From Luteibacter sp. dw_328 (GTDB lineage Bacteria > Pseudomonadota > Gammaproteobacteria > Xanthomonadales > Rhodanobacteraceae), in contig NZ_JAAVUW010000006.1 of the NCBI RefSeq assembly GCF_018449605.1, positions 1-64,000 of the forward strand: a DNA stretch of 64,000 nucleotides. Reading direction: 5' to 3'. The position numbers and the translations under genes are program-made. Below are positions 1 to 64,000 of the stretch, piece by piece (positions within the stretch are counted from its first letter, which is position 1; each line of letters starts with the position of its first letter). The notes beneath the pieces are model-generated. The model had not been told where the DNA came from. It ran no database searches and saw only the letters and a list, made by a program, of their open reading frames with translations.

Positions 1-7
1 CCGGCCC

Positions 8-98
8 CTGTGGGAGCCGCTTCAGCGGCGATAACCAGATTGCGGCACCCGGCCCGCTGCCGCGGGATCGCCGATGAATCGGCTCCTACAGGGGCCAA
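8..98. repeat. Intergenic palindromic repeat, copy 1
   Basis: A GGGAGCCGCTTCAGCGGCGA arm faces a TCGCCGATGAATCGGCTCC arm across a GC-rich centre containing CCGCTGCCGCGGGATC. Each arm is itself a short hairpin. The same modular element recurs at seven other places in this window, always outside genes, so it is a REP-like family. It lies just upstream of the ExeA-like gene. No transposase of the REP-associated type is present here. Confidence 0.85.
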
Positions 99-128
99 CG
101 GCCGGGGCCAATCGGCTACATTAGGCTC

Positions 129-1733
129 ATGTACTTACAGACCTTCGGGCTGCGCGAGCTGCCATTTGGCGACGCACCGGATCCGCGCTTTGCCTGCCTG
201 TTCGCACGCGAGCGGGAAATTCTCGCGCATGTCGAATATGAGCTGACATCGACGACCTCCAGCGTGACTCTCGTGACAGGCGAGGCTGGTGTCGGCAAGA
301 GCCTGCTTTGCCTGTTGGTGGAAGCGGATGCACCCAACCACGGGGTGCGCGCCGTTCGTCAGGCTGCCGGTGACTATGCGCTGGAAACGGTAGCGTGGCT
401 GCGCGCCATGTATGCGGGGTTCGGGTTGCCGTTACCCCTGAGTGCCGAGGCCAACACGGAAGACCATCTGGTCGATGGGCTCGCTGCCGGTCTCGGGAGG
501 ATTTCCCAACACGGCAACCACCGGTACCTCTTGATCCTGGATGACGCCGATCAGCTTGCCGATGACGATCTGGCGATCGTCGAGCGCTTGCTCCTCGCCT
601 GCGAGAACGTCGACGCACCTTTCCACATCCTGCTCGCGGGTCTGCCGGCACTGCGCGAACGACTGTCCGGCCCGTCGGCGCCATCGATCGCGGCTCATGT
701 GCGCAGCCGTATGCCCATGCCGGTGTTGAGTGGTGATGAGAGCGAGCGCTATGTTCGTCACCGGCTCCACGTCGCAGGCACGACCCACATGCCTTTCAGC
801 CGTCTCGGCCTGCGCACGCTTCGCGACGATGGCAAAGGCAACCCTCGCCGCCTCAACGCGTTGGCACACCGTGCCCTCGAGCGCGCAGCTGAGCGGGGCG
901 AACAGTCGATAGGCGAGCGGGCGCTCGGATTCGTCGCCCGAGAGGTGCTGCCGCAACATGCTCGGTACTGGCTCCGTCGCTATCGGAAACCCCTCCTTGC
1001 GGTGGGCGCCATGCTGGCCATCCTGTTCGTCGGCGGTGCCGCGACATGGTTCCTGTCCGGGCGCAGTCCCTCGCGGCCGAAGAACCTTGTCACGGTGACC
1101 CCCGAGCAAGCGCTGGCGAAACTGAGTGATGCCTTGCCCGCAGCGGATGTGGGGAAGGTGAGGGTCTGGGGGGAGCTGCTCGCACGATGGCAGGTCGGAT
1201 CGAAGGACACCTCGGTCGCCAATGCGATGAACTGCGATGCGGTCATTTTCCCTGGCTTTGCCTGCGTCAGCGGGCGGGGTTCACTCGACCAGCTGCGCCG
1301 TTTCGACCGGCCGATCGTGCTCGAACTCGACGACGCTCACGCCAGGCAGCAGGTGCTTCTGGTCGGTGCGGGCGACCAGGCCATCCGGCTCTATCTGGGC
1401 GGCAAATACGTCGAACTGACCCGTGACGTCTTCGAACGTGTATGGAACGGTCGCTTCTATGCCGTGTTCCGTGTCGACCCCGCCATGCCCGGAAAATTGA
1501 CTCGTGGCGACGCTGGCGATGGCATGCACTGGCTGCTTGGTCGCCTTCCGCCCGAGGCCAATCCTGGCGGTTCATCGCCGTCGACGACCTTCGATCGGAC
1601 GGTGGAGGCGCGGGTCCGAAACCTGCAGCAGCGGTTCGGCATTGCGGCCGATGGCGTCGTGGGCCCCGAAACGATGTTCGCGCTGTCGTCGCTGGAAGCA
1701 GAAGGGCCGCATCTCGCCCGCGGCGTGCCTTGA
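129..1733 (+). CDS. ExeA/GspA-like AAA ATPase with peptidoglycan-binding domain
   Basis: The 534-residue protein starts with the MYLQTFGLRELPF block typical of ExeA-type ATPases. Walker A GEAGVGKS lies at residues 51-58 and a Walker B-like LLILDDA at about 134-140. One hydrophobic segment at about 288-310 is the likely inner-membrane anchor, followed by a periplasmic region ending in a peptidoglycan_binding_1 module (about 485-522, QQRFGIAADGVVGPET). ExeA in Aeromonas works with ExeB to place the type II secretin through the wall. That role is inferred here, because no ExeB or secretin gene is nearby. The rhomboid gene starts 2 nt after its stop, so the two are probably co-transcribed. The family call is firm; the partner system is unknown. 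Confidence 0.85.
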   Translation: MYLQTFGLRELPFGDAPDPRFACLFAREREILAHVEYELTSTTSSVTLVTGEAGVGKSLLCLLVEADAPNHGVRAVRQAAGDYALETVAWLRAMYAGFGLPLPLSAEANTEDHLVDGLAAGLGRISQHGNHRYLLILDDADQLADDDLAIVERLLLACENVDAPFHILLAGLPALRERLSGPSAPSIAAHVRSRMPMPVLSGDESERYVRHRLHVAGTTHMPFSRLGLRTLRDDGKGNPRRLNALAHRALERAAERGEQSIGERALGFVAREVLPQHARYWLRRYRKPLLAVGAMLAILFVGGAATWFLSGRSPSRPKNLVTVTPEQALAKLSDALPAADVGKVRVWGELLARWQVGSKDTSVANAMNCDAVIFPGFACVSGRGSLDQLRRFDRPIVLELDDAHARQQVLLVGAGDQAIRLYLGGKYVELTRDVFERVWNGRFYAVFRVDPAMPGKLTRGDAGDGMHWLLGRLPPEANPGGSSPSTTFDRTVEARVRNLQQRFGIAADGVVGPETMFALSSLEAEGPHLARGVP

Positions 1734-1735
1734 GC

Positions 1736-2419
1736 ATGTTCGTCCATGTCGACACGCGCAGGCGCTCGCGCCTGTGCTGGGCCACGATCCTCATCGTCAT
1801 CGTCTGCGTGGTGTGTTTCGTCGCGCTGGCCCTGAGCGGGTTGGACGAGCGTCTGGCGGTCATGCGGCGCTGGGGCACCGTGCCGGCTCACCTGCTCAGC
1901 ACTGGACTGCCCCTGTGGCAGCAGCTCAGCGATCCCGCGCTTCTGCGGCTGTTCACGGCGATATTCATCCACGGCGGCTGGTTGCATCTGGTCAGCAACC
2001 TGCTCTTCCTCGTCATTTTTAGCCTGCCCGCCGAACGAAGCCTCGGCTCCCCGCGCTTTCTCCTGCTCTTCCTGCTCGGCGGCGTGGTGGCGAACCTGAT
2101 CGGTGCCATTTCGTTGACCGGAACCGGTGTGCCGATCGTCGGATGCAGCGGAGCCGTATCCGCCGTGGTGGGTGCTTATGTGACGCTGTTTCCGCGGGCG
2201 AAGCTCGGCCTCGTGCTTCCTCTGGGCCTCTTCCTCGAGTTCGTGCGCGTGCCGGCATTCGTACTCATCGGCATCTGGGCGCTGGTGCAGCTGCTCTTCA
2301 GTTATGCGGGCGCGAGCTATGGCGCCGTCGTGTGGTGGACCCACATCGGCGGCTTTGTCTTCGGCATCGTCTTCGCGTTGTTTTCGCGCGGGGCCATTGT
2401 GCGCCGCTTACGCGGCTGA
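1736..2419 (+). CDS. Rhomboid-family intramembrane serine protease
   Basis: This 227-residue polytopic membrane protein has the rhomboid hallmarks. HGGWLHLVSNLLFL (about residues 79-92) supplies the conserved His and Asn region, GCSG contains the likely nucleophile Ser138, and WWTHIGGFVFG contains the likely partner His203. About six membrane segments are visible. The start ATG at 1736 follows the ExeA-like stop by 2 nt, so translation is probably coupled; longer upstream readings would run inside the ExeA-like gene. Its 3' end overlaps the convergent amidotransferase gene by 12 nt. Rhomboids cleave membrane-anchored substrates, and the substrate here cannot be read from sequence. Confidence 0.88.
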   Translation: MFVHVDTRRRSRLCWATILIVIVCVVCFVALALSGLDERLAVMRRWGTVPAHLLSTGLPLWQQLSDPALLRLFTAIFIHGGWLHLVSNLLFLVIFSLPAERSLGSPRFLLLFLLGGVVANLIGAISLTGTGVPIVGCSGAVSAVVGAYVTLFPRAKLGLVLPLGLFLEFVRVPAFVLIGIWALVQLLFSYAGASYGAVVWWTHIGGFVFGIVFALFSRGAIVRRLRG

Positions 2420-3148
2420 CATCTCGCGCGGCGCGTGCAGGTGCTCGCGCACGAAGTGACGCAGCAACCGGGTGGCCACGGGTGTCGCCACGACGGCGGC
2501 CAGCATGTCGTCCGGCGCCTGGCCTTCGTCACGAAGCACGTCGTGCTTGCGCCGGATGTAGGCGCGCATCACTTCGGCGGAAAATTCCGGGTGGAACTGC
2601 GTACTGACCGCGTGCTTTCCGTAACGGACCAGATGGTGCGGATCGCGTTCAGAGCGCGCAAGGGCGATGGCGTCCGGCGGGAGCTCCATCACGCTCTGTT
2701 CGTGAGTGGCATGGGCGTGGAATCTTTCCGGCAGCGAGGCACCGAGTGATTCGTCGGCCGCGCGCTCCGTTAGCGTCGTGAGGCTCACCGTACCCATTTC
2801 GCGCCCGCCGGGAAGGTAGTCGACACGGCCGCCGAGCGCATGCGACATCAGCTGGTGCCCGTAGCACACACCCAGAAGCGGCAGGTCGACATCCATCGCA
2901 TTCCGGATCCAGCCGGCCGTGCGTTCGCTCCACGCCAGTCGTTCGGTCACCATCGATGCGGAACCGGTGATCACCGCGCCGGCACACTCACCGGGCTCGG
3001 GGAGTCGATCGCCTTGCTCGACATCGATGATGCGCAGGTGTGTCGCGCGAAGACGCAGGCCAAGCTGGAACCAACGAGGGAAGTCGCCGTGACGTGCGCT
3101 GATCACGTCGGGTGCGCGGCCGGTACGCACGATGAGTAGGGGTTTCAT
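2408..3148 (-). CDS. Class I glutamine amidotransferase-like protein
   Basis: This 246-residue stand-alone GATase1 domain has its nucleophile in GVCYGHQL (Cys95) and its His/Glu pair in QFHPEF (His186, Glu188), so the full triad is present. Stand-alone members include GuaA-like hydrolases and gamma-glutamyl peptidases acting on glutathione or polyamine conjugates. Nothing here decides which. The ATG at 3148 overlaps the stop of the upstream GspE-like gene in an ATGA junction, so the two are translationally coupled even though no functional link is obvious. The 3' end overlaps the convergent rhomboid gene. Confidence 0.85.
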   Translation of the reverse strand: MKPLLIVRTGRAPDVISARHGDFPRWFQLGLRLRATHLRIIDVEQGDRLPEPGECAGAVITGSASMVTERLAWSERTAGWIRNAMDVDLPLLGVCYGHQLMSHALGGRVDYLPGGREMGTVSLTTLTERAADESLGASLPERFHAHATHEQSVMELPPDAIALARSERDPHHLVRYGKHAVSTQFHPEFSAEVMRAYIRRKHDVLRDEGQAPDDMLAAVVATPVATRLLRHFVREHLHAPREMSAA

Positions 3149-4962
3149 GGGGAAATTGTATCGTCGATATCGGTGGGCGGAAGGACGTTGAGGACTTCGC
3201 GCGCCGTCGTGACGCCGGCGGCAACCTGCGCCGCCGCGGAGATGCGCAACGGTTTCATCCCGTCGCGCAGGGCGGCGGCACCCAGGCGCGAAAGGTCCAG
3301 TTCGGCGGAGATGAGGCCACGCAACCGCGACGAGACGGGCATCATTTCGTAGATGCCGGTACGACCGAGAAAGCCGGTCTTCCGGCACTCCAGGCAACCC
3401 ACCGATTCGAACACGCGCTCGGGCACGGGAATGTCCCAGCCATGCGTGACGGCACGCCATTCGTCAGGATCCTGCGTCGTTGCCCGCTTGCAGTGCGGGC
3501 ACAACGTACGCACCAGGCGCTGGGCGACCACGCCGGTGAGCGTGGACTGGATGAGGTAGTGCGGCACGCCCAGGTCGAGCAGGCGCGTCACCGCACTTGG
3601 CGAGTCATTCGTATGCAGCGTCGACAGCACCAGGTGACCGGTGAGCGATGCCTGCACCGCCATCTGTGCGGTCTCGAGGTCGCGGATCTCGCCGATCATG
3701 ATGATGTCCGGATCCTGTCGCAGCAGGGTGCGAACACCTGCGGCGAAATCCAGGTCGATCGAGGCCTGCACCTGCATCTGGTTCAGTTCCGGCGAGACCA
3801 TTTCGATCGGGTCTTCCACCGTGCACACATTCAATTCCGGCTTGGCCAGATGCTTGAGCGTTGAATAGAGCGTGGTGGTCTTGCCCGAACCCGTCGGGCC
3901 GGTGACCAGCACGATGCCATGAGGCCGCTCGACCATGCCGCGCCAGAGCAGGCCTTCCTCTTCCGAGAAGCCGAGCTGCGCGAAGTCCTTCATCACCAGG
4001 TCGGGATCGAAGATACGCATGACGATCTTTTCGCCGAATGCCGTCGGCATGCTCGAGATACGCAGCTCGACCTCACGCCCACCGGCCGAACGCGTCTTGA
4101 TACGGCCGTCCTGCGGGCGGCGCTTTTCAGCGACGTCCATGCGAGCGAGGATCTTGATGCGAGAGGTGACGGCGGTCATCACCGGTGGCGGTAGTTCGAA
4201 CACCTTCTGCATCACGCCATCGATGCGAAAGCGCATCTGGCCGGCATCGCGACGCGGTTCGAGGTGGATGTCGGAAGCGCGCTGCTCGAAGGCGTACTGC
4301 AACAGCCAGTCGACGATGTGCACGACATGCCGGTCGTCGGCACCGAGTTCGCCACCCTTGCCCAGCTCGACCAACTGTTCGAAGTTGATGATCTTGGAGG
4401 TGTCGCCGATGCCCTTGGCGTCCTGGGCCAGCTGGATCGATCGCTGCACGCCGTAGAACTCGAGCAGGTAGCGGTTGATGTCGATCGGGCTGGCGACGAC
4501 GCGGCGTACGTCGCGACGAATCATGTGGGCGAGGTCGGTAGCCCATCCGGCGTCGAAGGGTTCCGCCGTGGCAAACACCACTTCGCTGGTCGTGGAGGAC
4601 ACCGGCAGGATGCGGTGGCGCTGCGCATACGCGCTGCTGACCACCTGGGTGACCTGGGCCACGTTGACCTTCATCGGATCGATTTTCAGATAGGGCAGGT
4701 CCGCCTTGGCGGCGACCCATTCCATGAGACCTTCAAGGCTCAGGGGGCGTCCGTCCTCACGACGGTTCACCGGCTTCGCGTTGGCGACGACCACGAGCGG
4801 GTGGAGCTCGATCGCGGTCTTGCCGCTCCTGGACCCCATGCGGACGCGTTTGGCATCTTCCCCGGTCAGGTAGCCGTCGACCACCAGGGAGGCCAGCACC
4901 TCGTCGAGTTCGAGGCGGCCACGGCGTCCCAGGAGTGCGCCAAGTTGCGGATTGACTACCAT
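3145..4962 (-). CDS. GspE/PulE-family type II secretion or type IV pilus ATPase
   Basis: This 605-residue secretion ATPase has an N-terminal MshEN/T2SSE-N region (about 20-170). It is followed by the ATPase core with Walker A GPTGSGKT (355-362), Walker [13 protein letters not shown] (417-428) and the tetracysteine zinc site C488, C491, C523, C526. GspE and PilB hexamers power pseudopilus or pilus extension at the inner membrane. No other gsp or pil gene is adjacent, so it is an orphan here, although the ExeA-like ATPase sits 1.4 kb away across two genes. It is divergent from glyQ over a 65-bp spacer. It could be the main GspE, a PilB-like paralogue or a solitary variant. Confidence 0.85.
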
Positions 4963-4993
4963 CGCTTGCGACCCTGTGTGAATCCCACGCCGC

Positions 4994-4999
4994 TATACT
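4994..4999 (+). promoter_or_regulatory. Candidate -10 element for glyQS
   Basis: A TATACT hexamer lies 28 nt upstream of the glyQ start, in the 65-bp divergent spacer. No convincing -35 hexamer is found at 16-18 nt upstream, so this is a partial promoter call. Confidence 0.4.
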
Positions 5000-5027
5000 A
5001 GCCCGCTTTATCAAGGACTCGGGAACC

Positions 5028-5942
5028 ATGTCCGCGCCCACTTTCCAAGACGTGATCCAGACCCTGAACCGCTATTGGGCGGACCAGGGCTGCGTGCTGG
5101 TCCAGCCCCTCGATACCGAGGTAGGCGCGGGAACCTTCCACCCGGCGACCTTCCTTCGTGCGCTCGGACCCGAGCCCTGGGCAGCCGCCTACGTGCAGCC
5201 CTGCCGTCGCCCGACGGATGGCCGCTATGGCGACAATCCCAACCGACTGCAGCACTACTACCAGTACCAGGTAGTGCTCAAGCCGAACCCGGACGACATC
5301 ATCGAGCTCTACATCGGCTCGCTGAAGGCGCTGGGCATCGACCCGCTGGTCCACGACCTGCGTTTCGTCGAAGACAACTGGGAATCGCCGACGCTGGGCG
5401 CCTGGGGTCTGGGCTGGGAAGTCTGGCTCAATGGCATGGAGGTGACGCAGTTCACCTACTTCCAGCAGGCCGGCGGCCTCGAATGCCGTCCCGTCACCGG
5501 CGAGATCACCTACGGTCTTGAGCGCCTGGTGATGTACCTGCAGAACGTCGACAGCATTTACGACATCGTCTGGACGCACGCGCCGCACGGCGTGGTCACC
5601 TACGGTGACGTGTTCCACCAGAACGAGGTGGAGCAGAGCACCTACAACTTCGAATACGCCAACGTGGCCGAACTGTTCCATTGGTTCGACGTATGCGAAG
5701 GCGAAGCCGCCAAGCTGATCGCCGCGGGCCTTCCGCTGCCGGGCTATGAGCAGGTCTGCAAGGCCAGTCATGCGTTCAACCTGCTCGATGCGCGTCGCGC
5801 CATCAGCGTGACCGAGCGCCAGCGCTACATTCTGCGCGTCCGCACCCTGGCCCGCGCCGTGGCCGAGGCTTACGTCGCACAGCGCGAGAAGCTCGGCTTT
5901 CCCGGCCTGAAGAAACACAAGGAGGCCGTCCATGGCCGATAA
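5028..5942 (+). CDS. glyQ: Glycyl-tRNA synthetase alpha subunit
   Basis: The 304-residue protein is the catalytic alpha subunit of the bacterial alpha2beta2 glycyl-tRNA synthetase, which makes glycyl-AMP and loads tRNA-Gly. It begins [16 protein letters not shown] and contains [19 protein letters not shown], both characteristic of GlyQ. Its length matches the E. coli protein (303). It overlaps glyS by 11 nt, consistent with translational coupling of the two subunits. Confidence 0.97.
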
Positions 5943-8076
5943 GCGCCTGCCGCTCGTCATCGAGCTGGGCACCGAAGAACTGCCGCCGAAGGCTCTCGAC
6001 GACCTCGCCGCCGCGTTCGCGCGCGGCGTCGTGGAGGGTCTGGAAAAGCGCGGTGTGGCCGCCGACTACGCGTCGGCGAAGGCGTATGCATCGCCCCGCC
6101 GCCTCGCTGTGCATATCGCCGATGTCGCCGTCGCGCAGCCCGAACAGACCGTCGAACGCCGTGGCCCCGCCGTTGCCGCCAGCCTTGGCGCGGATGGTGA
6201 GCCGAGCAAGGCCCTGGTCGGCTTCGCGCAGTCCTGCGGCGTCGATGTATCGGCGTTGGAAAAACTCGAGACCGACAAGGGCGCCTGGTTCGTTTTCCGG
6301 GCCGTGAAGGCCGGGCAGCCGACCGCTGCGTTGCTGCCGGAGATCGTCACTGAATCGCTGAAGGCCCTGCCGATCCCGAAGGCCATGCGTTGGGGCAATC
6401 GCGACGACAGCTTCGTGCGTCCGGTCCATACCTTGCTGATGCTGCATGGCGCGGACATCGTCGAAGGCCAGATCCTTGGCCTGACCAGTGGTCGCCTCAG
6501 CAACGGTCATCGCTTCCACCATCCCAAGCCGATCCACGTTGCCGACGCGGACAGCTGGCTGGACGCCTTGCGCCACGCGCACGTCCTCGCCGACCCTGCC
6601 GAGCGCCGCCAGCGCGTACGCGACGAAGTCGCCCGCGTGGCCACCGGCGGCGTGCCCAGCCTGTCGGACGGGTTGCTCAACGAGATTGCCAATCTCACGG
6701 AATGGCCGGTCGGCATCGCCTGCACGTTCGAACGCGCCTTCCTCGACGTGCCGCCGGAAGCCCTGGTCACCACGATGGAGACCAACCAGAAGTTCGTCCC
6801 GGTGTTCGATACCGAGGGTCGCCTCACCGAGCACTTCATCGGCGTGGCCAATATCGAGAGCAAGGACCCGGCCGAGATCCGCAAGGGCTACGAGCGGGTC
6901 ATCCGCCCGCGCTTCGCGGACGCCAAGTTCTTCTGGGACGAAGACCTGAAGTCCCCCCTGGCGGACTACCAGGAAGGTCTGAAGAACGTGACCTACCAGC
7001 AATCGCTGGGTAGCCTCTGGGACAAGACCGTCCGCGTGGCGGAACTGGCCCGGGTGATCGCCAACCGTGTCGGTGTCGATGCCGGGCAGGCCACGCACGC
7101 CGCGGCCCTCTCCAAGTGCGACCTGCTCACCCGCATGGTTGGAGAGTTCCCCGAACTGCAGGGCGTGATGGGTCGCTATTACGCCTCCCGGCAGGGTATC
7201 GACGCGAACGTGGCGGATGCGCTGGACAGTTTCTACCAGCCCCGCTTCGGTGGCGACGCCATCGCTGCTGGCAAGGTCGGCCAGGTGCTGGCCGTTGCCG
7301 AGCGCCTGGACACGCTGGCAGGCATCTTCGCCGTGGGCATGAAGCCCAGCGGCAACAAGGATCCCTTCGCCCTGCGCCGCGCCGCGCTGGGCCTGGCTCG
7401 TACCCTGATCGAGGGTGGCCTGGACATCGAGTTGCGCGCCACCCTGACCGAGGCCCTGGAGATGATTCCGGAGACGGCCCTGCTGGCAGGTGTGAAGCCG
7501 GGCAAAGACGGCAAGGTCCCAGTGGTCGATGTCGGTGCACGTCGTCGCGAGTTGGGCGACGAAGTGCAGGCCTTCGTGCTCGAGCGCCTGCGCGGCTATT
7601 ACGCCGACCAGGGCTTTTCGACGGACCAGTTTGAAGCCGTGCTTGCCGTGGCTCCGGCTACGCTGCCCGACTTCGATCGGCGCCTGCGCGCGGTGGGTGA
7701 GTTCGCACGCCGCAGCGAGGCCGCCAGCCTGGCGGCCGCGAACAAGCGCGTGGCCAACATCCTGCGCAAGCAGGCCGAAGAGGCCGATGCCGCGCCCATT
7801 CCGACGACGGTCGACGCCGGGTACTTCGAGTTCGACGCCGAGCGCGAACTATATGCTGCTCTGGCGGCTGCCCGGGCGGAGTCGCAAGGCCTGCTCGCGG
7901 CAGGCGACTACACCGGCACTCTGGAGCGCCTGGCGGCGCTTCAGGCACCCGTGGACCGGTTCTTCGACGACGTGCTCGTGAACGCCGAAGATCCGGCGGT
8001 GCGCGCAAACCGCCTCGCGCTGCTTGCACAGCTCAAAGCGACCTTCGGCGCCATCGCCGATATCTCCCGCCTCTGA
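5932..8076 (+). CDS. glyS: Glycyl-tRNA synthetase beta subunit
   Basis: The 714-residue protein starts with [17 protein letters not shown], the GlyS signature, and has [15 protein letters not shown] text ([17 protein letters not shown]) in the HD-like middle region. The C-terminal part is the anticodon-binding DALR-like region. The beta subunit supplies tRNA recognition and probably editing to the GlyQ catalytic subunit. It is slightly longer than E. coli GlyS (689). It is the last gene of the pair; a hairpin follows at 8091-8126. Confidence 0.97.
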
Positions 8077-8090
8077 TCCGACCGTGCTGC

Positions 8091-8126
8091 CTCCCACCCT
8101 GCCTGCCTTAGCAGGTGTGGTGGGAG
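8091..8126. other. Nested hairpin between convergent glyS and the XRE gene
   Basis: CTCCCACC (8091-8098) pairs with GGTGGGAG (8119-8126), and CCTGC/GCAGG (8102-8106/8111-8115) forms an inner stem with a CTTA loop. There is no T-tract on either side, so it is not a standard intrinsic terminator. It may still protect or help end both convergent transcripts. Confidence 0.5.
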
Positions 8127-8146
8127 CGGCTGCCGTATCCGGCTGA

Positions 8147-8764
8147 TCAGGCCGCCGCGGCGCCCTTGTCGTCCTGGATACGCGACATCAGGGTGCGGCG
8201 GAAGGCAATCATACGATCGGCATAGTCGCCCTCGTTCGAGCGGGCGAGGATGGCGTACATCTCCGCAACCAGGTCCGCGTGGCGCACCGGCGAGAAACGG
8301 CTTCCCGTCATCTCGATATCCGACTGCAGTAGCTTCATCGCTGCCGCCAGGCGCGATGCGTCGAGTGCCGTCGCCGGCTGGCCGACGGCATGGTGGCTGC
8401 CTTCGCGTCCACGCATCGACTCCGACGTCTCGGTGCGGGTCGCCGGGTCATCGCCCGAGCCGTCCAGCATCATCGGGCCTTCGCCCGCTGCCAGCCACAC
8501 CAGCGAAAGGCCCAGGGTCTTGGCCATGGTCACGCAACGGCCGCGCGACGGGTCGGTATTGCCGTCGCGCCAACTACGTACGACACCTTCCGAGAACCCG
8601 CAACGGCGGGCGATCTCACTGACACTGCCCGAGATCTTGATGACCGCGCGAACGCGGCTGGCGAATGAAGAGGCCGGTACGCTGGCATCTCCACGGCTGT
8701 TATCCAGGCCGCCCATGGCGGCATCAGCCAGGACGGATCCCCTCGAATTGTCATTCATGCGCAT
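8147..8764 (-). CDS. XRE/CI-type helix-turn-helix transcriptional regulator
   Basis: The 205-residue protein has a helix-turn-helix at about residues 45-72 (SVSEIARRCGFSEGVVRSWR). It continues with AKTLGLSLVWLAAGEGP, a pattern common in CI-like and phage-derived XRE repressors. The remaining C-terminal half is not a recognisable peptidase (no LexA-like Ser/Lys pair seen). The start could be ATG 8764 or ATG 8758. It is transcribed away from the first Oar-like receptor across a 570-bp region holding a palindrome at 8975-8993, so it may control itself and the receptor. That is inference from position. No other prophage gene is near. Confidence 0.8.
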   Translation of the reverse strand: MRMNDNSRGSVLADAAMGGLDNSRGDASVPASSFASRVRAVIKISGSVSEIARRCGFSEGVVRSWRDGNTDPSRGRCVTMAKTLGLSLVWLAAGEGPMMLDGSGDDPATRTETSESMRGREGSHHAVGQPATALDASRLAAAMKLLQSDIEMTGSRFSPVRHADLVAEMYAILARSNEGDYADRMIAFRRTLMSRIQDDKGAAAA

Positions 8765-8974
8765 GGAACCTCGTTGTTTTCTACAGGCCGCCCCCCGGCG
8801 ATTTCGCGAACAAACGCGCGAACCTCGTAATCGGTGTACAGCGATTCCCCTTCGAAAGCCTTTCGGCTGAGAAGTTTCGTAAGTTTGAGGGACTCCACGG
8901 TACCGCGCGGATGTTCCAGGCGTCGCATAACCCGTTGAGTAGACGAGCCTAACCCTTTGGTATGAAGCTTTTTA

Positions 8975-8993
8975 CCTAGGAATGTTTCCTAGG
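8975..8993. promoter_or_regulatory. Operator-like perfect palindrome
   Basis: CCTAGGAA and TTCCTAGG flank a 3-nt TGT spacer, giving 8-bp perfect arms. A further half-site TCCTAG follows at 9000-9005. It sits in the divergent control region between the XRE regulator (start 8764) and the first receptor (start 9335). The size suits a dimeric helix-turn-helix protein. Otherwise the interval 8765-9334 is AT-richer than its surroundings and holds no convincing gene. Confidence 0.5.
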
Positions 8994-9127
8994 CCGAAGT
9001 CCTAGTTTTCGTGAGAGCAAATGAAACCCCTCCGTAACCTGCTGGTAAAGCGCAAGATTTTTCGCGCTTAGCACACTGTCGCGTAAGTAATTGCTACAAC
9101 ATGTTTATGGAATGTAAAAATTTCGCA

Positions 9128-9156
9128 TTGCTTACTCGTGAAACCTTACGTATATG
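9128..9156 (+). promoter_or_regulatory. Sigma-70-like promoter for the first Oar-like receptor
   Basis: TTGCTT (9128-9133) and TATATG (9151-9156) are separated by exactly 17 nt. Transcription would begin near 9163, leaving a leader of about 170 nt before the ATG at 9335. This is the best promoter match in the 570-bp divergent region. Confidence 0.6.
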
Positions 9157-9283
9157 TGTCGCGTCGCCTCCACGGGCGATAGTTCGGGGAGCGTGATCGC
9201 AGGTTGGATCATGTTGTTTAGAGGGGCATTTTACTGCCGATTCAAACCAGAGCCTGGCGTATGCCGGGCCGGGGTCGGCTTGT

Positions 9284-9315
9284 CGCTAATCGCAGGTTCC
9301 TGCGATAGCGGATTT
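9284..9315 (+). promoter_or_regulatory. Leader hairpin with short T-run before the receptor start
   Basis: CGCTA (9284-9288) pairs with TAGCG (9306-9310), and TCGCAGG (9290-9296) pairs with CCTGCGA (9299-9305). This gives a 12-bp stem with one bulged A. GATTTTAA follows, then the ribosome-binding site GGGGAG at 9320-9325. The hairpin ends only about 10 nt before that site, so it could modulate translation or act as a weak attenuator. Confidence 0.5.
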
Positions 9316-9334
9316 TAACGGGGAGAAGCATTCA

Positions 9335-12300
9335 ATGAATTCGCGTCAATACCGCGCAGCGTCACTGGGACGTCGCACCGCGCTCGCCCTGGCCATCGGC
9401 CTGGGTTCCGTGTCGGGTGCTGTTTTCGCCCAGGCGACCACCGGCTCCATCTTTGGTCAGGCCCCCGAGGGCGCTGGCCAGACCGTCACCGTCACGAGCG
9501 ACACCGGCGTCAGCCGCACCGTCAACGTCGACTCGGCGGGTCGTTACACGGTGGGCTCGCTGCCCCTGGGTAACTACAAGGTCACCCTGAACCGCGACGG
9601 TGCCGCCGTCGACTCGCGTTCGAACGTCACCCTGCGTGTCGGCTCCGGTACGGAAGTCGCCTTCGCGGGCGCCGCCGCTTCTGCCGCCCAGGCGTCCAGC
9701 CTCGAAGGCGTCACCGTTTCGGCCAACGCCCTGCCGTCGATCGACGTCAGCGCGGTCGACTCGCGCACCGTCATCACCTCCGAGCAGCTCGCCAAGCTGC
9801 CGCTGGGCCGCAGCGCTGAAGCGATCGCCCTGCTTGCACCGGGCGCTGTCGCCGGTAGCTCGTTCTTCACCGGCCCGACCGGTAACGCCCTGGTCTCGAT
9901 CGCCGGCAGTGCCGTCACCGAGAACGCGTACTACATCAACGGTTTCAACACGACCGATCCGCTCAGCGGCCTCGGTGGCATCACCCTGCCGTACGGTGCG
10001 ATCGACCAGCAGGAAGTCCTCGCCGGTGGTTACAGCGCCGCGTACGGCCGTTCCGCGGGTGGCGTGATCAGCCAGGTCGGCAAGCGTGGTACCAACGAGT
10101 GGCATTTCGGTGCACAGGTGCTGTGGGAGCCGAACGGCACCAAGGCCGACCAGTACAACTACTACCGCCAGATCGGCCCGAACGCCGGTCAGTTCTATGA
10201 CAACAACCGCAGCGACAAGACCTGGCGCACGACGTACGCCGCGTATGCCGGTGGTCCGCTGATCAAGGACACCCTGTACATCTTCCTTGCCGCAGAGCAG
10301 GAGAAGCGCGAAGGTCAGCAGATCACCAATCGCGATGCGCCCTTCGTCTACAAGACGAACTACAAGAATCCCAAGATCTACGCCAAGGTCGACTGGAACA
10401 TCACCGACAGCAACATTCTTGAAATCACCGGTGCGCAGAACAAGCAGGAATACAACGCGTCGGTCTACAAGTACTCGTATGCGACCGGCCTTCGCGGTGC
10501 GTATACCGGTCCGGACGTGGCTGGCGTGCCGCCGAACAAGTCCGGTGCGGACCTTTACTCGGCCAAGTTCACCAGCTACATCACCGATGACCTCACCGTC
10601 ACCGCGCTGTACGGCAAGATGAAGGGCACGTACTACACCGCGCCCGGCCTGGATGTCACGAACCCGTCGATTCTCACGGCAGGCAACCAGAATCCGGCCT
10701 ACACGCCCAACGGCACGATCACAAACGGCAACCCGAGCGCACGCGTCAACGACCCGAAGCACAAGTCGACCAATACGAACTTCCGCGTCGACCTGAGCTA
10801 CCACATCGGTGACCACACGATCGTCGCCGGTATGGATAACCAGAACGTCCGCGACAACAACGACGGTCTGACCACGTCGGGCCCCGGCTATGCCTGGGAA
10901 TACAGCAAAACCGACCCGGGCAAGCCGATCATCGGCAAGCTGCCGACTGACAGCGCGTACGTTGCTCCGCCGGGCGGCCAGGGTTACTACGTTGCCCGCT
11001 ACATCTACAGCACGCAGGCGTCCGTCCGTACCGCGCAGCGCGCCCAGTACATCGAAGACACCTGGCAGGTGAACGATCGCTGGTTGGTGAAGGCCGGTGT
11101 CCGTAACGACCAGTTCACCAACTACAACCAGAATGGCGAAGCCTATCTGCGTCTGAAGAAGCCGCAGTGGGCCCCGCGCCTGGGCGTCAGCTGGGACGTC
11201 AACGGCGATTCCAGCCTGAAGATCTACGCCAACGCGGGTCGTTACTACCTCGCGCTGCCGGCAAGCGTCGCGCTGCGTTCGGCCGGTGCTTCGCTGTACA
11301 CCCGCGAGTACTACAACTACACGGGCATCGATGCCAACGGCATCCCCCAGGGCCTGACCCCTATCGCCAGCAGCACCGGCGGTCCGATTTCGGCCAACCG
11401 CGAGTACGGTATTGCCCGCGACCCGAAGACGGCTGCCGGTACCGACATCAAGTCGGAATACCAGGATGAGTTCATCCTCGGCTTCGATGCCCAGGCATGG
11501 GCCGGCTGGACCTACGGCGCCAAGGCCACGGTGCGCAAGCTGCGCAACGCCATCGACGACGTCGGCGACGCCGATGCCATCGAGCGCAAGATGGTCGCCA
11601 GCGGTATCGATCCGGACACCATCGGCGAGATCCAGGGCAGCTACCTGTTCAACCCGGGTCGCGCGAACACCTTCCTGGTGCCGAACACGGCCGGCGGCTT
11701 CTACAGCGTCAAGATGACCAACGACGACTTCGGCTTCCCGCACTCCAAGCGCAACTACTACGGTCTCGAAATGTTCCTCGAGCACCAGTGGGACGGTAAG
11801 TACCAGGTGAAGTTCGATTACCTGTACTCGAAGAGCTACGGCAACTCCGAAGGCCAGGTCCGTTCGGACATCCGCCAGGATACGGTCTCGGCGACGGTCG
11901 ACTGGGACTACGCGGAAGTGATGCAGTACTCCAACGGCGAACTGGCCAACAGCCGCAAGCACCAGTTCAAGGTGTACGGCTCGTACCAGATCTCCTCGGA
12001 ATGGCTGGCCTCGGGTAACGTCCTGATCGCATCGGGCACCCCGAAGAGCTGCCTTGGCTTCTACGGTCCGGACCAGACCAACCCGAACCTCGGCTACGGC
12101 TCGTTCTACCACTGGTGTGACGGCGAGCCGTCGCAGCCGGGCAAGGCGGGTCACAACCCCTGGACCTACATCCTTACTGGCAGCATCGAATACCGTCCGG
12201 AGTGGGCAGACAAGAAGCTGGCCTTCAACGTCACGGTGTTCAACCTGCTCAACCAGCGCAAGGCAACGCAGACGTTCCCGCAGTACGGCAGCACGGATAG

Positions 12301-12379
12301 CGTGAATCCGCGTTACAACGTGCCGATCTACCAGACGCAGCCGCGCTACGCTCGTTTCGGTATCTCCTACGACTTCTGA
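9335..12379 (+). CDS. Oar-like TonB-dependent outer-membrane receptor, first of a tandem pair
   Basis: The 1,014-residue precursor has a signal peptide ending near VSGAVFAQA and a carboxypeptidase-regulatory-like beta domain (about 30-110). A TonB plug follows (VITSEQLAKLPLGRSAEAIALLAPGAV; NAYYINGFNTTDPLSG), then a large barrel ending in FGISYDF with a terminal aromatic. Such receptors import bulky substrates, or in Myxococcus (Oar) affect adhesion and export; the ligand is unknown. A neighbouring paralogue has the same length and long near-identical stretches, so this is a tandem duplication. GGGGAG at 9320-9325 sets the start. Confidence 0.9.
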   Translation: MNSRQYRAASLGRRTALALAIGLGSVSGAVFAQATTGSIFGQAPEGAGQTVTVTSDTGVSRTVNVDSAGRYTVGSLPLGNYKVTLNRDGAAVDSRSNVTLRVGSGTEVAFAGAAASAAQASSLEGVTVSANALPSIDVSAVDSRTVITSEQLAKLPLGRSAEAIALLAPGAVAGSSFFTGPTGNALVSIAGSAVTENAYYINGFNTTDPLSGLGGITLPYGAIDQQEVLAGGYSAAYGRSAGGVISQVGKRGTNEWHFGAQVLWEPNGTKADQYNYYRQIGPNAGQFYDNNRSDKTWRTTYAAYAGGPLIKDTLYIFLAAEQEKREGQQITNRDAPFVYKTNYKNPKIYAKVDWNITDSNILEITGAQNKQEYNASVYKYSYATGLRGAYTGPDVAGVPPNKSGADLYSAKFTSYITDDLTVTALYGKMKGTYYTAPGLDVTNPSILTAGNQNPAYTPNGTITNGNPSARVNDPKHKSTNTNFRVDLSYHIGDHTIVAGMDNQNVRDNNDGLTTSGPGYAWEYSKTDPGKPIIGKLPTDSAYVAPPGGQGYYVARYIYSTQASVRTAQRAQYIEDTWQVNDRWLVKAGVRNDQFTNYNQNGEAYLRLKKPQWAPRLGVSWDVNGDSSLKIYANAGRYYLALPASVALRSAGASLYTREYYNYTGIDANGIPQGLTPIASSTGGPISANREYGIARDPKTAAGTDIKSEYQDEFILGFDAQAWAGWTYGAKATVRKLRNAIDDVGDADAIERKMVASGIDPDTIGEIQGSYLFNPGRANTFLVPNTAGGFYSVKMTNDDFGFPHSKRNYYGLEMFLEHQWDGKYQVKFDYLYSKSYGNSEGQVRSDIRQDTVSATVDWDYAEVMQYSNGELANSRKHQFKVYGSYQISSEWLASGNVLIASGTPKSCLGFYGPDQTNPNLGYGSFYHWCDGEPSQPGKAGHNPWTYILTGSIEYRPEWADKKLAFNVTVFNLLNQRKATQTFPQYGSTDSVNPRYNVPIYQTQPRYARFGISYDF

Positions 12380-12386
12380 TGACATC

Positions 12387-12413
12387 GCCACCGGGGCGAT
12401 CCGCCCCGGTGGC
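12387..12413 (+). other. Stem-loop after the first receptor gene
   Basis: GCCACCGGGG (12387-12396) pairs with CCCCGGTGGC (12404-12413), and the inner CG/CG extends the stem to 12 bp with an ATC loop. It starts 8 nt after the stop codon. No T-run follows, so it is probably an mRNA-stabilising or assisting structure rather than the terminator itself. Confidence 0.5.
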
Positions 12414-12488
12414 CTTCACCGGAATAAAAACAAACGAGCCATCAGAACAAAGCATCCACGGACCGGAATGCCAAGCGTCTCCCCAGAT

Positions 12489-12515
12489 GCCACCGGGCTT
12501 CCCGGTGGCCTTTTT
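12489..12515 (+). terminator. Intrinsic terminator of the first receptor gene
   Basis: GCCACCGGG (12489-12497) pairs perfectly with CCCGGTGGC (12501-12509) across a CTT loop, followed by a T-run at 12511-12515. This is a standard rho-independent terminator, about 110 nt after the stop. Confidence 0.85.
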
Positions 12516-12603
12516 GAGGCAGGTGCTTGTCAGATAAGGATTTCATCGTTAGATAGCGCTCTCCCAAGCGTTACGTAGACAGTGTGCCGTTGTAAATATT
12601 TTG

Positions 12604-12633
12604 TTGACACGACAAGCCCCCTAAGCCTATGTT
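12604..12633 (+). promoter_or_regulatory. Sigma-70-like promoter for the second Oar-like receptor
   Basis: A consensus TTGACA (12604-12609) is followed after 18 nt by TATGTT (12628-12633). The start site would be near 12640, so the receptor mRNA carries a leader of roughly 230 nt. With the terminator at 12489-12515 between the genes, each receptor is its own transcription unit. Confidence 0.65.
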
Positions 12634-12675
12634 CGGCATCGACGAATCTGGGCGGGGCATTCACAAACTGTGATG

Positions 12676-12722
12676 CTGCTCCCGTTCAGTAAGAGTCGTA
12701 GGACTTGTCGGGAGCAGTTTTT
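12676..12722 (+). promoter_or_regulatory. Attenuator-like hairpin in the second receptor leader
   Basis: CTGCTCCCG (12676-12684) pairs perfectly with CGGGAGCAG (12709-12717), with a 24-nt loop that can form a small inner stem, and five T's follow (12718-12722). It lies about 35 nt into the predicted leader and has every part of an intrinsic terminator. It could stop transcription before the receptor gene, or define a short leader RNA. Confidence 0.6.
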
Positions 12723-12773
12723 ATGGGGGCGCTTGTCACTCTGGGAGGAGTGGCGGTGATTCCATCCCCTTGA

Positions 12774-12833
12774 AACGAGCACCGACGAGGCCGCCAATTT
12801 TTTACCGGCCTGGCGTCGGTTTTTGCTCGTTTT
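12774..12833 (+). promoter_or_regulatory. Long hairpin upstream of the second receptor ribosome-binding site
   Basis: Three consecutive blocks pair: AACGAGC/GCTCGTT (12774-12780/12825-12831), ACCGACG/CGTCGGT (12781-12787/12814-12820) and AGGCCG/CGGCCT (12788-12793/12806-12811). Only a GG and a TTTT bulge interrupt the 3' side, giving a 20-bp stem. It ends in TTTT at 12830-12833, about 22 nt before the GGGGAG site (12855-12860). It argues that the real start is ATG 12869, because an upstream TTG near 12770 would place coding sequence inside the hairpin. Confidence 0.55.
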
Positions 12834-12868
12834 CAGACCCGGTTGGGTCGATCTGGGGAGATTTGCTC

Positions 12869-15800
12869 ATGAGTTCTCGCATCATCCGGCAGGGTTCCGC
12901 CCTGCGTCATTCGGCGTTGGCTATTGCCCTCGCGATGGGTCTGGGCAGCACGGGCGTCGTTTTCGCCCAGGCCACCAGCGGTAACATCTTCGGTACGGCC
13001 CAGCCGGGCGACACCGTTCAGATCTCCGGCAACACCGGCTTCAACCGCGAAATTCCGGTTGACGCGTCCGGCCGTTTCCAGATCAGCAACGTGCCCGTCG
13101 GCACGTACAACGTCGACCTCAAGCGCAACGGCGCCGTCGTCGATTCCCGCAAGAACGTCAGCCTGACGGTTGGCAAGGGTTCGGACGTCTCGTTCGCCGC
13201 CGCAGCAACTGCCGCTTCGGCGCAGTCGCTCGACTCGGTCACGGTCACCGCCAACAGCCTGCCGCCGGTCGACGTCTCGACGGTCGACTCGCGCACGGTC
13301 ATCACCTCCGAGCAGCTCGCCAAGCTTCCGCTCGCCCGTACTGCCGAAGCGATCGCGCTGCTGGCTCCGGGTGCTGTCGGTGGTAGCGGTTACTTCAAGG
13401 GTCCGACCGGTAACAGCCTGGTCTCGATCGCTGGCGGCTCGGTTACCGAGAACGCGTACTACATCAACGGCTTCAACACCACGGATCCGCTCAGCGGCTT
13501 CGGCGGCATCACCCTGCCTTACGGCGCGATCGACCAGCAGGAAATCCTCGCTGGCGGTTACGGTGCGGCCTATGGTCGTTCGGCCGGTGGCGTGATCAGC
13601 CAGGTCGGTAAGCGCGGCACGAACGAATGGCACTTCGGTGCGCAGGTCCTTTGGGAGCCGAACGGCGCCGCCTCGGCACCGGGTAACGACCACTATGTGA
13701 TCAGCGGCCCGAACACCAGCGCCGGCGAGATCTACAAGTACAACGAGCGTGACAAGCAGACCCGCACCGTCGAGTCGGCCTACGTCGGTGGTCCGCTGAT
13801 CAAGGACAAGCTGTACATCTTCCTCGCCGCTGAGCAGGAGCGTACCGAAGCGACCAACGTCGAAAACCAGGACACGCCGACCTACCAGAGCCAGAGCTAC
13901 CGTAATCCGAAGTATTACGCCAAGCTCGACTGGAACATCAACGACAGCAACATCCTCGAAGTCACCGGTGCGTCGAACAAGCAGAGCTACAACGCTTCGC
14001 AGTACGTTTTCGACTACGACTCGCTGCAGCGCGGCGCGTACATCGGCAAGGACACCTCGGGTAACCCGACGTTGAACAAGACCGGTGCAGATGTGTACTC
14101 GGCCAAGTTCACCAGCTACATCACCGACGACCTGACCCTGACGGCCCTCTACGGCAAGATGAAGGGCACGTACTCCACCGACGTGTCGTCGTCGACGAAT
14201 CCGCACATCTCCGGCCCGAACAGCCAGGATCCGACGCTCAACGGCGGCAACGGCGGCATTTCGAACGACAATCCGGCCAGCCTTACGTTTGCGCCGAACC
14301 ATAAGTCGACCAACACCAACCTGCGCATCGATCTGAGCTACCACATCGGCGATCACACGATCACCGGCGGTATCGATAACCAGAACATCCGCGACAAGGA
14401 CGATGGTCAGTACACGACCGGTCCGGGTTATGCGTGGGTCTACGCACAGGGTACGGAAGGCAAGCCGATCGTCGGCGCACCGGGCGACAGCGACTTTGTC
14501 GGCAACCCGGGTCCGGGCGGCTATTACGTCGACAAGTACAAGTACAACACCACGGCGTCGGTCCGCACGACGCAGCGCGCTCAGTACATCGAAGATTCCT
14601 GGCAGGTCAACGACCGCTGGCTGGTGAAGATCGGTCTGCGTAATGACCAGTTCACCAACTACGACACCAACGGTTCGGCTTACCTGCGTCTGCGTAGCCC
14701 GCAGTGGGCGCCGCGCCTGGGTGCCACCTGGGACGTCAACGGCGACTCCAGCCTGAAGATCTACGCCAATGCGGGTCGTTACTACCTCGCCATGCCGGCG
14801 TCGGTCGCCCTGCGTTCGGCGGGTCAGTCGCTCTACACCCGCGAGTACTTCACCTACACGGGTATCGATTCGCTCGGCCAGCCGACCGGCCTGACCCCGA
14901 TCCAGAGTGCCACCGGCGGTCCGATTTCGGCCAACGGCGAGTACGGTGTACAGCGTGATCCGAACACGGCTGCTTCGCGCAACCTGAAGTCGGAATACCA
15001 GGATGAGTTCATCCTCGGCTTCGACAAGACCCTGGGCGACAAGTGGGTCTACGGCGCGAAGGCTACGCTGCGCAAGCTGCGTAACGCCATCGATGACGTT
15101 GGCGATTCCAACATCATTCGTCAGACGCTGATCAACCAGGGCGTCGATCCGACCACGATCGGTACGATCCAGGGTAGCTACCTGTTCAACCCGGGCCGCG
15201 CTTCGCAGTTCCTGGTGCCGAACACGCAGGGCGGCTACTACCAGGCCAACGTGTCGAATGGCGACTTCGGCTTCCCGAAGCTGCAGCGTAACTACTACGG
15301 CCTCGAGATGTACCTCGAGCATCCGTTCGATGGTAAGTGGTACGGCAAGCTCGACTACGTCTACTCGAAGAGCTACGGCAACTCGGAAGGCCAGGTTCGC
15401 TCGGACATCAACCAGAAGGACGTCTCGGCGACGGTCGACTGGGACTTCCCGCAGTTGATGGAATACTCGGGTGGCGAGCTGTCCAACAGCCGCCGTCACG
15501 TGGTCAAGGCCTATGGCTCCTACCAGCTGACGGAAGAGTTCCTGCTCTCCGGCAACCTGTCGATCTCGTCGGGTGCTCCGAAGTCGTGCCTCGGTCAGTA
15601 CGGTGCGGATGAGTCCGATCCGGTTGGCTACGGTGATTTCTATCACTACTGCTACGGTCAGCCGTCGTCGCCGGGCTCCATGGGTCACACCCCGTGGCTG
15701 TACCTGTTCGACCTGAGCGCCGAGTACCGTCCGGTGTGGGCCGACAAGAAGCTCGCGTTCAACATCACGGTGTTCAACGTGTTCAACAGCCGCGAGACGA

Positions 15801-15913
15801 TGCAGATCTATCCGCAGGCCGGTATCACGGGTGCTCCGGAGTCGAACTACAAGGCGACGGTGTTCTCGTCGACGCCGCGTTACGCTCGCTTCGGCATCAC
15901 CTACGACTTCTGA
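12869..15913 (+). CDS. Oar-like TonB-dependent outer-membrane receptor, second of a tandem pair
   Basis: The start at ATG 12869 follows GGGGAG with good spacing and gives a 1,014-residue precursor, exactly the length of the upstream paralogue. A longer reading from 12770 only adds sequence ahead of the signal peptide. The signal peptide ends near TGVVFAQA. It is followed by the carboxypeptidase-regulatory-like domain, plug and barrel, ending in FGITYDF. Conserved blocks shared with the first copy include NAYYINGFNTTDPLSG, EWHFGAQVLWEPNG and SSLKIYANAGRYYLA. Divergence is concentrated in stretches likely to be extracellular loops, such as those after WEPNG. The ligand is unknown. Confidence 0.9.
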   Translation: MSSRIIRQGSALRHSALAIALAMGLGSTGVVFAQATSGNIFGTAQPGDTVQISGNTGFNREIPVDASGRFQISNVPVGTYNVDLKRNGAVVDSRKNVSLTVGKGSDVSFAAAATAASAQSLDSVTVTANSLPPVDVSTVDSRTVITSEQLAKLPLARTAEAIALLAPGAVGGSGYFKGPTGNSLVSIAGGSVTENAYYINGFNTTDPLSGFGGITLPYGAIDQQEILAGGYGAAYGRSAGGVISQVGKRGTNEWHFGAQVLWEPNGAASAPGNDHYVISGPNTSAGEIYKYNERDKQTRTVESAYVGGPLIKDKLYIFLAAEQERTEATNVENQDTPTYQSQSYRNPKYYAKLDWNINDSNILEVTGASNKQSYNASQYVFDYDSLQRGAYIGKDTSGNPTLNKTGADVYSAKFTSYITDDLTLTALYGKMKGTYSTDVSSSTNPHISGPNSQDPTLNGGNGGISNDNPASLTFAPNHKSTNTNLRIDLSYHIGDHTITGGIDNQNIRDKDDGQYTTGPGYAWVYAQGTEGKPIVGAPGDSDFVGNPGPGGYYVDKYKYNTTASVRTTQRAQYIEDSWQVNDRWLVKIGLRNDQFTNYDTNGSAYLRLRSPQWAPRLGATWDVNGDSSLKIYANAGRYYLAMPASVALRSAGQSLYTREYFTYTGIDSLGQPTGLTPIQSATGGPISANGEYGVQRDPNTAASRNLKSEYQDEFILGFDKTLGDKWVYGAKATLRKLRNAIDDVGDSNIIRQTLINQGVDPTTIGTIQGSYLFNPGRASQFLVPNTQGGYYQANVSNGDFGFPKLQRNYYGLEMYLEHPFDGKWYGKLDYVYSKSYGNSEGQVRSDINQKDVSATVDWDFPQLMEYSGGELSNSRRHVVKAYGSYQLTEEFLLSGNLSISSGAPKSCLGQYGADESDPVGYGDFYHYCYGQPSSPGSMGHTPWLYLFDLSAEYRPVWADKKLAFNITVFNVFNSRETMQIYPQAGITGAPESNYKATVFSSTPRYARFGITYDF

Positions 15914-15969
15914 TCCATCGAAGTCGGATCGAAGCCACCAGCCTTCGGGTTGGTGGCCTGGATCGCAGG

Positions 15970-16000
15970 AAAAAGGCCACCTTCGGGTGGCCTTTTTTTT
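15970..16000 (+). terminator. Intrinsic terminator of the second receptor gene
   Basis: GGCCACC (15975-15981) pairs with GGTGGCC (15986-15992) around a TTCG tetraloop, preceded by A5 and followed by T8 (15993-16000). This is a very strong intrinsic terminator. The rest of 15914-16236 holds no gene. A TTGACT (16115) and TATGCT (16143) occur upstream of the lipoprotein but are 22 nt apart, too far for a normal promoter. Confidence 0.93.
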
Positions 16001-16236
16001 ATAAGTGGTCTGTTCGCAAACCGTTTGTCGATCAGGGGCTTGCCGATTTTCGGCATTTCTGACTGCCAGCTTGCCAACCGGCCCGCAGTTACGAATTCCT
16101 AGGGATTTTCACCCTTGACTTTTCCAGCGGCGCATTTGCCGGTATGCTCCAAGGTTCCCCCGGAAGGTCTTGCGCCATGCGCGCGCGTATCTTCCGTGAC
16201 CCAGTCCTTCTTTCCGTTCCGTTACGAGGTTCGACC

Positions 16237-17088
16237 ATGCGCAGGATTTTCTTGTCGCTCGCATCCGTGGCCGCACTGGCCCTCGCCGGCTGCGGCGGCT
16301 CTTCCGATAACGGCCAGCAGGCCGCGGGTGGCACGCCTGAGGCGTCCGGCCCGGCCAACGCCGTTACCGGCAGTGTTTCCCTGCGTGATGCTGGCGCCCA
16401 GCTTTCGCCCGACGCCAAGCTCGACCTGAAGCTGATCGACGTGACCGCCGAAGGCTCGCAGCCGCTGGCGACCAAGACGATCGCCCCGGTGACCCTGCCG
16501 GCGCAGTTCCAGCTCGACTTCAATGCCACGGACCTCAATCCGAACGACATGTACATCGTTGAGGTGTCCCTGCAGGACGGTGATCGTCATTACTCGTCGC
16601 CGCTGAAGACCCCGGTCCTGACCAAGGGCGCGAAGAACGTCGCGAACATCCAGCTGGTCGGCGAAGCCACGCCGGGCGAGAAGGAGCTCAACGGCTTCAA
16701 CAGCGTCAAGAAGAACATCGGCGGCATGAAGGTCACCCAGGGCACGGCGCTGAAAGACGGCGAGTCCCATGGCTGGCAGATCTTCAAGAAGGGTAACGAC
16801 GTCCAGTTCGTGCGCGAACTCGTCGATTACGGCGACAAGGGCTTCACTGCTACCGACTTCGCCTACAAGAACGGCAAGCCCTGGGTCGTCATCCAGGAGA
16901 AGAAGCCGAGCAAGGACGGCAAGCCGACCTCGACCGAGCGCGCAGGCTGGAACGATGCCGGTGAGCTGGTCCTGAAGGAAAACCAGGCCGGCAGCAAGAC
17001 CGACGTCCTCTCCGACGACGCCGCCAACGATCTGCGCAAGCAGGCCGAAGCGATGTACGCGAAGGCCGGCGGTAACGGCAAGAAGTAA
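16237..17088 (+). CDS. YbaY-family outer-membrane or periplasmic lipoprotein
   Basis: The 283-residue protein starts MRRIFLSLASVAALALAGCG, a lipoprotein signal with lipobox LAGC and lipidated Cys19. This start is chosen over upstream in-frame ATGs because it opens the signal peptide and has GAGG 8-11 nt before it. Residues of about 38-140 (NAVTGSVSLRDAGAQLSP to NVANIQL) match the YbaY/YscW-like beta fold of pilotin-like lipoproteins. The C-terminal half (about 150-283) is Lys-rich and not recognised. It is a single-gene unit with its own terminator. The molecular role is unknown. Confidence 0.8.
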   Translation: MRRIFLSLASVAALALAGCGGSSDNGQQAAGGTPEASGPANAVTGSVSLRDAGAQLSPDAKLDLKLIDVTAEGSQPLATKTIAPVTLPAQFQLDFNATDLNPNDMYIVEVSLQDGDRHYSSPLKTPVLTKGAKNVANIQLVGEATPGEKELNGFNSVKKNIGGMKVTQGTALKDGESHGWQIFKKGNDVQFVRELVDYGDKGFTATDFAYKNGKPWVVIQEKKPSKDGKPTSTERAGWNDAGELVLKENQAGSKTDVLSDDAANDLRKQAEAMYAKAGGNGKK

Positions 17089-17108
17089 TTCGCACTACTC
17101 GCGAAGAC

Positions 17109-17140
17109 AAAAAACGCCGGCTTGCGCCGGCGTTTTTTTT
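17109..17140 (+). terminator. Intrinsic terminator of the YbaY-like lipoprotein gene
   Basis: ACGCCGGC (17114-17121) pairs with GCCGGCGT (17126-17133) across a TTGC loop, preceded by A6 and followed by T's to 17140. Confidence 0.93.
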
Positions 17141-17163
17141 CGCCGCTGAAGCGGCTCCCACAC
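17141..17163. repeat. Half copy of the intergenic palindromic repeat
   Basis: CGCCGCTGAAGCGGCTCCCA is the reverse complement of the TGGGAGCCGCTTCAGCGGCG arm of the repeat family, here without its partner arm. It directly abuts the T-run of the preceding terminator. Confidence 0.7.
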
Positions 17164-17209
17164 AGAGCGCCAAGGGAATCCCACGTAGGGATCCCCTTGG
17201 TCGGCTTGA

Positions 17210-19006
17210 TCAGAATGCCATCTTCACGCCGAGATTCAGGCTGTTGTCTCGCTGCGTCTTGTCGGCGAAACGGCCGCTGTAGGCAGCCCAAGCGCTCCAG
17301 GTCTGGTTGAGGTCGGCGGTGACGCCGAGGTCCGCTGTGGCCCAGGTCTTATCGGGCGTGAAGCCCTGCAGCTCGAAGCTGCCGCTCATGCTCATGAGCC
17401 CGGCATCGATGTAACGGGCGTCGGCACGACCGTCGCGGTTATAAGCCACTTCTGCGAACGGGTGCAGCACGGTGTTACCGGACTGCCACGAACCCTGCAC
17501 GCGCCAGCCGGCGGTGGCGATGCGCGAGTTACGGGTCTGCTTGCCGAAGTTCATCGCGGTGCTGTCGCCGCCGTACTCGTTATAGCCGTCGACTTTCAGC
17601 TGTTCGAAGGTGAGGCTGACGAACGGGCCGGTCTTCAGCGTCTCGCTACCGAACCACCAGCCGCCCTGCAGGCCACCGCCGACGTGCGAACCGTCAGCCT
17701 TGCCCGTTTCCGTGCGACGCGCGGCACCCAGGTCGATGCGACGGTCGATGTCGGTGAAGCTCAGCTGGCCGAAGCTGAGGAAGGTACCGACGTAGCCGCC
17801 ACCGGCGTGGTAGAACGCGTAGCCCGAGCCGGCGAGATCGGTCATCTTGTAACCGCCACCGCCGGAGAAATCGGCATTGGTCGAGGCCACGCCCATGGCG
17901 ACGCCCACCGAGATGTTCTCATTGACCTTGGCGTCGGCACCGATGGTCAGGTTGACGTTGTCGCTGTCGGTCTTCGGTGAGGTGTCGCCGCTCTTGAACG
18001 TCTGCTGGCCATATTCGGCCGAGGCGAAGACGCGCGTACCAGCACCGAAGTTGTCGGCCATCATCTGGTTGCGCAGCACGCGGGTGTGCGCTTCGCTCGT
18101 GGCGAGGCCGGCTTCGCCCAGAAGCGAGATCTTCTGCGGTGCTTCGATGATCGAGAGGGCGTACTGGCCGAGCAGGGCGTGTGCGGCCGTCGTCGGATGG
18201 ATGCCGTCGGCGAACAGGTAGGTCGACGCAGCATTCGGATCGCGCAGCGTTGCCGGCGTACAGGTGATCGAGCTGGCTGTGGTGCAGGCCGGCACCGTGA
18301 CGTTGCTGAAGCCGTAGGTGCTCGGGCTGGCGATGACTTCGTTGAGCAGCGCGTAGGTGTCGATCGGCACGATGCCGCGCTGGGCCGAGGCCAGGCCGCC
18401 AGAGAGGATGCCGTTGTAGACCTGGGTAAGCTGGGTGATGCCTGCCGAAGCAGCGGCGCCCTGCGACATGGCGGCAGGCGTCTTGCCGACGTCCGGCAGG
18501 TTGAAGACGACGATGGTCTTCGCGCCGGCGGCCTGCAGCGCCTTGATCTGGCCGACTTCCTGCGACGCGGCGGTGGCGACGACAACCTGCGCGGTAGCCG
18601 GGTTGGCGGTCGCGGCGAGAAGGTCGTTGGCGCCGATCCACATGGTGTAGAGCGTGTTCGGGTCGGCCTTGCCGCCGGTCGAGGTCAGGTACTGCTGGAT
18701 CTGCGCGCCCGTACCCGGAACCGGGTTCGGGATGGTGGCGCGGGCGCCACCGAAAGCGTAATCGGTGCCGCCGGCCAGCGACGGGTTCAGCGAGAGATTG
18801 AAGTACTTCGCGATGTTCTCGACGGCGGTCGAGCCCGGATTGGTCGTGAAGCGGGAAATGACCGGTGAGCCGGACAGAATGGAGACGTTGCCGCTATCGC
18901 TCAGGCTGTCGCCGAACGAAACGACCTGGTTGAACCCGTCGGCGTGCGCCCCGGCACTGAACAGAAGGGCCGTACCAATGGCACCGGCAAGATAGCGAAT
19001 ACGCAT
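17210..19006 (-). CDS. GDSL-family autotransporter esterase/lipase
   Basis: The 598-residue protein starts at ATG 19006, which has GGAG about 8 nt upstream; a GTG nine bases earlier lies inside that site. A signal peptide ends near GAHA. The SGNH hydrolase passenger follows: FGDSLSDSGN with nucleophile Ser34, WIGAND (Asn127), and DGIH with Asp267 and His270. The last 270 or so residues form an autotransporter beta-domain ending in LNLGVKMAF. EstA-type proteins of this layout hydrolyse ester lipids at the cell surface. It is monocistronic. A hairpin at 17170-17200 follows its stop but has no T-run. Confidence 0.92.
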   Translation of the reverse strand: MRIRYLAGAIGTALLFSAGAHADGFNQVVSFGDSLSDSGNVSILSGSPVISRFTTNPGSTAVENIAKYFNLSLNPSLAGGTDYAFGGARATIPNPVPGTGAQIQQYLTSTGGKADPNTLYTMWIGANDLLAATANPATAQVVVATAASQEVGQIKALQAAGAKTIVVFNLPDVGKTPAAMSQGAAASAGITQLTQVYNGILSGGLASAQRGIVPIDTYALLNEVIASPSTYGFSNVTVPACTTASSITCTPATLRDPNAASTYLFADGIHPTTAAHALLGQYALSIIEAPQKISLLGEAGLATSEAHTRVLRNQMMADNFGAGTRVFASAEYGQQTFKSGDTSPKTDSDNVNLTIGADAKVNENISVGVAMGVASTNADFSGGGGYKMTDLAGSGYAFYHAGGGYVGTFLSFGQLSFTDIDRRIDLGAARRTETGKADGSHVGGGLQGGWWFGSETLKTGPFVSLTFEQLKVDGYNEYGGDSTAMNFGKQTRNSRIATAGWRVQGSWQSGNTVLHPFAEVAYNRDGRADARYIDAGLMSMSGSFELQGFTPDKTWATADLGVTADLNQTWSAWAAYSGRFADKTQRDNSLNLGVKMAF

Positions 19007-19117
19007 GTAGATCACTCCGTGTGTGGGGCGTTAGAGAAACGTTACGGTAATGGAAGCCATACGCCGGCGCATGCTGCGCCGCCGCACCAGCAGCCACGCA
19101 GGTCGTGGCTGTGAAAT

Positions 19118-19198
19118 GTAGGAGCCGATTCATCGGCGATCCCGCGGCAGCGGGCCAGCTTGTGGCGAGCACCCTTTCGCCGATGAATCGGCTCCTAC
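19118..19198. repeat. Intergenic palindromic repeat, full copy
   Basis: GTAGGAGCCGATTCATCGGCGA on the left is matched by TCGCCGATGAATCGGCTCCTAC on the right as a near-perfect inverted repeat, with CCGCGGCAGCGGG in the centre. It lies between the esterase gene promoter side and the tex 3' end. Confidence 0.9.
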
Positions 19199-19255
19199 CT
19201 GAGCGGGAGAAGCCGTGGGCGTTAAGAAATTTCTCGGAAGTTGCCGAATAAGTGC

Positions 19256-19288
19256 GCTTCCACCGGGCGCTCCCCGCCCGGTGGAAGC
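19256..19288 (-). terminator. Strong stem-loop after tex, likely terminator
   Basis: A 14-bp perfect stem (19256-19269 with 19275-19288) and a 5-nt loop sit just after the tex stop. The 3' flank read on the minus strand is only weakly T-rich (CACTTATT), so termination efficiency is uncertain. Confidence 0.55.
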
Positions 19289-19294
19289 GTCGCC

Positions 19295-21652
19295 TTATTT
19301 CTTCTGGGCGCGCGAGAACGCGTCGGCAAAGGCGCTGTTCGCCGGTGCGGCGGCGGGCTTGGGCGGCTGCGGCGGACGGCTGCCGCCGCCCTGACCACCG
19401 CGACGATTTCCGCCACCACCACCACCACCACCACCGGCCGCGCCATCGTTCGGCTGTGCCGGGCGGCCACCGCGGGCTTCACCGGGCACGTCGTCAAGGC
19501 GCATGGTGAGGGCGATACGCTTGCGGGGCAGGTCCACTTCCATGACCTTGACCTTGACCACGTCGCCGGCCTTCACCGCATCACGGGGATCCTTGACGAA
19601 GGTGTGCGACAGCGCGGACACGTGAACCAGGCCGTCCTGGTGGACGCCGATATCGACGAAGGCACCGAACGCGGCAACGTTGGTCACGCGGCCTTCGAGC
19701 ACCATGCCGACTTTCAGGTCCTTCAGGTCCTCGACGCCTTCGGCGAAGCTGGGCGCGACGAACTCCGGGCGCGGATCGCGACCGGGCTTTTCGAGTTCCT
19801 TGAGGATGTCGCGCACGGTCGGCACGCCGAAGGTCGTGTCGGTGAAGTCTTCGGGCTTGAGGCCGCGAAGGAAGGACGTATCGCCGATCACCTGCTTCAC
19901 TTCGCGACCGCACTGCTTGAGGATGCGCTCGACCACCGGGTACGCCTCCGGATGCACGGAGCTGGCATCCAGCGGATTGCTGCCGTCGGAAATGCGCAGG
20001 AATCCCGCGCACTGTTCGAAGGCCTTGTCACCGAGGCGAGGCACCTTGAGCAGGTCCTTGCGGCTGGGGAACGGACCGTTGGCATCGCGGTGCTTGACGA
20101 CGTTTTCCGCGACGCTGCTGGACAGGCCGGCCACGCGTGTGAGCAAGGGTGCCGATGCCGTGTTGACGTCGACGCCGACCGCGTTCACGCAGTCTTCGAC
20201 GCGGGCGTCCAGGGCACGCGCGAGCTTCACCTGGTTCACGTCGTGCTGGTACTGGCCGACACCGATGGCCTTGGGTTCGATCTTCACCAGCTCGGCCAGC
20301 GGATCCTGCAGGCGGCGCGCGATGGAAACGGCGCCGCGGATCGACACGTCGACGTCCGGGAACTCCTTGGAGGCCAACTCGGATGCGGAGTAAACCGACG
20401 CGCCTGCTTCGCTGACGACGACCTTGGACAGGTTGAGGTCGGCGTGCTTCTTGATGACTTCCGCCGCGAGTTTGTCGGTCTCGCGCGAGGCGGTGCCGTT
20501 GCCGATGGCGATGAGGTTCACGCCGTGCTGCTTGCTCAGCTGCGCGATGCGCGCCACAGATTGATCCCACTGGTTGCGCGGTTCGTGCGGGTAGATCGTA
20601 TCGAACGCGACCAGCTTGCCGGTGGCATCCACGATGGCCAGCTTGCAGCCGGTGCGGATGCCCGGGTCGAGGCCCATCACGGTTTTCGCGCCAGCGGGTG
20701 CGGCGAGCAGGAGATCCTTCAGGTTGTCGCCAAACACGCGGATGGCTTCGTCCTCGGCGCCTTCGCGCACGCGGCCGAACAAATCGAGCGTGAGGTGGAG
20801 ATGCAGCTTCACGCGCCAGGTCAGCCGCACGGTTTCGCGCAACCAGGCATCGGCAGCGCGGTTTCGGTTGACGATACCGGCACGCGCGGCGACACGGCCT
20901 TCGCCCTCGGCATGGCCCTGGTCGGCGTCGGTGCCGGGGTTGAGGTCGATCTCGAGCACACCTTCGTTGCGTGCGCGCATCAGCGCGAGCAGGCGGTGCG
21001 ACGGGATCTTCGACACGGCTTCGCTATGGTCGAAGTAGTCGCGGAACTTGGCGCCTTCATTCTCCTTGCCGGCAACGACGACGGCGCGGATCTGGCCCTT
21101 TTCCCACAGCCAGTCACGAAGTTCGCCGACGAGCGCGGCATCTTCCGCGATGGACTCCATGAGGATGGCGCGCGCGCCGTCCAGGGCGGCCTTGGTGTCG
21201 GCAACGCCCTTATCGGCGTCGACGAAGCCCGCAGCGAACGTTTCCGGGTCTTGCGTGGGGTCTTCGCGCAGGCCGAGCGCGAGCGGCTCCAGGCCGGCTT
21301 CGCGGGCGATCTGGGCCTTGGTGCGGCGCTTGGGCTTGAACGGGAGGTAGAGATCCTCCAGACGCGCCTTGGTGTCGGCGCTGAGCAGATCCGCCTTGAG
21401 GGCGTCGGTCATCTTGCCCTGTTCGACGATGCTGTCGAGGATGGCAGCGCGGCGGTCTTCGAGCTCGCGCAGGTAGCGCAGTCGCTCTTCGAGCAGACGC
21501 AGCTGAATGTCATCCAGACCGCCGGTCACTTCCTTGCGGTAGCGGGCGATGAACGGCACGGTGGCGCCGCCGTCGAGAAGTTCCACCGCTGCGCGCACCT
21601 GTTCGGGCTTCGCGGCGATGTCCTGGGCAATTCGTTGTTCGATGCTCTGCAT
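19295..21652 (-). CDS. tex: Tex, S1-domain RNA-binding transcription accessory protein
   Basis: The start at ATG 21652 ([19 protein letters not shown]) gives 785 residues, the usual Tex length. The order is an N-terminal helical domain, a YqgF/RuvC-like fold ([17 protein letters not shown]), helix-hairpin-helix repeats ([20 protein letters not shown]), and a C-terminal S1 domain ([31 protein letters not shown]). Tex binds nucleic acids and interacts with the transcription machinery. The tail after S1 is unusual: a run of nine glycines and an RGG-like stretch, partly encoded by a (CCA)7 tract on the plus strand (19413-19433). It is a single gene. Confidence 0.96.
19413..19433. repeat. (CCA)7 trinucleotide repeat inside tex
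   Basis: Seven CCA units in a row on the plus strand encode part of the glycine run in the Tex tail. Gain or loss of units would keep the frame and only change the length of the glycine linker. Confidence 0.8.
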
Positions 21653-21756
21653 GTGGTTCCTGTGCGTTGCTCGGCCGGCCGAAACGTCGGTTCGAGCCGT
21701 AGATGATAGCAAGCACAGGCGAGGCCCCGGCCGGGAGGCCGGGGCGGGCAGGGCGA

Positions 21757-22527
21757 TCAGGCGTCGAAGCGGCCGCTATCGCCATGGCGTGGCGCGGCGA
21801 CCGGCGCCGTGGCCTGGTCCGTACGACCCGTCAATACGTAGGTCTTGGCCAGGAGGTCATGCACGCCCTGCTTGCGCTGGGTGAAGGCGGCGACCACGTA
21901 GCAGATCAGCGGAAGCGGCACCGGAAAGCGCAGCACGTTGGTCAGGCGTACGGCATTGCGGCCGGCACTGCGGGCGAGCGAGATGCGCTTGCCCTCGGTG
22001 TCGGTGACGCGGATGCCGACGGCCATCTTCCCCGGGGTGGCCTGCCACTTCGAAGCCTCGAAGAGGGTGTAGTACACGAAGCCGACGACCATCAGCACGT
22101 AGGTGATCGGCAGCATGGCCTCGCCATAGGCCTGCAGCGCCGCGACCTGGTCGGTCTTCATCTGCTCCATGAAGCTGGTCGCGATGGCGCTGAGCCCCAT
22201 GCCCAGCGCGATGAAGGTGAACGGCACGATGAGGATGAGGTAGTCGATCACCCAAGCGCCGAAGCGCAGCCAGAAGCCGGCGTATTCGGGCGTGGCCACG
22301 TCGGTGACGCCCAGGAAGGGCGGCGGAGACGGCGGCATGGGTGGGACGCCCTCGGCGGCGGCGGGGCGCTCGTCCGGGAACAGCTCCCCCAGCGGACGCC
22401 AGTCGACCATGCCGTCGTACCAGCCGAGTTCGTCGGCGCGGCAGGTGCCTTCACGCAGCCACTGACGGATTTCGTCGTCCGTGTAGGGACCAAAGCGCTC
22501 ACCGTTACGTCCGATCCAGACTTGCAT
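21757..22527 (-). CDS. GYF_2-RDD family membrane protein
   Basis: This 256-residue protein begins with a GYF_2-like module (residues 1-55: [21 protein letters not shown] ... [12 protein letters not shown]). A proline-rich linker follows (about 56-75). Then comes an RDD domain with several membrane segments containing [18 protein letters not shown] and the W-x-A-T-P-G-K-M motif ([14 protein letters not shown]). RDD proteins are inner-membrane proteins proposed to handle ions or osmolytes; the function is not settled. It lies 85 nt downstream of mnmG on the same strand and could be read through from it. Confidence 0.88.
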
Positions 22528-22612
22528 GGCCTACCTTTTCACTGATGCACTGACTATCGCCGATGATGCCAGATGGACCAGCGCACCGCCGCCTGCTGGT
22601 TGGCACATGCGC

Positions 22613-24487
22613 CTACGCGGCGCGGCGCTTCAGGTGCACCAGCAACAGCGAGATCGCTGCCGGGGTCACGCCGCTGATACGCGATGCCTGGCCGATAGTG
22701 ACGGGAAGTGTCCGCTTCAGCTTGAGCAATACCTCAGCGGAGAGTCCTCGCACGCGGTCGTAGTCGAAACCTTCGGGAATCGCCGTGGCCTCATGTCGGC
22801 GCTGACGCTCGATCTCGTCGCGCTGGCGCTCCAGATAGCCGGAGTACTTCGCCTGCACCTCCACCTGCGTGGCGACTTCGGCGTCGTCCACCGGGGGTCC
22901 CAGTTCGGGCACGCTGGTGAGGGTGGCGTAGTTGAGTTCGGGCCGACGAAGCAGGTCCAGGGCGTGCGTTTCGCGGCTGACCGCGATACCGAGCGAGCGC
23001 TCGATAGCGGCGCCCAGCGCATTGGTCGGCGCCGCCCAGATGCCGCGCAGGCGCGCGGTTTCGCGCTCGGCCGCGTCGCGCTTGGCCTCGAAACGACGGA
23101 AGCGTTCCTCCGGGACAACGCCGCGCGCGTAACCGTGTGGCGTCAGTCGGAGGTCGGCGTTGTCTTCGCGCAGGTGCAGGCGATACTCGGCGCGCGAGGT
23201 GAACATGCGATACGGCTCAATCGTGCCGTTCGTCGTGAGGTCGTCGATGAGGACGCCGATATAGGCCTCGTCGCGGCGCGGGTACCACGGCGTCTCGCCG
23301 CGCACGGCAAGCGCGGCATTCATGCCGGCGATGAGCCCCTGCGCGCCGGCCTCTTCGTAACCGGTCGTGCCGTTGATCTGCCCGGCGAAATACAGCCCGG
23401 GAATGCCCTTGGTTTCCAGCCACGGATGCAGGCCTCGCGGATCGAAGTAGTCATATTCGATGGCGTAGCCCGGGCGCGTGATGTGCGCGCGCTCGAAACC
23501 GGGGATGGACCGCACCAGCGCGTACTGGATGTCGAAGGGCAGGGAGGTGGAAATGCCGTTGGGGTAGATCTCAAAGGTGTCGAGGCCTTCCGGTTCGACG
23601 AAGATCTGGTGCGAGGTCTTGTCGGCGAAGCGGACCACCTTATCTTCGATCGACGGGCAATAACGTGGGCCGACCCCTTCGATCTGTCCGCTATACAGCG
23701 GTGACCGATCGAGCGAGCCGCGGATCAGGTCGTGGGTGGCTTCGGTGGTGTGGGTGATCCAGCAACTCACCTGCCGCGGGTGTTCCGCTGCCGAGCCCAT
23801 GTACGAGAAGTGCGGCATCGGGTCGTCGCCCGGTTGCTCCTCGAGTACCGAGAAGTCGATGCTGCGGCTGTCGATGCGCGGCGGGGTACCCGTCTTGAGG
23901 CGGTCGGCGGCGACCGGCAACTCGCGCAGCTTCGCGGCGAGCGTCGACGCCGGCGGATCGCCCGCCCGGCCACCGGCGTATTGCGCCGAACCGATGTGGA
24001 TCTTGCCGGCAAGGAAGGTGCCTGCGGTCAGCACGACGGCGGGGGCGTGGAAGTCGAGGCCCATCTGGGTACGCACGCCGGCGACGCGACCGTCGATGAG
24101 GATGAGGTCTTCGACGGCTTGCTGGAACAGCACGAGATTGGGCTGCGTTTCCACCATGAGCCGTATCGCCGCCTTGTAGAGCGAGCGGTCGGCCTGGCAG
24201 CGTGTCGCGCGGACGGCCGGGCCCTTGGACGCATTGAGCGTGCGCCACTGGATGCCGGCGCGATCCGCCGCACGGCCCATGGCGCCACCGAGGGCGTCGA
24301 TCTCCTTGACCAGGTGCCCCTTGCCAATGCCGCCGATGGCCGGGTTGCAGCTCATCTGGCCGATCGTTTCGATGTTGTGGCTGAGCAGCAGGGTGCGGGC
24401 GCCGGCGCGCGCGGACGCGAGCGCGGCTTCGGTGCCGGCGTGTCCGCCACCGACCACGATCACGTCGTAGGTTTCTGTATGCAGCAT
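22613..24487 (-). CDS. mnmG: tRNA uridine-5-carboxymethylaminomethyl(34) synthesis enzyme MnmG
   Basis: The 624-residue FAD protein starts [22 protein letters not shown] (dinucleotide-binding GGGHAG at 13-18). It carries the PS01280/1281-type blocks [17 protein letters not shown] and [16 protein letters not shown]. With MnmE it installs the cmnm5 or nm5 group at wobble U34 of several tRNAs, using FAD and methylene-THF. The length is normal for the family. TrhO, another U34-modifying enzyme, is encoded 8.5 kb away in the biotin cluster. Confidence 0.97.
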
Positions 24488-24580
24488 GGTCAGGGTTTCG
24501 GGCGTAGGGCCAAGGCCGCCATTTTACGCCTGCCGGACGAACCGCGCTGCGTTGCAACGCGGTTCGCCTTCGGCAGGTTC

Positions 24581-24596
24581 TGGCATGGCTTGTGCT
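24581..24596 (+). promoter_or_regulatory. Sigma-54-like promoter for the candidate small RNA
   Basis: TGGCATGGCTTGTGCT matches the -24/-12 consensus TGGCACG-N4-TTGCW at 10 of 12 defined positions. GG (24582-24583) and GC (24594-24595) have the required 10-nt spacing. Transcription would start near 24607. No good sigma-70 pair was found just upstream of the RNA. Enhancer sites were not identified. Confidence 0.45.
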
Positions 24597-24606
24597 TGCT
24601 ATTCCG

Positions 24607-24847
24607 TGCACTTCACCCGGGCAGACGCTGCGCGATCACACGCGCGCCGAGACCGAACGACAGGGGTTTGGTCGTGTGCCGGGAGAAGGAAGCGGGATGT
24701 GGGCAAGGATGCCCCATTCGGTTTATCGAATGAGATCTGGCGCCCGGCGGTCTCAGGAACAGGGGGAATCCAGGATGACCGTGCTGCCGGGCGCCAGAAA
24801 CCGAGTGACTGGCACGAAGAGCCGAGGCCAACGCCTCGGCTTTTTTT
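24607..24847 (+). ncRNA. Candidate GGA-rich small RNA, possible CsrA/RsmA sponge
   Basis: This intergenic stretch has no credible ORF but ends in a textbook terminator. Seven GGA motifs fall between 24682 and 24775 (at 24682, 24688, 24695, 24707, 24756, 24765, 24773). One is displayed as an AAGGAT hexaloop on a GGGC/GCCC stem (24701-24714), and CAAGGATG closely matches the CsrA consensus ARGGAUG. Another CAGGATG is at 24772-24778. A 13-bp perfect stem (24736-24748 with 24786-24798) encloses three of the motifs. An ATTCG/CGAAT hairpin lies at 24716-24731. The 5' end rests on the sigma-54-like promoter and is provisional. It does not resemble RNase P RNA, 4.5S RNA, tmRNA or 6S RNA. Confidence 0.6.
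24821..24847 (+). terminator. Intrinsic terminator of the candidate small RNA
   Basis: GCCGAGGC (24821-24828) pairs perfectly with GCCTCGGC (24833-24840) across CAAC, followed by T7 (24841-24847). No protein gene on the plus strand ends nearby: the previous one reads the other way, and the next starts at 25060. The terminator therefore needs a non-coding transcript. The remainder, 24848-25059, shows no further feature. Confidence 0.93.
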
Positions 24848-25059
24848 CGTTGAATTGAACACTACACCGAACGAATGAACTGTGTGTGACTTTTTCGTCA
24901 ACGAAGTGCTCGATTTCGGCAATTGGTGACGCAGTACGTCAGTTTCTCCTGCGGAGCGAGACCCTGTGTGATCCAGCGCACATTTTATCGCGCGGTGAAA
25001 CGTGTGGCACGGCCGATGCATTGCAGCATCGTGACCACCGAGGGAAGGGGCTGAACGCC

Positions 25060-25248
25060 ATGAACGCTGTCATGTCCACTAACGAACCCATGATTCGCCA
25101 CCACGATCTGCTCATCGAAATGGGCAGCCTGGAAATGGCGATGGAGAAGCTCAACGAACGCAACGCCGCGGAACAGGGTCGCCTTCGTCCGCGCATCGAG
25201 CAGCGCCTCGCGCGCATTCGCGAAGCACTGGCCGGAATGAACGACTGA
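25060..25248 (+). CDS. Small acidic/basic helical protein of unknown function
   Basis: ATG 25060 is preceded by AGGGAAGGGG (25041-25050) and encodes 62 residues. After a short N-terminus the whole chain looks helical and amphipathic (HHDLLIEMGSLEMAMEKLNE, RLARIREALAG), compatible with a small coiled coil. There is no signal peptide or membrane segment. The family is not recognised. It stands alone between the candidate small RNA and the convergent pepN, whose stop is only 12 nt beyond its own. Confidence 0.65.
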   Translation: MNAVMSTNEPMIRHHDLLIEMGSLEMAMEKLNERNAAEQGRLRPRIEQRLARIREALAGMND

Positions 25249-25260
25249 CCGACCCTGGGC

Positions 25261-27909
25261 TCAGCCCAGGGCGACCCGGGCGAGGATATCGGTCAGGTCG
25301 CGCGACAGATCCTTGCGTGCAGCCAGTTCCGCAACCACGGCATGCGCTGACTCGCGACGTAGGGGCTCCAGGCGCTTCCACCCATTGAAGGCCGTCGCCA
25401 CGCGCGCGGCGACCTGCGGATTGAGAGCGTCGATCGCCACGAGGCGGTCCGCCAGCCAGCGATAGGCCGCGCCGTCCGCACGGTGGAAGCCGCTCGGATT
25501 GGCCCGCGCGAAGCTGCCAAGCAATGACTGCACACGGTTCGGGTTCTTCAGCGTGAACGCGTCGTCGCGTTCCAGCGTCTGGATACGCCCCAGGGCCGTC
25601 TCGCCCGGCAGCTGCGCCTGCACGGCAAACCACTTGTCGAGCGCAAGGGCGTTCGACTCGTACTTCTTGCGGAAGTGGGCGAAGGCCGGAGCCGCGCCTG
25701 CGGGATCGATCGTCGCCAGCGTGGCCAGCGCCGCCAGGCGGTCAGTCATGCCGGGTGCTTCGTCGTACTGCGCGCGAGCCAGCTCGCGGGCGTGGTTCTC
25801 GTCGACCAGCGAAAGCAGGTCCAGCACACGACGCTTCAGCTGGCGCTGGGCCTGGCTTGCCGCATCGAGCGATGCGCTGGTGGCGGCGCGAAGGACGTCG
25901 TAACGCGCGCGCAGCGCAGGGACGCCGATCTTGCTGGCCAACGCCCGCAGCATGGCCTGACGGCTGGCGCGGATGCGGTCCGGATCGCGCTCGGGCTGGC
26001 GCTCGACCAGCTCGATCTCACCCGGTGGGGTGAGCAGTTCGGCGAGCAGCGCGTCTTCGACGGAGGGATCGCCGAACAGTTGGGCAAGCGCCGTGGTCCA
26101 GGCGCCGATAGCCGCACCGTCGACCTTGCGGTCGCGACAGTCGTCGTAGGCGAGGCCCGCGAGTTGCTGCCCGGCTTCCCAGCGGTTGAAGCCGTCCGGA
26201 TCGTGGCGAAGCAACACGCCCAGTTCCTCCGGCGCGTAGTCGAACTCGAGGATCACCGGCGCCGAGAACCCGCGTAGCAGCGAGGGGACCGGCGCGCTGT
26301 GGATGTCTTCGAAGACGATGCTGCGTTCGGCGCCATCGAGCACGATCGTGCGCTCGGCAGCGCCCGTCGTGGCCTCGCCCTCGAGCCGCAGCGGCAGCGC
26401 CTTGCCCGTCGCGTCGAACAGTGACAACCGCACCGGGATGGGCAGCGCGTGTTTGACCGTCTGCCCGGCGCTGGCCGGCGTGCGTTGGCGCAGGGTGAGC
26501 CGATAGCGCGATTGCGCCGCGTCGTAGCGCGCTTCAGCGGTCAGGCGCGGCGTCCCTGCCTGGCTGTACCACGCCAGATAAGCAGACAGATCGGTGCCAC
26601 TGGCGTCGCCCAGGGCCTTCAGGAAGTCCTCGATCGTGGCGGCATCGCCGTCGTGGCGATCGAAGTAGAGGTCCATGCCCTTGCGAAAGCCGTCGCGGCC
26701 GAGATGGCCGGCGAGCATGCGCACCAGCTCGGAACCTTTCTCGTACACGGTGGCGGTATAGAAGTTGTTGATCTCGCTGTACTGCGACGGACGTACCGGA
26801 TGCGACAGCGGACCGGCATCTTCGGGGAACTGCGCACGGCGCAGCAACGCGACGTCTTCGATGCGCTTGAGCGAGACCGAATTCATGTCTGCCGAGAAGC
26901 TCTGCTCGCGGAACACCGTGAGCCCTTCCTTCAGGCTGAGCTGGAACCAGTCGCGGCAGGTGACGCGGTTGCCGCTCCAGTTATGGAAATACTCGTGGGC
27001 GACGACGGCTTCCACGTGGCGGTATTCGTCATCGGTGCTCGAATCCGGATCGGCCAGGAGGTACTTCGCGTTGAAGATGTTGAGACCCTTGTTCTCCATC
27101 GCGCCCATGTTGAAGTCGTGGGTGGCGACGACGTGGAACACATCGAGATCGTAGTTGCGCCCGTACGCGCGCTCGTCCCACTGCATGCTGCGGATGAGGG
27201 AGTCCATCGCGTAGTCGCAGCGATCGATGACATCGGGCTCGGCCCAGATGTGCAGCGCCACCGCGCGGCCATCGGCCGTGGTGTAGTCGTGGCTGATCCG
27301 TTCCAGGCGTCCCGCGACCAGGGCGAACAGGTAACTCGGCTTCGGATGAGGATCCATGAAGCGTGCCCAGTGACGGCCATCGGGCAGGTCGCCCTCGCCG
27401 TCCGGATTGCCGCCGGCGAGCAACACCGGGAAACGCTGGCGGTCGGCGCGCAGCGTCACCGTGTACTTCGAAAGGACATCGGGCCGATCGGGGAAATAGG
27501 TGATGTGACGGAAGCCTTCGGCTTCACACTGGGTCAGCAGGAAACCGCGATCGCGGCTGCCGGAAAGGTACAGGCCCTCGAAGGCGGTGTTCTCCGCCGG
27601 GCGGACCGCCACGCGGGCACCCAGGATGCAGCGGTCGGCGTCCACCGCGACTTCCAGCACGCCATTGGCGAGGATGTACTCGCCGTCGCCCAGCCGCCGG
27701 CCATCCAGGGTCAGCTCGAGTAACTCGATGCCTTCACCGTTCAGGCGAATGGGCTCGTCGGCCTGCCGCACCAGGGTAAGGCGGCTGGTGACCTCGGTGT
27801 GGTCGATACCGAGGTCGAACTCGAGAGCCACCTCCTCCACGGCCCATGCTGGCGGGCGGTAGTCGGCGAGGCGGATAACGGACGTGGGGGCGTCGGAACG
27901 ATCACTCAT
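25261..27909 (-). CDS. pepN: Aminopeptidase N
   Basis: The 882-residue M1 zinc aminopeptidase has its substrate loop GAMEN at 269-273 and its zinc site HEYFH at 305-309, with Glu328 in KEGLTVF, giving the HExxH-x18-E arrangement. The family is broad-specificity and cytoplasmic, completing intracellular protein breakdown. The start ATG 27909 (MSDRSDAPTSVIRLADYRPP) matches the usual N-terminus; the frame is open further upstream but that part lacks family similarity. The length is close to E. coli PepN (870). It is divergent from the epimerase-like gene, 76 bp away. Confidence 0.97.
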   Translation of the reverse strand: MSDRSDAPTSVIRLADYRPPAWAVEEVALEFDLGIDHTEVTSRLTLVRQADEPIRLNGEGIELLELTLDGRRLGDGEYILANGVLEVAVDADRCILGARVAVRPAENTAFEGLYLSGSRDRGFLLTQCEAEGFRHITYFPDRPDVLSKYTVTLRADRQRFPVLLAGGNPDGEGDLPDGRHWARFMDPHPKPSYLFALVAGRLERISHDYTTADGRAVALHIWAEPDVIDRCDYAMDSLIRSMQWDERAYGRNYDLDVFHVVATHDFNMGAMENKGLNIFNAKYLLADPDSSTDDEYRHVEAVVAHEYFHNWSGNRVTCRDWFQLSLKEGLTVFREQSFSADMNSVSLKRIEDVALLRRAQFPEDAGPLSHPVRPSQYSEINNFYTATVYEKGSELVRMLAGHLGRDGFRKGMDLYFDRHDGDAATIEDFLKALGDASGTDLSAYLAWYSQAGTPRLTAEARYDAAQSRYRLTLRQRTPASAGQTVKHALPIPVRLSLFDATGKALPLRLEGEATTGAAERTIVLDGAERSIVFEDIHSAPVPSLLRGFSAPVILEFDYAPEELGVLLRHDPDGFNRWEAGQQLAGLAYDDCRDRKVDGAAIGAWTTALAQLFGDPSVEDALLAELLTPPGEIELVERQPERDPDRIRASRQAMLRALASKIGVPALRARYDVLRAATSASLDAASQAQRQLKRRVLDLLSLVDENHARELARAQYDEAPGMTDRLAALATLATIDPAGAAPAFAHFRKKYESNALALDKWFAVQAQLPGETALGRIQTLERDDAFTLKNPNRVQSLLGSFARANPSGFHRADGAAYRWLADRLVAIDALNPQVAARVATAFNGWKRLEPLRRESAHAVVAELAARKDLSRDLTDILARVALG

Positions 27910-27985
27910 GGCGGTAAGACAACACATGTTCTGGTCTGACAGGCAGGCTAACATGCGGTCGGATTCGTCAAAAGGAAGCCTCCCC

Positions 27986-28990
27986 ATGTCCCGATTCACC
28001 GTGACGCGCTCCACCCTGGGCGCCAACGAGCTGGTGGTGCTGGTCGATGCCGATGCCGATCGCGAGGTCCGTATCGCCCGGCGTGGCGCCACCGTGCTCT
28101 CGATCACGACCCGCTGGCGCGACGAGACGCGCGCCGTGACCGACGGTTTTCGCAACGAAAAGGAGCTGGTCGGACATAAGGGGTCGCGCTTCGCCATCAT
28201 GACGCCGTTCGCCAACCGCGTTAACGATTCGCGCTACACCTTTGAAGGAACCACTTACGACTTGCAGCCAGGTGCTGTCGGCGCCGATCGCGCCAGTCGG
28301 CACGGGTTCCTCCGCGGAACGCTGTTCGACGTGCAGCGCGAACATGGCGATGACATCAAGGCGTCGGTCACGCTCGTCACCGACGCGATCCGCCCGGGCG
28401 TCAATCCCGGGTACCCGTTCGCGCTCGATTTCAGCGTGACCTTCACCCTCGACGAGCACGGTCTCACGGTGGAAGCGAAGACGCGCAATGTCGGCGAACA
28501 CGCCGCGCCCACGTTCTTCGGCTGGCATCCGTACTTCCGTCTCTCGGATCATCCGATCGAAACCTGGGAGCTTCAGGTGCCCGCGGACAAGGTCATCGCC
28601 ACGGACAAGGATTTCATTCCCTTGCCGGGCACCAGCGCCTGGCAGGCGATGGACAAGGCCGACCGTTCGCTCGATTTCCGCAAGGCGCGCCCCATCGGTG
28701 GTACCGAGCTCAACCACACCTATGCCGACCTCCAGCTCGACACGGATGGCAAGGCGCGCACGCATCTGCGCGACCCGAAAACGGGTGCGGGCATCGCCGT
28801 GTGGCAGGAGCGAGGCGTCATGCTCGTATTCACTTCGGACACCGCCGACCGCGATGCGCGCAAGTCGGTGGCGCTGGAACCGATGGAATGCATGCCGGAT
28901 GCCTTCAATCGCGACGACTGCACACCATTGATCACACTGGCCGCCGGCCAGGAGCGTCGCTTCGTCTGCGGTGTGGAGTTCGATACGTGA
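27986..28990 (+). CDS. Aldose-1-epimerase-like protein
   Basis: The 334-residue beta-sandwich protein of the galactose-mutarotase-like superfamily starts at ATG 27986 after AAGGA. Visible landmarks are TPFANRV, RHGFLRG (catalytic-type His), FFGWHPYFRL (second His), and a late Glu in ALEPMECMPDAFN. These suggest an active epimerase on a sugar or sugar phosphate, interconverting anomers. Substrate specificity cannot be assigned. Its TGA overlaps the GTG start of the next gene (GTGA), so the two are coupled. Confidence 0.88.
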   Translation: MSRFTVTRSTLGANELVVLVDADADREVRIARRGATVLSITTRWRDETRAVTDGFRNEKELVGHKGSRFAIMTPFANRVNDSRYTFEGTTYDLQPGAVGADRASRHGFLRGTLFDVQREHGDDIKASVTLVTDAIRPGVNPGYPFALDFSVTFTLDEHGLTVEAKTRNVGEHAAPTFFGWHPYFRLSDHPIETWELQVPADKVIATDKDFIPLPGTSAWQAMDKADRSLDFRKARPIGGTELNHTYADLQLDTDGKARTHLRDPKTGAGIAVWQERGVMLVFTSDTADRDARKSVALEPMECMPDAFNRDDCTPLITLAAGQERRFVCGVEFDT

Positions 28991-29931
28991 CCTTGCCGAC
29001 CTTCGCCGACGTACGCGACGCCGCTGCGCGCATCGCACCCCATGCGCTGGTGACACCCGTACTTCGCAGCGACCGCATCGACGCACTGGCCGGCGCGGCG
29101 GTCGTCTTCAAGTGCGAGAACCTGCAGCGTGGTGGGGCCTTCAAGTTTCGCGGCGCGACCAACGCCGTGTGGTCACTGAGCGACGAAGACGCCGCACGCG
29201 GTGTCGTCACCCACTCCTCAGGCAATCACGGGAATGCCCTCGCGATGGCGGCGCGCACGCGCGGGATCACGGCGCACGTCGTCGTCCCCGAAGGCGCCGT
29301 GAAAACCAAGGTGGATGCGATCGTCGCGGCAGGCGCTTCCGTACATCGTTGCGCGCCGACGACGGCCGCGCGCGAGGCGAAAGCCGCCGAACTGATCGCC
29401 AGCACGGGCGCGACCCTCGTGCATCCCTATGCCGACTCCCGGGTCATGGCAGGTCAGGGAACGCTCGTGCCGGAGCTTTTGCGGCAGTCTCCCGGGATCG
29501 ACACGATCATCTTTCCCGTGGGCGGTGGTGGGTTGGCCTCGGGGTGTTCGATCGCCGCTCATGGCATCGACCCTGCCATCACGTTGTTCGGTGCCGAGCC
29601 CGAGGGCGCTGACGATGCCGCACGCTCGCTGGAAGCCGACGAGCGTGTCGGGCCGTTCACGCCACACACGATTTGCGACGGGCTGAGAACACTGATCGGC
29701 GAACCGAACTTTCATGTCCTGCGCGAGCAGGGCGTCACCGTGCTGCGTGTCAGTGATGCCGAAGTCATTGCCGCCATGCGCCTGCTCTGGTCCGAGTTGC
29801 GCATCGTGGTCGAGCCATCGAGCGCGACCGTTCTTGCCGCTTTGCTGCGGCATCCGGAGCGAATCAGGGGACGACGCGTCGGTGCGGTATTGACTGGCGG
29901 CAACGTCGATCTGGACGACCTTCCCTGGTAA
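28987..29931 (+). CDS. PLP-dependent threonine/serine dehydratase or serine racemase family protein
   Basis: The 314-residue fold-type II enzyme starts at GTG 28987, which overlaps the previous stop. The Schiff-base lysine is Lys53 in GGAFKFRGA, the phosphate-binding loop SSGNHGNA is at 77-84, and the tetraglycine loop is VGGGGLASG. There is no C-terminal ACT domain, so it is not the allosteric biosynthetic IlvA. TdcB-like catabolic threonine dehydratase, serine racemase and hydroxyaspartate dehydratase remain possible. Coupling to an epimerase-like gene gives no further clue. Confidence 0.9.
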   Translation: MTLPTFADVRDAAARIAPHALVTPVLRSDRIDALAGAAVVFKCENLQRGGAFKFRGATNAVWSLSDEDAARGVVTHSSGNHGNALAMAARTRGITAHVVVPEGAVKTKVDAIVAAGASVHRCAPTTAAREAKAAELIASTGATLVHPYADSRVMAGQGTLVPELLRQSPGIDTIIFPVGGGGLASGCSIAAHGIDPAITLFGAEPEGADDAARSLEADERVGPFTPHTICDGLRTLIGEPNFHVLREQGVTVLRVSDAEVIAAMRLLWSELRIVVEPSSATVLAALLRHPERIRGRRVGAVLTGGNVDLDDLPW

Positions 29932-30023
29932 GCATTCGCACGGCCCACGCTATCTGAAGCGGACATCCGCAGCCGCTTTGCGTGGCTATTCTCGTCCCTT
30001 CTTCAGGACGTGTGAGACGGGAC

Positions 30024-30578
30024 ATGCGATGCGCCTGGGCCGAGCAGAGCGACGCTGAACGCGTCTATCACGACACCGAGTGGGGGCTGCCGGTCCGCGA
30101 CGATCGCCATCTCTTCGAATTGATCACGTTGCGCGGGGCGGCGGCCGGTTTGTCATGGCGAACGGTGCTTGGAAAACGTGAACACTACCGCCGGGCCTTT
30201 CACGATTACGACCTGGTGCGCATCGCCGCCATGACTGACGACGAACTCGCCGTGGTTCGTCGTGACCGCGGCATCATTCGTCATCGCCTCAAGATCGCCT
30301 CGGTGCGTGGCAATGCGAGGGCGGCACTCCGGTTGATCGAAAGCGAGGGCTCGCTGTCGAGGTTTCTTTTTGCCCTCGTTGATGGCGAAGCTATCTCCAC
30401 GCCGCCGCGTTACATGTTCGGCCTGCGCTCGCGTAGCGATGCGTCCGATGTCATGAGCGCGACGTTGAAAAAGCGGGGGTTTCGCTTCGCGGGCACGGCC
30501 ATCTGTTATGCGCTGATGCAGGCCACCGGCATGGTCGACGGTCACGAGCCCGGTTGTAAGCACCGCGCGGGCCGCTGA
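30024..30578 (+). CDS. tag: DNA-3-methyladenine glycosylase I
   Basis: The 184-residue helix-hairpin-helix glycosylase begins MRCAWAEQ. This ATG is preferred to an in-frame GTG at 29982 because E. coli Tag starts at the same point before its zinc-ligand Cys. The zinc set is intact: Cys3, His16 (YHDTEWG), His174 and Cys178. AAGLSWRTVLGKREHYRRAF is the Tag signature. The enzyme removes 3-methyladenine from alkylated DNA in base-excision repair. It converges on bioC with a 10-nt gap. Confidence 0.95.
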   Translation: MRCAWAEQSDAERVYHDTEWGLPVRDDRHLFELITLRGAAAGLSWRTVLGKREHYRRAFHDYDLVRIAAMTDDELAVVRRDRGIIRHRLKIASVRGNARAALRLIESEGSLSRFLFALVDGEAISTPPRYMFGLRSRSDASDVMSATLKKRGFRFAGTAICYALMQATGMVDGHEPGCKHRAGR

Positions 30579-30588
30579 CGGACGTCGA

Positions 30589-31476
30589 TCAGAAGGGCGT
30601 CTTTCTCCGCGAGCCGCGCAGGTTCTCGATGGGGAAGCTCGCAATCTCGCCGCTGCCTTCGCGGCGCGACTGTCCGGCCGGCGGGCCCCACGCATGTGCG
30701 GTCACCACTTCCCAGGTCGAGGGAATGACGCCCTCGTTCCGCATCGCCTCGTAGGCATCGAGCATGCGTCGGTAATGCTGCTTGCCGGTGAGGCCGCGCT
30801 GGCGGTCGGCGTCGGCGTTGTTTGCGCCGAGGCCGCGCAATTCGTCGAGCAACGCGCGTGGCGTGGGGTAGGTGAGGGTGTAGCGCTCGGCGAATAACAC
30901 AGGATCACGCAGGCCGGCGCTCAACATGGCGTCGCCGACGTCGTGCATGTCCAGGAAGCGTGCGACATGGGCGTGCTGGTCGGCTTCCGCCCAGGCGGCG
31001 CGCAGCTCGCTGAGCGTGTCGGGGCCGAACGTGGAGAACGTGAGCAGGCCGCCGGGCTTGAGTACGCGTGCGCACTCGGCAAACAGACGGCCGACGTCCT
31101 CGCACCATTGGAAGCAAAGATTGGAGAAGAGGATGTCGACACTGTGGTCGGGCATCGGCAGCGTGTACGCATCGGCGGCGACGCGTGAGAAGGGCTTCAG
31201 CCAGCTGCTGTGCTGTCGGGCCTGACGCAGCATCGGCAGCGCGAGGTCCATCGCGATCACCTGGGCCTTCGGATAGCGCTTCTTCAGTGCAGCGCTGCCC
31301 CGGCCGGTACCCGCACCCACATCGAGGATGACCTCGGGCACCTGCTCATACATGTCGAGACGGTCGACCAGGGTCGACTGTACCTCGCGCTGCAGCGCGT
31401 CGTGCTTCTCGTAGGTGCCGGCGGCGCGACCGAAGTTACGCCTGATCCGGGTCCGGTCGAAATGAAAGTCGCTCAT
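30589..31476 (-). CDS. bioC: Malonyl-ACP O-methyltransferase BioC
   Basis: The 295-residue SAM-dependent methyltransferase has motif I LDVGAGTGRGS and post-motif PMPDHSVDILFSNLCFQWCED, which is typical of BioC. It caps malonyl-ACP as a methyl ester so that the fatty-acid pathway can build pimeloyl-ACP. The start ATG 31476 overlaps the bioH stop (ATGA). It is last in the bioB-bioF-trhO-bioH-bioC cluster. Upstream open sequence is in another frame of bioH and is not part of the protein. Confidence 0.95.
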   Translation of the reverse strand: MSDFHFDRTRIRRNFGRAAGTYEKHDALQREVQSTLVDRLDMYEQVPEVILDVGAGTGRGSAALKKRYPKAQVIAMDLALPMLRQARQHSSWLKPFSRVAADAYTLPMPDHSVDILFSNLCFQWCEDVGRLFAECARVLKPGGLLTFSTFGPDTLSELRAAWAEADQHAHVARFLDMHDVGDAMLSAGLRDPVLFAERYTLTYPTPRALLDELRGLGANNADADRQRGLTGKQHYRRMLDAYEAMRNEGVIPSTWEVVTAHAWGPPAGQSRREGSGEIASFPIENLRGSRRKTPF

Positions 31477-32246
31477 GCGTCTGCTTCGGTGAACTGCGTC
31501 AGGACATCGGCCACGGCGATGGCGTGTCCGATGAAGGGGGCGTGGCCGGCGTGGGCGATTTCTTCGAAGCGGCCGCCAGCCGCCTCGGCGCACCAACGCA
31601 TGGCCTCGGGATGAACAATGCGGTCGCGTCGGCCGGCTATCCAGAGGCTTCGCGCACGCAGTTCGGAAAGGCGCGGCCGCAGGTCGGTGCTTTCGAGCAG
31701 GCGAAGGCCTTCCATCAGCACGCGCGGGTCGGGTTCGCCGCGAGAGAAGGCTTCTTCCTTGAGACGTCGGGCTTCGGCGCGTGGATCGGCACTGCCCATG
31801 GCCTCAAGGGCGATGAAGCGCTCCAGCGTGCCGTGGTAGTCGGCTTCCAGGTCGGCGGCGAGTTTCTCCACCATGGCCGCGTCGTTACCGTAAGGCCAGC
31901 CTTCGGTGCGAACAAAGCGCGGCGTGGAGCACATGGCGACGACGGAGGTGACGTGGTCGGGCAGGTCGAGCGCCGCGGTGAGCGCGACCAGCCCGCCGAG
32001 CGACCAGCCCAGCCATGCCGCCGGCGGGGTAACTGCGGCGATCGCCTTTGCGCACGCCAGCGGTTCGAGCGGGATGTCGCAGTCGCGGGAGTAGCCGTGA
32101 CCGGGCAGGTCGACCACGTACATCGTGTAGCGCGACGCCAGTGCCTCGACCAGCGGCGCAAGGATGCCGCCGTGCATGGCCCAGCCGTGGATCAGCACCA
32201 GCGGTGTCTCGCCATCGCCGTGACGCTCGACGTGCAATCCGCTCAC
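31473..32246 (-). CDS. bioH: Pimeloyl-ACP methyl ester carboxylesterase BioH
   Basis: The 257-residue alpha/beta hydrolase has triad Ser82 (GWSLGG), Asp208 (GRRDRIV) and His235 (HAGHAPF); the Ser and His numbers coincide with E. coli BioH. It removes the methyl group added by BioC, ending pimeloyl chain growth. The start overlaps the trhO stop and its own stop overlaps the bioC start, both by 4 nt, so translation is coupled through the cluster. Confidence 0.96.
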
Positions 32247-32980
32247 GGCGCGTCGCTCGGCGCGAGCGTCGGATCGACCGCGCCGCGCTCATCGAAAACG
32301 AAGCAGTCACCGCGCCAGTGCGCACCACCGGCCTCTTCGAAGTATTTCAGGATGCCGCCTTCGAGCTGGAAGACATGGTCGATGCCGATCTCGCGCATGT
32401 GGATGGCCGCCTTCTCGCAGCGGATGCCGCCGGTGCAGAACGACACCACGGTCTTGCCGTCGAAGCGCGCGCGGTCCGCGGCGATGGCTTCGGGAAAACC
32501 GGTGAAACTCGACAGGCCGTATTCGACCGTGTTCTCGAACGTGCCAGCCGCTACTTCGTAGTCGTTGCGCGTATCCACCAGCACGACCGGACGGCCGTCG
32601 TCATCGTGTCCTTGATCCAGCCAGCGACGGAGATCCACCGGCAATACATGCGGCGCCCGTCCTTCTTCGGGACGAATCGACGGCGCGCGCATGGTGATGA
32701 TTTCTTTCTTCAGGCGCACGCGCATGCGTCCGAACGGCACGTCATCGGAGAGGCTCTCCTTTGGTGCGATGTCGGCGAAGCGCGGATCCTCGTGCAGCCA
32801 TTCCATGAAGGCGTCGATCGCTTCGCGTGGCGCGGCCAGGAAGAGGTTGATGCCCTCCGGCGCGAGCAGGATCGTTCCCTTCAGCGCCAGGGCGTGGCAG
32901 CGCTCGACCATCCGCGCGCGCAGCGCGTCCAGGTCGTCGAGGCCGACGAACTTGTAGGCGGAAATGTTGAGGATCGACAT
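32243..32980 (-). CDS. trhO: Oxygen-dependent tRNA uridine(34) hydroxylase TrhO (YceA/UPF0176)
   Basis: The protein is 245 residues from ATG 32980; ATG 32986 is an alternative. An N-terminal acylphosphatase-like domain ([16 protein letters not shown]) is followed by a rhodanese domain with the loop [12 protein letters not shown] (Cys182 catalytic, Cys188). In E. coli TrhO makes ho5U at tRNA position 34. It sits between bioF and bioH, with a 4-nt overlap to bioH, so it is embedded in the biotin operon. No biotin role is known for it, and the arrangement may only reflect co-transcription. Confidence 0.92.
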
Positions 32981-33009
32981 GGGCATAGGGGGAGGGACGC
33001 GGCCGCCCA

Positions 33010-34224
33010 TTATACGGCGGCGGTCCCGGCGGGTCCGGGGAGGCGGCCCAGGGCATCCAGCAGGGCGTCGATCTGGTCCGGTGTATGCGCCGCGGACAGG
33101 GTGATCCGCAGCCGGGCGGCGCCCTGCGGCACGGTGGGTGGGCGGATGGCGACCACGAGGAAGCCGGCGGCTTCCAGGGCTCGCGAGGCGCTCAGGGCGC
33201 CCTCGGCCGGACCGATGAGCAAGGGCTGGATCGCGGTCGATGACGGCATCACGGGTAGCCCGAGCTGACCGGCGCCCAGGCGGAACCGGGCGATATTTGC
33301 CGCGAGCTGCTCGCGGCGTCCGTCCGCGTCGGCGCGGACCAGGCGCAGGGAGGCGCGCGTCGCCGCCGCCAGGGCGGCCGGCATCGCCGTCGTGTAGATG
33401 TAAGGGCGCGCGAACTGGACGATGGCCTCGGTCAGGGCGGCATCGCCTGCAACGAAGGCTCCCGCCGTTCCCAGCGCCTTGCCAAGCGTGCCCATCAGCA
33501 CCGGCACCTGCGTCGCGTCGAGACCGGCCGCGGCGACGCTGCCGGCGCCCTGGGTGCCCAGCACACCGAGGCCGTGGGCATCGTCGACGTAAAAGAGGGC
33601 GTGACGTTTCCGGCAGAGCGTGGCCAGCGCCGCCAGCGGGGCGACATCCCCGTCCATGCTGAAGACGCCATCGGTGGCAAGCAGGGCCGGGTGGTCAGGC
33701 CGCGCATCCAGCTGCCGTGCCGCGGCTTCGGCATCGGCATGCGGATAGCGGCGAAGCTCCGCACCGGCCAACTGGGCGCCGTCGATGAGGCTGGCGTGGT
33801 TGAGGCGGTCCTGCACGCAAAGCGCGTCACCGCGGCCGGGCAGGCCGCCGGCACCGAGCAACGCCTGCAAGGCGCCCAGGTTGGCCATCACACCCGTGGA
33901 AAACAGCACGGCACGTTCGCGACCGGTCCAGTCGGCCAACTCTTCCTCGAGCGCGGCGTGTTCACCGCGGTGCCCGGAGACCAGGTGCGCGGCGCCGGTG
34001 CCGACGCCTTCGACGGCCGCCGCACGACTTAGCGCCGCCATCAGATCCGGATGACGGGCGAGGCCGAGATAATCGTTGCCGCAGAAATCGACCAGCGTCC
34101 GCCCATCGACGAGACGTTGGCCGTCCGGCGTGACCTCGCACGTGCGCGGGCGGCGTAACAAGCCATCCCGCTCGCGTTGTGCCCGCGCGGCTTCCACACG
34201 GGCACGGAGGTCCGGCCGGCTCAC
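33010..34224 (-). CDS. bioF: 8-amino-7-oxononanoate synthase
   Basis: The 404-residue PLP enzyme condenses pimeloyl-ACP with alanine. Landmarks are [47 protein letters not shown] and the PLP lysine in [14 protein letters not shown]. The likely start is GTG 34224, which overlaps the bioB stop (GTGA) and gives the normal family length; no ATG is available nearby in frame without adding unrelated sequence. It follows bioB and precedes trhO with a gap of about 30 nt. Confidence 0.95.
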
Positions 34225-35228
34225 GCCGCGTCGGCGCGTTCGACGATGTCCGCGTGAACCGTGCCCGGCTCGATCTCGACTTCCATCGGCTTGAGGCCGA
34301 GGCGTTCGAACAGACGGCGGTCGTGCTCCACGTCCGGGTTGCCCGTGGTCAGCAGCTTCTCGCCGTAGAAGATCGAATTGGCGCCCGCAGCGAAGCACAG
34401 CGCCTGCAGGGCATCGTCCATCGACTCGCGGCCCGCGGAGAGACGCACGACGGAGGCAGGCATGACGATGCGCGCGACCGCGATACTGCGCACGAATTCG
34501 AAGGGATCGAGCGCTTCGGTGCCGGCCAGCGGCGTGCCGGCGACCTGGACCAGCCGGTTGATCGGCACGGATTCGGGATGCTCGGGCAGGTTCGCCAGGG
34601 TCGTGATCAGCCCGGCGCGCTGCGAACGCGATTCGCCCATGCCGACGATGCCGCCGCAGCAGGTCTTCAGGCCGGCCTGGCGCACGTGGTCGAGGGTGTC
34701 CAGACGGTCCTGGAACTCGCGCGTCTGGATGATTTCACCGTAGAACTCCGGCGCGGTATCCAGGTTGTGGTTGTAGAAGTCCAGGCCGGCGGCCTTGAGC
34801 GTGTCGGCCTGCGGCTGGGACAGCATGCCGAGCGTCGCGCAGGTCTGCAGCCCGAGGCCCTTCACAGCGGCCACGATCTCGGCCACCTTGACCACGTCGC
34901 GGTCCTTCGGCGAACGCCACGCGGCACCCATGCAGAAGCGGCTGGCGCCGGCGTCCTTGGCCGCCTGGGCGCGCTCGAGCACCGCTTCCACGCTCATCAG
35001 CTTCTCGGCTTTCACGCCGGTGGAGTAGCGCGCGGCCTGCGGACAGTAGGCGCAGTCCTCAGGGCAGCCGCCGGTCTTGATCGACAGCAGGGTCGACACC
35101 TGGACCGCATTGGGGTCGTGGTACTGGCGATGCACGGTCTGCGCCTGGAAGAGCAGGTCGTTGAAGGGCAGGGCGAAAAGGTGTTCAACCTCCTCGCGGG
35201 ACCAGTCGTGGCGGATGGCTGCGGTCAT
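34221..35228 (-). CDS. bioB: Biotin synthase
   Basis: The 335-residue radical-SAM enzyme has the 4Fe-4S motif CPEDCAYC (Cys55, Cys59, Cys62). It also has YNHNLDT and R-rich [14 protein letters not shown] text typical of BioB. It inserts sulfur into dethiobiotin as the last step of biotin synthesis. It is first in the cluster, so the promoter should lie in 35229-35320. No BirA operator was recognised there by eye. Confidence 0.97.
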
Positions 35229-35326
35229 GGTGGGCTCCCGTGGCGAAGGCGCGAAGTGTCGGCGCCGGCAGGGTCACTGTCAACCTTGGACTATCCACAA
35301 AAGTTGACCAAGCTCGCCCTCGCACG

Positions 35327-35348
35327 GTAGAGCCGATTCATCGGCGAT
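35327..35348. repeat. Half copy of the intergenic palindromic repeat
   Basis: GTAGAGCCGATTCATCGGCGA is one arm of the repeat family with one base lost (GTAGGAGCC is usual) and no partner arm. It lies upstream of bioB. Confidence 0.7.
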
Positions 35349-35374
35349 ACCCACCCTTGCCGCTCAGAATCCCA

Positions 35375-35847
35375 TCACCCTCGGCCGGGTTGGTTAGTGC
35401 GGTAGTGGACGCTACGGATATTCAAGCGCAACTGCTGATGTCTTGCGCTGCTATCGAGTCGGCTGCAGATGTACCAACCATTGATACTGCACCGGGCCTT
35501 CGGGTCGCTCTTCAGGCGGTAGAAGACGTGGTTGTCATTGCCTCGATAGCACACCGCGTGGCTTAGATCTTCAATTAGCCGTGGAAGCTGAAGAGAGAAT
35601 TTGTATCGCTGTGAGCAAAAAAAACGCGCTCGTCGAGCGTGTCGTCCTTCTTCCACTCGCGGAAAAGAACCGCCTCCTCAGGATCCTTAGCTGTTCGCGA
35701 GCGGGTATAGCAGTGATTGGCGTAGTACACGTGCAGGTCCACCGACACCTGCTGCTTATCAAGCAGTAGGCGGTACGAAATTACCTTGGTCCTGAGGTGA
35801 GCAATGCCGTATGACCTACCGGTGATGACATCAAATATTTCGTCCAC
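35375..35847 (-). pseudogene. Frameshifted gene of unknown function, broken at a T8 tract
   Basis: Two overlapping frames on the minus strand read as one protein. The 5' part (from GTG 35847) ends ...KKDDTLDERVFF, and the 3' part resumes ...RARFFCSQRYKFSLQLPRLI and continues to 35375. The shift falls on a run of eight T's on the coding strand (plus-strand A's at 35617-35624). One extra T, or two fewer, restores a single frame of about 157 residues. As written, only a 90-residue truncated product is made. The protein is Tyr/Arg-rich with no signal peptide, and its family is not named here. Base composition is AT-richer than the neighbours. It could be a decayed gene, a phase-variable one or a sequencing error. 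Confidence 0.6.
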
Positions 35848-36206
35848 GGCTGCCTAGTCGTCCTGGCGCGACGGTCGCAAGCGCGCATTGCCATTCTGAA
35901 CGCACTAGCAGGCTCACCCGTAAGCCGCGCCTTCACGCCGGTGTGCGTCGAAGGTCGGGGTGCGTGGGAAGCGGACGATAGCAACGCCCATGCAGCGTTG
36001 GCTCTAGGAGGATTCTGAAAAATCGCGCGGATGACTTCGTCCACGAATCCGACGCGGTGGACTGTAGACGAATGGCACTGGCCCTCGAAGCGATCGGCGT
36101 GATGACGCAGAGGGGCGTGTCGCCAAACTTAACGGCCGGTCAACGGCAAACGGCGTGCTCCCGGATACTCAATTACTATGAAGTCGTCCACACAGGAGGA
36201 TTCCAC
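35848..36206. other. Intergenic stretch without a supported gene
   Basis: Nothing is supported here apart from the ribosome-binding site of the next gene. Several short open frames exist on both strands but lack a Shine-Dalgarno sequence or protein-like composition. The region is less GC-rich than the surroundings and may hold degraded sequence. Confidence 0.5.
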
Positions 36207-36413
36207 ATGAGCGATGGACAAGGCAGCGGCGGCAACGTACTTGCCGCAATCTGCAGTTGCGTCATCCCCGGCCTCGGTCAGCTGGTGCAGGGGCGCGTTT
36301 TCAAGGCACTGTTCATGTTCGTGCTGGCCGCTGTTCTGTGGGTGATCTGGCTTGGCTGGATCATCCATCTGTGGTCGATCGTCGATGCGGCCATGTTCCG
36401 CCGGCGCGACTGA
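36207..36413 (+). CDS. Small two-helix membrane protein
   Basis: The 68-residue protein starts at ATG 36207 behind an excellent AGGAGGA site (36194-36200). A glycine-rich start (SDGQGSGGN) is followed by two hydrophobic segments (about 10-25 and 32-58) flanking PGLGQLVQGRVFKALF. This recalls TM2-like and related small membrane proteins with the G-x-G-Q-x-x-x-G-R hairpin. The function is unknown. comF follows 15 nt after its stop, so the two are probably co-transcribed. Confidence 0.75.
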   Translation: MSDGQGSGGNVLAAICSCVIPGLGQLVQGRVFKALFMFVLAAVLWVIWLGWIIHLWSIVDAAMFRRRD

Positions 36414-36428
36414 TCGATTCGCCGACGC

Positions 36429-37151
36429 ATGGACGCGTCCCGCTTCACTCGATGGATCGCGGCGGCCGGCCGTTTCGTCCTCCCGCCGCGATGCCTGGTC
36501 TGCGGTGACCAGGGTAATGAGGCGCGTGAACTCTGCCGCGCCTGTTACGCCGCCTTGCCGCGCAACCTCGCCTGCTGTGGACGTTGCGCGCTTCCGCTAC
36601 CCACGCCGATTGCCGAATGCGATGCATGCCGGATGGCATCGCGTCCCTGGGCTGACCTCTGGGTGCCGTACGAATACGGGTGGCCGCTGGACTCGCTCGA
36701 AACGCGCTTCAAGTTCGCCGGCAGCCTTGCCGCGGGCCGCGTGCTCGCCGATGCCTGGATGGATGCAGGCCCACCGCCGTCGGTGCCCGAACTGCTGTTA
36801 CCTGTCCCGTTGCACCTGAGTCGCCTGCGTTCGCGCGGTTACAACCAGGCACTCGAGCTGGCGCGACCGATGGGCAGGCGCTATCGCGTCCCCGTTAACC
36901 ACGACGTTCTCTATCGAGCACGCCGCACCGACGCTCAATCCGAGCTCGACGCCGCCGCACGCCTCGGCAACGTACGCGGCGCCTTTGCCGTACGCCGCGT
37001 ACCGGTGCAAAAGCATGTCGCGATCGTCGACGATGTCATGACCACCGGGGCCACCCTCATCGAATGCACTAAGGCACTGCTTGCCGTGGGAATCGAACGG
37101 GTGGATGTCTGGGCGCTGGCGCGCACGCCCTTGCCCGGCGGTCGTCAGTGA
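36429..37151 (+). CDS. comF: ComF-family phosphoribosyltransferase-like protein
   Basis: The 240-residue protein has an N-terminal zinc-finger region with paired cysteines (C22-x2-C25, C36-x2-C39, C50-x2-C53, C64-x2-C67). This is followed by a type I phosphoribosyltransferase domain with LLPVPLHLSRLRSRGYNQA and the PRPP loop VAIVDDVMTTGAT. ComF homologues are needed for DNA uptake in competent bacteria and assist single-strand handling. Its 3' end overlaps the convergent metallohydrolase gene by 7 nt. Confidence 0.93.
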   Translation: MDASRFTRWIAAAGRFVLPPRCLVCGDQGNEARELCRACYAALPRNLACCGRCALPLPTPIAECDACRMASRPWADLWVPYEYGWPLDSLETRFKFAGSLAAGRVLADAWMDAGPPPSVPELLLPVPLHLSRLRSRGYNQALELARPMGRRYRVPVNHDVLYRARRTDAQSELDAAARLGNVRGAFAVRRVPVQKHVAIVDDVMTTGATLIECTKALLAVGIERVDVWALARTPLPGGRQ

Positions 37152-38638
37152 TTGATGTACAAGGGATTGCCGAGTATCAGCAGCTTGCCTTCGGCTGAGC
37201 GCACATCCACGCGCAGCCAGTGCGGCTTGCCGTCGCTCGTCCATTCGAACGCCAGCTCGCCACTCTTCGGGATGAGGTCATGCCCAGCGAGATCGATCGG
37301 CTTGCCGTTGTCGAGCACGCGCAGCGGTCGACCGCCGAGTGCCGAGGTGTGCACGACCACATGCACTGACGCTCCCTTTGCAACAGCCAGCGCGTCACCC
37401 ATTTCCACTGTCTTCGAGCCCGCGGTCGCCTGGATCTCCAGCGACCGATCACGTGTACCTTCCACATCGACGAACACATGCCCCGCACGAATGCCGTCGA
37501 GGATGCCCTCCATCGACAGCTCCCGCGAATGCACCACGGTGGTCGGCGAGCCGATGCGTCCAGCGAACGTATCCCGCGGCGCGTCGCTGCCATCGTGACT
37601 GTCGCTACCGCCGATGCCGGTGATATGCAGGCCCGCATCGAGCTGCGCCTCCCAGAACGGGATGCCGCTGTCCGCTCGCTCCGCATCGCCACCGTTGACG
37701 GCCTCGATGGCCTGGAAGCCGTGCATGTCGACGACGTTATGCGGCGTGAAGCCACAACCCATGCAAGTCTCGTCGTTCGGGCGGCGCGGGTGGTTGATCG
37801 AGATCACGCCGCGGGCTTTCGCGACGTCGGCCAGTAGTGCGTTCCAGTCGGGCACGCTGCCGCTGCCGACGCGGAAGTCGAGCGGTCGCGACACGCCGAA
37901 CAGATTCGCATGGCCTTCGAAGGTGGTGATCTCGCGTGCCGGGATCATCAGCATGGTGTCGAAATACGGTTGCAGCTCGCGCATCTCCGACACCTGCGAC
38001 ATGGTGTTGTGTTCGGAGATAGCGATGAACTCGAGACCGCGCCTTGCCGCGTTGGCGACGGTGAGGAACAGCGGGCAGGGCACCTTCTTCGTCCCCGATG
38101 CGTTGGGACAGCCGCCATCGCTGTGCGCCGTATGCATGTGAAGGTCGCCGCGGTACCAGCGAGCTTCGGGATTGAGTGGCGCAGAGAGCCCATGTTCCGG
38201 ACCGAAACCTTCGTCATCGCGCGACAACCATACCTGCGCCGTATACGTCGCCGTCGAGGCAGGGCGAATGTTCGGAATACCCAGCAGCAGTCGCCACTTG
38301 CCCGGTTCGATCACACCCGGCAGGAACGACGCCGTGGCATCCGTCGCGGAGACCGTGAAGCGACGCTTGCTTCCGCCACTCCACCCGCGAAAACCATCTT
38401 GTCCCGTGAAGCCAGTGGGGCCCAGCAGGCCGAGGTCGATGGTCGTCTTCTCCTCGCGGCCGGTGTAGGCGACATCGATGGTGATTCGCGTCGTGCCTTT
38501 CGGTACATTGAACGGCACTTCGCGATAGGTGTGCTGGTCCTTTCCCGACAACGCGCCGCGAAGCACGAGGTCGGGCGCCCGCTCCGCCGCCACGGTGGCA
38601 GCGAAGCAGGTCAACAGCAGGGCAATGAGTCCGCGCAT
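37145..38638 (-). CDS. Secreted PHP-domain (CehA/McbA-like) metallohydrolase
   Basis: The 497-residue precursor has a signal peptide (1-18, ending TVAA). A beta-rich N-terminal region runs from about 20 to 155. A PHP metal-binding domain follows, with DLHMHTAHSDG (Asp165, His167, His169), AISEHNTM, INHPRR and GGSDSHDG. The sequence therefore keeps the His/Asp set for a multinuclear metal site. PHP enzymes are mostly phosphoesterases, while CehA and McbA hydrolyse carbaryl esters, so the reaction here is open. The ATG shares one base with the stop of the upstream TonB receptor, which is tight translational coupling and suggests a common substrate. Confidence 0.85.
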   Translation of the reverse strand: MRGLIALLLTCFAATVAAERAPDLVLRGALSGKDQHTYREVPFNVPKGTTRITIDVAYTGREEKTTIDLGLLGPTGFTGQDGFRGWSGGSKRRFTVSATDATASFLPGVIEPGKWRLLLGIPNIRPASTATYTAQVWLSRDDEGFGPEHGLSAPLNPEARWYRGDLHMHTAHSDGGCPNASGTKKVPCPLFLTVANAARRGLEFIAISEHNTMSQVSEMRELQPYFDTMLMIPAREITTFEGHANLFGVSRPLDFRVGSGSVPDWNALLADVAKARGVISINHPRRPNDETCMGCGFTPHNVVDMHGFQAIEAVNGGDAERADSGIPFWEAQLDAGLHITGIGGSDSHDGSDAPRDTFAGRIGSPTTVVHSRELSMEGILDGIRAGHVFVDVEGTRDRSLEIQATAGSKTVEMGDALAVAKGASVHVVVHTSALGGRPLRVLDNGKPIDLAGHDLIPKSGELAFEWTSDGKPHWLRVDVRSAEGKLLILGNPLYINH

Positions 38639-41136
38639 CAGAAGCGGTACATCACGGCGGCGCGGAACGAGCGGCCGAGCAGCGGGCGCGCGATAAAGGT
38701 GTTGGCGCCGGCATCGGAGCTCGCCAATTCACCGGCACGCGGGTTGCCTTCGGTCAGGCCGAGCGAGTTGAAGATGTTGTCGGCGTAGAGATACAGCGAC
38801 AGCTCCGGGGTGGCGTCGTAGCGAGCGCTGGCGCCGACGACGTGGTACGACGGCAGGACGACCGAGTTGGCGGTGTCGACGAAGCGCTTGCCTTCGTGCT
38901 CGTACGACATCTGCAGGCGGAGCTTGCCTTCCATCAGGTTCACGCCAGGTACCACGCGGTAACTCATCTTGGGCACGCGGATCAGCTGGTTGTCGTCATA
39001 GTCGCGCAACACCGGACCATTGTTGACGTTGTCCGTATACGACAGGCCCTTGTACTTCGGATCCTGCAGTGTCGCGTTGAACTGCACGTCGAACCACTTG
39101 GTCGGGTACAGCGTGCCTTCGAGCTCGAGGCCGTAGGTCTTGGTGCTCGCGAAGCCGGTCTGCGGCGTGGACGTGTTGCCGGCGCGATCGAAGACGTTGT
39201 TGGTGAAGCTGACGTTGTCGTACTTCGTGTAGAACGCCGTCGCATACAGGTCCATGTAGCGGTCGCTGAACTTCCAGCCGGTTTCGGCCAGATCCATCGT
39301 CTGCAGCAGCGGCGTGGCGGTCGGGCTGGTGATGTAGGTGCTCAGGTTGGGCAGGCGGAAGGCCGACGTCCAACGCGCGAACAGACCCTGGCGCGGCGAG
39401 AATTGCCAGTTGGCGCCGAGCGTCCAGCCGGTCTTGGAAAATGTCTGGTCGTAGTGGGTGAACTGGCCGTTGCCGGTGAGCACGGAGGCCGCCGCCGGCG
39501 AGCCGCCGATGTCCACCGTCTGCTTGCCTTCGGTATAGCCCTGCACGTTGACCCGTTCGTAGCGCAAGCCGCCGTCGATGCGCAGCTCCGGCGTGATGGT
39601 CCACTCATCGGAGACATAGGCCGCATTGGTGCTGGACTTGCCGCTTGCGTGTTCCCACTCGTAACCGTAACGGTATACGCCGTGATCGGTCAGCGAGCCG
39701 ACGACGTTTCCGTTCGGGTCCACGCCAACCAGATCGATTAGGTGCGCGTTGTCACGCACATCCGTCAGCACGGTGGACGAATAGCGGTCGAAGTCCTGCT
39801 GGAAGTTCGCGTGGTAGTAGCCGAAGGTGACATCGTGCGTCTGCTCGCCGAACTCGAACTGGCGCAGGACACGCGTGTCGTTGATGAACTCGTTCACCGG
39901 CATCGTCACGCCGCGCAGGCCGTCGGTGAGAACAAGGCCGTTACCGTTCTGGTTGGCCGTGTTGAACACCTGGCCCGGGTTGTCCACGTAGCGGAACTGC
40001 AGCGCGGTGGCGCCCGGTATGAGCGAAAGGCGCTTGCTGTCCTGCGTGATGAACGACGATGCACTCTGCAATGCGTTGGGAAAAACGCCATTACGCTGCG
40101 TATCCGTGGTGTTGTAGCGCATGGACTCGGCCAGCTTCCAGTCGTCGCCGAGGTCGTGATCGAACTTGAACGATACCTGCGTGCGTTTGACGTGGGTGCC
40201 TTCGCTATTGTCGAAGTTGTAGAGGCTGCCGTCGCCCTCGCGCATCTGCAGGTGTTCGGTCTCCGGGCCTGCCAGCGTGCCGTAGTTGCCGTTGAAACCC
40301 GGCACGGCACGAATGTCGCCGTTGCCATTGGTTCGCATCGGCACGCCGAGGTACAGGGCCACCTTGTCGTCCATGTGCTTCACGTCGAAGCTGATATCGC
40401 CGTTCTCGAGCTTCTTCGACAGCGTGGCGCGCAGCTGGCCGCCGTCGTTGGCCCGGTAGCCCGGGTTGCGCTGGCCGTCATCTACGCGCCAGAAGCCACC
40501 GACACCCAGCTTCCAACCGCCGCCAATGGGCGTGCCGTACCAGAAGTCCAGGCGGTTCAACGAATAGTTACCCACCGTGTACTTGATCAGTCCCTCGGGG
40601 GTGTCGCCAGCCTGGCGCGGAATGAAGTTGATCGCGCCTGCCGGTGCGTTCGAATAGAAGATCGACGATGGGCCGCCACGGACGACTTCGACGCGCTCGA
40701 TGGTTTCGTCGAGGCGAAACACCTGGTCGGCGTTGAGGTAGCCCAGGGCGGGATCGTGCTGCACGGGAATACCGTCTTCGAGCAGGGTGACCGAGCCGTA
40801 GCCGTCCACCGGGATGCCGCGCGCACGGATGTTGCCCGAGGCCTCGCCGCCGGAGGATTCCACCCAGAATCCCGGCACCGACTTGACCGCCTCGGTGACG
40901 CTCGTCGGCGCCTGCATGCGCAGGCGATCTTCGTCGATGGTGGTGATGGAGTAGCTCGTCTCGGCCTTGGTGCGGGTCTCGATGCCCGAGCGGGCAGTCA
41001 CCACCACGTTGTCGAGATCGGTGGTTTTCTTCTGCGGCGGCGTGTCGTCGGCGTGGGCAGTCGAGGCGGCGGCGACGAGCAAAGCAGCGGCTAGCACCGC
41101 ACGAATAGCGCGGTGGAGGGGCTTGGTACGCAACAT
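38638..41136 (-). CDS. TonB-dependent outer-membrane receptor
   Basis: The 832-residue precursor has a signal peptide ending STAHA and a TonB-box-like DNVVVTA near residue 43. The plug contains ARGIPVDGYGSVTLLEDGIPV and VEVVRGGPSSIFYSNAPAGAINF. The beta barrel ends in FRAAVMYRF. The architecture is that of siderophore-like or small-ligand receptors, unlike the Oar-like pair earlier in the window. It heads a two-gene unit with the secreted PHP metallohydrolase, so it may import the substrate or product of that enzyme. No Fur box was recognised upstream by eye. Confidence 0.93.
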   Translation of the reverse strand: MLRTKPLHRAIRAVLAAALLVAAASTAHADDTPPQKKTTDLDNVVVTARSGIETRTKAETSYSITTIDEDRLRMQAPTSVTEAVKSVPGFWVESSGGEASGNIRARGIPVDGYGSVTLLEDGIPVQHDPALGYLNADQVFRLDETIERVEVVRGGPSSIFYSNAPAGAINFIPRQAGDTPEGLIKYTVGNYSLNRLDFWYGTPIGGGWKLGVGGFWRVDDGQRNPGYRANDGGQLRATLSKKLENGDISFDVKHMDDKVALYLGVPMRTNGNGDIRAVPGFNGNYGTLAGPETEHLQMREGDGSLYNFDNSEGTHVKRTQVSFKFDHDLGDDWKLAESMRYNTTDTQRNGVFPNALQSASSFITQDSKRLSLIPGATALQFRYVDNPGQVFNTANQNGNGLVLTDGLRGVTMPVNEFINDTRVLRQFEFGEQTHDVTFGYYHANFQQDFDRYSSTVLTDVRDNAHLIDLVGVDPNGNVVGSLTDHGVYRYGYEWEHASGKSSTNAAYVSDEWTITPELRIDGGLRYERVNVQGYTEGKQTVDIGGSPAAASVLTGNGQFTHYDQTFSKTGWTLGANWQFSPRQGLFARWTSAFRLPNLSTYITSPTATPLLQTMDLAETGWKFSDRYMDLYATAFYTKYDNVSFTNNVFDRAGNTSTPQTGFASTKTYGLELEGTLYPTKWFDVQFNATLQDPKYKGLSYTDNVNNGPVLRDYDDNQLIRVPKMSYRVVPGVNLMEGKLRLQMSYEHEGKRFVDTANSVVLPSYHVVGASARYDATPELSLYLYADNIFNSLGLTEGNPRAGELASSDAGANTFIARPLLGRSFRAAVMYRF

Positions 41137-41351
41137 GGGCTAACGCTCCGGGGAGGGGGCAACACAACCCGTAGGAACTTATGCGTTACTCATGACGGAT
41201 CGACTCACCTCGCATGACCATGCGGTTTCAATCGTGATAAATCGTCATGGGACGCTCACAGCGTGACGACGATCACAGAGCGGGTGCGGGTGAGGCGACC
41301 GGGCCCGGTACGGAGCGGTGCGCGCAGAAATCTGAGGCTGTCGCAAGATCC

Positions 41352-41357
41352 TATACA
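41352..41357 (+). promoter_or_regulatory. Candidate -10 element upstream of the YfhO-like gene
   Basis: TATACA lies 37 nt before the TTG start proposed for the next gene. No convincing -35 was found at the right distance. If used, it rules out an upstream ATG at 41247 as the start. Confidence 0.35.
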
Positions 41358-41393
41358 CTCCCGCCGCCCCCCCTTGAGCGCCGGCGCGCCGCC

Positions 41394-43625
41394 TTGATCC
41401 CCGAGACCACCTCCTACCGCCGCCTGCTGCTGGCCCTTTGCGTCGTCTGGGTGCTGCTGAATTTCAATGTGCTGTTCATGGGGCGGGTGCTCCCCTGGGA
41501 TGCCATCGATCAGTTCTATCCCACGGTGTATTTCAACGCGCATGCCCTGCGTAGCGGCCAATGGCCCTGGTGGAACCCGTATATCTACGGCGGTTACGCC
41601 CAGATCGGCGATCCCCAGGGGATGATGTTTTCGCCGCTCCTGATGGCCTGGATGGTGTTGCGCGCAGAGCCCGGTGCCGTCTGGTTCTGTTGGGGCGTGC
41701 TCCTGCATCTCCTCCTCGGTGGTGCGGCCATGCTCGACCTCCTTCGCAGGCACGGTGCCAATGCACTGGGGTGTCTGGTCGGGGCGACGGTTTTCATGGC
41801 CGGTGGCGTGGCGGCTTCCCGGCTGGAGCACACGCCGATCGTCATTGCCTACGCCTACGTTCCCGTCGTACTGCTGGCTCTTCGCTACCTGCTTTCCCGG
41901 CCGTCGATCGGGTTCGGCTGCCTGTTGGGCTTCGCCGCCGGTGCGATGGTGACCCAGCTGGTCCAGGTGACTTACCTGTTCGTCCTGATGATCGCCGCCT
42001 ACGGCGCCGTGGCGGTCGTGCGCCAGTGGTCCGCCGTCACGGTCGCGCAGCGTCGGGCGCTGGCCATGGCCATGGCGGTGGCCCTGGTCGTCGCCCTCGT
42101 CGTGGGTCTGCCGCAGCTGGCTTTCAGCTGGGCGGCGATGAGCCTGTCGAACCGGAACGCATTGCCCCTCTCGTTCGCGACGGTCGGCTCGCTCGATCTG
42201 CGTACCTTCGCCTTTCTCGTCCATCCCAATGCGTTCAACGCGCAGCGTGACCTGGCGCACTCGCCCGTCGACGTGATCGAGGGCTTCCTCTATATCGGCG
42301 TCGTGCCGCTTCTGGCGTTGTTCGGGCTGAAGCGCGCATGGTCGGACGGCGCGACCCGTCGGACCCTGGTGTTCTTCGGTGCCGTGGCGGTCGCTGCCAG
42401 CCTCTACATGCTCGGAACCCACACGCCGCTGTACGGCTGGCTCTATGCCTGGTTGCCCGGGCTGGTTCACTTTCGGCGCCCCGCCGATGCGGCCTACCTG
42501 CTCAACTTTGCCCTAGCCTTCGTCAGCGGCATCGCTGCCAGCCGGATCGACCTGCAGTCACGCCGCGAGCTCACCGTCCTGCTGGTCGTTGCGACGGCCT
42601 GGCTGGCTGTCCTGGCCGCGTCGATGCATCACGGCAGTTCCTTCGTCTGCGTGGCGGTCGCCGCCTTTGCCCTCTGGCGGCTGCGAAAACCCGGCAGCGA
42701 CTGGCGCGCCGCCGTCTGGTTGATGGCGGTGCTCGTTGCGGACTACCGCAGCTTAAACCTCAATGGCACCTTCAACGAGGGCGGCGACGGTGCTGCGCGT
42801 TTCGCACGCCATCCCGCCGTGCGCTATCTGTCCCAGCAGCTCTCATCCGGCCAGGTCGGCATGGCCGATCGGATCACCACCACGAACACGAATACAAACT
42901 GGGACAACACGGTCATCGTCACGGGCATGTCGTCCACGCAGGGATACAACCCCCTGCGTTATGCGCTGTATGAAACCTGGTACGGGCCGCGAGAGAGCAG
43001 CAGCGTGCCGGCCGTGGGGGTGCCGTACAACGTCAGTCCGACGAACCGGCTGGATGATCTGCTCGGTGTCCGCTATGTGGTGGTCGGGCATCGCACCGAC
43101 CTGCCGCCATATACGCCACCGCCTCAGCACCACATGGTGCAGGCGGGCAGGGATGTCGACATCTGGCGCCGCGAGACGGCCTACCCGCGCTTTCTCAACC
43201 CGACCCTGTCGCGATCGCTGGCCGTGGATGAATGGCCGGCTGTGTCCGACTTCGAAGCGACCGACTTCGCAACGACGCTCTGGCTGACCCCCCGAGACAA
43301 CGATGACTTCGTGGTGGGGCGCGCCACCTCGCTCTCATGCGGTGGCATCGTGGATGCGCGTGTCCGTGCCAGCACGCATACGCGCATCGATCTGTTGACC
43401 CGCTCGACCGAAGCGGGGTGGGTCGTGGCGGGAGAGCTCGACTATCCCGGATGGGAGGCGGAACTGGACGGCATACCCCTTGCGGTGCACCGGGCCAACG
43501 GCATGTTCCGCGCGGTCTGTGTGCCCGCGGGCGATCACAGCCTGAGCTTCGTGTTTCATCCCTGGCATCTGGTCGCCTACGCGTGGCGGCGGCAGTTCGG
43601 AACCCCCGGCACGCCGGGCTCCTGA
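41394..43625 (+). CDS. YfhO-like polytopic membrane protein
   Basis: The protein is about 743 residues from TTG 41394 (LIPETTSYRRLLLALCVVWVLL). Sequence between an upstream ATG (41247) and this point is rich in Arg/Gly/Pro and not protein-like. The start remains uncertain, as no strong ribosome-binding site is seen. About a dozen membrane helices are visible, and the early loop WDAIDQFYPTVYFNAHALRSGQWPWWNPYIYGG is the aromatic/acidic first periplasmic loop typical of YfhO and GT-C-like proteins. The C-terminal 250 residues are a soluble beta-rich part. YfhO proteins are implicated in glycosylation of teichoic acid or other surface polymers; the role here is unknown. It converges on ubiA. Confidence 0.78.
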   Translation: MIPETTSYRRLLLALCVVWVLLNFNVLFMGRVLPWDAIDQFYPTVYFNAHALRSGQWPWWNPYIYGGYAQIGDPQGMMFSPLLMAWMVLRAEPGAVWFCWGVLLHLLLGGAAMLDLLRRHGANALGCLVGATVFMAGGVAASRLEHTPIVIAYAYVPVVLLALRYLLSRPSIGFGCLLGFAAGAMVTQLVQVTYLFVLMIAAYGAVAVVRQWSAVTVAQRRALAMAMAVALVVALVVGLPQLAFSWAAMSLSNRNALPLSFATVGSLDLRTFAFLVHPNAFNAQRDLAHSPVDVIEGFLYIGVVPLLALFGLKRAWSDGATRRTLVFFGAVAVAASLYMLGTHTPLYGWLYAWLPGLVHFRRPADAAYLLNFALAFVSGIAASRIDLQSRRELTVLLVVATAWLAVLAASMHHGSSFVCVAVAAFALWRLRKPGSDWRAAVWLMAVLVADYRSLNLNGTFNEGGDGAARFARHPAVRYLSQQLSSGQVGMADRITTTNTNTNWDNTVIVTGMSSTQGYNPLRYALYETWYGPRESSSVPAVGVPYNVSPTNRLDDLLGVRYVVVGHRTDLPPYTPPPQHHMVQAGRDVDIWRRETAYPRFLNPTLSRSLAVDEWPAVSDFEATDFATTLWLTPRDNDDFVVGRATSLSCGGIVDARVRASTHTRIDLLTRSTEAGWVVAGELDYPGWEAELDGIPLAVHRANGMFRAVCVPAGDHSLSFVFHPWHLVAYAWRRQFGTPGTPGS

Positions 43626-43626
43626 G

Positions 43627-44634
43627 TCACAGAGCCAGCGCGATCACGATGCCGAGCCATAGAGCGAGGCCGACCCAGTTGTTGTGGCGGAACGCCCGAA
43701 GGCACGCATCGCGTGCGCGGTCGCGCATCAGCCATTGCTGGTACGCGAACAGGCCGGCCGTGGCGGCAAGACCGAGCCAGTAAGGCCAGCCCAGCGCCGA
43801 CCGCGTACCGACCAGCAACATTGTGAGCAGGAAGGTACCCATCAGGATGCCGATGATGACGAGGTCCGCATCGGCGAAAAGAATCGCGGTGGACTTCGCA
43901 CCGGCCTTGATGTCTTCCTCGCGATCGACCATGGCGTATTCGGTGTCGTAGATCACCGACCACAGGATATTGCCGATGAAGAGGAGCCAGGCGACGGGCG
44001 GCACGCTGTTGGTCACCGCGGCGAATGCCATCGGGATGGACCAGCCGAACGCGGCACCGAGTACCACCTGCGGCAGGTTGGTGTAGCGCTTGCAGAACGG
44101 ATAGATGGCAGCCAGCGCGGCACCGCCGAACGAAAGCAGGATGGTCAACCGGTTGGTCAACAGCACCAGCAGGAACGAGAAAACCAGCAATCCGGCGAAG
44201 ACGTACAGCGCCTCGCGCGGCGTGACCCGCCCGCTGGCGATCGGCCGGCCTGCGGTGCGCGCTACCTGGGGGTCAAGCTTGCGGTCCGCATAGTCGTTGA
44301 TCGCGCAGCCGGCCGAGCGCATGGCGAACACGCCCAGGGTGAAGATGAGCAGCGAACCGATCGGCGGAAAATCCTTCGCTGCCAGCCACAGCGCCCACCA
44401 GGTCGGCCAGAGCAGCAGCAGGGCGCCGATGGGCCGGTCCATGCGGGTGAGCACGAGGTACGCGTGGATCTTCTCGCGTCGCGCCGGCGGCAGGCCGTTC
44501 AGAAGGAAGGCAAGCACGCGCTCGGCCGTGGTCGAAGCATCGGCGGGCCGGGCGACGGGCTTCGGCGGGGCGACCTTGCGCGCGGACGGCGGCGCCGTGC
44601 GCCGCGGCTGGGGCTTCTTGGGTGGGGGGCTCAT
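43627..44634 (-). CDS. ubiA: 4-hydroxybenzoate octaprenyltransferase
   Basis: The 335-residue membrane prenyltransferase carries the two Asp-rich motifs NDYADRKLD (113-121) and DTEYAMVDREED. It attaches the polyprenyl tail to 4-hydroxybenzoate in ubiquinone synthesis. From ATG 44634 it has an extra N-terminus of about 45 residues rich in Pro, Lys and Arg (MSPPPKKPQPRRTAPPSARK) that E. coli UbiA (290 residues) lacks. A downstream start would remove it, but no good alternative ATG is seen before the conserved region. Its stop is 1 nt from that of the convergent YfhO-like gene. Confidence 0.94.
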   Translation of the reverse strand: MSPPPKKPQPRRTAPPSARKVAPPKPVARPADASTTAERVLAFLLNGLPPARREKIHAYLVLTRMDRPIGALLLLWPTWWALWLAAKDFPPIGSLLIFTLGVFAMRSAGCAINDYADRKLDPQVARTAGRPIASGRVTPREALYVFAGLLVFSFLLVLLTNRLTILLSFGGAALAAIYPFCKRYTNLPQVVLGAAFGWSIPMAFAAVTNSVPPVAWLLFIGNILWSVIYDTEYAMVDREEDIKAGAKSTAILFADADLVIIGILMGTFLLTMLLVGTRSALGWPYWLGLAATAGLFAYQQWLMRDRARDACLRAFRHNNWVGLALWLGIVIALAL

Positions 44635-44650
44635 GCGGGGAAGTCTAGCC

Positions 44651-44676
44651 AAAAAAAGGGCGCCTTTCGGCGCCCT
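44651..44676 (-). terminator. Intrinsic terminator of the small proline-rich gene
   Basis: On the minus strand AGGGCGCC pairs with GGCGCCCT (44669-44676 with 44657-44664) across a 4-nt loop, followed by T7 (plus-strand A's 44651-44657). It lies between the small gene and ubiA, so ubiA needs its own promoter within about 20 nt upstream or depends on readthrough. Confidence 0.88.
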
Positions 44677-44686
44677 GGGAAACACA

Positions 44687-44845
44687 TCAACGCTTGAGCG
44701 GCTCAATGGGATCATTGTCCTCAGGCGGTTCGGGGTCCGCATCGTACTCGGGCTTATAGCTGCCGGGCTTGCGGATCTCGCTATCCGGGCGGTTCTTGCC
44801 CGGCTCGGCGAAGGGCGGTTGCGGATTGCTCGGGTTGTACGGCAT
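44687..44845 (-). CDS. Small proline-rich acidic protein
   Basis: The 52-residue protein starts at ATG 44845 with GAGG 8-11 nt upstream (MPYNPSNPQPPFAEPGKNRP). It is rich in Pro, Asp and Glu (DADPEPPEDNDPIEPLKR), has no signal or membrane segment, and is probably disordered. A strong terminator follows its stop, which supports a real short transcript. The frame stays open further upstream, but that part is the shadow of mtlD. The function is unknown. Confidence 0.6.
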   Translation of the reverse strand: MPYNPSNPQPPFAEPGKNRPDSEIRKPGSYKPEYDADPEPPEDNDPIEPLKR

Positions 44846-44928
44846 CGGCGGGAACCTCACTCGACTACGGGGAAGGCATCCAACGTAGGTTCGAGGCGGT
44901 GAAGCGCCTGCGACGATACCGTTACCCT

Positions 44929-46413
44929 TTAGTCGACGAGGGCATCGAGGTTCTCCAGCGTCGCGCGCACGCCCTTCTTTTCCAGAGACGTTACATAGAT
45001 GTCGTACTGCTTGCGGAAGCGTCTGTCCTTCGCGGGGAGCGGGCCGACCAGCTCCACGCTTTCGATCAGGGTGTCCTTTGAGCCGCTGTCGATGAGTGGC
45101 TGAACCAGTCGCATCGCGTTGGGCTCCCGCAGCGAATAAGCCTCGCCGTGGTCGTCCTTGCCCACCCGCACATAGCGGTCGAAGGCGGCGAGCAGGAAAG
45201 CCAGGCGTCGCGCATCCTTGCCGTTCTCCAGGCAGGCGGTGATCGTCGGGCCGAGGAAGCCGGGGATCTTCGAACCGCCGTCCAGGCACAAGCGGTCGAG
45301 CTGGTCCGCGATGGAGGCGTTGCTGAAACGATCGAGCAGCTTCTTCTTGTACGGGTCAAGATCCATGCCGGGGAGCGACGTGAGCCAGACGCCGGCGTCC
45401 TCGTTGAGGAAGTCTGTCAGATACGTGTTGAACAGCGGATCCCTCACCGCCACGTCGACCTGCCGATGCCCGGAAAGGAAGGCCGGGTAGGAGAGCATCT
45501 GGTGCGAGCCATTGAGCAGGCGGATCTTCGCGTCTTCATACGGCGAGACGTCGTCGACGATCTGCACACCGTGACGTTCCCAGGCCGGGCGGCCCTGACG
45601 AAACTTGTCTTCAAGCACCCACTGGATGAAGTCTTCGCAGACGACGGGTGCCTTGTCGTCGAGGCCGGTGGCGGCATTGAGCTGGTCGCGTACCTCCGGC
45701 GTGGTCGCCGGCGTGATGCGGTCGACCATGCCGTTGGGGAAATCCACTTCCTCGTCGATCCAGTCGGCCAGTTCCTTCGAGCGCGCGTTGGCGAACGCGA
45801 GCACCGCCTTCTTCGCCTGCGAGCCATTGTGGCGCAGGTTGTCGCAGGACATGACGGTGAACGGTGCGACGCCAGCCTTGCGCCGTGACTCGAGCGCGCC
45901 GACGATGAAGCCGAAGACGCCCCTGGGTGCGTCGGGGTGTTTCAAGTCGTGCGCCACCGTTTCATCGTTGAGGCGGAACGTGCCGTGCTCGTCGATCAGG
46001 TAACCGCCCTCGGTAATCGTCAGCGAGACGATGCGAATGGCCGGGTCTGCCAGGCGTTTGAGCACGGCGTCACCGTCGTCTGGCGCATACAGGTATTCGA
46101 CCATCGCGCCGACGACGTGGGTCTTCCGCACGCCGCGTGGATCGAATTCACTGACCGAGTACAGGCCGCCTTGCGCCTTGAGTGCCTCCGCCAGCGGGCG
46201 ATCGTGCTCGAGAAGGTTGATGCCAAGGATGCCCCATCCGTGCATGTCGACATCGGCCAGGACGTGGTTGGTGTAGATGGCCAGGTGCGCACGGTGAAAA
46301 GCACCGATACCGATGTGCGCGATGCCGGCGGTGACCTTCGTGCGATCGAAGGGCGGTGCATCGACGCCCTGGGGAAGGCGGTCGAGTGTGGCGTTGCCTA
46401 GGGGGACAGACAT
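44929..46413 (-). CDS. mtlD: Mannitol 2-dehydrogenase (polyol-specific long-chain dehydrogenase)
   Basis: The 494-residue NAD-dependent enzyme aligns one residue off the Pseudomonas fluorescens mannitol 2-dehydrogenase. The catalytic Lys is 296 in KIRLLNGSHQ, with Asn192 (SCDN), Asn301 and His304. The nucleotide site is in IAHIGIGAFHRAHLA. It oxidises mannitol, and often arabitol or sorbitol, to the ketose in the cytoplasm. It is last in the mtlE-F-G-K-D operon, 9 nt after mtlK. Confidence 0.93.
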   Translation of the reverse strand: MSVPLGNATLDRLPQGVDAPPFDRTKVTAGIAHIGIGAFHRAHLAIYTNHVLADVDMHGWGILGINLLEHDRPLAEALKAQGGLYSVSEFDPRGVRKTHVVGAMVEYLYAPDDGDAVLKRLADPAIRIVSLTITEGGYLIDEHGTFRLNDETVAHDLKHPDAPRGVFGFIVGALESRRKAGVAPFTVMSCDNLRHNGSQAKKAVLAFANARSKELADWIDEEVDFPNGMVDRITPATTPEVRDQLNAATGLDDKAPVVCEDFIQWVLEDKFRQGRPAWERHGVQIVDDVSPYEDAKIRLLNGSHQMLSYPAFLSGHRQVDVAVRDPLFNTYLTDFLNEDAGVWLTSLPGMDLDPYKKKLLDRFSNASIADQLDRLCLDGGSKIPGFLGPTITACLENGKDARRLAFLLAAFDRYVRVGKDDHGEAYSLREPNAMRLVQPLIDSGSKDTLIESVELVGPLPAKDRRFRKQYDIYVTSLEKKGVRATLENLDALVD

Positions 46414-46422
46414 GAGGCGGTC

Positions 46423-47493
46423 TCAGGGATGATGGATGGCGGCGCCGGAGGCGTCGAACACGTGGGCGTGCGTGAGGTCGAGACGAATGCAGATGTCGCG
46501 TCCCGCGCGCCGCTCGAAATCGCCGTCGGCACGCACGGTGATCGAGCCGACCTGCGGCACATCCACATAGGCATACGTCTCGCTGCCAAGGCGCTCGACG
46601 ACCGAGAGCTTGCCGCTAACCGTTTCGCCGGTGCCGTCACCGTCGCAGACGCGAAGATGCTCGGGCCGGATGCCAATGGTGACCTTGCCATTCAACTGGC
46701 TGGCACCGGGAATGGTCACGTTGTTGCCATTGTCGAGGCGCACGTTGCCGCCTTCGACCGTGGCCTCGAAGAAATTCATCTGTGGCATGCCGAGGAAGCC
46801 GGCCACGAACTTGTTCACCGGATGGTGGTACAGCTCCATGGGCTTGCCGATCTGCGCAATGCGGCCTTCGTTGAAGATGGCAATGCGATCGGCCAACGTC
46901 ATCGCTTCGACCTGGTCGTGCGTGACATAGATCATCGTCGCATTCAGTTCCTGATGCAGCCGCGCGATTTCCAGTCGCGTTGCCGCACGCAGTGCGGCAT
47001 CGAGGTTTGACAGCGGCTCGTCGAAGAGGAACACGCGCGGCTCGCGGGTGATGGCACGTCCGATCGCCACGCGCTGGCGCTGCCCGCCCGACAACGCCGA
47101 GGGTTTGCGGTCGAGGTAAGGTTCCAGCGCGAGAATCTTCGTCGCCCGGCCGAGCTTCTCGTCGATCGCGCGCTGGTCCATCTTCGCCAGCCTCAGTGCG
47201 AACGACATGTTCTCGCGCACGGTCATGTGCGGGTACAGCGCGTAACTCTGGAACACCATGGCCAGATCGCGCTTGTCGACGGCGCGGTCGGTGATGTCGT
47301 CCTTATCGAGAAGGATCTGCCCCTCGTCAGCCTCTTCGAGGCCGGCGATCAGGCGCAGCGTGGTGGACTTGCCGCAGCCGGAGGGGCCAAGGAACACGCA
47401 GAACTCGCGGTCCTCAACGACCAGGTCGATGCCCTTGATGACCTCGACGCCCTCGAACGATTTGCGCAGCGAACGGATTTCCAGACGGGACAT
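46423..47493 (-). CDS. mtlK: Polyol ABC transporter ATP-binding subunit
   Basis: The 356-residue ATPase belongs to the MalK/UgpC group. Walker A GPSGCGKS is at 36-43, signature LSGGQ at 134-138 and Walker B VFLFDEP at about 154-160. A C-terminal regulatory TOBE/OB region follows (IGIRPEHLRV). It energises uptake through MtlF and MtlG. It is 9 nt from mtlG upstream and from mtlD downstream. The mtl name rests on operon order and the MtlD identity; sorbitol or arabitol could be the main substrate. Confidence 0.93.
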   Translation of the reverse strand: MSRLEIRSLRKSFEGVEVIKGIDLVVEDREFCVFLGPSGCGKSTTLRLIAGLEEADEGQILLDKDDITDRAVDKRDLAMVFQSYALYPHMTVRENMSFALRLAKMDQRAIDEKLGRATKILALEPYLDRKPSALSGGQRQRVAIGRAITREPRVFLFDEPLSNLDAALRAATRLEIARLHQELNATMIYVTHDQVEAMTLADRIAIFNEGRIAQIGKPMELYHHPVNKFVAGFLGMPQMNFFEATVEGGNVRLDNGNNVTIPGASQLNGKVTIGIRPEHLRVCDGDGTGETVSGKLSVVERLGSETYAYVDVPQVGSITVRADGDFERRAGRDICIRLDLTHAHVFDASGAAIHHP

Positions 47494-47502
47494 GAGCGAC
47501 TC

Positions 47503-48333
47503 CTATTTGACTGCGCCGAAGGTGAGGCCGCGGACGAGCTGGCGCTGCGACAGCCAGCCGAGCACCAGGATCGGTGCGCAGGCCAGGGTCGACACGGCGG
47601 ACAACTTCGCCCAGAACAGCCCCTCGGGACTCGAGAATGAGGCCACCAGCGCGGTCAGGGGCGCGGCGCTGGCGGTGGTGAGGTTGAGCGACCAGAAGGC
47701 CTCGTTCCACGACAGGATCAGGCAGAGCAGCGCGGTGGAGGCGAGGCCACCGCGACTGACCGGAATCAGCACGCGGAACATCGTCTGACCCGTGCTGGCG
47801 CCATCCATCCGTGCCGCTTCGAGGATGTCGTACGGAATGTCGCGGAAGTAGGTGTAGATCATCCAGACCATGATCGGCAGGTTGATCAGCGCGAAGATGA
47901 TGATCAGCGCCGTCTTCGAATCGAGCATGTTGAGGTCGCGGCAGATCAGGTAGATCGGTACGAGTACACCCACGCTGGGCAGCATCTTCGTCGAGAGCAT
48001 CCACAGCAGGATGTTCTTGGTCTTCAGTGTCGGGTGGTAGGCGAAGGCATAGGCGGCCGGTACCGCGACGATCATGCCGAGGATGGTCGCGCCGCCCGCG
48101 GTAACGATGGAGTTCCATGCGTAGTGCAAATAGTTGGCGCGCGCGAGGATCTGCTCGTAGTTCTCCAGCGTGGGCGTGAAGAAGAAATGCGGCGGCATGC
48201 TGAAGGCGTCGAGCTCGGACTTGAAGCTGGTCAGCAGCATCCAGAGGATGGGAAAGAAGACGACGATCGCGACGATCCATGAAGCGATGATGCGGATCGT
48301 GCGGGCGGTTTGATTGTGTTTGCGCCGGGTCAT
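47503..48333 (-). CDS. mtlG: Polyol ABC transporter permease MtlG
   Basis: The 276-residue inner-membrane permease has six predicted helices and the EAA loop (EAARMDGASTGQTMFRVLIPVSRGG). ATG 48333 has GAGGAG upstream at good spacing; the frame is open further 5' but there it is the shadow of mtlF. It pairs with MtlF to form the channel. It starts 11 nt after the mtlF stop. Confidence 0.92.
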   Translation of the reverse strand: MTRRKHNQTARTIRIIASWIVAIVVFFPILWMLLTSFKSELDAFSMPPHFFFTPTLENYEQILARANYLHYAWNSIVTAGGATILGMIVAVPAAYAFAYHPTLKTKNILLWMLSTKMLPSVGVLVPIYLICRDLNMLDSKTALIIIFALINLPIMVWMIYTYFRDIPYDILEAARMDGASTGQTMFRVLIPVSRGGLASTALLCLILSWNEAFWSLNLTTASAAPLTALVASFSSPEGLFWAKLSAVSTLACAPILVLGWLSQRQLVRGLTFGAVK

Positions 48334-48344
48334 GTCGTTGCTCC

Positions 48345-49219
<875 letters not shown>

Positions 49220-49223
<4 letters not shown>

Positions 49224-50587
49224 TTCGGCGGCTCCTTCGAGATGACCGGTTTCTGGTCGTAGTAGCCGGCACGCTTCATGGTGCGGCTGACGGCGGCGTC
49301 GGCGGTGTGCAGCAGTTGGTCCACATTGCCGCGACCGGCCAGGGCGCCGGCGATCTCGCGGCCGACCAGGGTGGCGACTGCCTGGAACTCGGGAATCGAG
49401 ACGATCTGGATGCCCTTGTATGGCACCGGCTTGAGCGTCGGATGCGACGGGTCGACGGCCTTTAGCGAGTCGTACGTCACCTTGGCGAACGGCGCCGCCG
49501 TCATGTACGCCGGGTTGGCATACGTGGACTCACGCGTGCCCGGCGGCGTGGCCTGAGCGCCGTACTTCTCGGCGACCAGCTTCAAGTACGGCTTGGAGGT
49601 GGCCCAGAGGATGAACTCGCGCGCTGCATCCGGCTGCCTGGTGCTGTCCGGGATGGCCAGCGACCAGACCCACAACCACGACGAACCGCGATCGGTCACC
49701 TCATGGGGCGAGCGTGCGAAGCCGACGTTGCCGACGACCTTGCTCTCCTTCGGATCGGTGACGGTGCCGCCGCCGACGCTCGCGTCCACCCACATGGCGC
49801 ATTTGCCGGAAGCGAAGAGCGCGAGGTTCTCGTTGAAGCCGTTATCGGAGGGGCCCGGTGGGCCGTAATGCTTCAGCAGGTCGACATAGAAATTGACCGC
49901 CTTGTGCCACTCCGGCGTGTCGATCTGCGGATGCCATTGCTCATCGAACCAGCGCCCGCCATAGCTGTTGACGACGGTGCCGAGCAGGGCCATGTTCTCG
50001 CCCCAGCCAGCCTTGCCACGCAGGCATATGCCGTACACGCCGTGATCGGGATCGTGCAGTTTCTGCGCGAAGCCACCGATCTGATCCCAGGTGGGCTCGG
50101 CAGGCATGGTCAGGTTCGCCTTGGCGAACAGGTCCGTGCGGAAGTACGTGATGCTGGCTTCGGCGTAGAAAGGCACGGCGTAGAGATGGTTATCGACCGT
50201 CAGCTGCTCGCGCACGTTCTTGAAGATGTCGTTGGTATCGTAGTCGGCAGGAAGGTTATCCAGCGGCTTGAGCCATTTCTGCGCGCCCCATAGCGGTGCC
50301 TCGTACGCGCCGATGGTGATGACGTCGAACTGTCCGCCATGTGTGGCGATGTCCGTGGTCAGGCGCTGCCGAAGGGTGTTCTCTTCGAGCACGACCCAGT
50401 TCAGGTGCACGCCCGGGTGGCTCTTCTCGTACTCGGACGAGAGCGCCTGCATGCGCACCATGTCCGCGTTGTTCACCGTGCCGATGGTGAGCGTGGTGTC
50501 GGCGTACGCGATCCCGGCTGTTCCCAGCCACGTCGCGAACAGGACGGAGACGACACCTTTTCCAAGGCCGTTCCGATAATCGCTCAT
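49220..50587 (-). CDS. mtlE: Polyol ABC transporter periplasmic binding protein
   Basis: The 455-residue extracellular solute-binding protein (family 1) has a signal peptide ending TAGIAYA (about residue 29). Conserved text includes FDVITIGAYEAPLWGAQKWLKPL and a tryptophan-rich ligand region (GSSWLWVWSLAIP). It delivers polyol to MtlFG. GAGGGAGG lies about 5 nt before the ATG, a strong site fitting a highly expressed binding protein. It is the first gene of mtlEFGKD; the promoter should lie in 50588-50841, where a TATAAA (minus strand, near 50625) is a possible -10. Confidence 0.93.
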
Positions 50588-50841
50588 CTTGCCTCCCTCA
50601 ACGGCGAACCGAATGGATGAGCGTTTATAGGTTCAAGGGCACTACGACCACCAATACGTGTCTCGTCGTTTTCCGGTGAAGATGCGTACTTTTTTGCAGA
50701 TTGAGTGCCTTGCGGGACGTGGAAACGCCCGCTGCGAAGCCGCTAATGCTGCGGTGCAGCACCTCGTGAGAGCAGCAATAAAGTACGTATACAGGCCGGG
50801 CCAGGCAGGGGCGGGCATCTACCGCGTGACGCGGCGCGCCA

Positions 50842-51768
50842 TTACAGGTCGGCAGCGGGTTGCCTGTGTCGCATCCGATATTCGCGCGGCGTCATGCCGG
50901 TGAGGACGAGAAAGCGGCGATTGAAGTTCGACAGGTTACTGAAGCCGACCTCGTAACAGATGTCGGTAATGGACCCTGGGGAAGCCACGAGCTTCTCGCA
51001 TGCGCGTTGCACGCGCGTCTGGTTTACGTAGTCGATGAAGCGGTATCCGGTGTGCTGGTGGAAGAATCGCGAGAAGGCGGTTTCGGACATGCCCAGGCGT
51101 TCGGCCACGGTCTTGAGCGACACGTCGCCAGCGTGGTGTCGGTCGATGAAGGTCACCGCGCGGTGCAGTTTCATCGATTGGCTGGGGTCGGCCGATGCCT
51201 GGAAGGGACGACTGCTCAGAGGTCGTCGTGTGGGGTCGTCGGCGAGGGCTTCGATCATCTCGAAGAAGCTCGCCACGCGACGTAATCCGGGATTCTCCGC
51301 TACCCGGCGGAAGTACGGTTCCAGCTGCCGGCCGAGGTTCGGCGCGAACTCGATCCCGTAGCGTGCTTCCTCCAGCAACAAGGACTTCACGTGCCGGGCC
51401 GAGGGGAAGAACTCGATGCAGCGACGCACGAAGGCTTCCGAGAACAGGATCACGCGATCGCGCAGCGCGGCCGGCTCGCAAGTCGTATCGGTTACCCAGT
51501 TATGCGGCACGTTGGGGCCGGTCAGCATCAGGGTGTACGGCGCGAAGCGGCCTTCGTAGTCGCCTACGTAGGCGGTACCCTCAGTCGCGACGATGAGATG
51601 AAGCTCGTAGGCCGGGTGGTAATGCCAACGGATGAGCCGGCTACGCGAGCCATGATCGAGGTAGTGGATCGACGGTTCGTCCGAGAGGCCGAGCACATCC
51701 TGCTCACGGCCGAGCGCCGAGGTATCGGCCATGGGCGGCGGCAGCGAAAGGGCGGCGCGACGGTTCAT
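50842..51768 (-). CDS. mtlR: AraC-family regulator of the polyol operon
   Basis: The protein is 308 residues from ATG 51768 (MNRRAALSLPPPMADTSALG); ATG 51798 and 51732 are alternatives. An N-terminal cupin-like sensor domain (IRWHYHPAYELHLIVATEG) precedes the two helix-turn-helix units at the C-terminus (VSLKTVAERLGMSETAFSRFF; SITDICYEVGFSNLSNFNRRF). It sits directly upstream of mtlE in the same direction, as MtlR does in Pseudomonas fluorescens, and probably activates mtlEFGKD when a polyol is bound. Confidence 0.88.
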   Translation of the reverse strand: MNRRAALSLPPPMADTSALGREQDVLGLSDEPSIHYLDHGSRSRLIRWHYHPAYELHLIVATEGTAYVGDYEGRFAPYTLMLTGPNVPHNWVTDTTCEPAALRDRVILFSEAFVRRCIEFFPSARHVKSLLLEEARYGIEFAPNLGRQLEPYFRRVAENPGLRRVASFFEMIEALADDPTRRPLSSRPFQASADPSQSMKLHRAVTFIDRHHAGDVSLKTVAERLGMSETAFSRFFHQHTGYRFIDYVNQTRVQRACEKLVASPGSITDICYEVGFSNLSNFNRRFLVLTGMTPREYRMRHRQPAADL

Positions 51769-51815
51769 GCGACCGAGCGTACTCTTTCCTGTTATCAATC
51801 ACCAAGGAGGCGAAT

Positions 51816-52415
51816 ATGAAGGTCCTGATCGTGGGCGCCAACGGCACCCTGGGCAAGGCGGTTGCGACGGAACTGGGTGCTCGGCACGAGATCGTCGGCG
51901 CAAGCCGTTCCCACGGCGACGTGCGCGTCGACCTGCGCGATACGGACAGCGTCGAGGCGATGTTCCTTGATGTGGGGCCGGTCGATGCCGTGATTTCCAC
52001 CGCCGGCAAGGTACCGTTCGCGCCGCTGGGCGAGCTCACCGAGGCGCAGTACCTCGAGGGCCTGCAGGACAAACTGTTCGGCCAGATACGTCTGGTCAAC
52101 GCGGGCACGCCGCATCTGCGCGATGGTGGCTCGTTCACCCTGATCACCGGCATCCTCACCGAGCAGCCGATTCTGTCCGGCGCGGTGGCGAGCACGGTCA
52201 ACGGAGCCGTCGAGGCTTTCGTCCGCGCCGCTGCCATCGAATTACCCCGCGGCATCCGCATCAATGTCGTCAGCCCGACCGTGCTGACCGAAGCGATGCA
52301 TGCCTACGCGCCGTACTTCCGTGGTTTCGAGCCGGTGAGCGCCGCGCGCGCCGCGATGGCGTTCTCGCGGTCGGTCGAGGGTCGACAAACAGGGCAGGTT
52401 TACAAAGTCTGGTGA
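51816..52415 (+). CDS. Atypical short-chain dehydrogenase/reductase
   Basis: The 199-residue protein has a Rossmann start MKVLIVGANGTLGKAVATEL (GANGTLG 7-13) and an SDR-like core with VISTAGKVPF and GIRINVVSPT. It is short for the family, and the usual YxxxK catalytic pair is absent: at that place it reads SGAVASTVNGAVEAF. It may bind NAD(P) with a different chemistry or act as a sensor. ATG 51816 follows AAGGAGG. It is divergent from mtlR over 47 bp, so the polyol regulator may control it. Confidence 0.85.
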   Translation: MKVLIVGANGTLGKAVATELGARHEIVGASRSHGDVRVDLRDTDSVEAMFLDVGPVDAVISTAGKVPFAPLGELTEAQYLEGLQDKLFGQIRLVNAGTPHLRDGGSFTLITGILTEQPILSGAVASTVNGAVEAFVRAAAIELPRGIRINVVSPTVLTEAMHAYAPYFRGFEPVSAARAAMAFSRSVEGRQTGQVYKVW

Positions 52416-52435
52416 GTGTCGGCGCGCGCATGTCC

Positions 52436-52577
52436 TGTGGGAGCCGCTTCAGCGGCGATGGGTGCTCGCGGCACGCGGGCCCGCTGCCGCGGGTTCGCCG
52501 ATGAATCGGCTCCCACAATGAATCGGCTCCCACAATGAATCGGCTCCCACAATGAATCGGCTCCCACAATGAATCGG
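52436..52577. repeat. Intergenic palindromic repeat with an expanded 3' arm
   Basis: A full copy of the palindromic element (TGTGGGAGCCGCTTCAGCGG ... CGCCGATGAATCGGCTCCCA) runs on into a tandem array of its own right-arm end. It lies between the SDR gene and the fimbrial operon. Confidence 0.9.
52502..52577. repeat. 17-bp minisatellite, four full units plus a partial fifth
   Basis: The unit TGAATCGGCTCCCACAA repeats identically at 52502, 52519, 52536 and 52553, then breaks off after TGAATCGG at 52570-52577. It is a head-to-tail array without spacers. Between 52578 and 52762 nothing further is seen except the palindrome at 52727-52738. Confidence 0.95.
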
Positions 52578-52726
52578 TGCCCGTAAATAGGAGTGATCCT
52601 ATGTCGGTCCGACGATGTCATCGATACGATAGCCGACCTCTCAGAACGCGCTCCGGCGGCAGCAGTCAGATAGCTGGCGGGACGCGTCGCACAGCCATGA
52701 CGCATCGCACTGGGCGTGCAGGAGTT

Positions 52727-52738
52727 TTACGGCCGTAA
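52727..52738. promoter_or_regulatory. Perfect 12-bp palindrome upstream of the fimbrial operon
   Basis: TTACGGCCGTAA lies 24 nt before the first fimbrial start and just ahead of its AGGAGA site. It could be an operator or a small leader hairpin; nothing decides between them. Confidence 0.4.
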
Positions 52739-52762
52739 CGGCCTCTTCAGGAGAAGTATCAG

Positions 52763-53407
52763 ATGCGTCATCTTGCATTGTTTACCGGCGTCGCCCTGGC
52801 ATCGCTGGTTCCCGTTTCCGCCATGGCCGACGACACCGCCCATCTCACGGTGACTGGCACGATCTCGCCGGCGGTCTGCAATGTATCGCTGGCAGGTGCC
52901 TCCGAAGTGAAGCTCGATCCGGTGAAGCTGTCGGACTTCACGCCGGGTCAGGATCTGCACCTTCCTGAAAAGACAGCTTCCCTGAGCATCGAGTGCCAGG
53001 GTGCCTCAGCGAAGTTCCGCCTCAAGGCCTCCGATGCCAGGGCGGACCTCGGTATCTCCGCGCCGGGCGCTTCCCATTACAGCCTGGGCTTCAACGAGGA
53101 CGGAAAGAAACCCAACGGCTACTTTGCGCTGAACATCGATGCGGCTTCCATGTCGACGAACAACTTCGTGCTGAAGTCGACCGATGGCGGCCTCGGCGAA
53201 GCCTGGGCGTCGGCGGTGACCGGGCCGGTAGCGTTCGATCACGATGGCGAAGCATTTGCCTTCGCAACGAGTGCGGGGGCCACGGAACCCGCGGATCTCG
53301 CGTCGCTCATCGTGCCGCTGAAAATCAAGGCCGTCCTTGCCAAGGATCCGGTGGTTACCGACGAGGTCGAGCTCGCCGGCCAGGCGACGATCGAAATCTT
53401 TTACTGA
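52763..53407 (+). CDS. Fimbrial subunit, DUF1120-like (first, probable major subunit)
   Basis: The 214-residue precursor has a signal peptide ending SAMA. A pilin-like beta sandwich follows: LTVTGTISPAVCNVSL with Cys and a second Cys in LSIECQG that could form the usual disulfide, ending in GQATIEIFY. The alternating C-terminal motif with a penultimate aromatic fits donor-strand assembly by a chaperone. The DUF1120 call rests on overall pattern. It is the first of six genes and closest to the promoter, so it is probably the major shaft subunit. Confidence 0.8.
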   Translation: MRHLALFTGVALASLVPVSAMADDTAHLTVTGTISPAVCNVSLAGASEVKLDPVKLSDFTPGQDLHLPEKTASLSIECQGASAKFRLKASDARADLGISAPGASHYSLGFNEDGKKPNGYFALNIDAASMSTNNFVLKSTDGGLGEAWASAVTGPVAFDHDGEAFAFATSAGATEPADLASLIVPLKIKAVLAKDPVVTDEVELAGQATIEIFY

Positions 53408-53459
53408 GCAACGGCGTTCCCGGCACCCCGTGCCGGGAACGCGCGTGTGGAGAGCTGAC

Positions 53460-54194
53460 ATGTCGAGAATGATAGCGCCCCACAGGCGGCCGGCGCGCTT
53501 CGTGTTCGCCCTGACGCTGGCCGGACTGTTTTCCGGATTACCTGTGCACGCAGACGGCATGCTGCCGGAAACCTCGGTCGTCCTCGTTTACGAGGAGAAG
53601 GGCGAGGCGGCGATCAAGGTGCGAAACAGCGATACGCGGCCGTCGCTCCTGCACGTTACCCTGCAGGACATCCCCGAAGACGTCGAGCCGTTGCTGTTCG
53701 TTACGCCGCCGGTGTCGCGCGTCGAGCCAGGCCAGGACCAGCTGGTCCGTTTCATCCTGCGCCATACCAAACCACTGACGACGCAGCGTCTCAAACGCGT
53801 CGTGTTCGAAGGCATCCCGCCGAAGAACAAGCTCGAACCGGGCCGTGCCACCGTGGCGGTGAATATCCGACAGAACCTCCCGGTCATCGTGCATCCGAAA
53901 GGGCTTCCCTTGAACCGCGAACCGTGGACGGGTCTTACCTGGTCGATCGCGAACGGCGAGCTGACCGTTCGTAACGACACGCCTTATGTCGTGCGCATGG
54001 GCCAGGAAGTGCATTTGCTGCCGACGATGGCGTCGGTGAAGGTTCCCTCCGCGTACGTGCTGCCGGGTGCCCACCACGTAGTCCCGATTCCCGAGGCGGC
54101 GCACGCTTCCATGTCGGTTCGCCTGTATCCCGCGACGGTCTATGGTTTTGCCGTGGACGCGTACGATGCACCGTTGACCACGGTCGCCCGCTAA
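53460..54194 (+). CDS. Periplasmic fimbrial chaperone
   Basis: The 244-residue precursor has a signal peptide ending LPVHA. The N-terminal immunoglobulin-like domain has LPETSVVLVYEEKGEAAIKVRN and the basic RLKRVVFEGIPP region that replaces the usual F1-G1 edge. A second domain (PWTGLTWSIANGELTVRND) follows. It should cap subunits in the periplasm and hand them to the usher. The ATG at 53460 is 52 nt after the first subunit, and the usher starts 5 nt after its stop. Confidence 0.9.
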   Translation: MSRMIAPHRRPARFVFALTLAGLFSGLPVHADGMLPETSVVLVYEEKGEAAIKVRNSDTRPSLLHVTLQDIPEDVEPLLFVTPPVSRVEPGQDQLVRFILRHTKPLTTQRLKRVVFEGIPPKNKLEPGRATVAVNIRQNLPVIVHPKGLPLNREPWTGLTWSIANGELTVRNDTPYVVRMGQEVHLLPTMASVKVPSAYVLPGAHHVVPIPEAAHASMSVRLYPATVYGFAVDAYDAPLTTVAR

Positions 54195-54199
54195 GCACC

Positions 54200-56644
54200 G
54201 TGAGTTCACCTGCGCCAAGCCGTCGACTGCGAGGCGCACATCTGCGGCTGGCGTTACTGCCGCTGGCTTGCGTACTCGACCTGCCCGATGCCTGCGCCAA
54301 CGAGGTCGAGTTCGATGTGGGTATGTTGAAGCTGCGCGGTATCGACCCGAAGCTGGCCGATTATTTTCGAGAAGCGCCTCGCTTTACCGCCGGGTCCCAT
54401 GAGGTGTCCTTGCGGGTCAATGGACAATCCTTGGGACGGGTGAGCGTGCGGTTCGACGATCACGGTGGGCTCTGCGTCGACCCGGGATTGCTGGAGGCCG
54501 CGGCGATCGTGTCGCCCCGGACACACGATCCGTTGACGAAGTCATCCAAGGCGCAGCCCTGCCTGAGCCTGGCTTCGATGTTCCCCACCGCGCACGCCGA
54601 GCTCGATCCGGCCGGTGGCGAGGTCTCCCTGCTGGTACCCACCCATGCACTGCGCGAGCGACGGCAAGATATGTCGGGGTATGCACGCGGTGGAACAGCG
54701 GCGCTCTTCAACTACGATCTCACCGGCCTGGAAAGCCGATGGGGTTCGCGACGCAGCCGCTACGCGTCCGCCAATACCGAGACGGGATTCAACGCTGGCG
54801 ATTGGGTGGTCCGCAGCCGTCAGGTGTCGACATCGATCGATGGTAGACACCGTACCGAGGTACTCGACACGTACGCTCAACGTTCGTTTGCCGAGCACGG
54901 GGCGGTGCTCCAGTTCGGCGAGATCAATGTTGTGAATCCCGCACTGCCCGGGGCCCAGATCACCGGCGTGCAGGTGATGAGCGAGCAGGCCCTGGCTACG
55001 CCGGGCGCGGGCGCCGTCGTGGAGGGTGTTGCCCAGAGCCAGGGACGTATCGAAATCCGTCAGGACGGTGTGCTCGTTTACTCCACCGTGGTACCCGCAG
55101 GGCCGTTCGTACTGAGAGACATTCCGCGTATCAACCGCCGCGCCGACCTGGACGTCACCGTCGCCGGCGCTGGCGGCGAGTCGCAACACTTCGTCGTGCC
55201 GATGTCCATGGCCGGCGCCATCGCGCCATCCACCGGCTATTCGTTTGCGCTGGGCAGGACACGAAATACAGGCGGTACCGAGGCCCCATGGATGGTCAGC
55301 GCGGGCTGGAGTGCTACCGCTCGTCGTCGGCTCAAGGTCAGCGGTGGCGCCACGCTGGCATCGAACTACCAGGCGATCGGGGCGGGCGTCGGCTCAGGGT
55401 CGGCATCGGGCAGCCAGGTGCAACTCGATATCACCGGAGCACGAGCGTCGCGCGAGGGCGTCACCGGTATGCAAGCGCTGCTGACCTGGTCGCAGCGCCT
55501 GGGCGAGGCATGGTCGGTCGCGCTTTCGCACTCGAGGCAGGGTCCGGGCTTTCGTGAATTCCTCGGTTCGTCCTTGCGCGTCGCCGCCGGCGCGCGTCGA
55601 ACACGCTATCGCGACCAGACCTCGCTCTCGCTTTCCTGGTCACGCCAGGGGTTGGGCAACCTCAGTGCGGGATATTCACGTACCGGTCTGTTCGACGGCC
55701 AGACGACAAGCCGGGCCCTGGCTTCCTGGGGTACCCGTATCGGCCGCGCATCGGTATCGTTGTCGGCGGAATGGACGCTTAGCCACGAGCGTCGCACCGG
55801 TAACAAGAGCTTCTATCTGAACGTCAATGTGCCGCTTGGCGATAGCCATCGCCTGGCGAGCACCGTGCGTCGGTACGCCGGCGAAACCCGCTACGGTGCA
55901 AGCTTCTCCGGGCAGATGAGCGAGTTCGCTTCGTACAGTACCGGGCTGGAATATCGGTCCGGCGACCACCAGCGCAGCGAGTCAGCCGCCGTCTCCTTGC
56001 TGCCGCGTTACTTCCAGCTGGACGCCGGGTATGCGCACGACACGCGCAGCCGCACCACGAGCCTCGGCCTTCGCGGCGGTCTGGTAGTGCACGATCGGGG
56101 CGTGACGGCGTCGCCTTATGCCGTGCGTGAGACTTTCGGTGTCCTCTCCGTGGGCGATACCGCTGGCATACGTGTATCGACGCCGGGCGGGCCGGTATGG
56201 ACCGATGCACGCGGCTACGCGGTGCTGCCGCAACTGAGCGCCTATGGCAACAGCAGCATCGAAGTCGCCACCGATTCGCTCCCGCGCGACATGGATATCG
56301 ATCACGGTGCCTCGGTCATCTCAGCCGGCCGTGGCACGGTGGCGAAACTCGCCTTCGGGGTGAGCAGGACGCGTCGCGTCCTCGTGCGTGCGCAGACTGT
56401 GGACGGGCAGCTCCTGCCGTTCGGTGCCACGGTGACGGACGAGACGGGTGAGGTGGTCGGCATGGTGCAGCGTGAGGGCGAGATTTTCGTACCGAACGTG
56501 ATGGCGACACCCCGGCTATGGGTGAGCGGCCCCGATACGCCTCCCTGTGAGCTCGACATCGACATCGACGATCACGTCGATCGAGACACGTATTACGAGT
56601 CCGCGTCGGCGGTATGCCGGGTGAGCGGCGAGGCCGTTCGATGA
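54200..56644 (+). CDS. Outer-membrane fimbrial usher
   Basis: The 814-residue usher has a probable GTG start (54200), 5 nt after the chaperone stop. The order is a signal peptide (ending DACA), an N-terminal chaperone-binding domain (EFDVGMLKLRGIDPKLADYF), and a 24-strand barrel region with plug (DGVLVYSTVVPAGPFVLRDI). The C-terminal domains contain GTVAKLAFGVSRTRRVLVRA. Ushers translocate and polymerise pilus subunits. The last four bases overlap the next subunit gene (ATGA). Confidence 0.92.
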   Translation: MSSPAPSRRLRGAHLRLALLPLACVLDLPDACANEVEFDVGMLKLRGIDPKLADYFREAPRFTAGSHEVSLRVNGQSLGRVSVRFDDHGGLCVDPGLLEAAAIVSPRTHDPLTKSSKAQPCLSLASMFPTAHAELDPAGGEVSLLVPTHALRERRQDMSGYARGGTAALFNYDLTGLESRWGSRRSRYASANTETGFNAGDWVVRSRQVSTSIDGRHRTEVLDTYAQRSFAEHGAVLQFGEINVVNPALPGAQITGVQVMSEQALATPGAGAVVEGVAQSQGRIEIRQDGVLVYSTVVPAGPFVLRDIPRINRRADLDVTVAGAGGESQHFVVPMSMAGAIAPSTGYSFALGRTRNTGGTEAPWMVSAGWSATARRRLKVSGGATLASNYQAIGAGVGSGSASGSQVQLDITGARASREGVTGMQALLTWSQRLGEAWSVALSHSRQGPGFREFLGSSLRVAAGARRTRYRDQTSLSLSWSRQGLGNLSAGYSRTGLFDGQTTSRALASWGTRIGRASVSLSAEWTLSHERRTGNKSFYLNVNVPLGDSHRLASTVRRYAGETRYGASFSGQMSEFASYSTGLEYRSGDHQRSESAAVSLLPRYFQLDAGYAHDTRSRTTSLGLRGGLVVHDRGVTASPYAVRETFGVLSVGDTAGIRVSTPGGPVWTDARGYAVLPQLSAYGNSSIEVATDSLPRDMDIDHGASVISAGRGTVAKLAFGVSRTRRVLVRAQTVDGQLLPFGATVTDETGEVVGMVQREGEIFVPNVMATPRLWVSGPDTPPCELDIDIDDHVDRDTYYESASAVCRVSGEAVR

Positions 56645-57822
56645 TGGCCGGACGGAGGGCTGTCGCCAAGGCATTCGCCCATGTCGCCGCGTGGTTGCTC
56701 GCGCTGCTGTTCGTGCCCACCGTTGGTGCGCAGGATCACCCCTGCAACGTGCTGCTCGGCGCGCCGCACGTCGACTACGGTCGGCTCAGCCGGGCGACGC
56801 TGGCGGTCGATGCCCATGGCGTGCTCGGCCTGCCGGCTCGTACCGTGGCCCTGCACATCCATTGCTCCGAGCCTGGCGACATGGTGCTTTTCTTCCGCGG
56901 GCCGCCTGCCGATGCCGTGGCATTTCGTTTCACCGACCAGGGCCGTTTTGCCCTACGCCTGCGCGACGGACGTCTGGACGGCCTGCCCGTGGACCTGGGG
57001 TGGGTGGACCACAGCGGTGGCATGTCACGTCGGACGGATGACCGGCTGGCATGGACGCCTGACCAGGGATTATCGCCGGTGAAGAACGGCATGGCGGCGA
57101 CCGGTCGCGATTTCAGCGCGCAGATCGACATCGATACGTACGTCGACGAAGGTGCGTTGAAGGTCAGTGACGCCTCGCGCTGGGTAGTGACGGGTACGGT
57201 CGACATGGGCCGTGCCGCGGCGCCGCGCGAGCTCACCCTTCAGGCCGACGTACAGCCGGGACGTTGCAGCGTGGATATCGTTCGCCACGTGTCGTTCGGG
57301 CATCTTCGCTCGATGGACCTGGATAGCCATGGCGCTTCGACACGGATCCCGTCGGCCGGGAACGGCCAGCTACGGGTGGTGTGCGATGCGCCGATGCCCT
57401 TCGCCTTCCGTGTGATGCGTGACGAACGCGCAGGTACGGCGTCCGCACCGGTCGGCCTGGGAACGTCGTACAAGGACGGCGAACTATTTGGCCTGGGCAA
57501 GACAGGTGCCGGCGAGAACATCGGCGCCTACGTATTGCACTGGGCTGCGCATGCGACGTCCGACCAGGGCGACCTTCGCGCGACACAGTCGCTCGACGGC
57601 GGCCGGTCGTGGCTATCCACGGAGGCTTCTATCGTCGCCAATCACGCCAATGCCGGGCGGGTGGGTTACGTCGGCGCCGAGGACGCGGCGACGGGTCCTG
57701 CGCGTTTGAACGTACTCGACGTGACCCTGGAGACGACGATCTTCATTGCACCCAAGCACCTGCTCTCGCTTGGCGAAGAGATAACGGCAGATGGCCTGGT
57801 CACTTTCGAGATCGTCTACTGA
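56641..57822 (+). CDS. Two-domain DUF1120-like fimbrial protein, probable tip adhesin
   Basis: The 393-residue precursor starts at ATG 56641, overlapping the usher stop. A signal peptide ends PTVGA. Two beta domains follow: an N-terminal one with CNVLLGAPHVDYGRLSRATL and a second Cys in HIHCSEP, and a C-terminal pilin-like one with CSVDIVRHVSFGHLRSMDL and VVCDAPM, ending TADGLVTFEIVY. The layout, about double that of the other subunits, resembles two-domain tip adhesins of chaperone-usher pili. The receptor is unknown. Confidence 0.8.
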   Translation: MMAGRRAVAKAFAHVAAWLLALLFVPTVGAQDHPCNVLLGAPHVDYGRLSRATLAVDAHGVLGLPARTVALHIHCSEPGDMVLFFRGPPADAVAFRFTDQGRFALRLRDGRLDGLPVDLGWVDHSGGMSRRTDDRLAWTPDQGLSPVKNGMAATGRDFSAQIDIDTYVDEGALKVSDASRWVVTGTVDMGRAAAPRELTLQADVQPGRCSVDIVRHVSFGHLRSMDLDSHGASTRIPSAGNGQLRVVCDAPMPFAFRVMRDERAGTASAPVGLGTSYKDGELFGLGKTGAGENIGAYVLHWAAHATSDQGDLRATQSLDGGRSWLSTEASIVANHANAGRVGYVGAEDAATGPARLNVLDVTLETTIFIAPKHLLSLGEEITADGLVTFEIVY

Positions 57823-57943
57823 CGAAAGAACGCAACACACAACCGATGGAGGTACCACCTTGACGCTTCGTTCTTCCCTGTTTGCCCTCGGGCCACTGCT
57901 TCGTGCGAGGTCAACGACGTCCAGCGCCGGACAAAGGAAAGTC

Positions 57944-58585
57944 ATGAACCCTTGTGGGTGTTTGATTGGGGTGGCACTTGCTTTAGCGCCGATCGGGGTC
58001 CGAGCAAGTGATCGGGCGGACCTGAGCGTAGCGGGTACGATCATGCCGTCGTCGTGCGAGGCGTTCGTGCGCGGCGGTCAGCTCGACCTTGGGGTGATCC
58101 ACTTCGCGGACCTGAATCCCGACGAGACTCAGCCGACCCATCTCGTCGACAAGGAGAACAAACTCGACATTCTCTGCAATGGACCTGCCCGGTTCGCTCT
58201 CGGGGCCACGGACCTGTCCGATGGCGGCGGCAACGGACGCAATTTCTTCGGCCTCGGCCTTGGGTCCAATGACAAGTCGATAGGCCACATAACGATAAGC
58301 GAGCGCAATGACGGATTCATGGCCGATGGTAAACGGGCGTATCTGACGGCGACGGAGGATCGCGAGCTCTGGTTTGCCTCGTCGAAAAGCCCCATACCGT
58401 TTTCCCAGGCGGACTACCTCCTCGGCCTGAACAAGACCGAAGGATCGAGTGCGGGCCCGGACTTCGTACGGCAGGCGTCGATGTGGTTGTTCATCCCCGT
58501 GACGATCGCGCCGAAGGCGGATCTGGTGCCGGGAGACGAGCTCGTCCTCGCCGGAAATGTCTTGTTCGAGATCAAGTATCTCTGA
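57944..58585 (+). CDS. DUF1120-like fimbrial subunit (third)
   Basis: The 213-residue precursor starts at ATG 57944 behind AAAGGAAA. A signal peptide ends GVRA, and the mature pilin-like part starts SDRADLSVAGTIMPSSCEAF, with a second Cys in LDILCNG. It ends GNVLFEIKYL. An in-frame TTG further upstream would only add residues ahead of the signal. It is probably a minor subunit. It follows the adhesin gene by 121 nt, the largest gap in the operon. Confidence 0.78.
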   Translation: MNPCGCLIGVALALAPIGVRASDRADLSVAGTIMPSSCEAFVRGGQLDLGVIHFADLNPDETQPTHLVDKENKLDILCNGPARFALGATDLSDGGGNGRNFFGLGLGSNDKSIGHITISERNDGFMADGKRAYLTATEDRELWFASSKSPIPFSQADYLLGLNKTEGSSAGPDFVRQASMWLFIPVTIAPKADLVPGDELVLAGNVLFEIKYL

Positions 58586-58667
58586 CCTTGGGTCACGCGA
58601 TCGTCCAGGGTCGGTCGATATCCATGCCGGCGTCGATGCCGGCAACGTAAATCAACAAGGAATGCGA

Positions 58668-59336
58668 ATGATACACTTCAATGCCTTAGGCGCGTCGGCA
58701 GCGCTGCTGCTCATGGCAAGCTCGGCAGTGGCGAGCGAGACCCGCGCCGATCTTCTCGTCAAGGGATCCATTACCCCGGCTGCAGCATGTAGCGTGGTCG
58801 TCGGCAGCACACTCAACCTGGGTACGATCAGGCGTGATCAGCTCGAGGCGGATCCCTCCAAGGAAACCGAGCTCGAGGAGCAGCGGGTGTCGACGACGGT
58901 CAACTGCCCCAGTGCCCGGCGCTTTGCCTTTGTCGTTCGCGAAGCCGGGGGCAACGATGCGTCATCGGACAGGATCTTCCCGATGCGGGCGAATGAAAGT
59001 GGAAAAGATACCGGCAAGTTGTTCCTTCTCTTCGATGCCCAATCGACCAAGATCGACGGCGTCCAAGGCTACGCGACGGGTGCGGACCGCGTGAATGACC
59101 TCGAGCAAGCCACCTGGGGGCCGGCAACGTCACCGCGCGAGAACCTGCCGATCACCAACGGACGTTACGCGGTTGGTTTCGTCACGGAGGCGGCGAGCAC
59201 GGCAGCGCCGGCCAACATCAAGGACCTCAGCGTCAAGCTGCTGGTGAGGCCCCGGATCAATCCCGTGAACGAGCTCGACCTTTCGGCGGATATCGGCTTC
59301 TCGAGCGATCTCGGGCTCGAAATAAACTACTTCTAG
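58668..59336 (+). CDS. DUF1120-like fimbrial subunit (fourth)
   Basis: The 222-residue precursor starts at ATG 58668; an ATG six bases earlier is too close to the AAGGA site. A signal peptide ends SSAVA. The mature part reads ETRADLLVKGSITPAAACSV, with a second Cys in TTVNCPS, ending SSDLGLEINYF. It has the same fold pattern as the other subunits but low overall similarity by eye. It is the last gene of the fimbrial operon; a palindromic repeat follows within 10 nt. Confidence 0.78.
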   Translation: MIHFNALGASAALLLMASSAVASETRADLLVKGSITPAAACSVVVGSTLNLGTIRRDQLEADPSKETELEEQRVSTTVNCPSARRFAFVVREAGGNDASSDRIFPMRANESGKDTGKLFLLFDAQSTKIDGVQGYATGADRVNDLEQATWGPATSPRENLPITNGRYAVGFVTEAASTAAPANIKDLSVKLLVRPRINPVNELDLSADIGFSSDLGLEINYF

Positions 59337-59345
59337 TCGCAACCC

Positions 59346-59463
59346 GTAGGAGTCGATTCATCGGCGATCCCGCCGCAGCGCGGGCACTTCGTCGCGGCGC
59401 GGAAGTCCACCGCAGTGGGGCAGCCGGTCGCGAGCACCCATCGCCGATGAATCGGCCCCCACC
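59346..59463. repeat. Intergenic palindromic repeat, long copy
   Basis: GTAGGAGTCGATTCATCGGCGA and TCGCCGATGAATCGGCCCCCAC face each other around a longer centre (about 75 nt) than in other copies. It separates the convergent fimbrial operon and ilvN and may help end both transcripts. Confidence 0.85.
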
Positions 59464-59479
59464 GTACACAGAGCGGCGG

Positions 59480-59959
59480 TCAGGCCGTCGCCAAAGGGCG
59501 CTCAATGGCGGCGATACCGCTGCGTGCGTGATCGACGATCTCGCCAGCGAGACGCAGTGCATCGAGGAAGGCGTCGACCTCGTCGGCGCGCCCGGTGAAC
59601 TCGGCGACCGACTGGTTTCCTGCGCGTTGCAGGAGCCGTCCGCCGAACTGGGCGAGGCACGCATCCACCGCACCGGCACTGGCTTCGACGTGGGCGACGA
59701 GGAGTTCCCGCTCCACGTGTTCGCGCCGGGTGATCTCCGCGATCTCGATCACATCGACGAGCTTTGCCGTTTGCTTGATGATCTGCTCGACCACGGCGTC
59801 GTCGCCGAACACCACGAGCGTGAGGCGTGACGCATCCACGTCGTGCGTGGCCGCCACGGTGAGCGATTCGATGTTGTAGCCCCGCGAGGCGAACAGACCG
59901 GCAACGCGTGCGAGTGCACCGGCTTCGTTCTGCAACAGCATGGAGATCAGGTGGCGCAT
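59480..59959 (-). CDS. ilvN: Acetolactate synthase small regulatory subunit
   Basis: The 159-residue protein has an N-terminal ACT domain (MRHLISMLLQNEAGALARVAG; SRGYNIESLTV) and a C-terminal small-subunit domain, with a length like E. coli IlvH (163). It binds valine and confers feedback inhibition on the large subunit. It starts 1 nt after the large-subunit stop. The symbol ilvH is equally used. Confidence 0.95.
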   Translation of the reverse strand: MRHLISMLLQNEAGALARVAGLFASRGYNIESLTVAATHDVDASRLTLVVFGDDAVVEQIIKQTAKLVDVIEIAEITRREHVERELLVAHVEASAGAVDACLAQFGGRLLQRAGNQSVAEFTGRADEVDAFLDALRLAGEIVDHARSGIAAIERPLATA

Positions 59960-59960
59960 G

Positions 59961-61826
59961 TCAGAACATTCCCGTGGGTTCGGCGGTGTCGGTCGCCGGC
60001 GCGTGGCGACTGGCGATCCAGTCGCCGGTGATCATCTCGGCGTAGGTCGATCCCGGGCCCACCATGGGATAGACGCCGGCATCCGGATCGATGATCACCT
60101 CGAGAAAGGCCGGGCCCTCGAAAGCGAGGAAGTCGGCGATGGTGGCGTCGATATCGTCCGGCTTGTCGAGGCGCTGCGCCCATTCGAAACCGTCGGCCTG
60201 GGCGGCGCGAACGAAATCTTTCTTATGCAGGCTCTTGTCCGAGGCTGAGAAGCGGCCCTTGAAGAACAGCTTCTGCCATTGGCGCACCATGCCGTCGCCA
60301 GCATTGTTCATCACGACGACTTTCACGGGAAGGTCGTACGTCGTCACCGTTTCGAGCTCACCGATGTTCATGCGGATGCTGGCATCGCCGTCGATATCGA
60401 TGACGGTCAGGTCGCGCCTGGCGAACTGCGCGCCGATCGCTGCGGGCAGGCCGAAGCCCATCGTGCCCATGGATCCCGACGTCAGCCAGCGACGCGGCTC
60501 GCGGAAGTCGAAATACTGCGCCGCCCACATCTGGTGTTGGCCAACGCCCGTGCTGATGATGGCGCGCCCGTCGGTGATGCGGTTGATCGCCTCGATGACC
60601 GCGCAGGGATGGATCGTTTCACCGTCGCGGCAGAAGTCCATGGCATGGCTTTTCTTCAGTGCGGCGACGTGGTCGTGCCAGGGAGCGTAGTCGGTTGTGA
60701 AGCCGATGCGCTGGCCGTAAGCGAGCAGGCGCTCCAGGGACGCGTCCAATGAACCGATATGGTGCCAGTCGACCGCCTTGACCTTACCGATCTCCGCAGG
60801 GTCGATATCGATCTGGGCAATCGCGCGTGCCTTCGGTGCGAACTTGGCCGGCACCCCGACCACCCGGTCATCGAACCGGGCACCGAGCGCGAAGACGAGG
60901 TCGCAATCGTCCATGGCATAGTTGGCATAGGCGGCGCCATGCATGCCCAGCATGCGCAGGGCGAGCGGGTCGGTGGTATCGAAACCGCCGATGCCCATCA
61001 GCGTCGTGACGACCGGCAGGCCGAACGCGTGTGCGAACTCCCGGAGTACGCCTGCGGCTCCGGCTGAAACGATGCCGCCACCTGCGTAGATCAGCGGCCG
61101 CTTAGACGCGGCGAGCATGGCGAAGAATTCGGCGCACTGAGTATCGTCGATGACGGCGGATTCCACCGCATGCAAGCGAGAACGGTAGCCGCGCACCGCA
61201 AGTTCGCGCCGGCCTTCGAAGATGAGTGGCGCGTTCTGGACGTCCTTGGGTATGTCGATAACCACGGGCCCTGGCCGCCCGCTCCGGGAGATATGAAATG
61301 CCGTGCGCAAGGTGGCCTCGAGCGTGGAAGCATCGGTCACCAGGAACACGTGTTTCGCGCAGGCGCCCATGATCGTGGTGATGGGCGCTTCCTGGAAGGC
61401 GTCGGTACCTATGGAGCCCGTGGGAACCTGGCCGCAGATCACGACCAGGGGAATCGAATCGGCCATGCAATCGCGCACCGGCGTCACGGCATTCGTGGCA
61501 CCCGGTCCGGAGGTGACGAGTGCGACGCCCACGCGACCCGACGCGCGTGCATAGCCGGCCGCCATGAAGCAGGCACCCTGTTCGTTGGCGGGCACGATGA
61601 GCGGCAGGGATTCGCGGCCGTCGTCGTGGAGATGGCTTTCGTTGTAGCGGAATACCGCGTCGTACACAGGAAGGATGGCGCCACCGGAGTAACCGAAGAG
61701 TACGTCGAGGCCCTCGTCGGCAAGCACTTGCACGACGATGTCCGCCCCGGTCATGGACTGGCCAGCCAGGGGATGATTCACGGTTGGACGGCGAATGTCG
61801 CCGACGGATTCCAGTTGCGCGTTCAC
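59961..61826 (-). CDS. ilvB: Acetolactate synthase large subunit
   Basis: The 621-residue thiamine-diphosphate enzyme has its catalytic Glu82 in NEQGACFMAAGYARA and the ThDP-binding stretch IDGDASIRMNIGELETVTTY...NN. It makes acetolactate or acetohydroxybutyrate in branched-chain amino acid synthesis. The likely start is GTG 61826 with AGGA upstream. ATG 61754 (MTGADIVVQVLADEGL) would give the classical N-terminus but has no visible ribosome-binding site. It could also be called ilvI or ilvG. Confidence 0.94.
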   Translation of the reverse strand: MNAQLESVGDIRRPTVNHPLAGQSMTGADIVVQVLADEGLDVLFGYSGGAILPVYDAVFRYNESHLHDDGRESLPLIVPANEQGACFMAAGYARASGRVGVALVTSGPGATNAVTPVRDCMADSIPLVVICGQVPTGSIGTDAFQEAPITTIMGACAKHVFLVTDASTLEATLRTAFHISRSGRPGPVVIDIPKDVQNAPLIFEGRRELAVRGYRSRLHAVESAVIDDTQCAEFFAMLAASKRPLIYAGGGIVSAGAAGVLREFAHAFGLPVVTTLMGIGGFDTTDPLALRMLGMHGAAYANYAMDDCDLVFALGARFDDRVVGVPAKFAPKARAIAQIDIDPAEIGKVKAVDWHHIGSLDASLERLLAYGQRIGFTTDYAPWHDHVAALKKSHAMDFCRDGETIHPCAVIEAINRITDGRAIISTGVGQHQMWAAQYFDFREPRRWLTSGSMGTMGFGLPAAIGAQFARRDLTVIDIDGDASIRMNIGELETVTTYDLPVKVVVMNNAGDGMVRQWQKLFFKGRFSASDKSLHKKDFVRAAQADGFEWAQRLDKPDDIDATIADFLAFEGPAFLEVIIDPDAGVYPMVGPGSTYAEMITGDWIASRHAPATDTAEPTGMF

Positions 61827-61865
61827 GGGTATGTGAGTCCTTTAACGTCGAAAAGCCTGAGCTCT

Positions 61866-61947
61866 TGTAGGAGCCGCTTCAGCGGCGAAGGGTCCTCGCC
61901 GCCATCGGCCCGCTGCCGCGGGATCGCCGGCATAGCCGGCTCCTACA
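61866..61947. repeat. Intergenic palindromic repeat between ilvC and ilvB
   Basis: A TGTAGGAGCCGCTTCAGCGG arm and a CGCCGGCATAGCCGGCTCCTACA arm face each other. The right arm carries a variant loop (GGCATAGCC), so the two half-hairpins have different cores. It occupies most of the gap between two ilv genes read in the same direction. Confidence 0.88.
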
Positions 61948-61956
61948 GGGTTTCGG

Positions 61957-62976
61957 TCAGTCAGCTTTGGCCGGTTCGGCGGCTGGCTTTGGCTGGTTGG
62001 TGGCTAGCCAGGGCATGCGGGCGCGTAGCTGCGCACCGACTTTCTCGATCGGGTGATCGAGATCGCGCTGCTTGAACGCCTTGTAGTTGGGCAGGCCTGC
62101 CTTGTACTCGGCGGTCCACTCGCGGGCGAACGTGCCGTCCTGGATCTCGGTGAGCACCTGCTTCATGCGCTGCTTCGTACCTTCGTCGACGATGCGCGGG
62201 CCACGCGTGTAATCACCGTACTGCGCCGTTTCCGAGATGAACTCGAGCATGCGGGCGATGCCACCTTCGTAGAACAGGTCGACGATCAGCTTGAGCTCGT
62301 GCATCACCTCGTAATAGGCGATCTCCGGGCGATACCCTGCCTCGACGAGGGTTTCGAATCCCTTGATGACCAGTTCGCTGGCACCACCGCAGAGCACGGC
62401 CTGCTCACCGAACAGATCGGTCTCGGTTTCTTCCTTGAAGTCGGTTTCGATCAGCATCGCGCGTGCACCGCCGATGCCGGCGGCGTAGGCCGTGGCACGT
62501 TCGGTGGCATGGCCAGTGGCATCCTGGTGCACCGCGTAGAGGCAGGGCACACCGCGACCGATTTCATACTCACGGCGGACGAGCGCGCCCGGCCCCTTCG
62601 GTGCGACGAGCACCACGTCGATGTCCTTGCGTGGTTCGATCTGGCCGAAGTGCACGTTGAAGCCGTGGGCGAACAACAGCGTCGCGCCGGGCTTGATGTT
62701 CGGCTCGATCGAGTTCTTGTAGATCTCGGGCTGGGTCATGTCCGGCGTGAGCACGGCGATCAGGTCCGCACCGCGGACGGCATCACCGGGCTCGGCCACG
62801 GCGAAGCCGTCGACATACGCGCGGCTCCATGACGGGCCACCGGGACGCAGGCCGACTACCACGTCGAGGCCGGAGTCCTTCAGGTTGAGCGCGTGTGCGC
62901 GGCCCTGGCTGCCGTAGCCGAGGACGGCGATACGGGCGTTCTGCAGCGGTGCGGTGGTGGCTTGCTTGTCGGTCAC
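61957..62976 (-). CDS. ilvC: Ketol-acid reductoisomerase
   Basis: This 339-residue class I enzyme has its NAD(P) loop [19 protein letters not shown] at about 18-36. The knotted C-terminal domain holds the metal ligands ([33 protein letters not shown]). It converts acetolactate to dihydroxyisovalerate with NAD(P)H and Mg2+. The C-terminus has a short Pro/Ala-rich tail ([13 protein letters not shown]). It lies between ilvD and ilvB, with repeats on both sides. Confidence 0.97.
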
Positions 62977-63022
62977 GGGGTGTCTCCTTGGGATTGCGAA
63001 GGTGTCATTCGGTGGTGGCTTG

Positions 63023-63096
63023 TTGTGGGAACCGATTCATCGGCGATTGGGGGTCGCGACACGGTCAGGGATTCGCCGATGAATCGGCTCCTACAG
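63023..63096. repeat. Intergenic palindromic repeat between ilvD and ilvC
   Basis: TGTGGGAACCGATTCATCGGCGA and TCGCCGATGAATCGGCTCCTACA form an inverted repeat with a short centre. It lies 20 nt after the ilvD stop and upstream of ilvC. Confidence 0.88.
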
Positions 63097-63115
63097 ATGG
63101 GGGTGCTGGATAGGG

Positions 63116-64000
63116 TCAGTTACCGATGAGTTCCTGCGTCATGTCTTCTTCGTCGGATCGGCGCCGGGCGGGCGCCGTACCTGTCGCCGGCGCGTCGTCG
63201 AAGGCCTGGGTCACCGCGCCTTCCGCCGCCGAGCCAACCAGGCGCGCGTACTTCGCCAACACCCCGCGCGTTACCTTGGGTGGTGTGGGTTGCCACGCGC
63301 CACGGCGCGAGGCGAGGTCGGCATCGGTACGCAGTTCGCGTGTCGACGCGTCGATGAAGATCGCGTCGCCTTCGCGGAGCAGTCCGATCGGGCCGCCGCG
63401 TGCGGCTTCAGGCGCGATGTGCCCCACCATGAAGCCGTGCGTGGCACCGCTGAAACGGCCGTCGGTGATCAGCGCCACGTCGTTACCCAGTCCGCGACCG
63501 ACCAGGGCAGCGGTGACGGCCAGCATCTCGCGCATGCCTGGACCGCCGGCAGGCCCTTCGTTACGAATGACCATGACATCGCCCGAGCGGATACGACCGG
63601 CCTGCACCGCGGCGAACGCCTCTTCTTCGCTTTCGAACACGCGGGCGGGACCCGCATGGCTGCTGCGACCGTGGCCGGCCAGTTTCAGGATGCAGCCTTC
63701 CGGCGAGAGGTTGCCGTAGAGGATGCTGTATCCGCCGCGCGGCTTGAACGCATGAGCGACCGGGCGCACCACTTGCTGCCCGTCGGTTGCCGGCGGCGCG
63801 GCGTCCAGCTCTGCGAACAGGCTGTGGCCCGTGACCGTCGGTGTATCCGTCAACAGCCCGGCCTTGCGTAGTTCCTGCGCGACGATGGCCGTGCCGCCCG
63901 CGGCGGTCAGCTCCACGGCGCTATAGCGACCGCCCGGCTTCAAATCGGCAATCACCGGTGTATTCGCCGATGCTGGCTCAAAGTCCTCGATGCTCAGCGG
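63116..64000 (-). CDS. ilvD: Dihydroxy-acid dehydratase, C-terminal part (runs off the window)
   Basis: About 294 residues of the C-terminal half are present; the frame is open to the window edge, so the start lies beyond 64,000. Landmarks are [39 protein letters not shown] and [24 protein letters not shown], all typical of IlvD/Edd. The second of these is the C-terminal signature. It makes 2-oxoisovalerate and 2-oxo-3-methylvalerate using an Fe-S cluster. GTG 63955 is internal, not a start. Confidence 0.96.

Follow-up and report, generated by a model that had tools for sequence, protein, structure and literature searches.

Upstream of mnmG, the window (i.e. the whole stretch of 64,000 nt of Luteibacter DNA that was analyzed) contains a putative -24/-12 promoter, a structured RNA and a predicted intrinsic terminator on the plus strand, antiparallel to mnmG, and a conserved hairpin, called module 2 here, on the minus strand (Table 1). 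The mnmG product and its counterpart from L. jiangsuensis shared 93% identity in the best segment. A 291-bp query yielded matches in all 23 genomes of the host's genus in the search set, and in 188 of 197 sampled genomes of the family. The best-conserved part of the query, at about 24733–24803, is the module 2 hairpin, with identities of 94–100% in most of the family matches listed.

Table 1. Features of the region upstream of mnmG; positions are those of the window.
Feature	Position	Strand	Evidence
Putative -24/-12 (sigma-54) promoter TGGCATGGCTTGTGCT	24581–24596	+	Sole strict-pattern match in the window
asX1-like RNA, predicted three-way junction	24607–24697	+	R2 match, covariation, place beside mnmG common to RF02235 matches
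Loop ACAGGGG in the asX1-like RNA, with complementarity to that of module 2	24660–24666	+	CAGGG in 136 of 139 rows; 7-nt match here, p = 0.08 versus shuffles
GGGC-AAGGAT-GCCC hairpin, genus-level feature	24701–24714	+	The GGA at 24707 is present in all 23 Luteibacter genomes
Module 2, a conserved RNA hairpin (C-rich loop) oriented towards mnmG	24736–24798	-	R1 covariation; wobble pairs 47 versus 5; single match in the host genome
Module 2 loop GGAUUCCCCCUGUUCC	24756–24771	-	CCCCCUGUUC in 86 of 86 aligned rows
Predicted intrinsic terminator of the plus-strand transcript	24820–24847	+	Hairpin predictions; terminator here in 10 of 24 Luteibacter rows (strict scan)

The initial annotation had recognized a -24/-12 promoter and had proposed that it places a small RNA under the control of RpoN. 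The promoter was confirmed as the only match in the window to the strictest of three patterns; the looser patterns matched also at 25005 (plus strand) and 32302 (minus strand). In 84 of 86 related rows, module 2 is preceded by a -24/-12 site that starts with TGGC and has correctly spaced GG and GC; the window itself and some close relatives are among these rows. No such site was found in L025 and L151. They contain CAGGGG about 430 and 390 nt upstream, respectively, and the spacing between promoter and module 2 may be longer in these cases. The host genome has one sigma-54 gene. Of the initial interpretation, the part that was supported is an sRNA gene on the plus strand with a sigma-54-type promoter, by the conservation of the promoter, by the match of the plus strand to an RNA model, and by the occurrence of asX1 at the same place in Xanthomonadaceae. 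From this comparison, the region 24581–24697 of the plus strand is predicted to be an sRNA gene with a sigma-54-type promoter.

The RNA model is the covariance model R2, which was built from 29 sequences, none of them from Luteibacter, and which matched 24607–24697 with an E value of 7e-14 (72.5 bits). The comparison revealed, 3′ of the promoter, a three-way junction that carries a loop of the CAGGGG type; 15 of the 29 pairs change on both sides, 90.5% of the cells are paired, and the wobble pairs favor the plus strand (78 versus 25). The motif counts for the loop were made after six duplicate rows and five rows of family f192 had been left out, and CAGGG was absent from its expected place in L178, L189, and L204.

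Matches to the Rfam family asX1 (RF02235), an sRNA family of the Xanthomonadaceae, lie upstream of mnmG and in the opposite orientation in 6 of the 8 loci of one set and in 10 of the 11 loci of a second set, and the RNA in the window lies at the same place. The remaining two of the eight, from Dyella (L003) and Dokdonella (L006), do not belong to the Xanthomonadaceae. RF02235 did not match the window at the gathering cut-off, the region 24400–25060 at E values up to 10, or the host genome. R2 weakly matched the RF02235-positive locus L009 (E 0.003) and missed the Xanthomonas-like loci, and L153 scored 34 bits against RF02235. Because RF02235 misses the window and R2 misses the Xanthomonas-like loci, the kinship rests on the locus, the promoter, the architecture, and the weak intermediates L153 and L009. 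The Luteibacter RNA shares with asX1 the position next to mnmG but on the other strand, the upstream -24/-12 site, and the junction architecture with the CAGGGG loop; it differs in that RF02235 does not call it and in that its transcript seems to span the complement of module 2. Judged by these features, the plus-strand RNA looks like a distant counterpart of the Xanthomonas asX1. Expression of asX1 has been reported for X. campestris pv. raphani (PMC4652430) and for Xylella cells (PMC12189769), and the parts of the two papers covered here give no mechanism. Among the titles and abstracts listed in searches on asX1, sX13, and Xanthomonas sRNAs, none treats a partner RNA of asX1; module 2 may stand unnamed in a published list.

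Module 2 was characterized with the covariance model R1. Of its 19 pairs, 11 show changes on both sides, and 98.9% of the cells are paired. At E values of up to 0.1, R1 had matches in 149 of the 159 Xanthomonadaceae genomes sampled. In a sample of 61 genomes from the order it matched 34 (one of them only at E 0.05), and in a sample of 369 genomes from the class it matched 10. Five of these 10 genomes belong to the order; the five outside it had marginal matches (E 0.03–0.06), which were taken as chance. Module 2 was clear in 8 of the 12 families sampled in the order; f187 had only a marginal match, and no R1 match was obtained for f188, f189, and f190 in the order sample of 61 genomes. One locus (L080) was dropped from the rows as a chance match to the core motif. 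The full loop, GGAU(U/C)CCCCCUGUUCC, was present in 74 of 86 rows. No Rfam family was named at the gathering level for module 2 in the window and 19 other loci.

The functional strand of module 2 was deduced from the wobble pairs. In the outer stem, they favored the minus strand by 47 to 5 among 48 distinct stem types, and by 35 to 5 without the end pair. The nominal p value of 1e-9 is too small, because the related sequences are not independent; furthermore, the underlying alignment A2 was fitted to a minus-strand model, and seven opposite-strand rows had been removed from it before the count. When the 12 pairs of the outer stem were counted in A1, a MAFFT alignment that is neutral with respect to strand, the minus strand was favored by 15 to 2. 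The inner 4-bp helix showed no strand bias (7 versus 7), and a first count with 17 pairs, including an end column that was later dropped, had yielded 18 versus 15. From the bias of the outer stem, it was concluded that module 2 most probably functions as an RNA that is read towards mnmG. The possibility that module 2 is a DNA element was rejected because of the covariation in the stem and the preference of the outer-helix wobble pairs for one strand.

Module 2 was also found at other genomic sites. At four loci of families f183 and f185 (L209, L210, L214, and L216), the retrieved stretch contained no mnmG, and neither a -24/-12 site nor a further CAGGGG was present nearby. In genomes with module 2 and no adjoining asX1, a pattern search, R2, and RF02235 did not detect asX1 elsewhere; this absence is weak, because R2 and RF02235 poorly detect each other's members. 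A weak R2 match in genome G724 was judged to be due to chance, with no mnmG near it and no -24/-12 site directly upstream.

Comparison of the two RNAs showed that the CAGGG(G) loop of asX1 is complementary to the loop of module 2. The longest match had a mean length of 7.7 nt in 150 rows, compared to 5.3 nt in shuffled sequences. The p value was 0.05 or lower in 69 of the 150 rows, duplicates included, and the values are too small as the rows are related. In Luteibacter, the match comprised 7 nt in 22 rows and 6 nt in two rows, with p values mostly between 0.04 and 0.27, which are not significant on their own; the p value for the loop duplex was 0.17. The match was longer in the Xanthomonadaceae, with 9–10 nt in 45 of 49 rows and 5–6 nt in L165, L178, L181, and L189. 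In the five rows of f192, it was 11, 11, 11, 13, and 7 nt long. Across the rows, it is a single asX1 loop that carries the complementarity. Because the module 2 loop is invariant, it offers no changes that the asX1 loop could compensate.

The extents of the two transcripts differ between the groups. A terminator between the promoter and module 2 was predicted for 41 of 86 rows and for none of the 24 Luteibacter rows; in 10 of these 24, the strict scan placed a terminator 3′ of module 2 on the plus strand. Judged by the terminators, the plus-strand transcript of Luteibacter seems to extend across the complement of module 2 as far as 24820–24847. In f192, the counterpart of asX1 consists of little beyond the promoter, the seed, and the terminator. 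On the minus strand, module 2 is followed by a terminator-like hairpin in 35 of 150 rows, including the Xanthomonas-like loci L219–L221; a few of these hairpins are weak. None was found in the other 115 rows, to which Luteibacter belongs.

The initial annotation had been built on a cluster of seven GGA motifs, a hairpin with an AAGGAT hexaloop, a long stem, and an intrinsic terminator, and all four proved to be present. The motifs start at 24682, 24688, 24695, 24707, 24756, 24765, and 24773 and span 94 nt. The mean for this strand is 1.24 GGA per 94-nt window; seven is the maximum in the 64 kb, but it is not unique, with clusters at 20296–20394, 24682–24775, and 56962–57069. The hexaloop is indeed carried by a GGGC/GCCC stem. 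The long stem comprises 13 bp (24736–24748 paired with 24786–24798) and is the complement of module 2, the conserved minus-strand RNA. The terminator has a 9-bp stem, a 4-nt loop, and T7, and other foldings yield the same hairpin with different stem lengths. The predicted folding of the annotated region is better than that of all 200 dinucleotide-shuffled versions (z = -5.7). The Rfam scan, a match in which the initial annotation had named as a possible refutation, assigned no family at the gathering score in the window. Near-matches below the gathering score, i.e. two plant/animal miRNA families, GP20-b, ar9, rli61, guanidine-III, and PhotoRC-I, were set aside.

The best reading of the locus, in which we place a confidence that comes close to even without reaching it, is that of a decoy RNA under sigma-54 control, opposite a regulator RNA with a C-rich loop. 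RNA polymerase with sigma-54 would produce an asX1-like RNA that displays ACAGGGG in a hairpin loop, and in Luteibacter this transcript would continue through the complement of its neighbor to the terminator. Module 2, as one long minus-strand hairpin, would probably act like sX13 and mask G-rich sequences close to mRNA start codons. Upon activation of sigma-54, the asX1-like RNA would pair with the C-rich loop and thereby remove module 2 from action. The promoter, both RNA structures, the strand of module 2, and the complementarity to a single asX1 loop come from the comparison itself; we infer that the RNAs are expressed in Luteibacter, that the two loops do pair, that the asX1-like RNA controls module 2, and that module 2 has G-rich mRNA targets. 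Where sX13 is present, the asX1-like RNA might titrate it as well as module 2, because the sX13 loops also carry CCCCUG-like stretches; these were found in the sX13 loops from L241–L244, and sX13 was not found in the host genome. At L242–L244, the CCCCUG-like loop stretches of sX13 and of its sub-threshold relatives could pair with the asX1 loop.

Originally, the stretch had been read as an RNA of the CsrB/RsmZ type, i.e. as a sigma-54-controlled plus-strand transcript of 24607–24847 that titrates CsrA via its GGA motifs. This reading was demoted from its place as the main one because three of the seven motifs (24756, 24765, and 24773) lie in the complement of the minus-strand RNA, and we now regard it as improbable. 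Several GGA, one of them in a hairpin loop, are a likeness to CsrB, RsmY, and RsmZ. Of the motifs outside module 2, 24688 and 24707 were kept in all 23 Luteibacter genomes, while 24695 was kept in 17 and 24682 in 4. Moreover, the genome has a single CsrA gene, and a GGA is present 15–45 nt behind CAGGG in 130 of 136 asX1-like rows (106 of 112 beyond Luteibacter) and just before it in 79 of 136. In the asX1-like RNAs, the first 90 nt contain a mean of 2.9 GGA, part of which is an effect of composition because the RNAs are G-rich. However, about half of the GGA pattern is the complement of another RNA, and the part with the hexaloop is absent in the 41 of 86 rows in which asX1 has its own terminator. 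None of the CsrB/Rsm families of Rfam reached the gathering score in the window. The GacA box has the motif TGTAAG-N6-CTTACA, and with up to three mismatches this pattern matched four times in the whole window, compared to 5.3 matches expected by chance, and not once near the RNA. In X. campestris, which belongs to the same bacterial order, an RsmA-sequestering RNA with GGA motifs is known, RsmU, but it is derived from the 3′ untranslated region of comEA and not from the mnmG locus (PMC7694677). The plus-strand RNA may bind CsrA, instead of or in addition to acting as a decoy.

It is similarly unlikely that the locus harbors two unrelated functional RNAs without mutual action, the complementarity being a by-product of one G-rich and one C-rich loop. 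The 6–7 nt found for the Rhodanobacteraceae are near the shuffle level and would fit this explanation, as would the occurrence of module 2 near other genes without a detectable asX1 in f183 and f185. It is difficult to reconcile, however, with the confinement of the match to one asX1 loop, with its length in 45 of 49 Xanthomonadaceae rows, and with the 11–13 nt in four of five rows of f192, which otherwise retain hardly anything of asX1. Even less probable is a role of module 2 as a sensing or tuning 5′ leader of the mnmG mRNA, to which the plus-strand RNA would be antisense. Module 2 has the same direction as mnmG and lies about 250 nt upstream of it, in Luteibacter with no minus-strand terminator in between, and the name asX1 implies an antisense RNA (as we deduce from the name). 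A leader function is at odds with the terminator-like hairpin directly behind module 2 in 35 of 150 rows and with the four loci that contain module 2 and no mnmG in the retrieved stretch.

The decoy reading can be generalized tentatively, in a form that may well turn out to be too broad: most sampled families of the order would possess a two-RNA switch, consisting of a sigma-54-activated asX1 decoy and an undescribed C-loop regulator, which are encoded side by side on opposite strands and have complementary loops. The Luteibacter decoy would have grown across the full complement of its partner, and that of one family would have shrunk to promoter, seed, and terminator.

Two known systems are instructive for this proposal. 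In Xanthomonas, sX13 (RF02232) uses C-rich loops to repress mRNAs that carry G-rich motifs close to their start, and it contributes to virulence (PMC3771888). Module 2 shares the C-rich hairpin loop, and UCCCCCU occurs in one sX13 loop as in module 2; in contrast, sX13 has three stem-loops and another locus, and module 2 is one long hairpin adjoining asX1. In its predicted structure, module 2 has the C-rich apical loop on a stable stem that characterizes the sX13 kind, on the minus strand as proposed. The pair CJnc190/CJnc180 of Campylobacter comprises an sRNA directed against G-rich ribosome binding sites and an antagonist RNA from its own locus (PMC8687705), and thus is a precedent for such an arrangement. 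The likeness is one of description: the Campylobacter RNAs are antisense partners, whereas the present genes are for the most part separate and would be linked through their loops. New results of the comparison are the conserved sigma-54-type promoter, the extension of asX1-like RNAs to the sister family, and a neighboring conserved RNA for which the Rfam scans gave no name. Taken together, they form a decoy hypothesis that can be tested and hint at a connection with sX13 as a C-loop sRNA. If the two-RNA switch is real, asX1 would gain a function, and sigma-54 signaling would be tied to translational control at G-rich start regions.

Additional elements were observed on both sides of the two RNAs. 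A long inverted repeat at 24527–24579, directly upstream of the asX1-like promoter and inside the 5′ side of mnmG, attracted sub-threshold miRNA matches on both strands. A second sigma-54-type site, TGGCACGGCCGATGCA, at 25005–25020 on the plus strand precedes an ORF of 62 aa (25060–25248, plus strand), the product of which had no Pfam match. A similar site was found after module 2 in 60 of 149 loci, and a related protein of about 61 aa often follows it there. For module 2, a promoter on the minus strand was considered and left unassigned: conserved blocks are present, and the second sigma-54-type site and the small ORF lie beyond them on the plus strand. These strongly conserved blocks, TGACG-N4-CGTCA and AGTCAC-N5-GTTCAC, are located at 24860–24960, between module 2 and the second site, and are perhaps enhancer sites or part of a minus-strand promoter of module 2.
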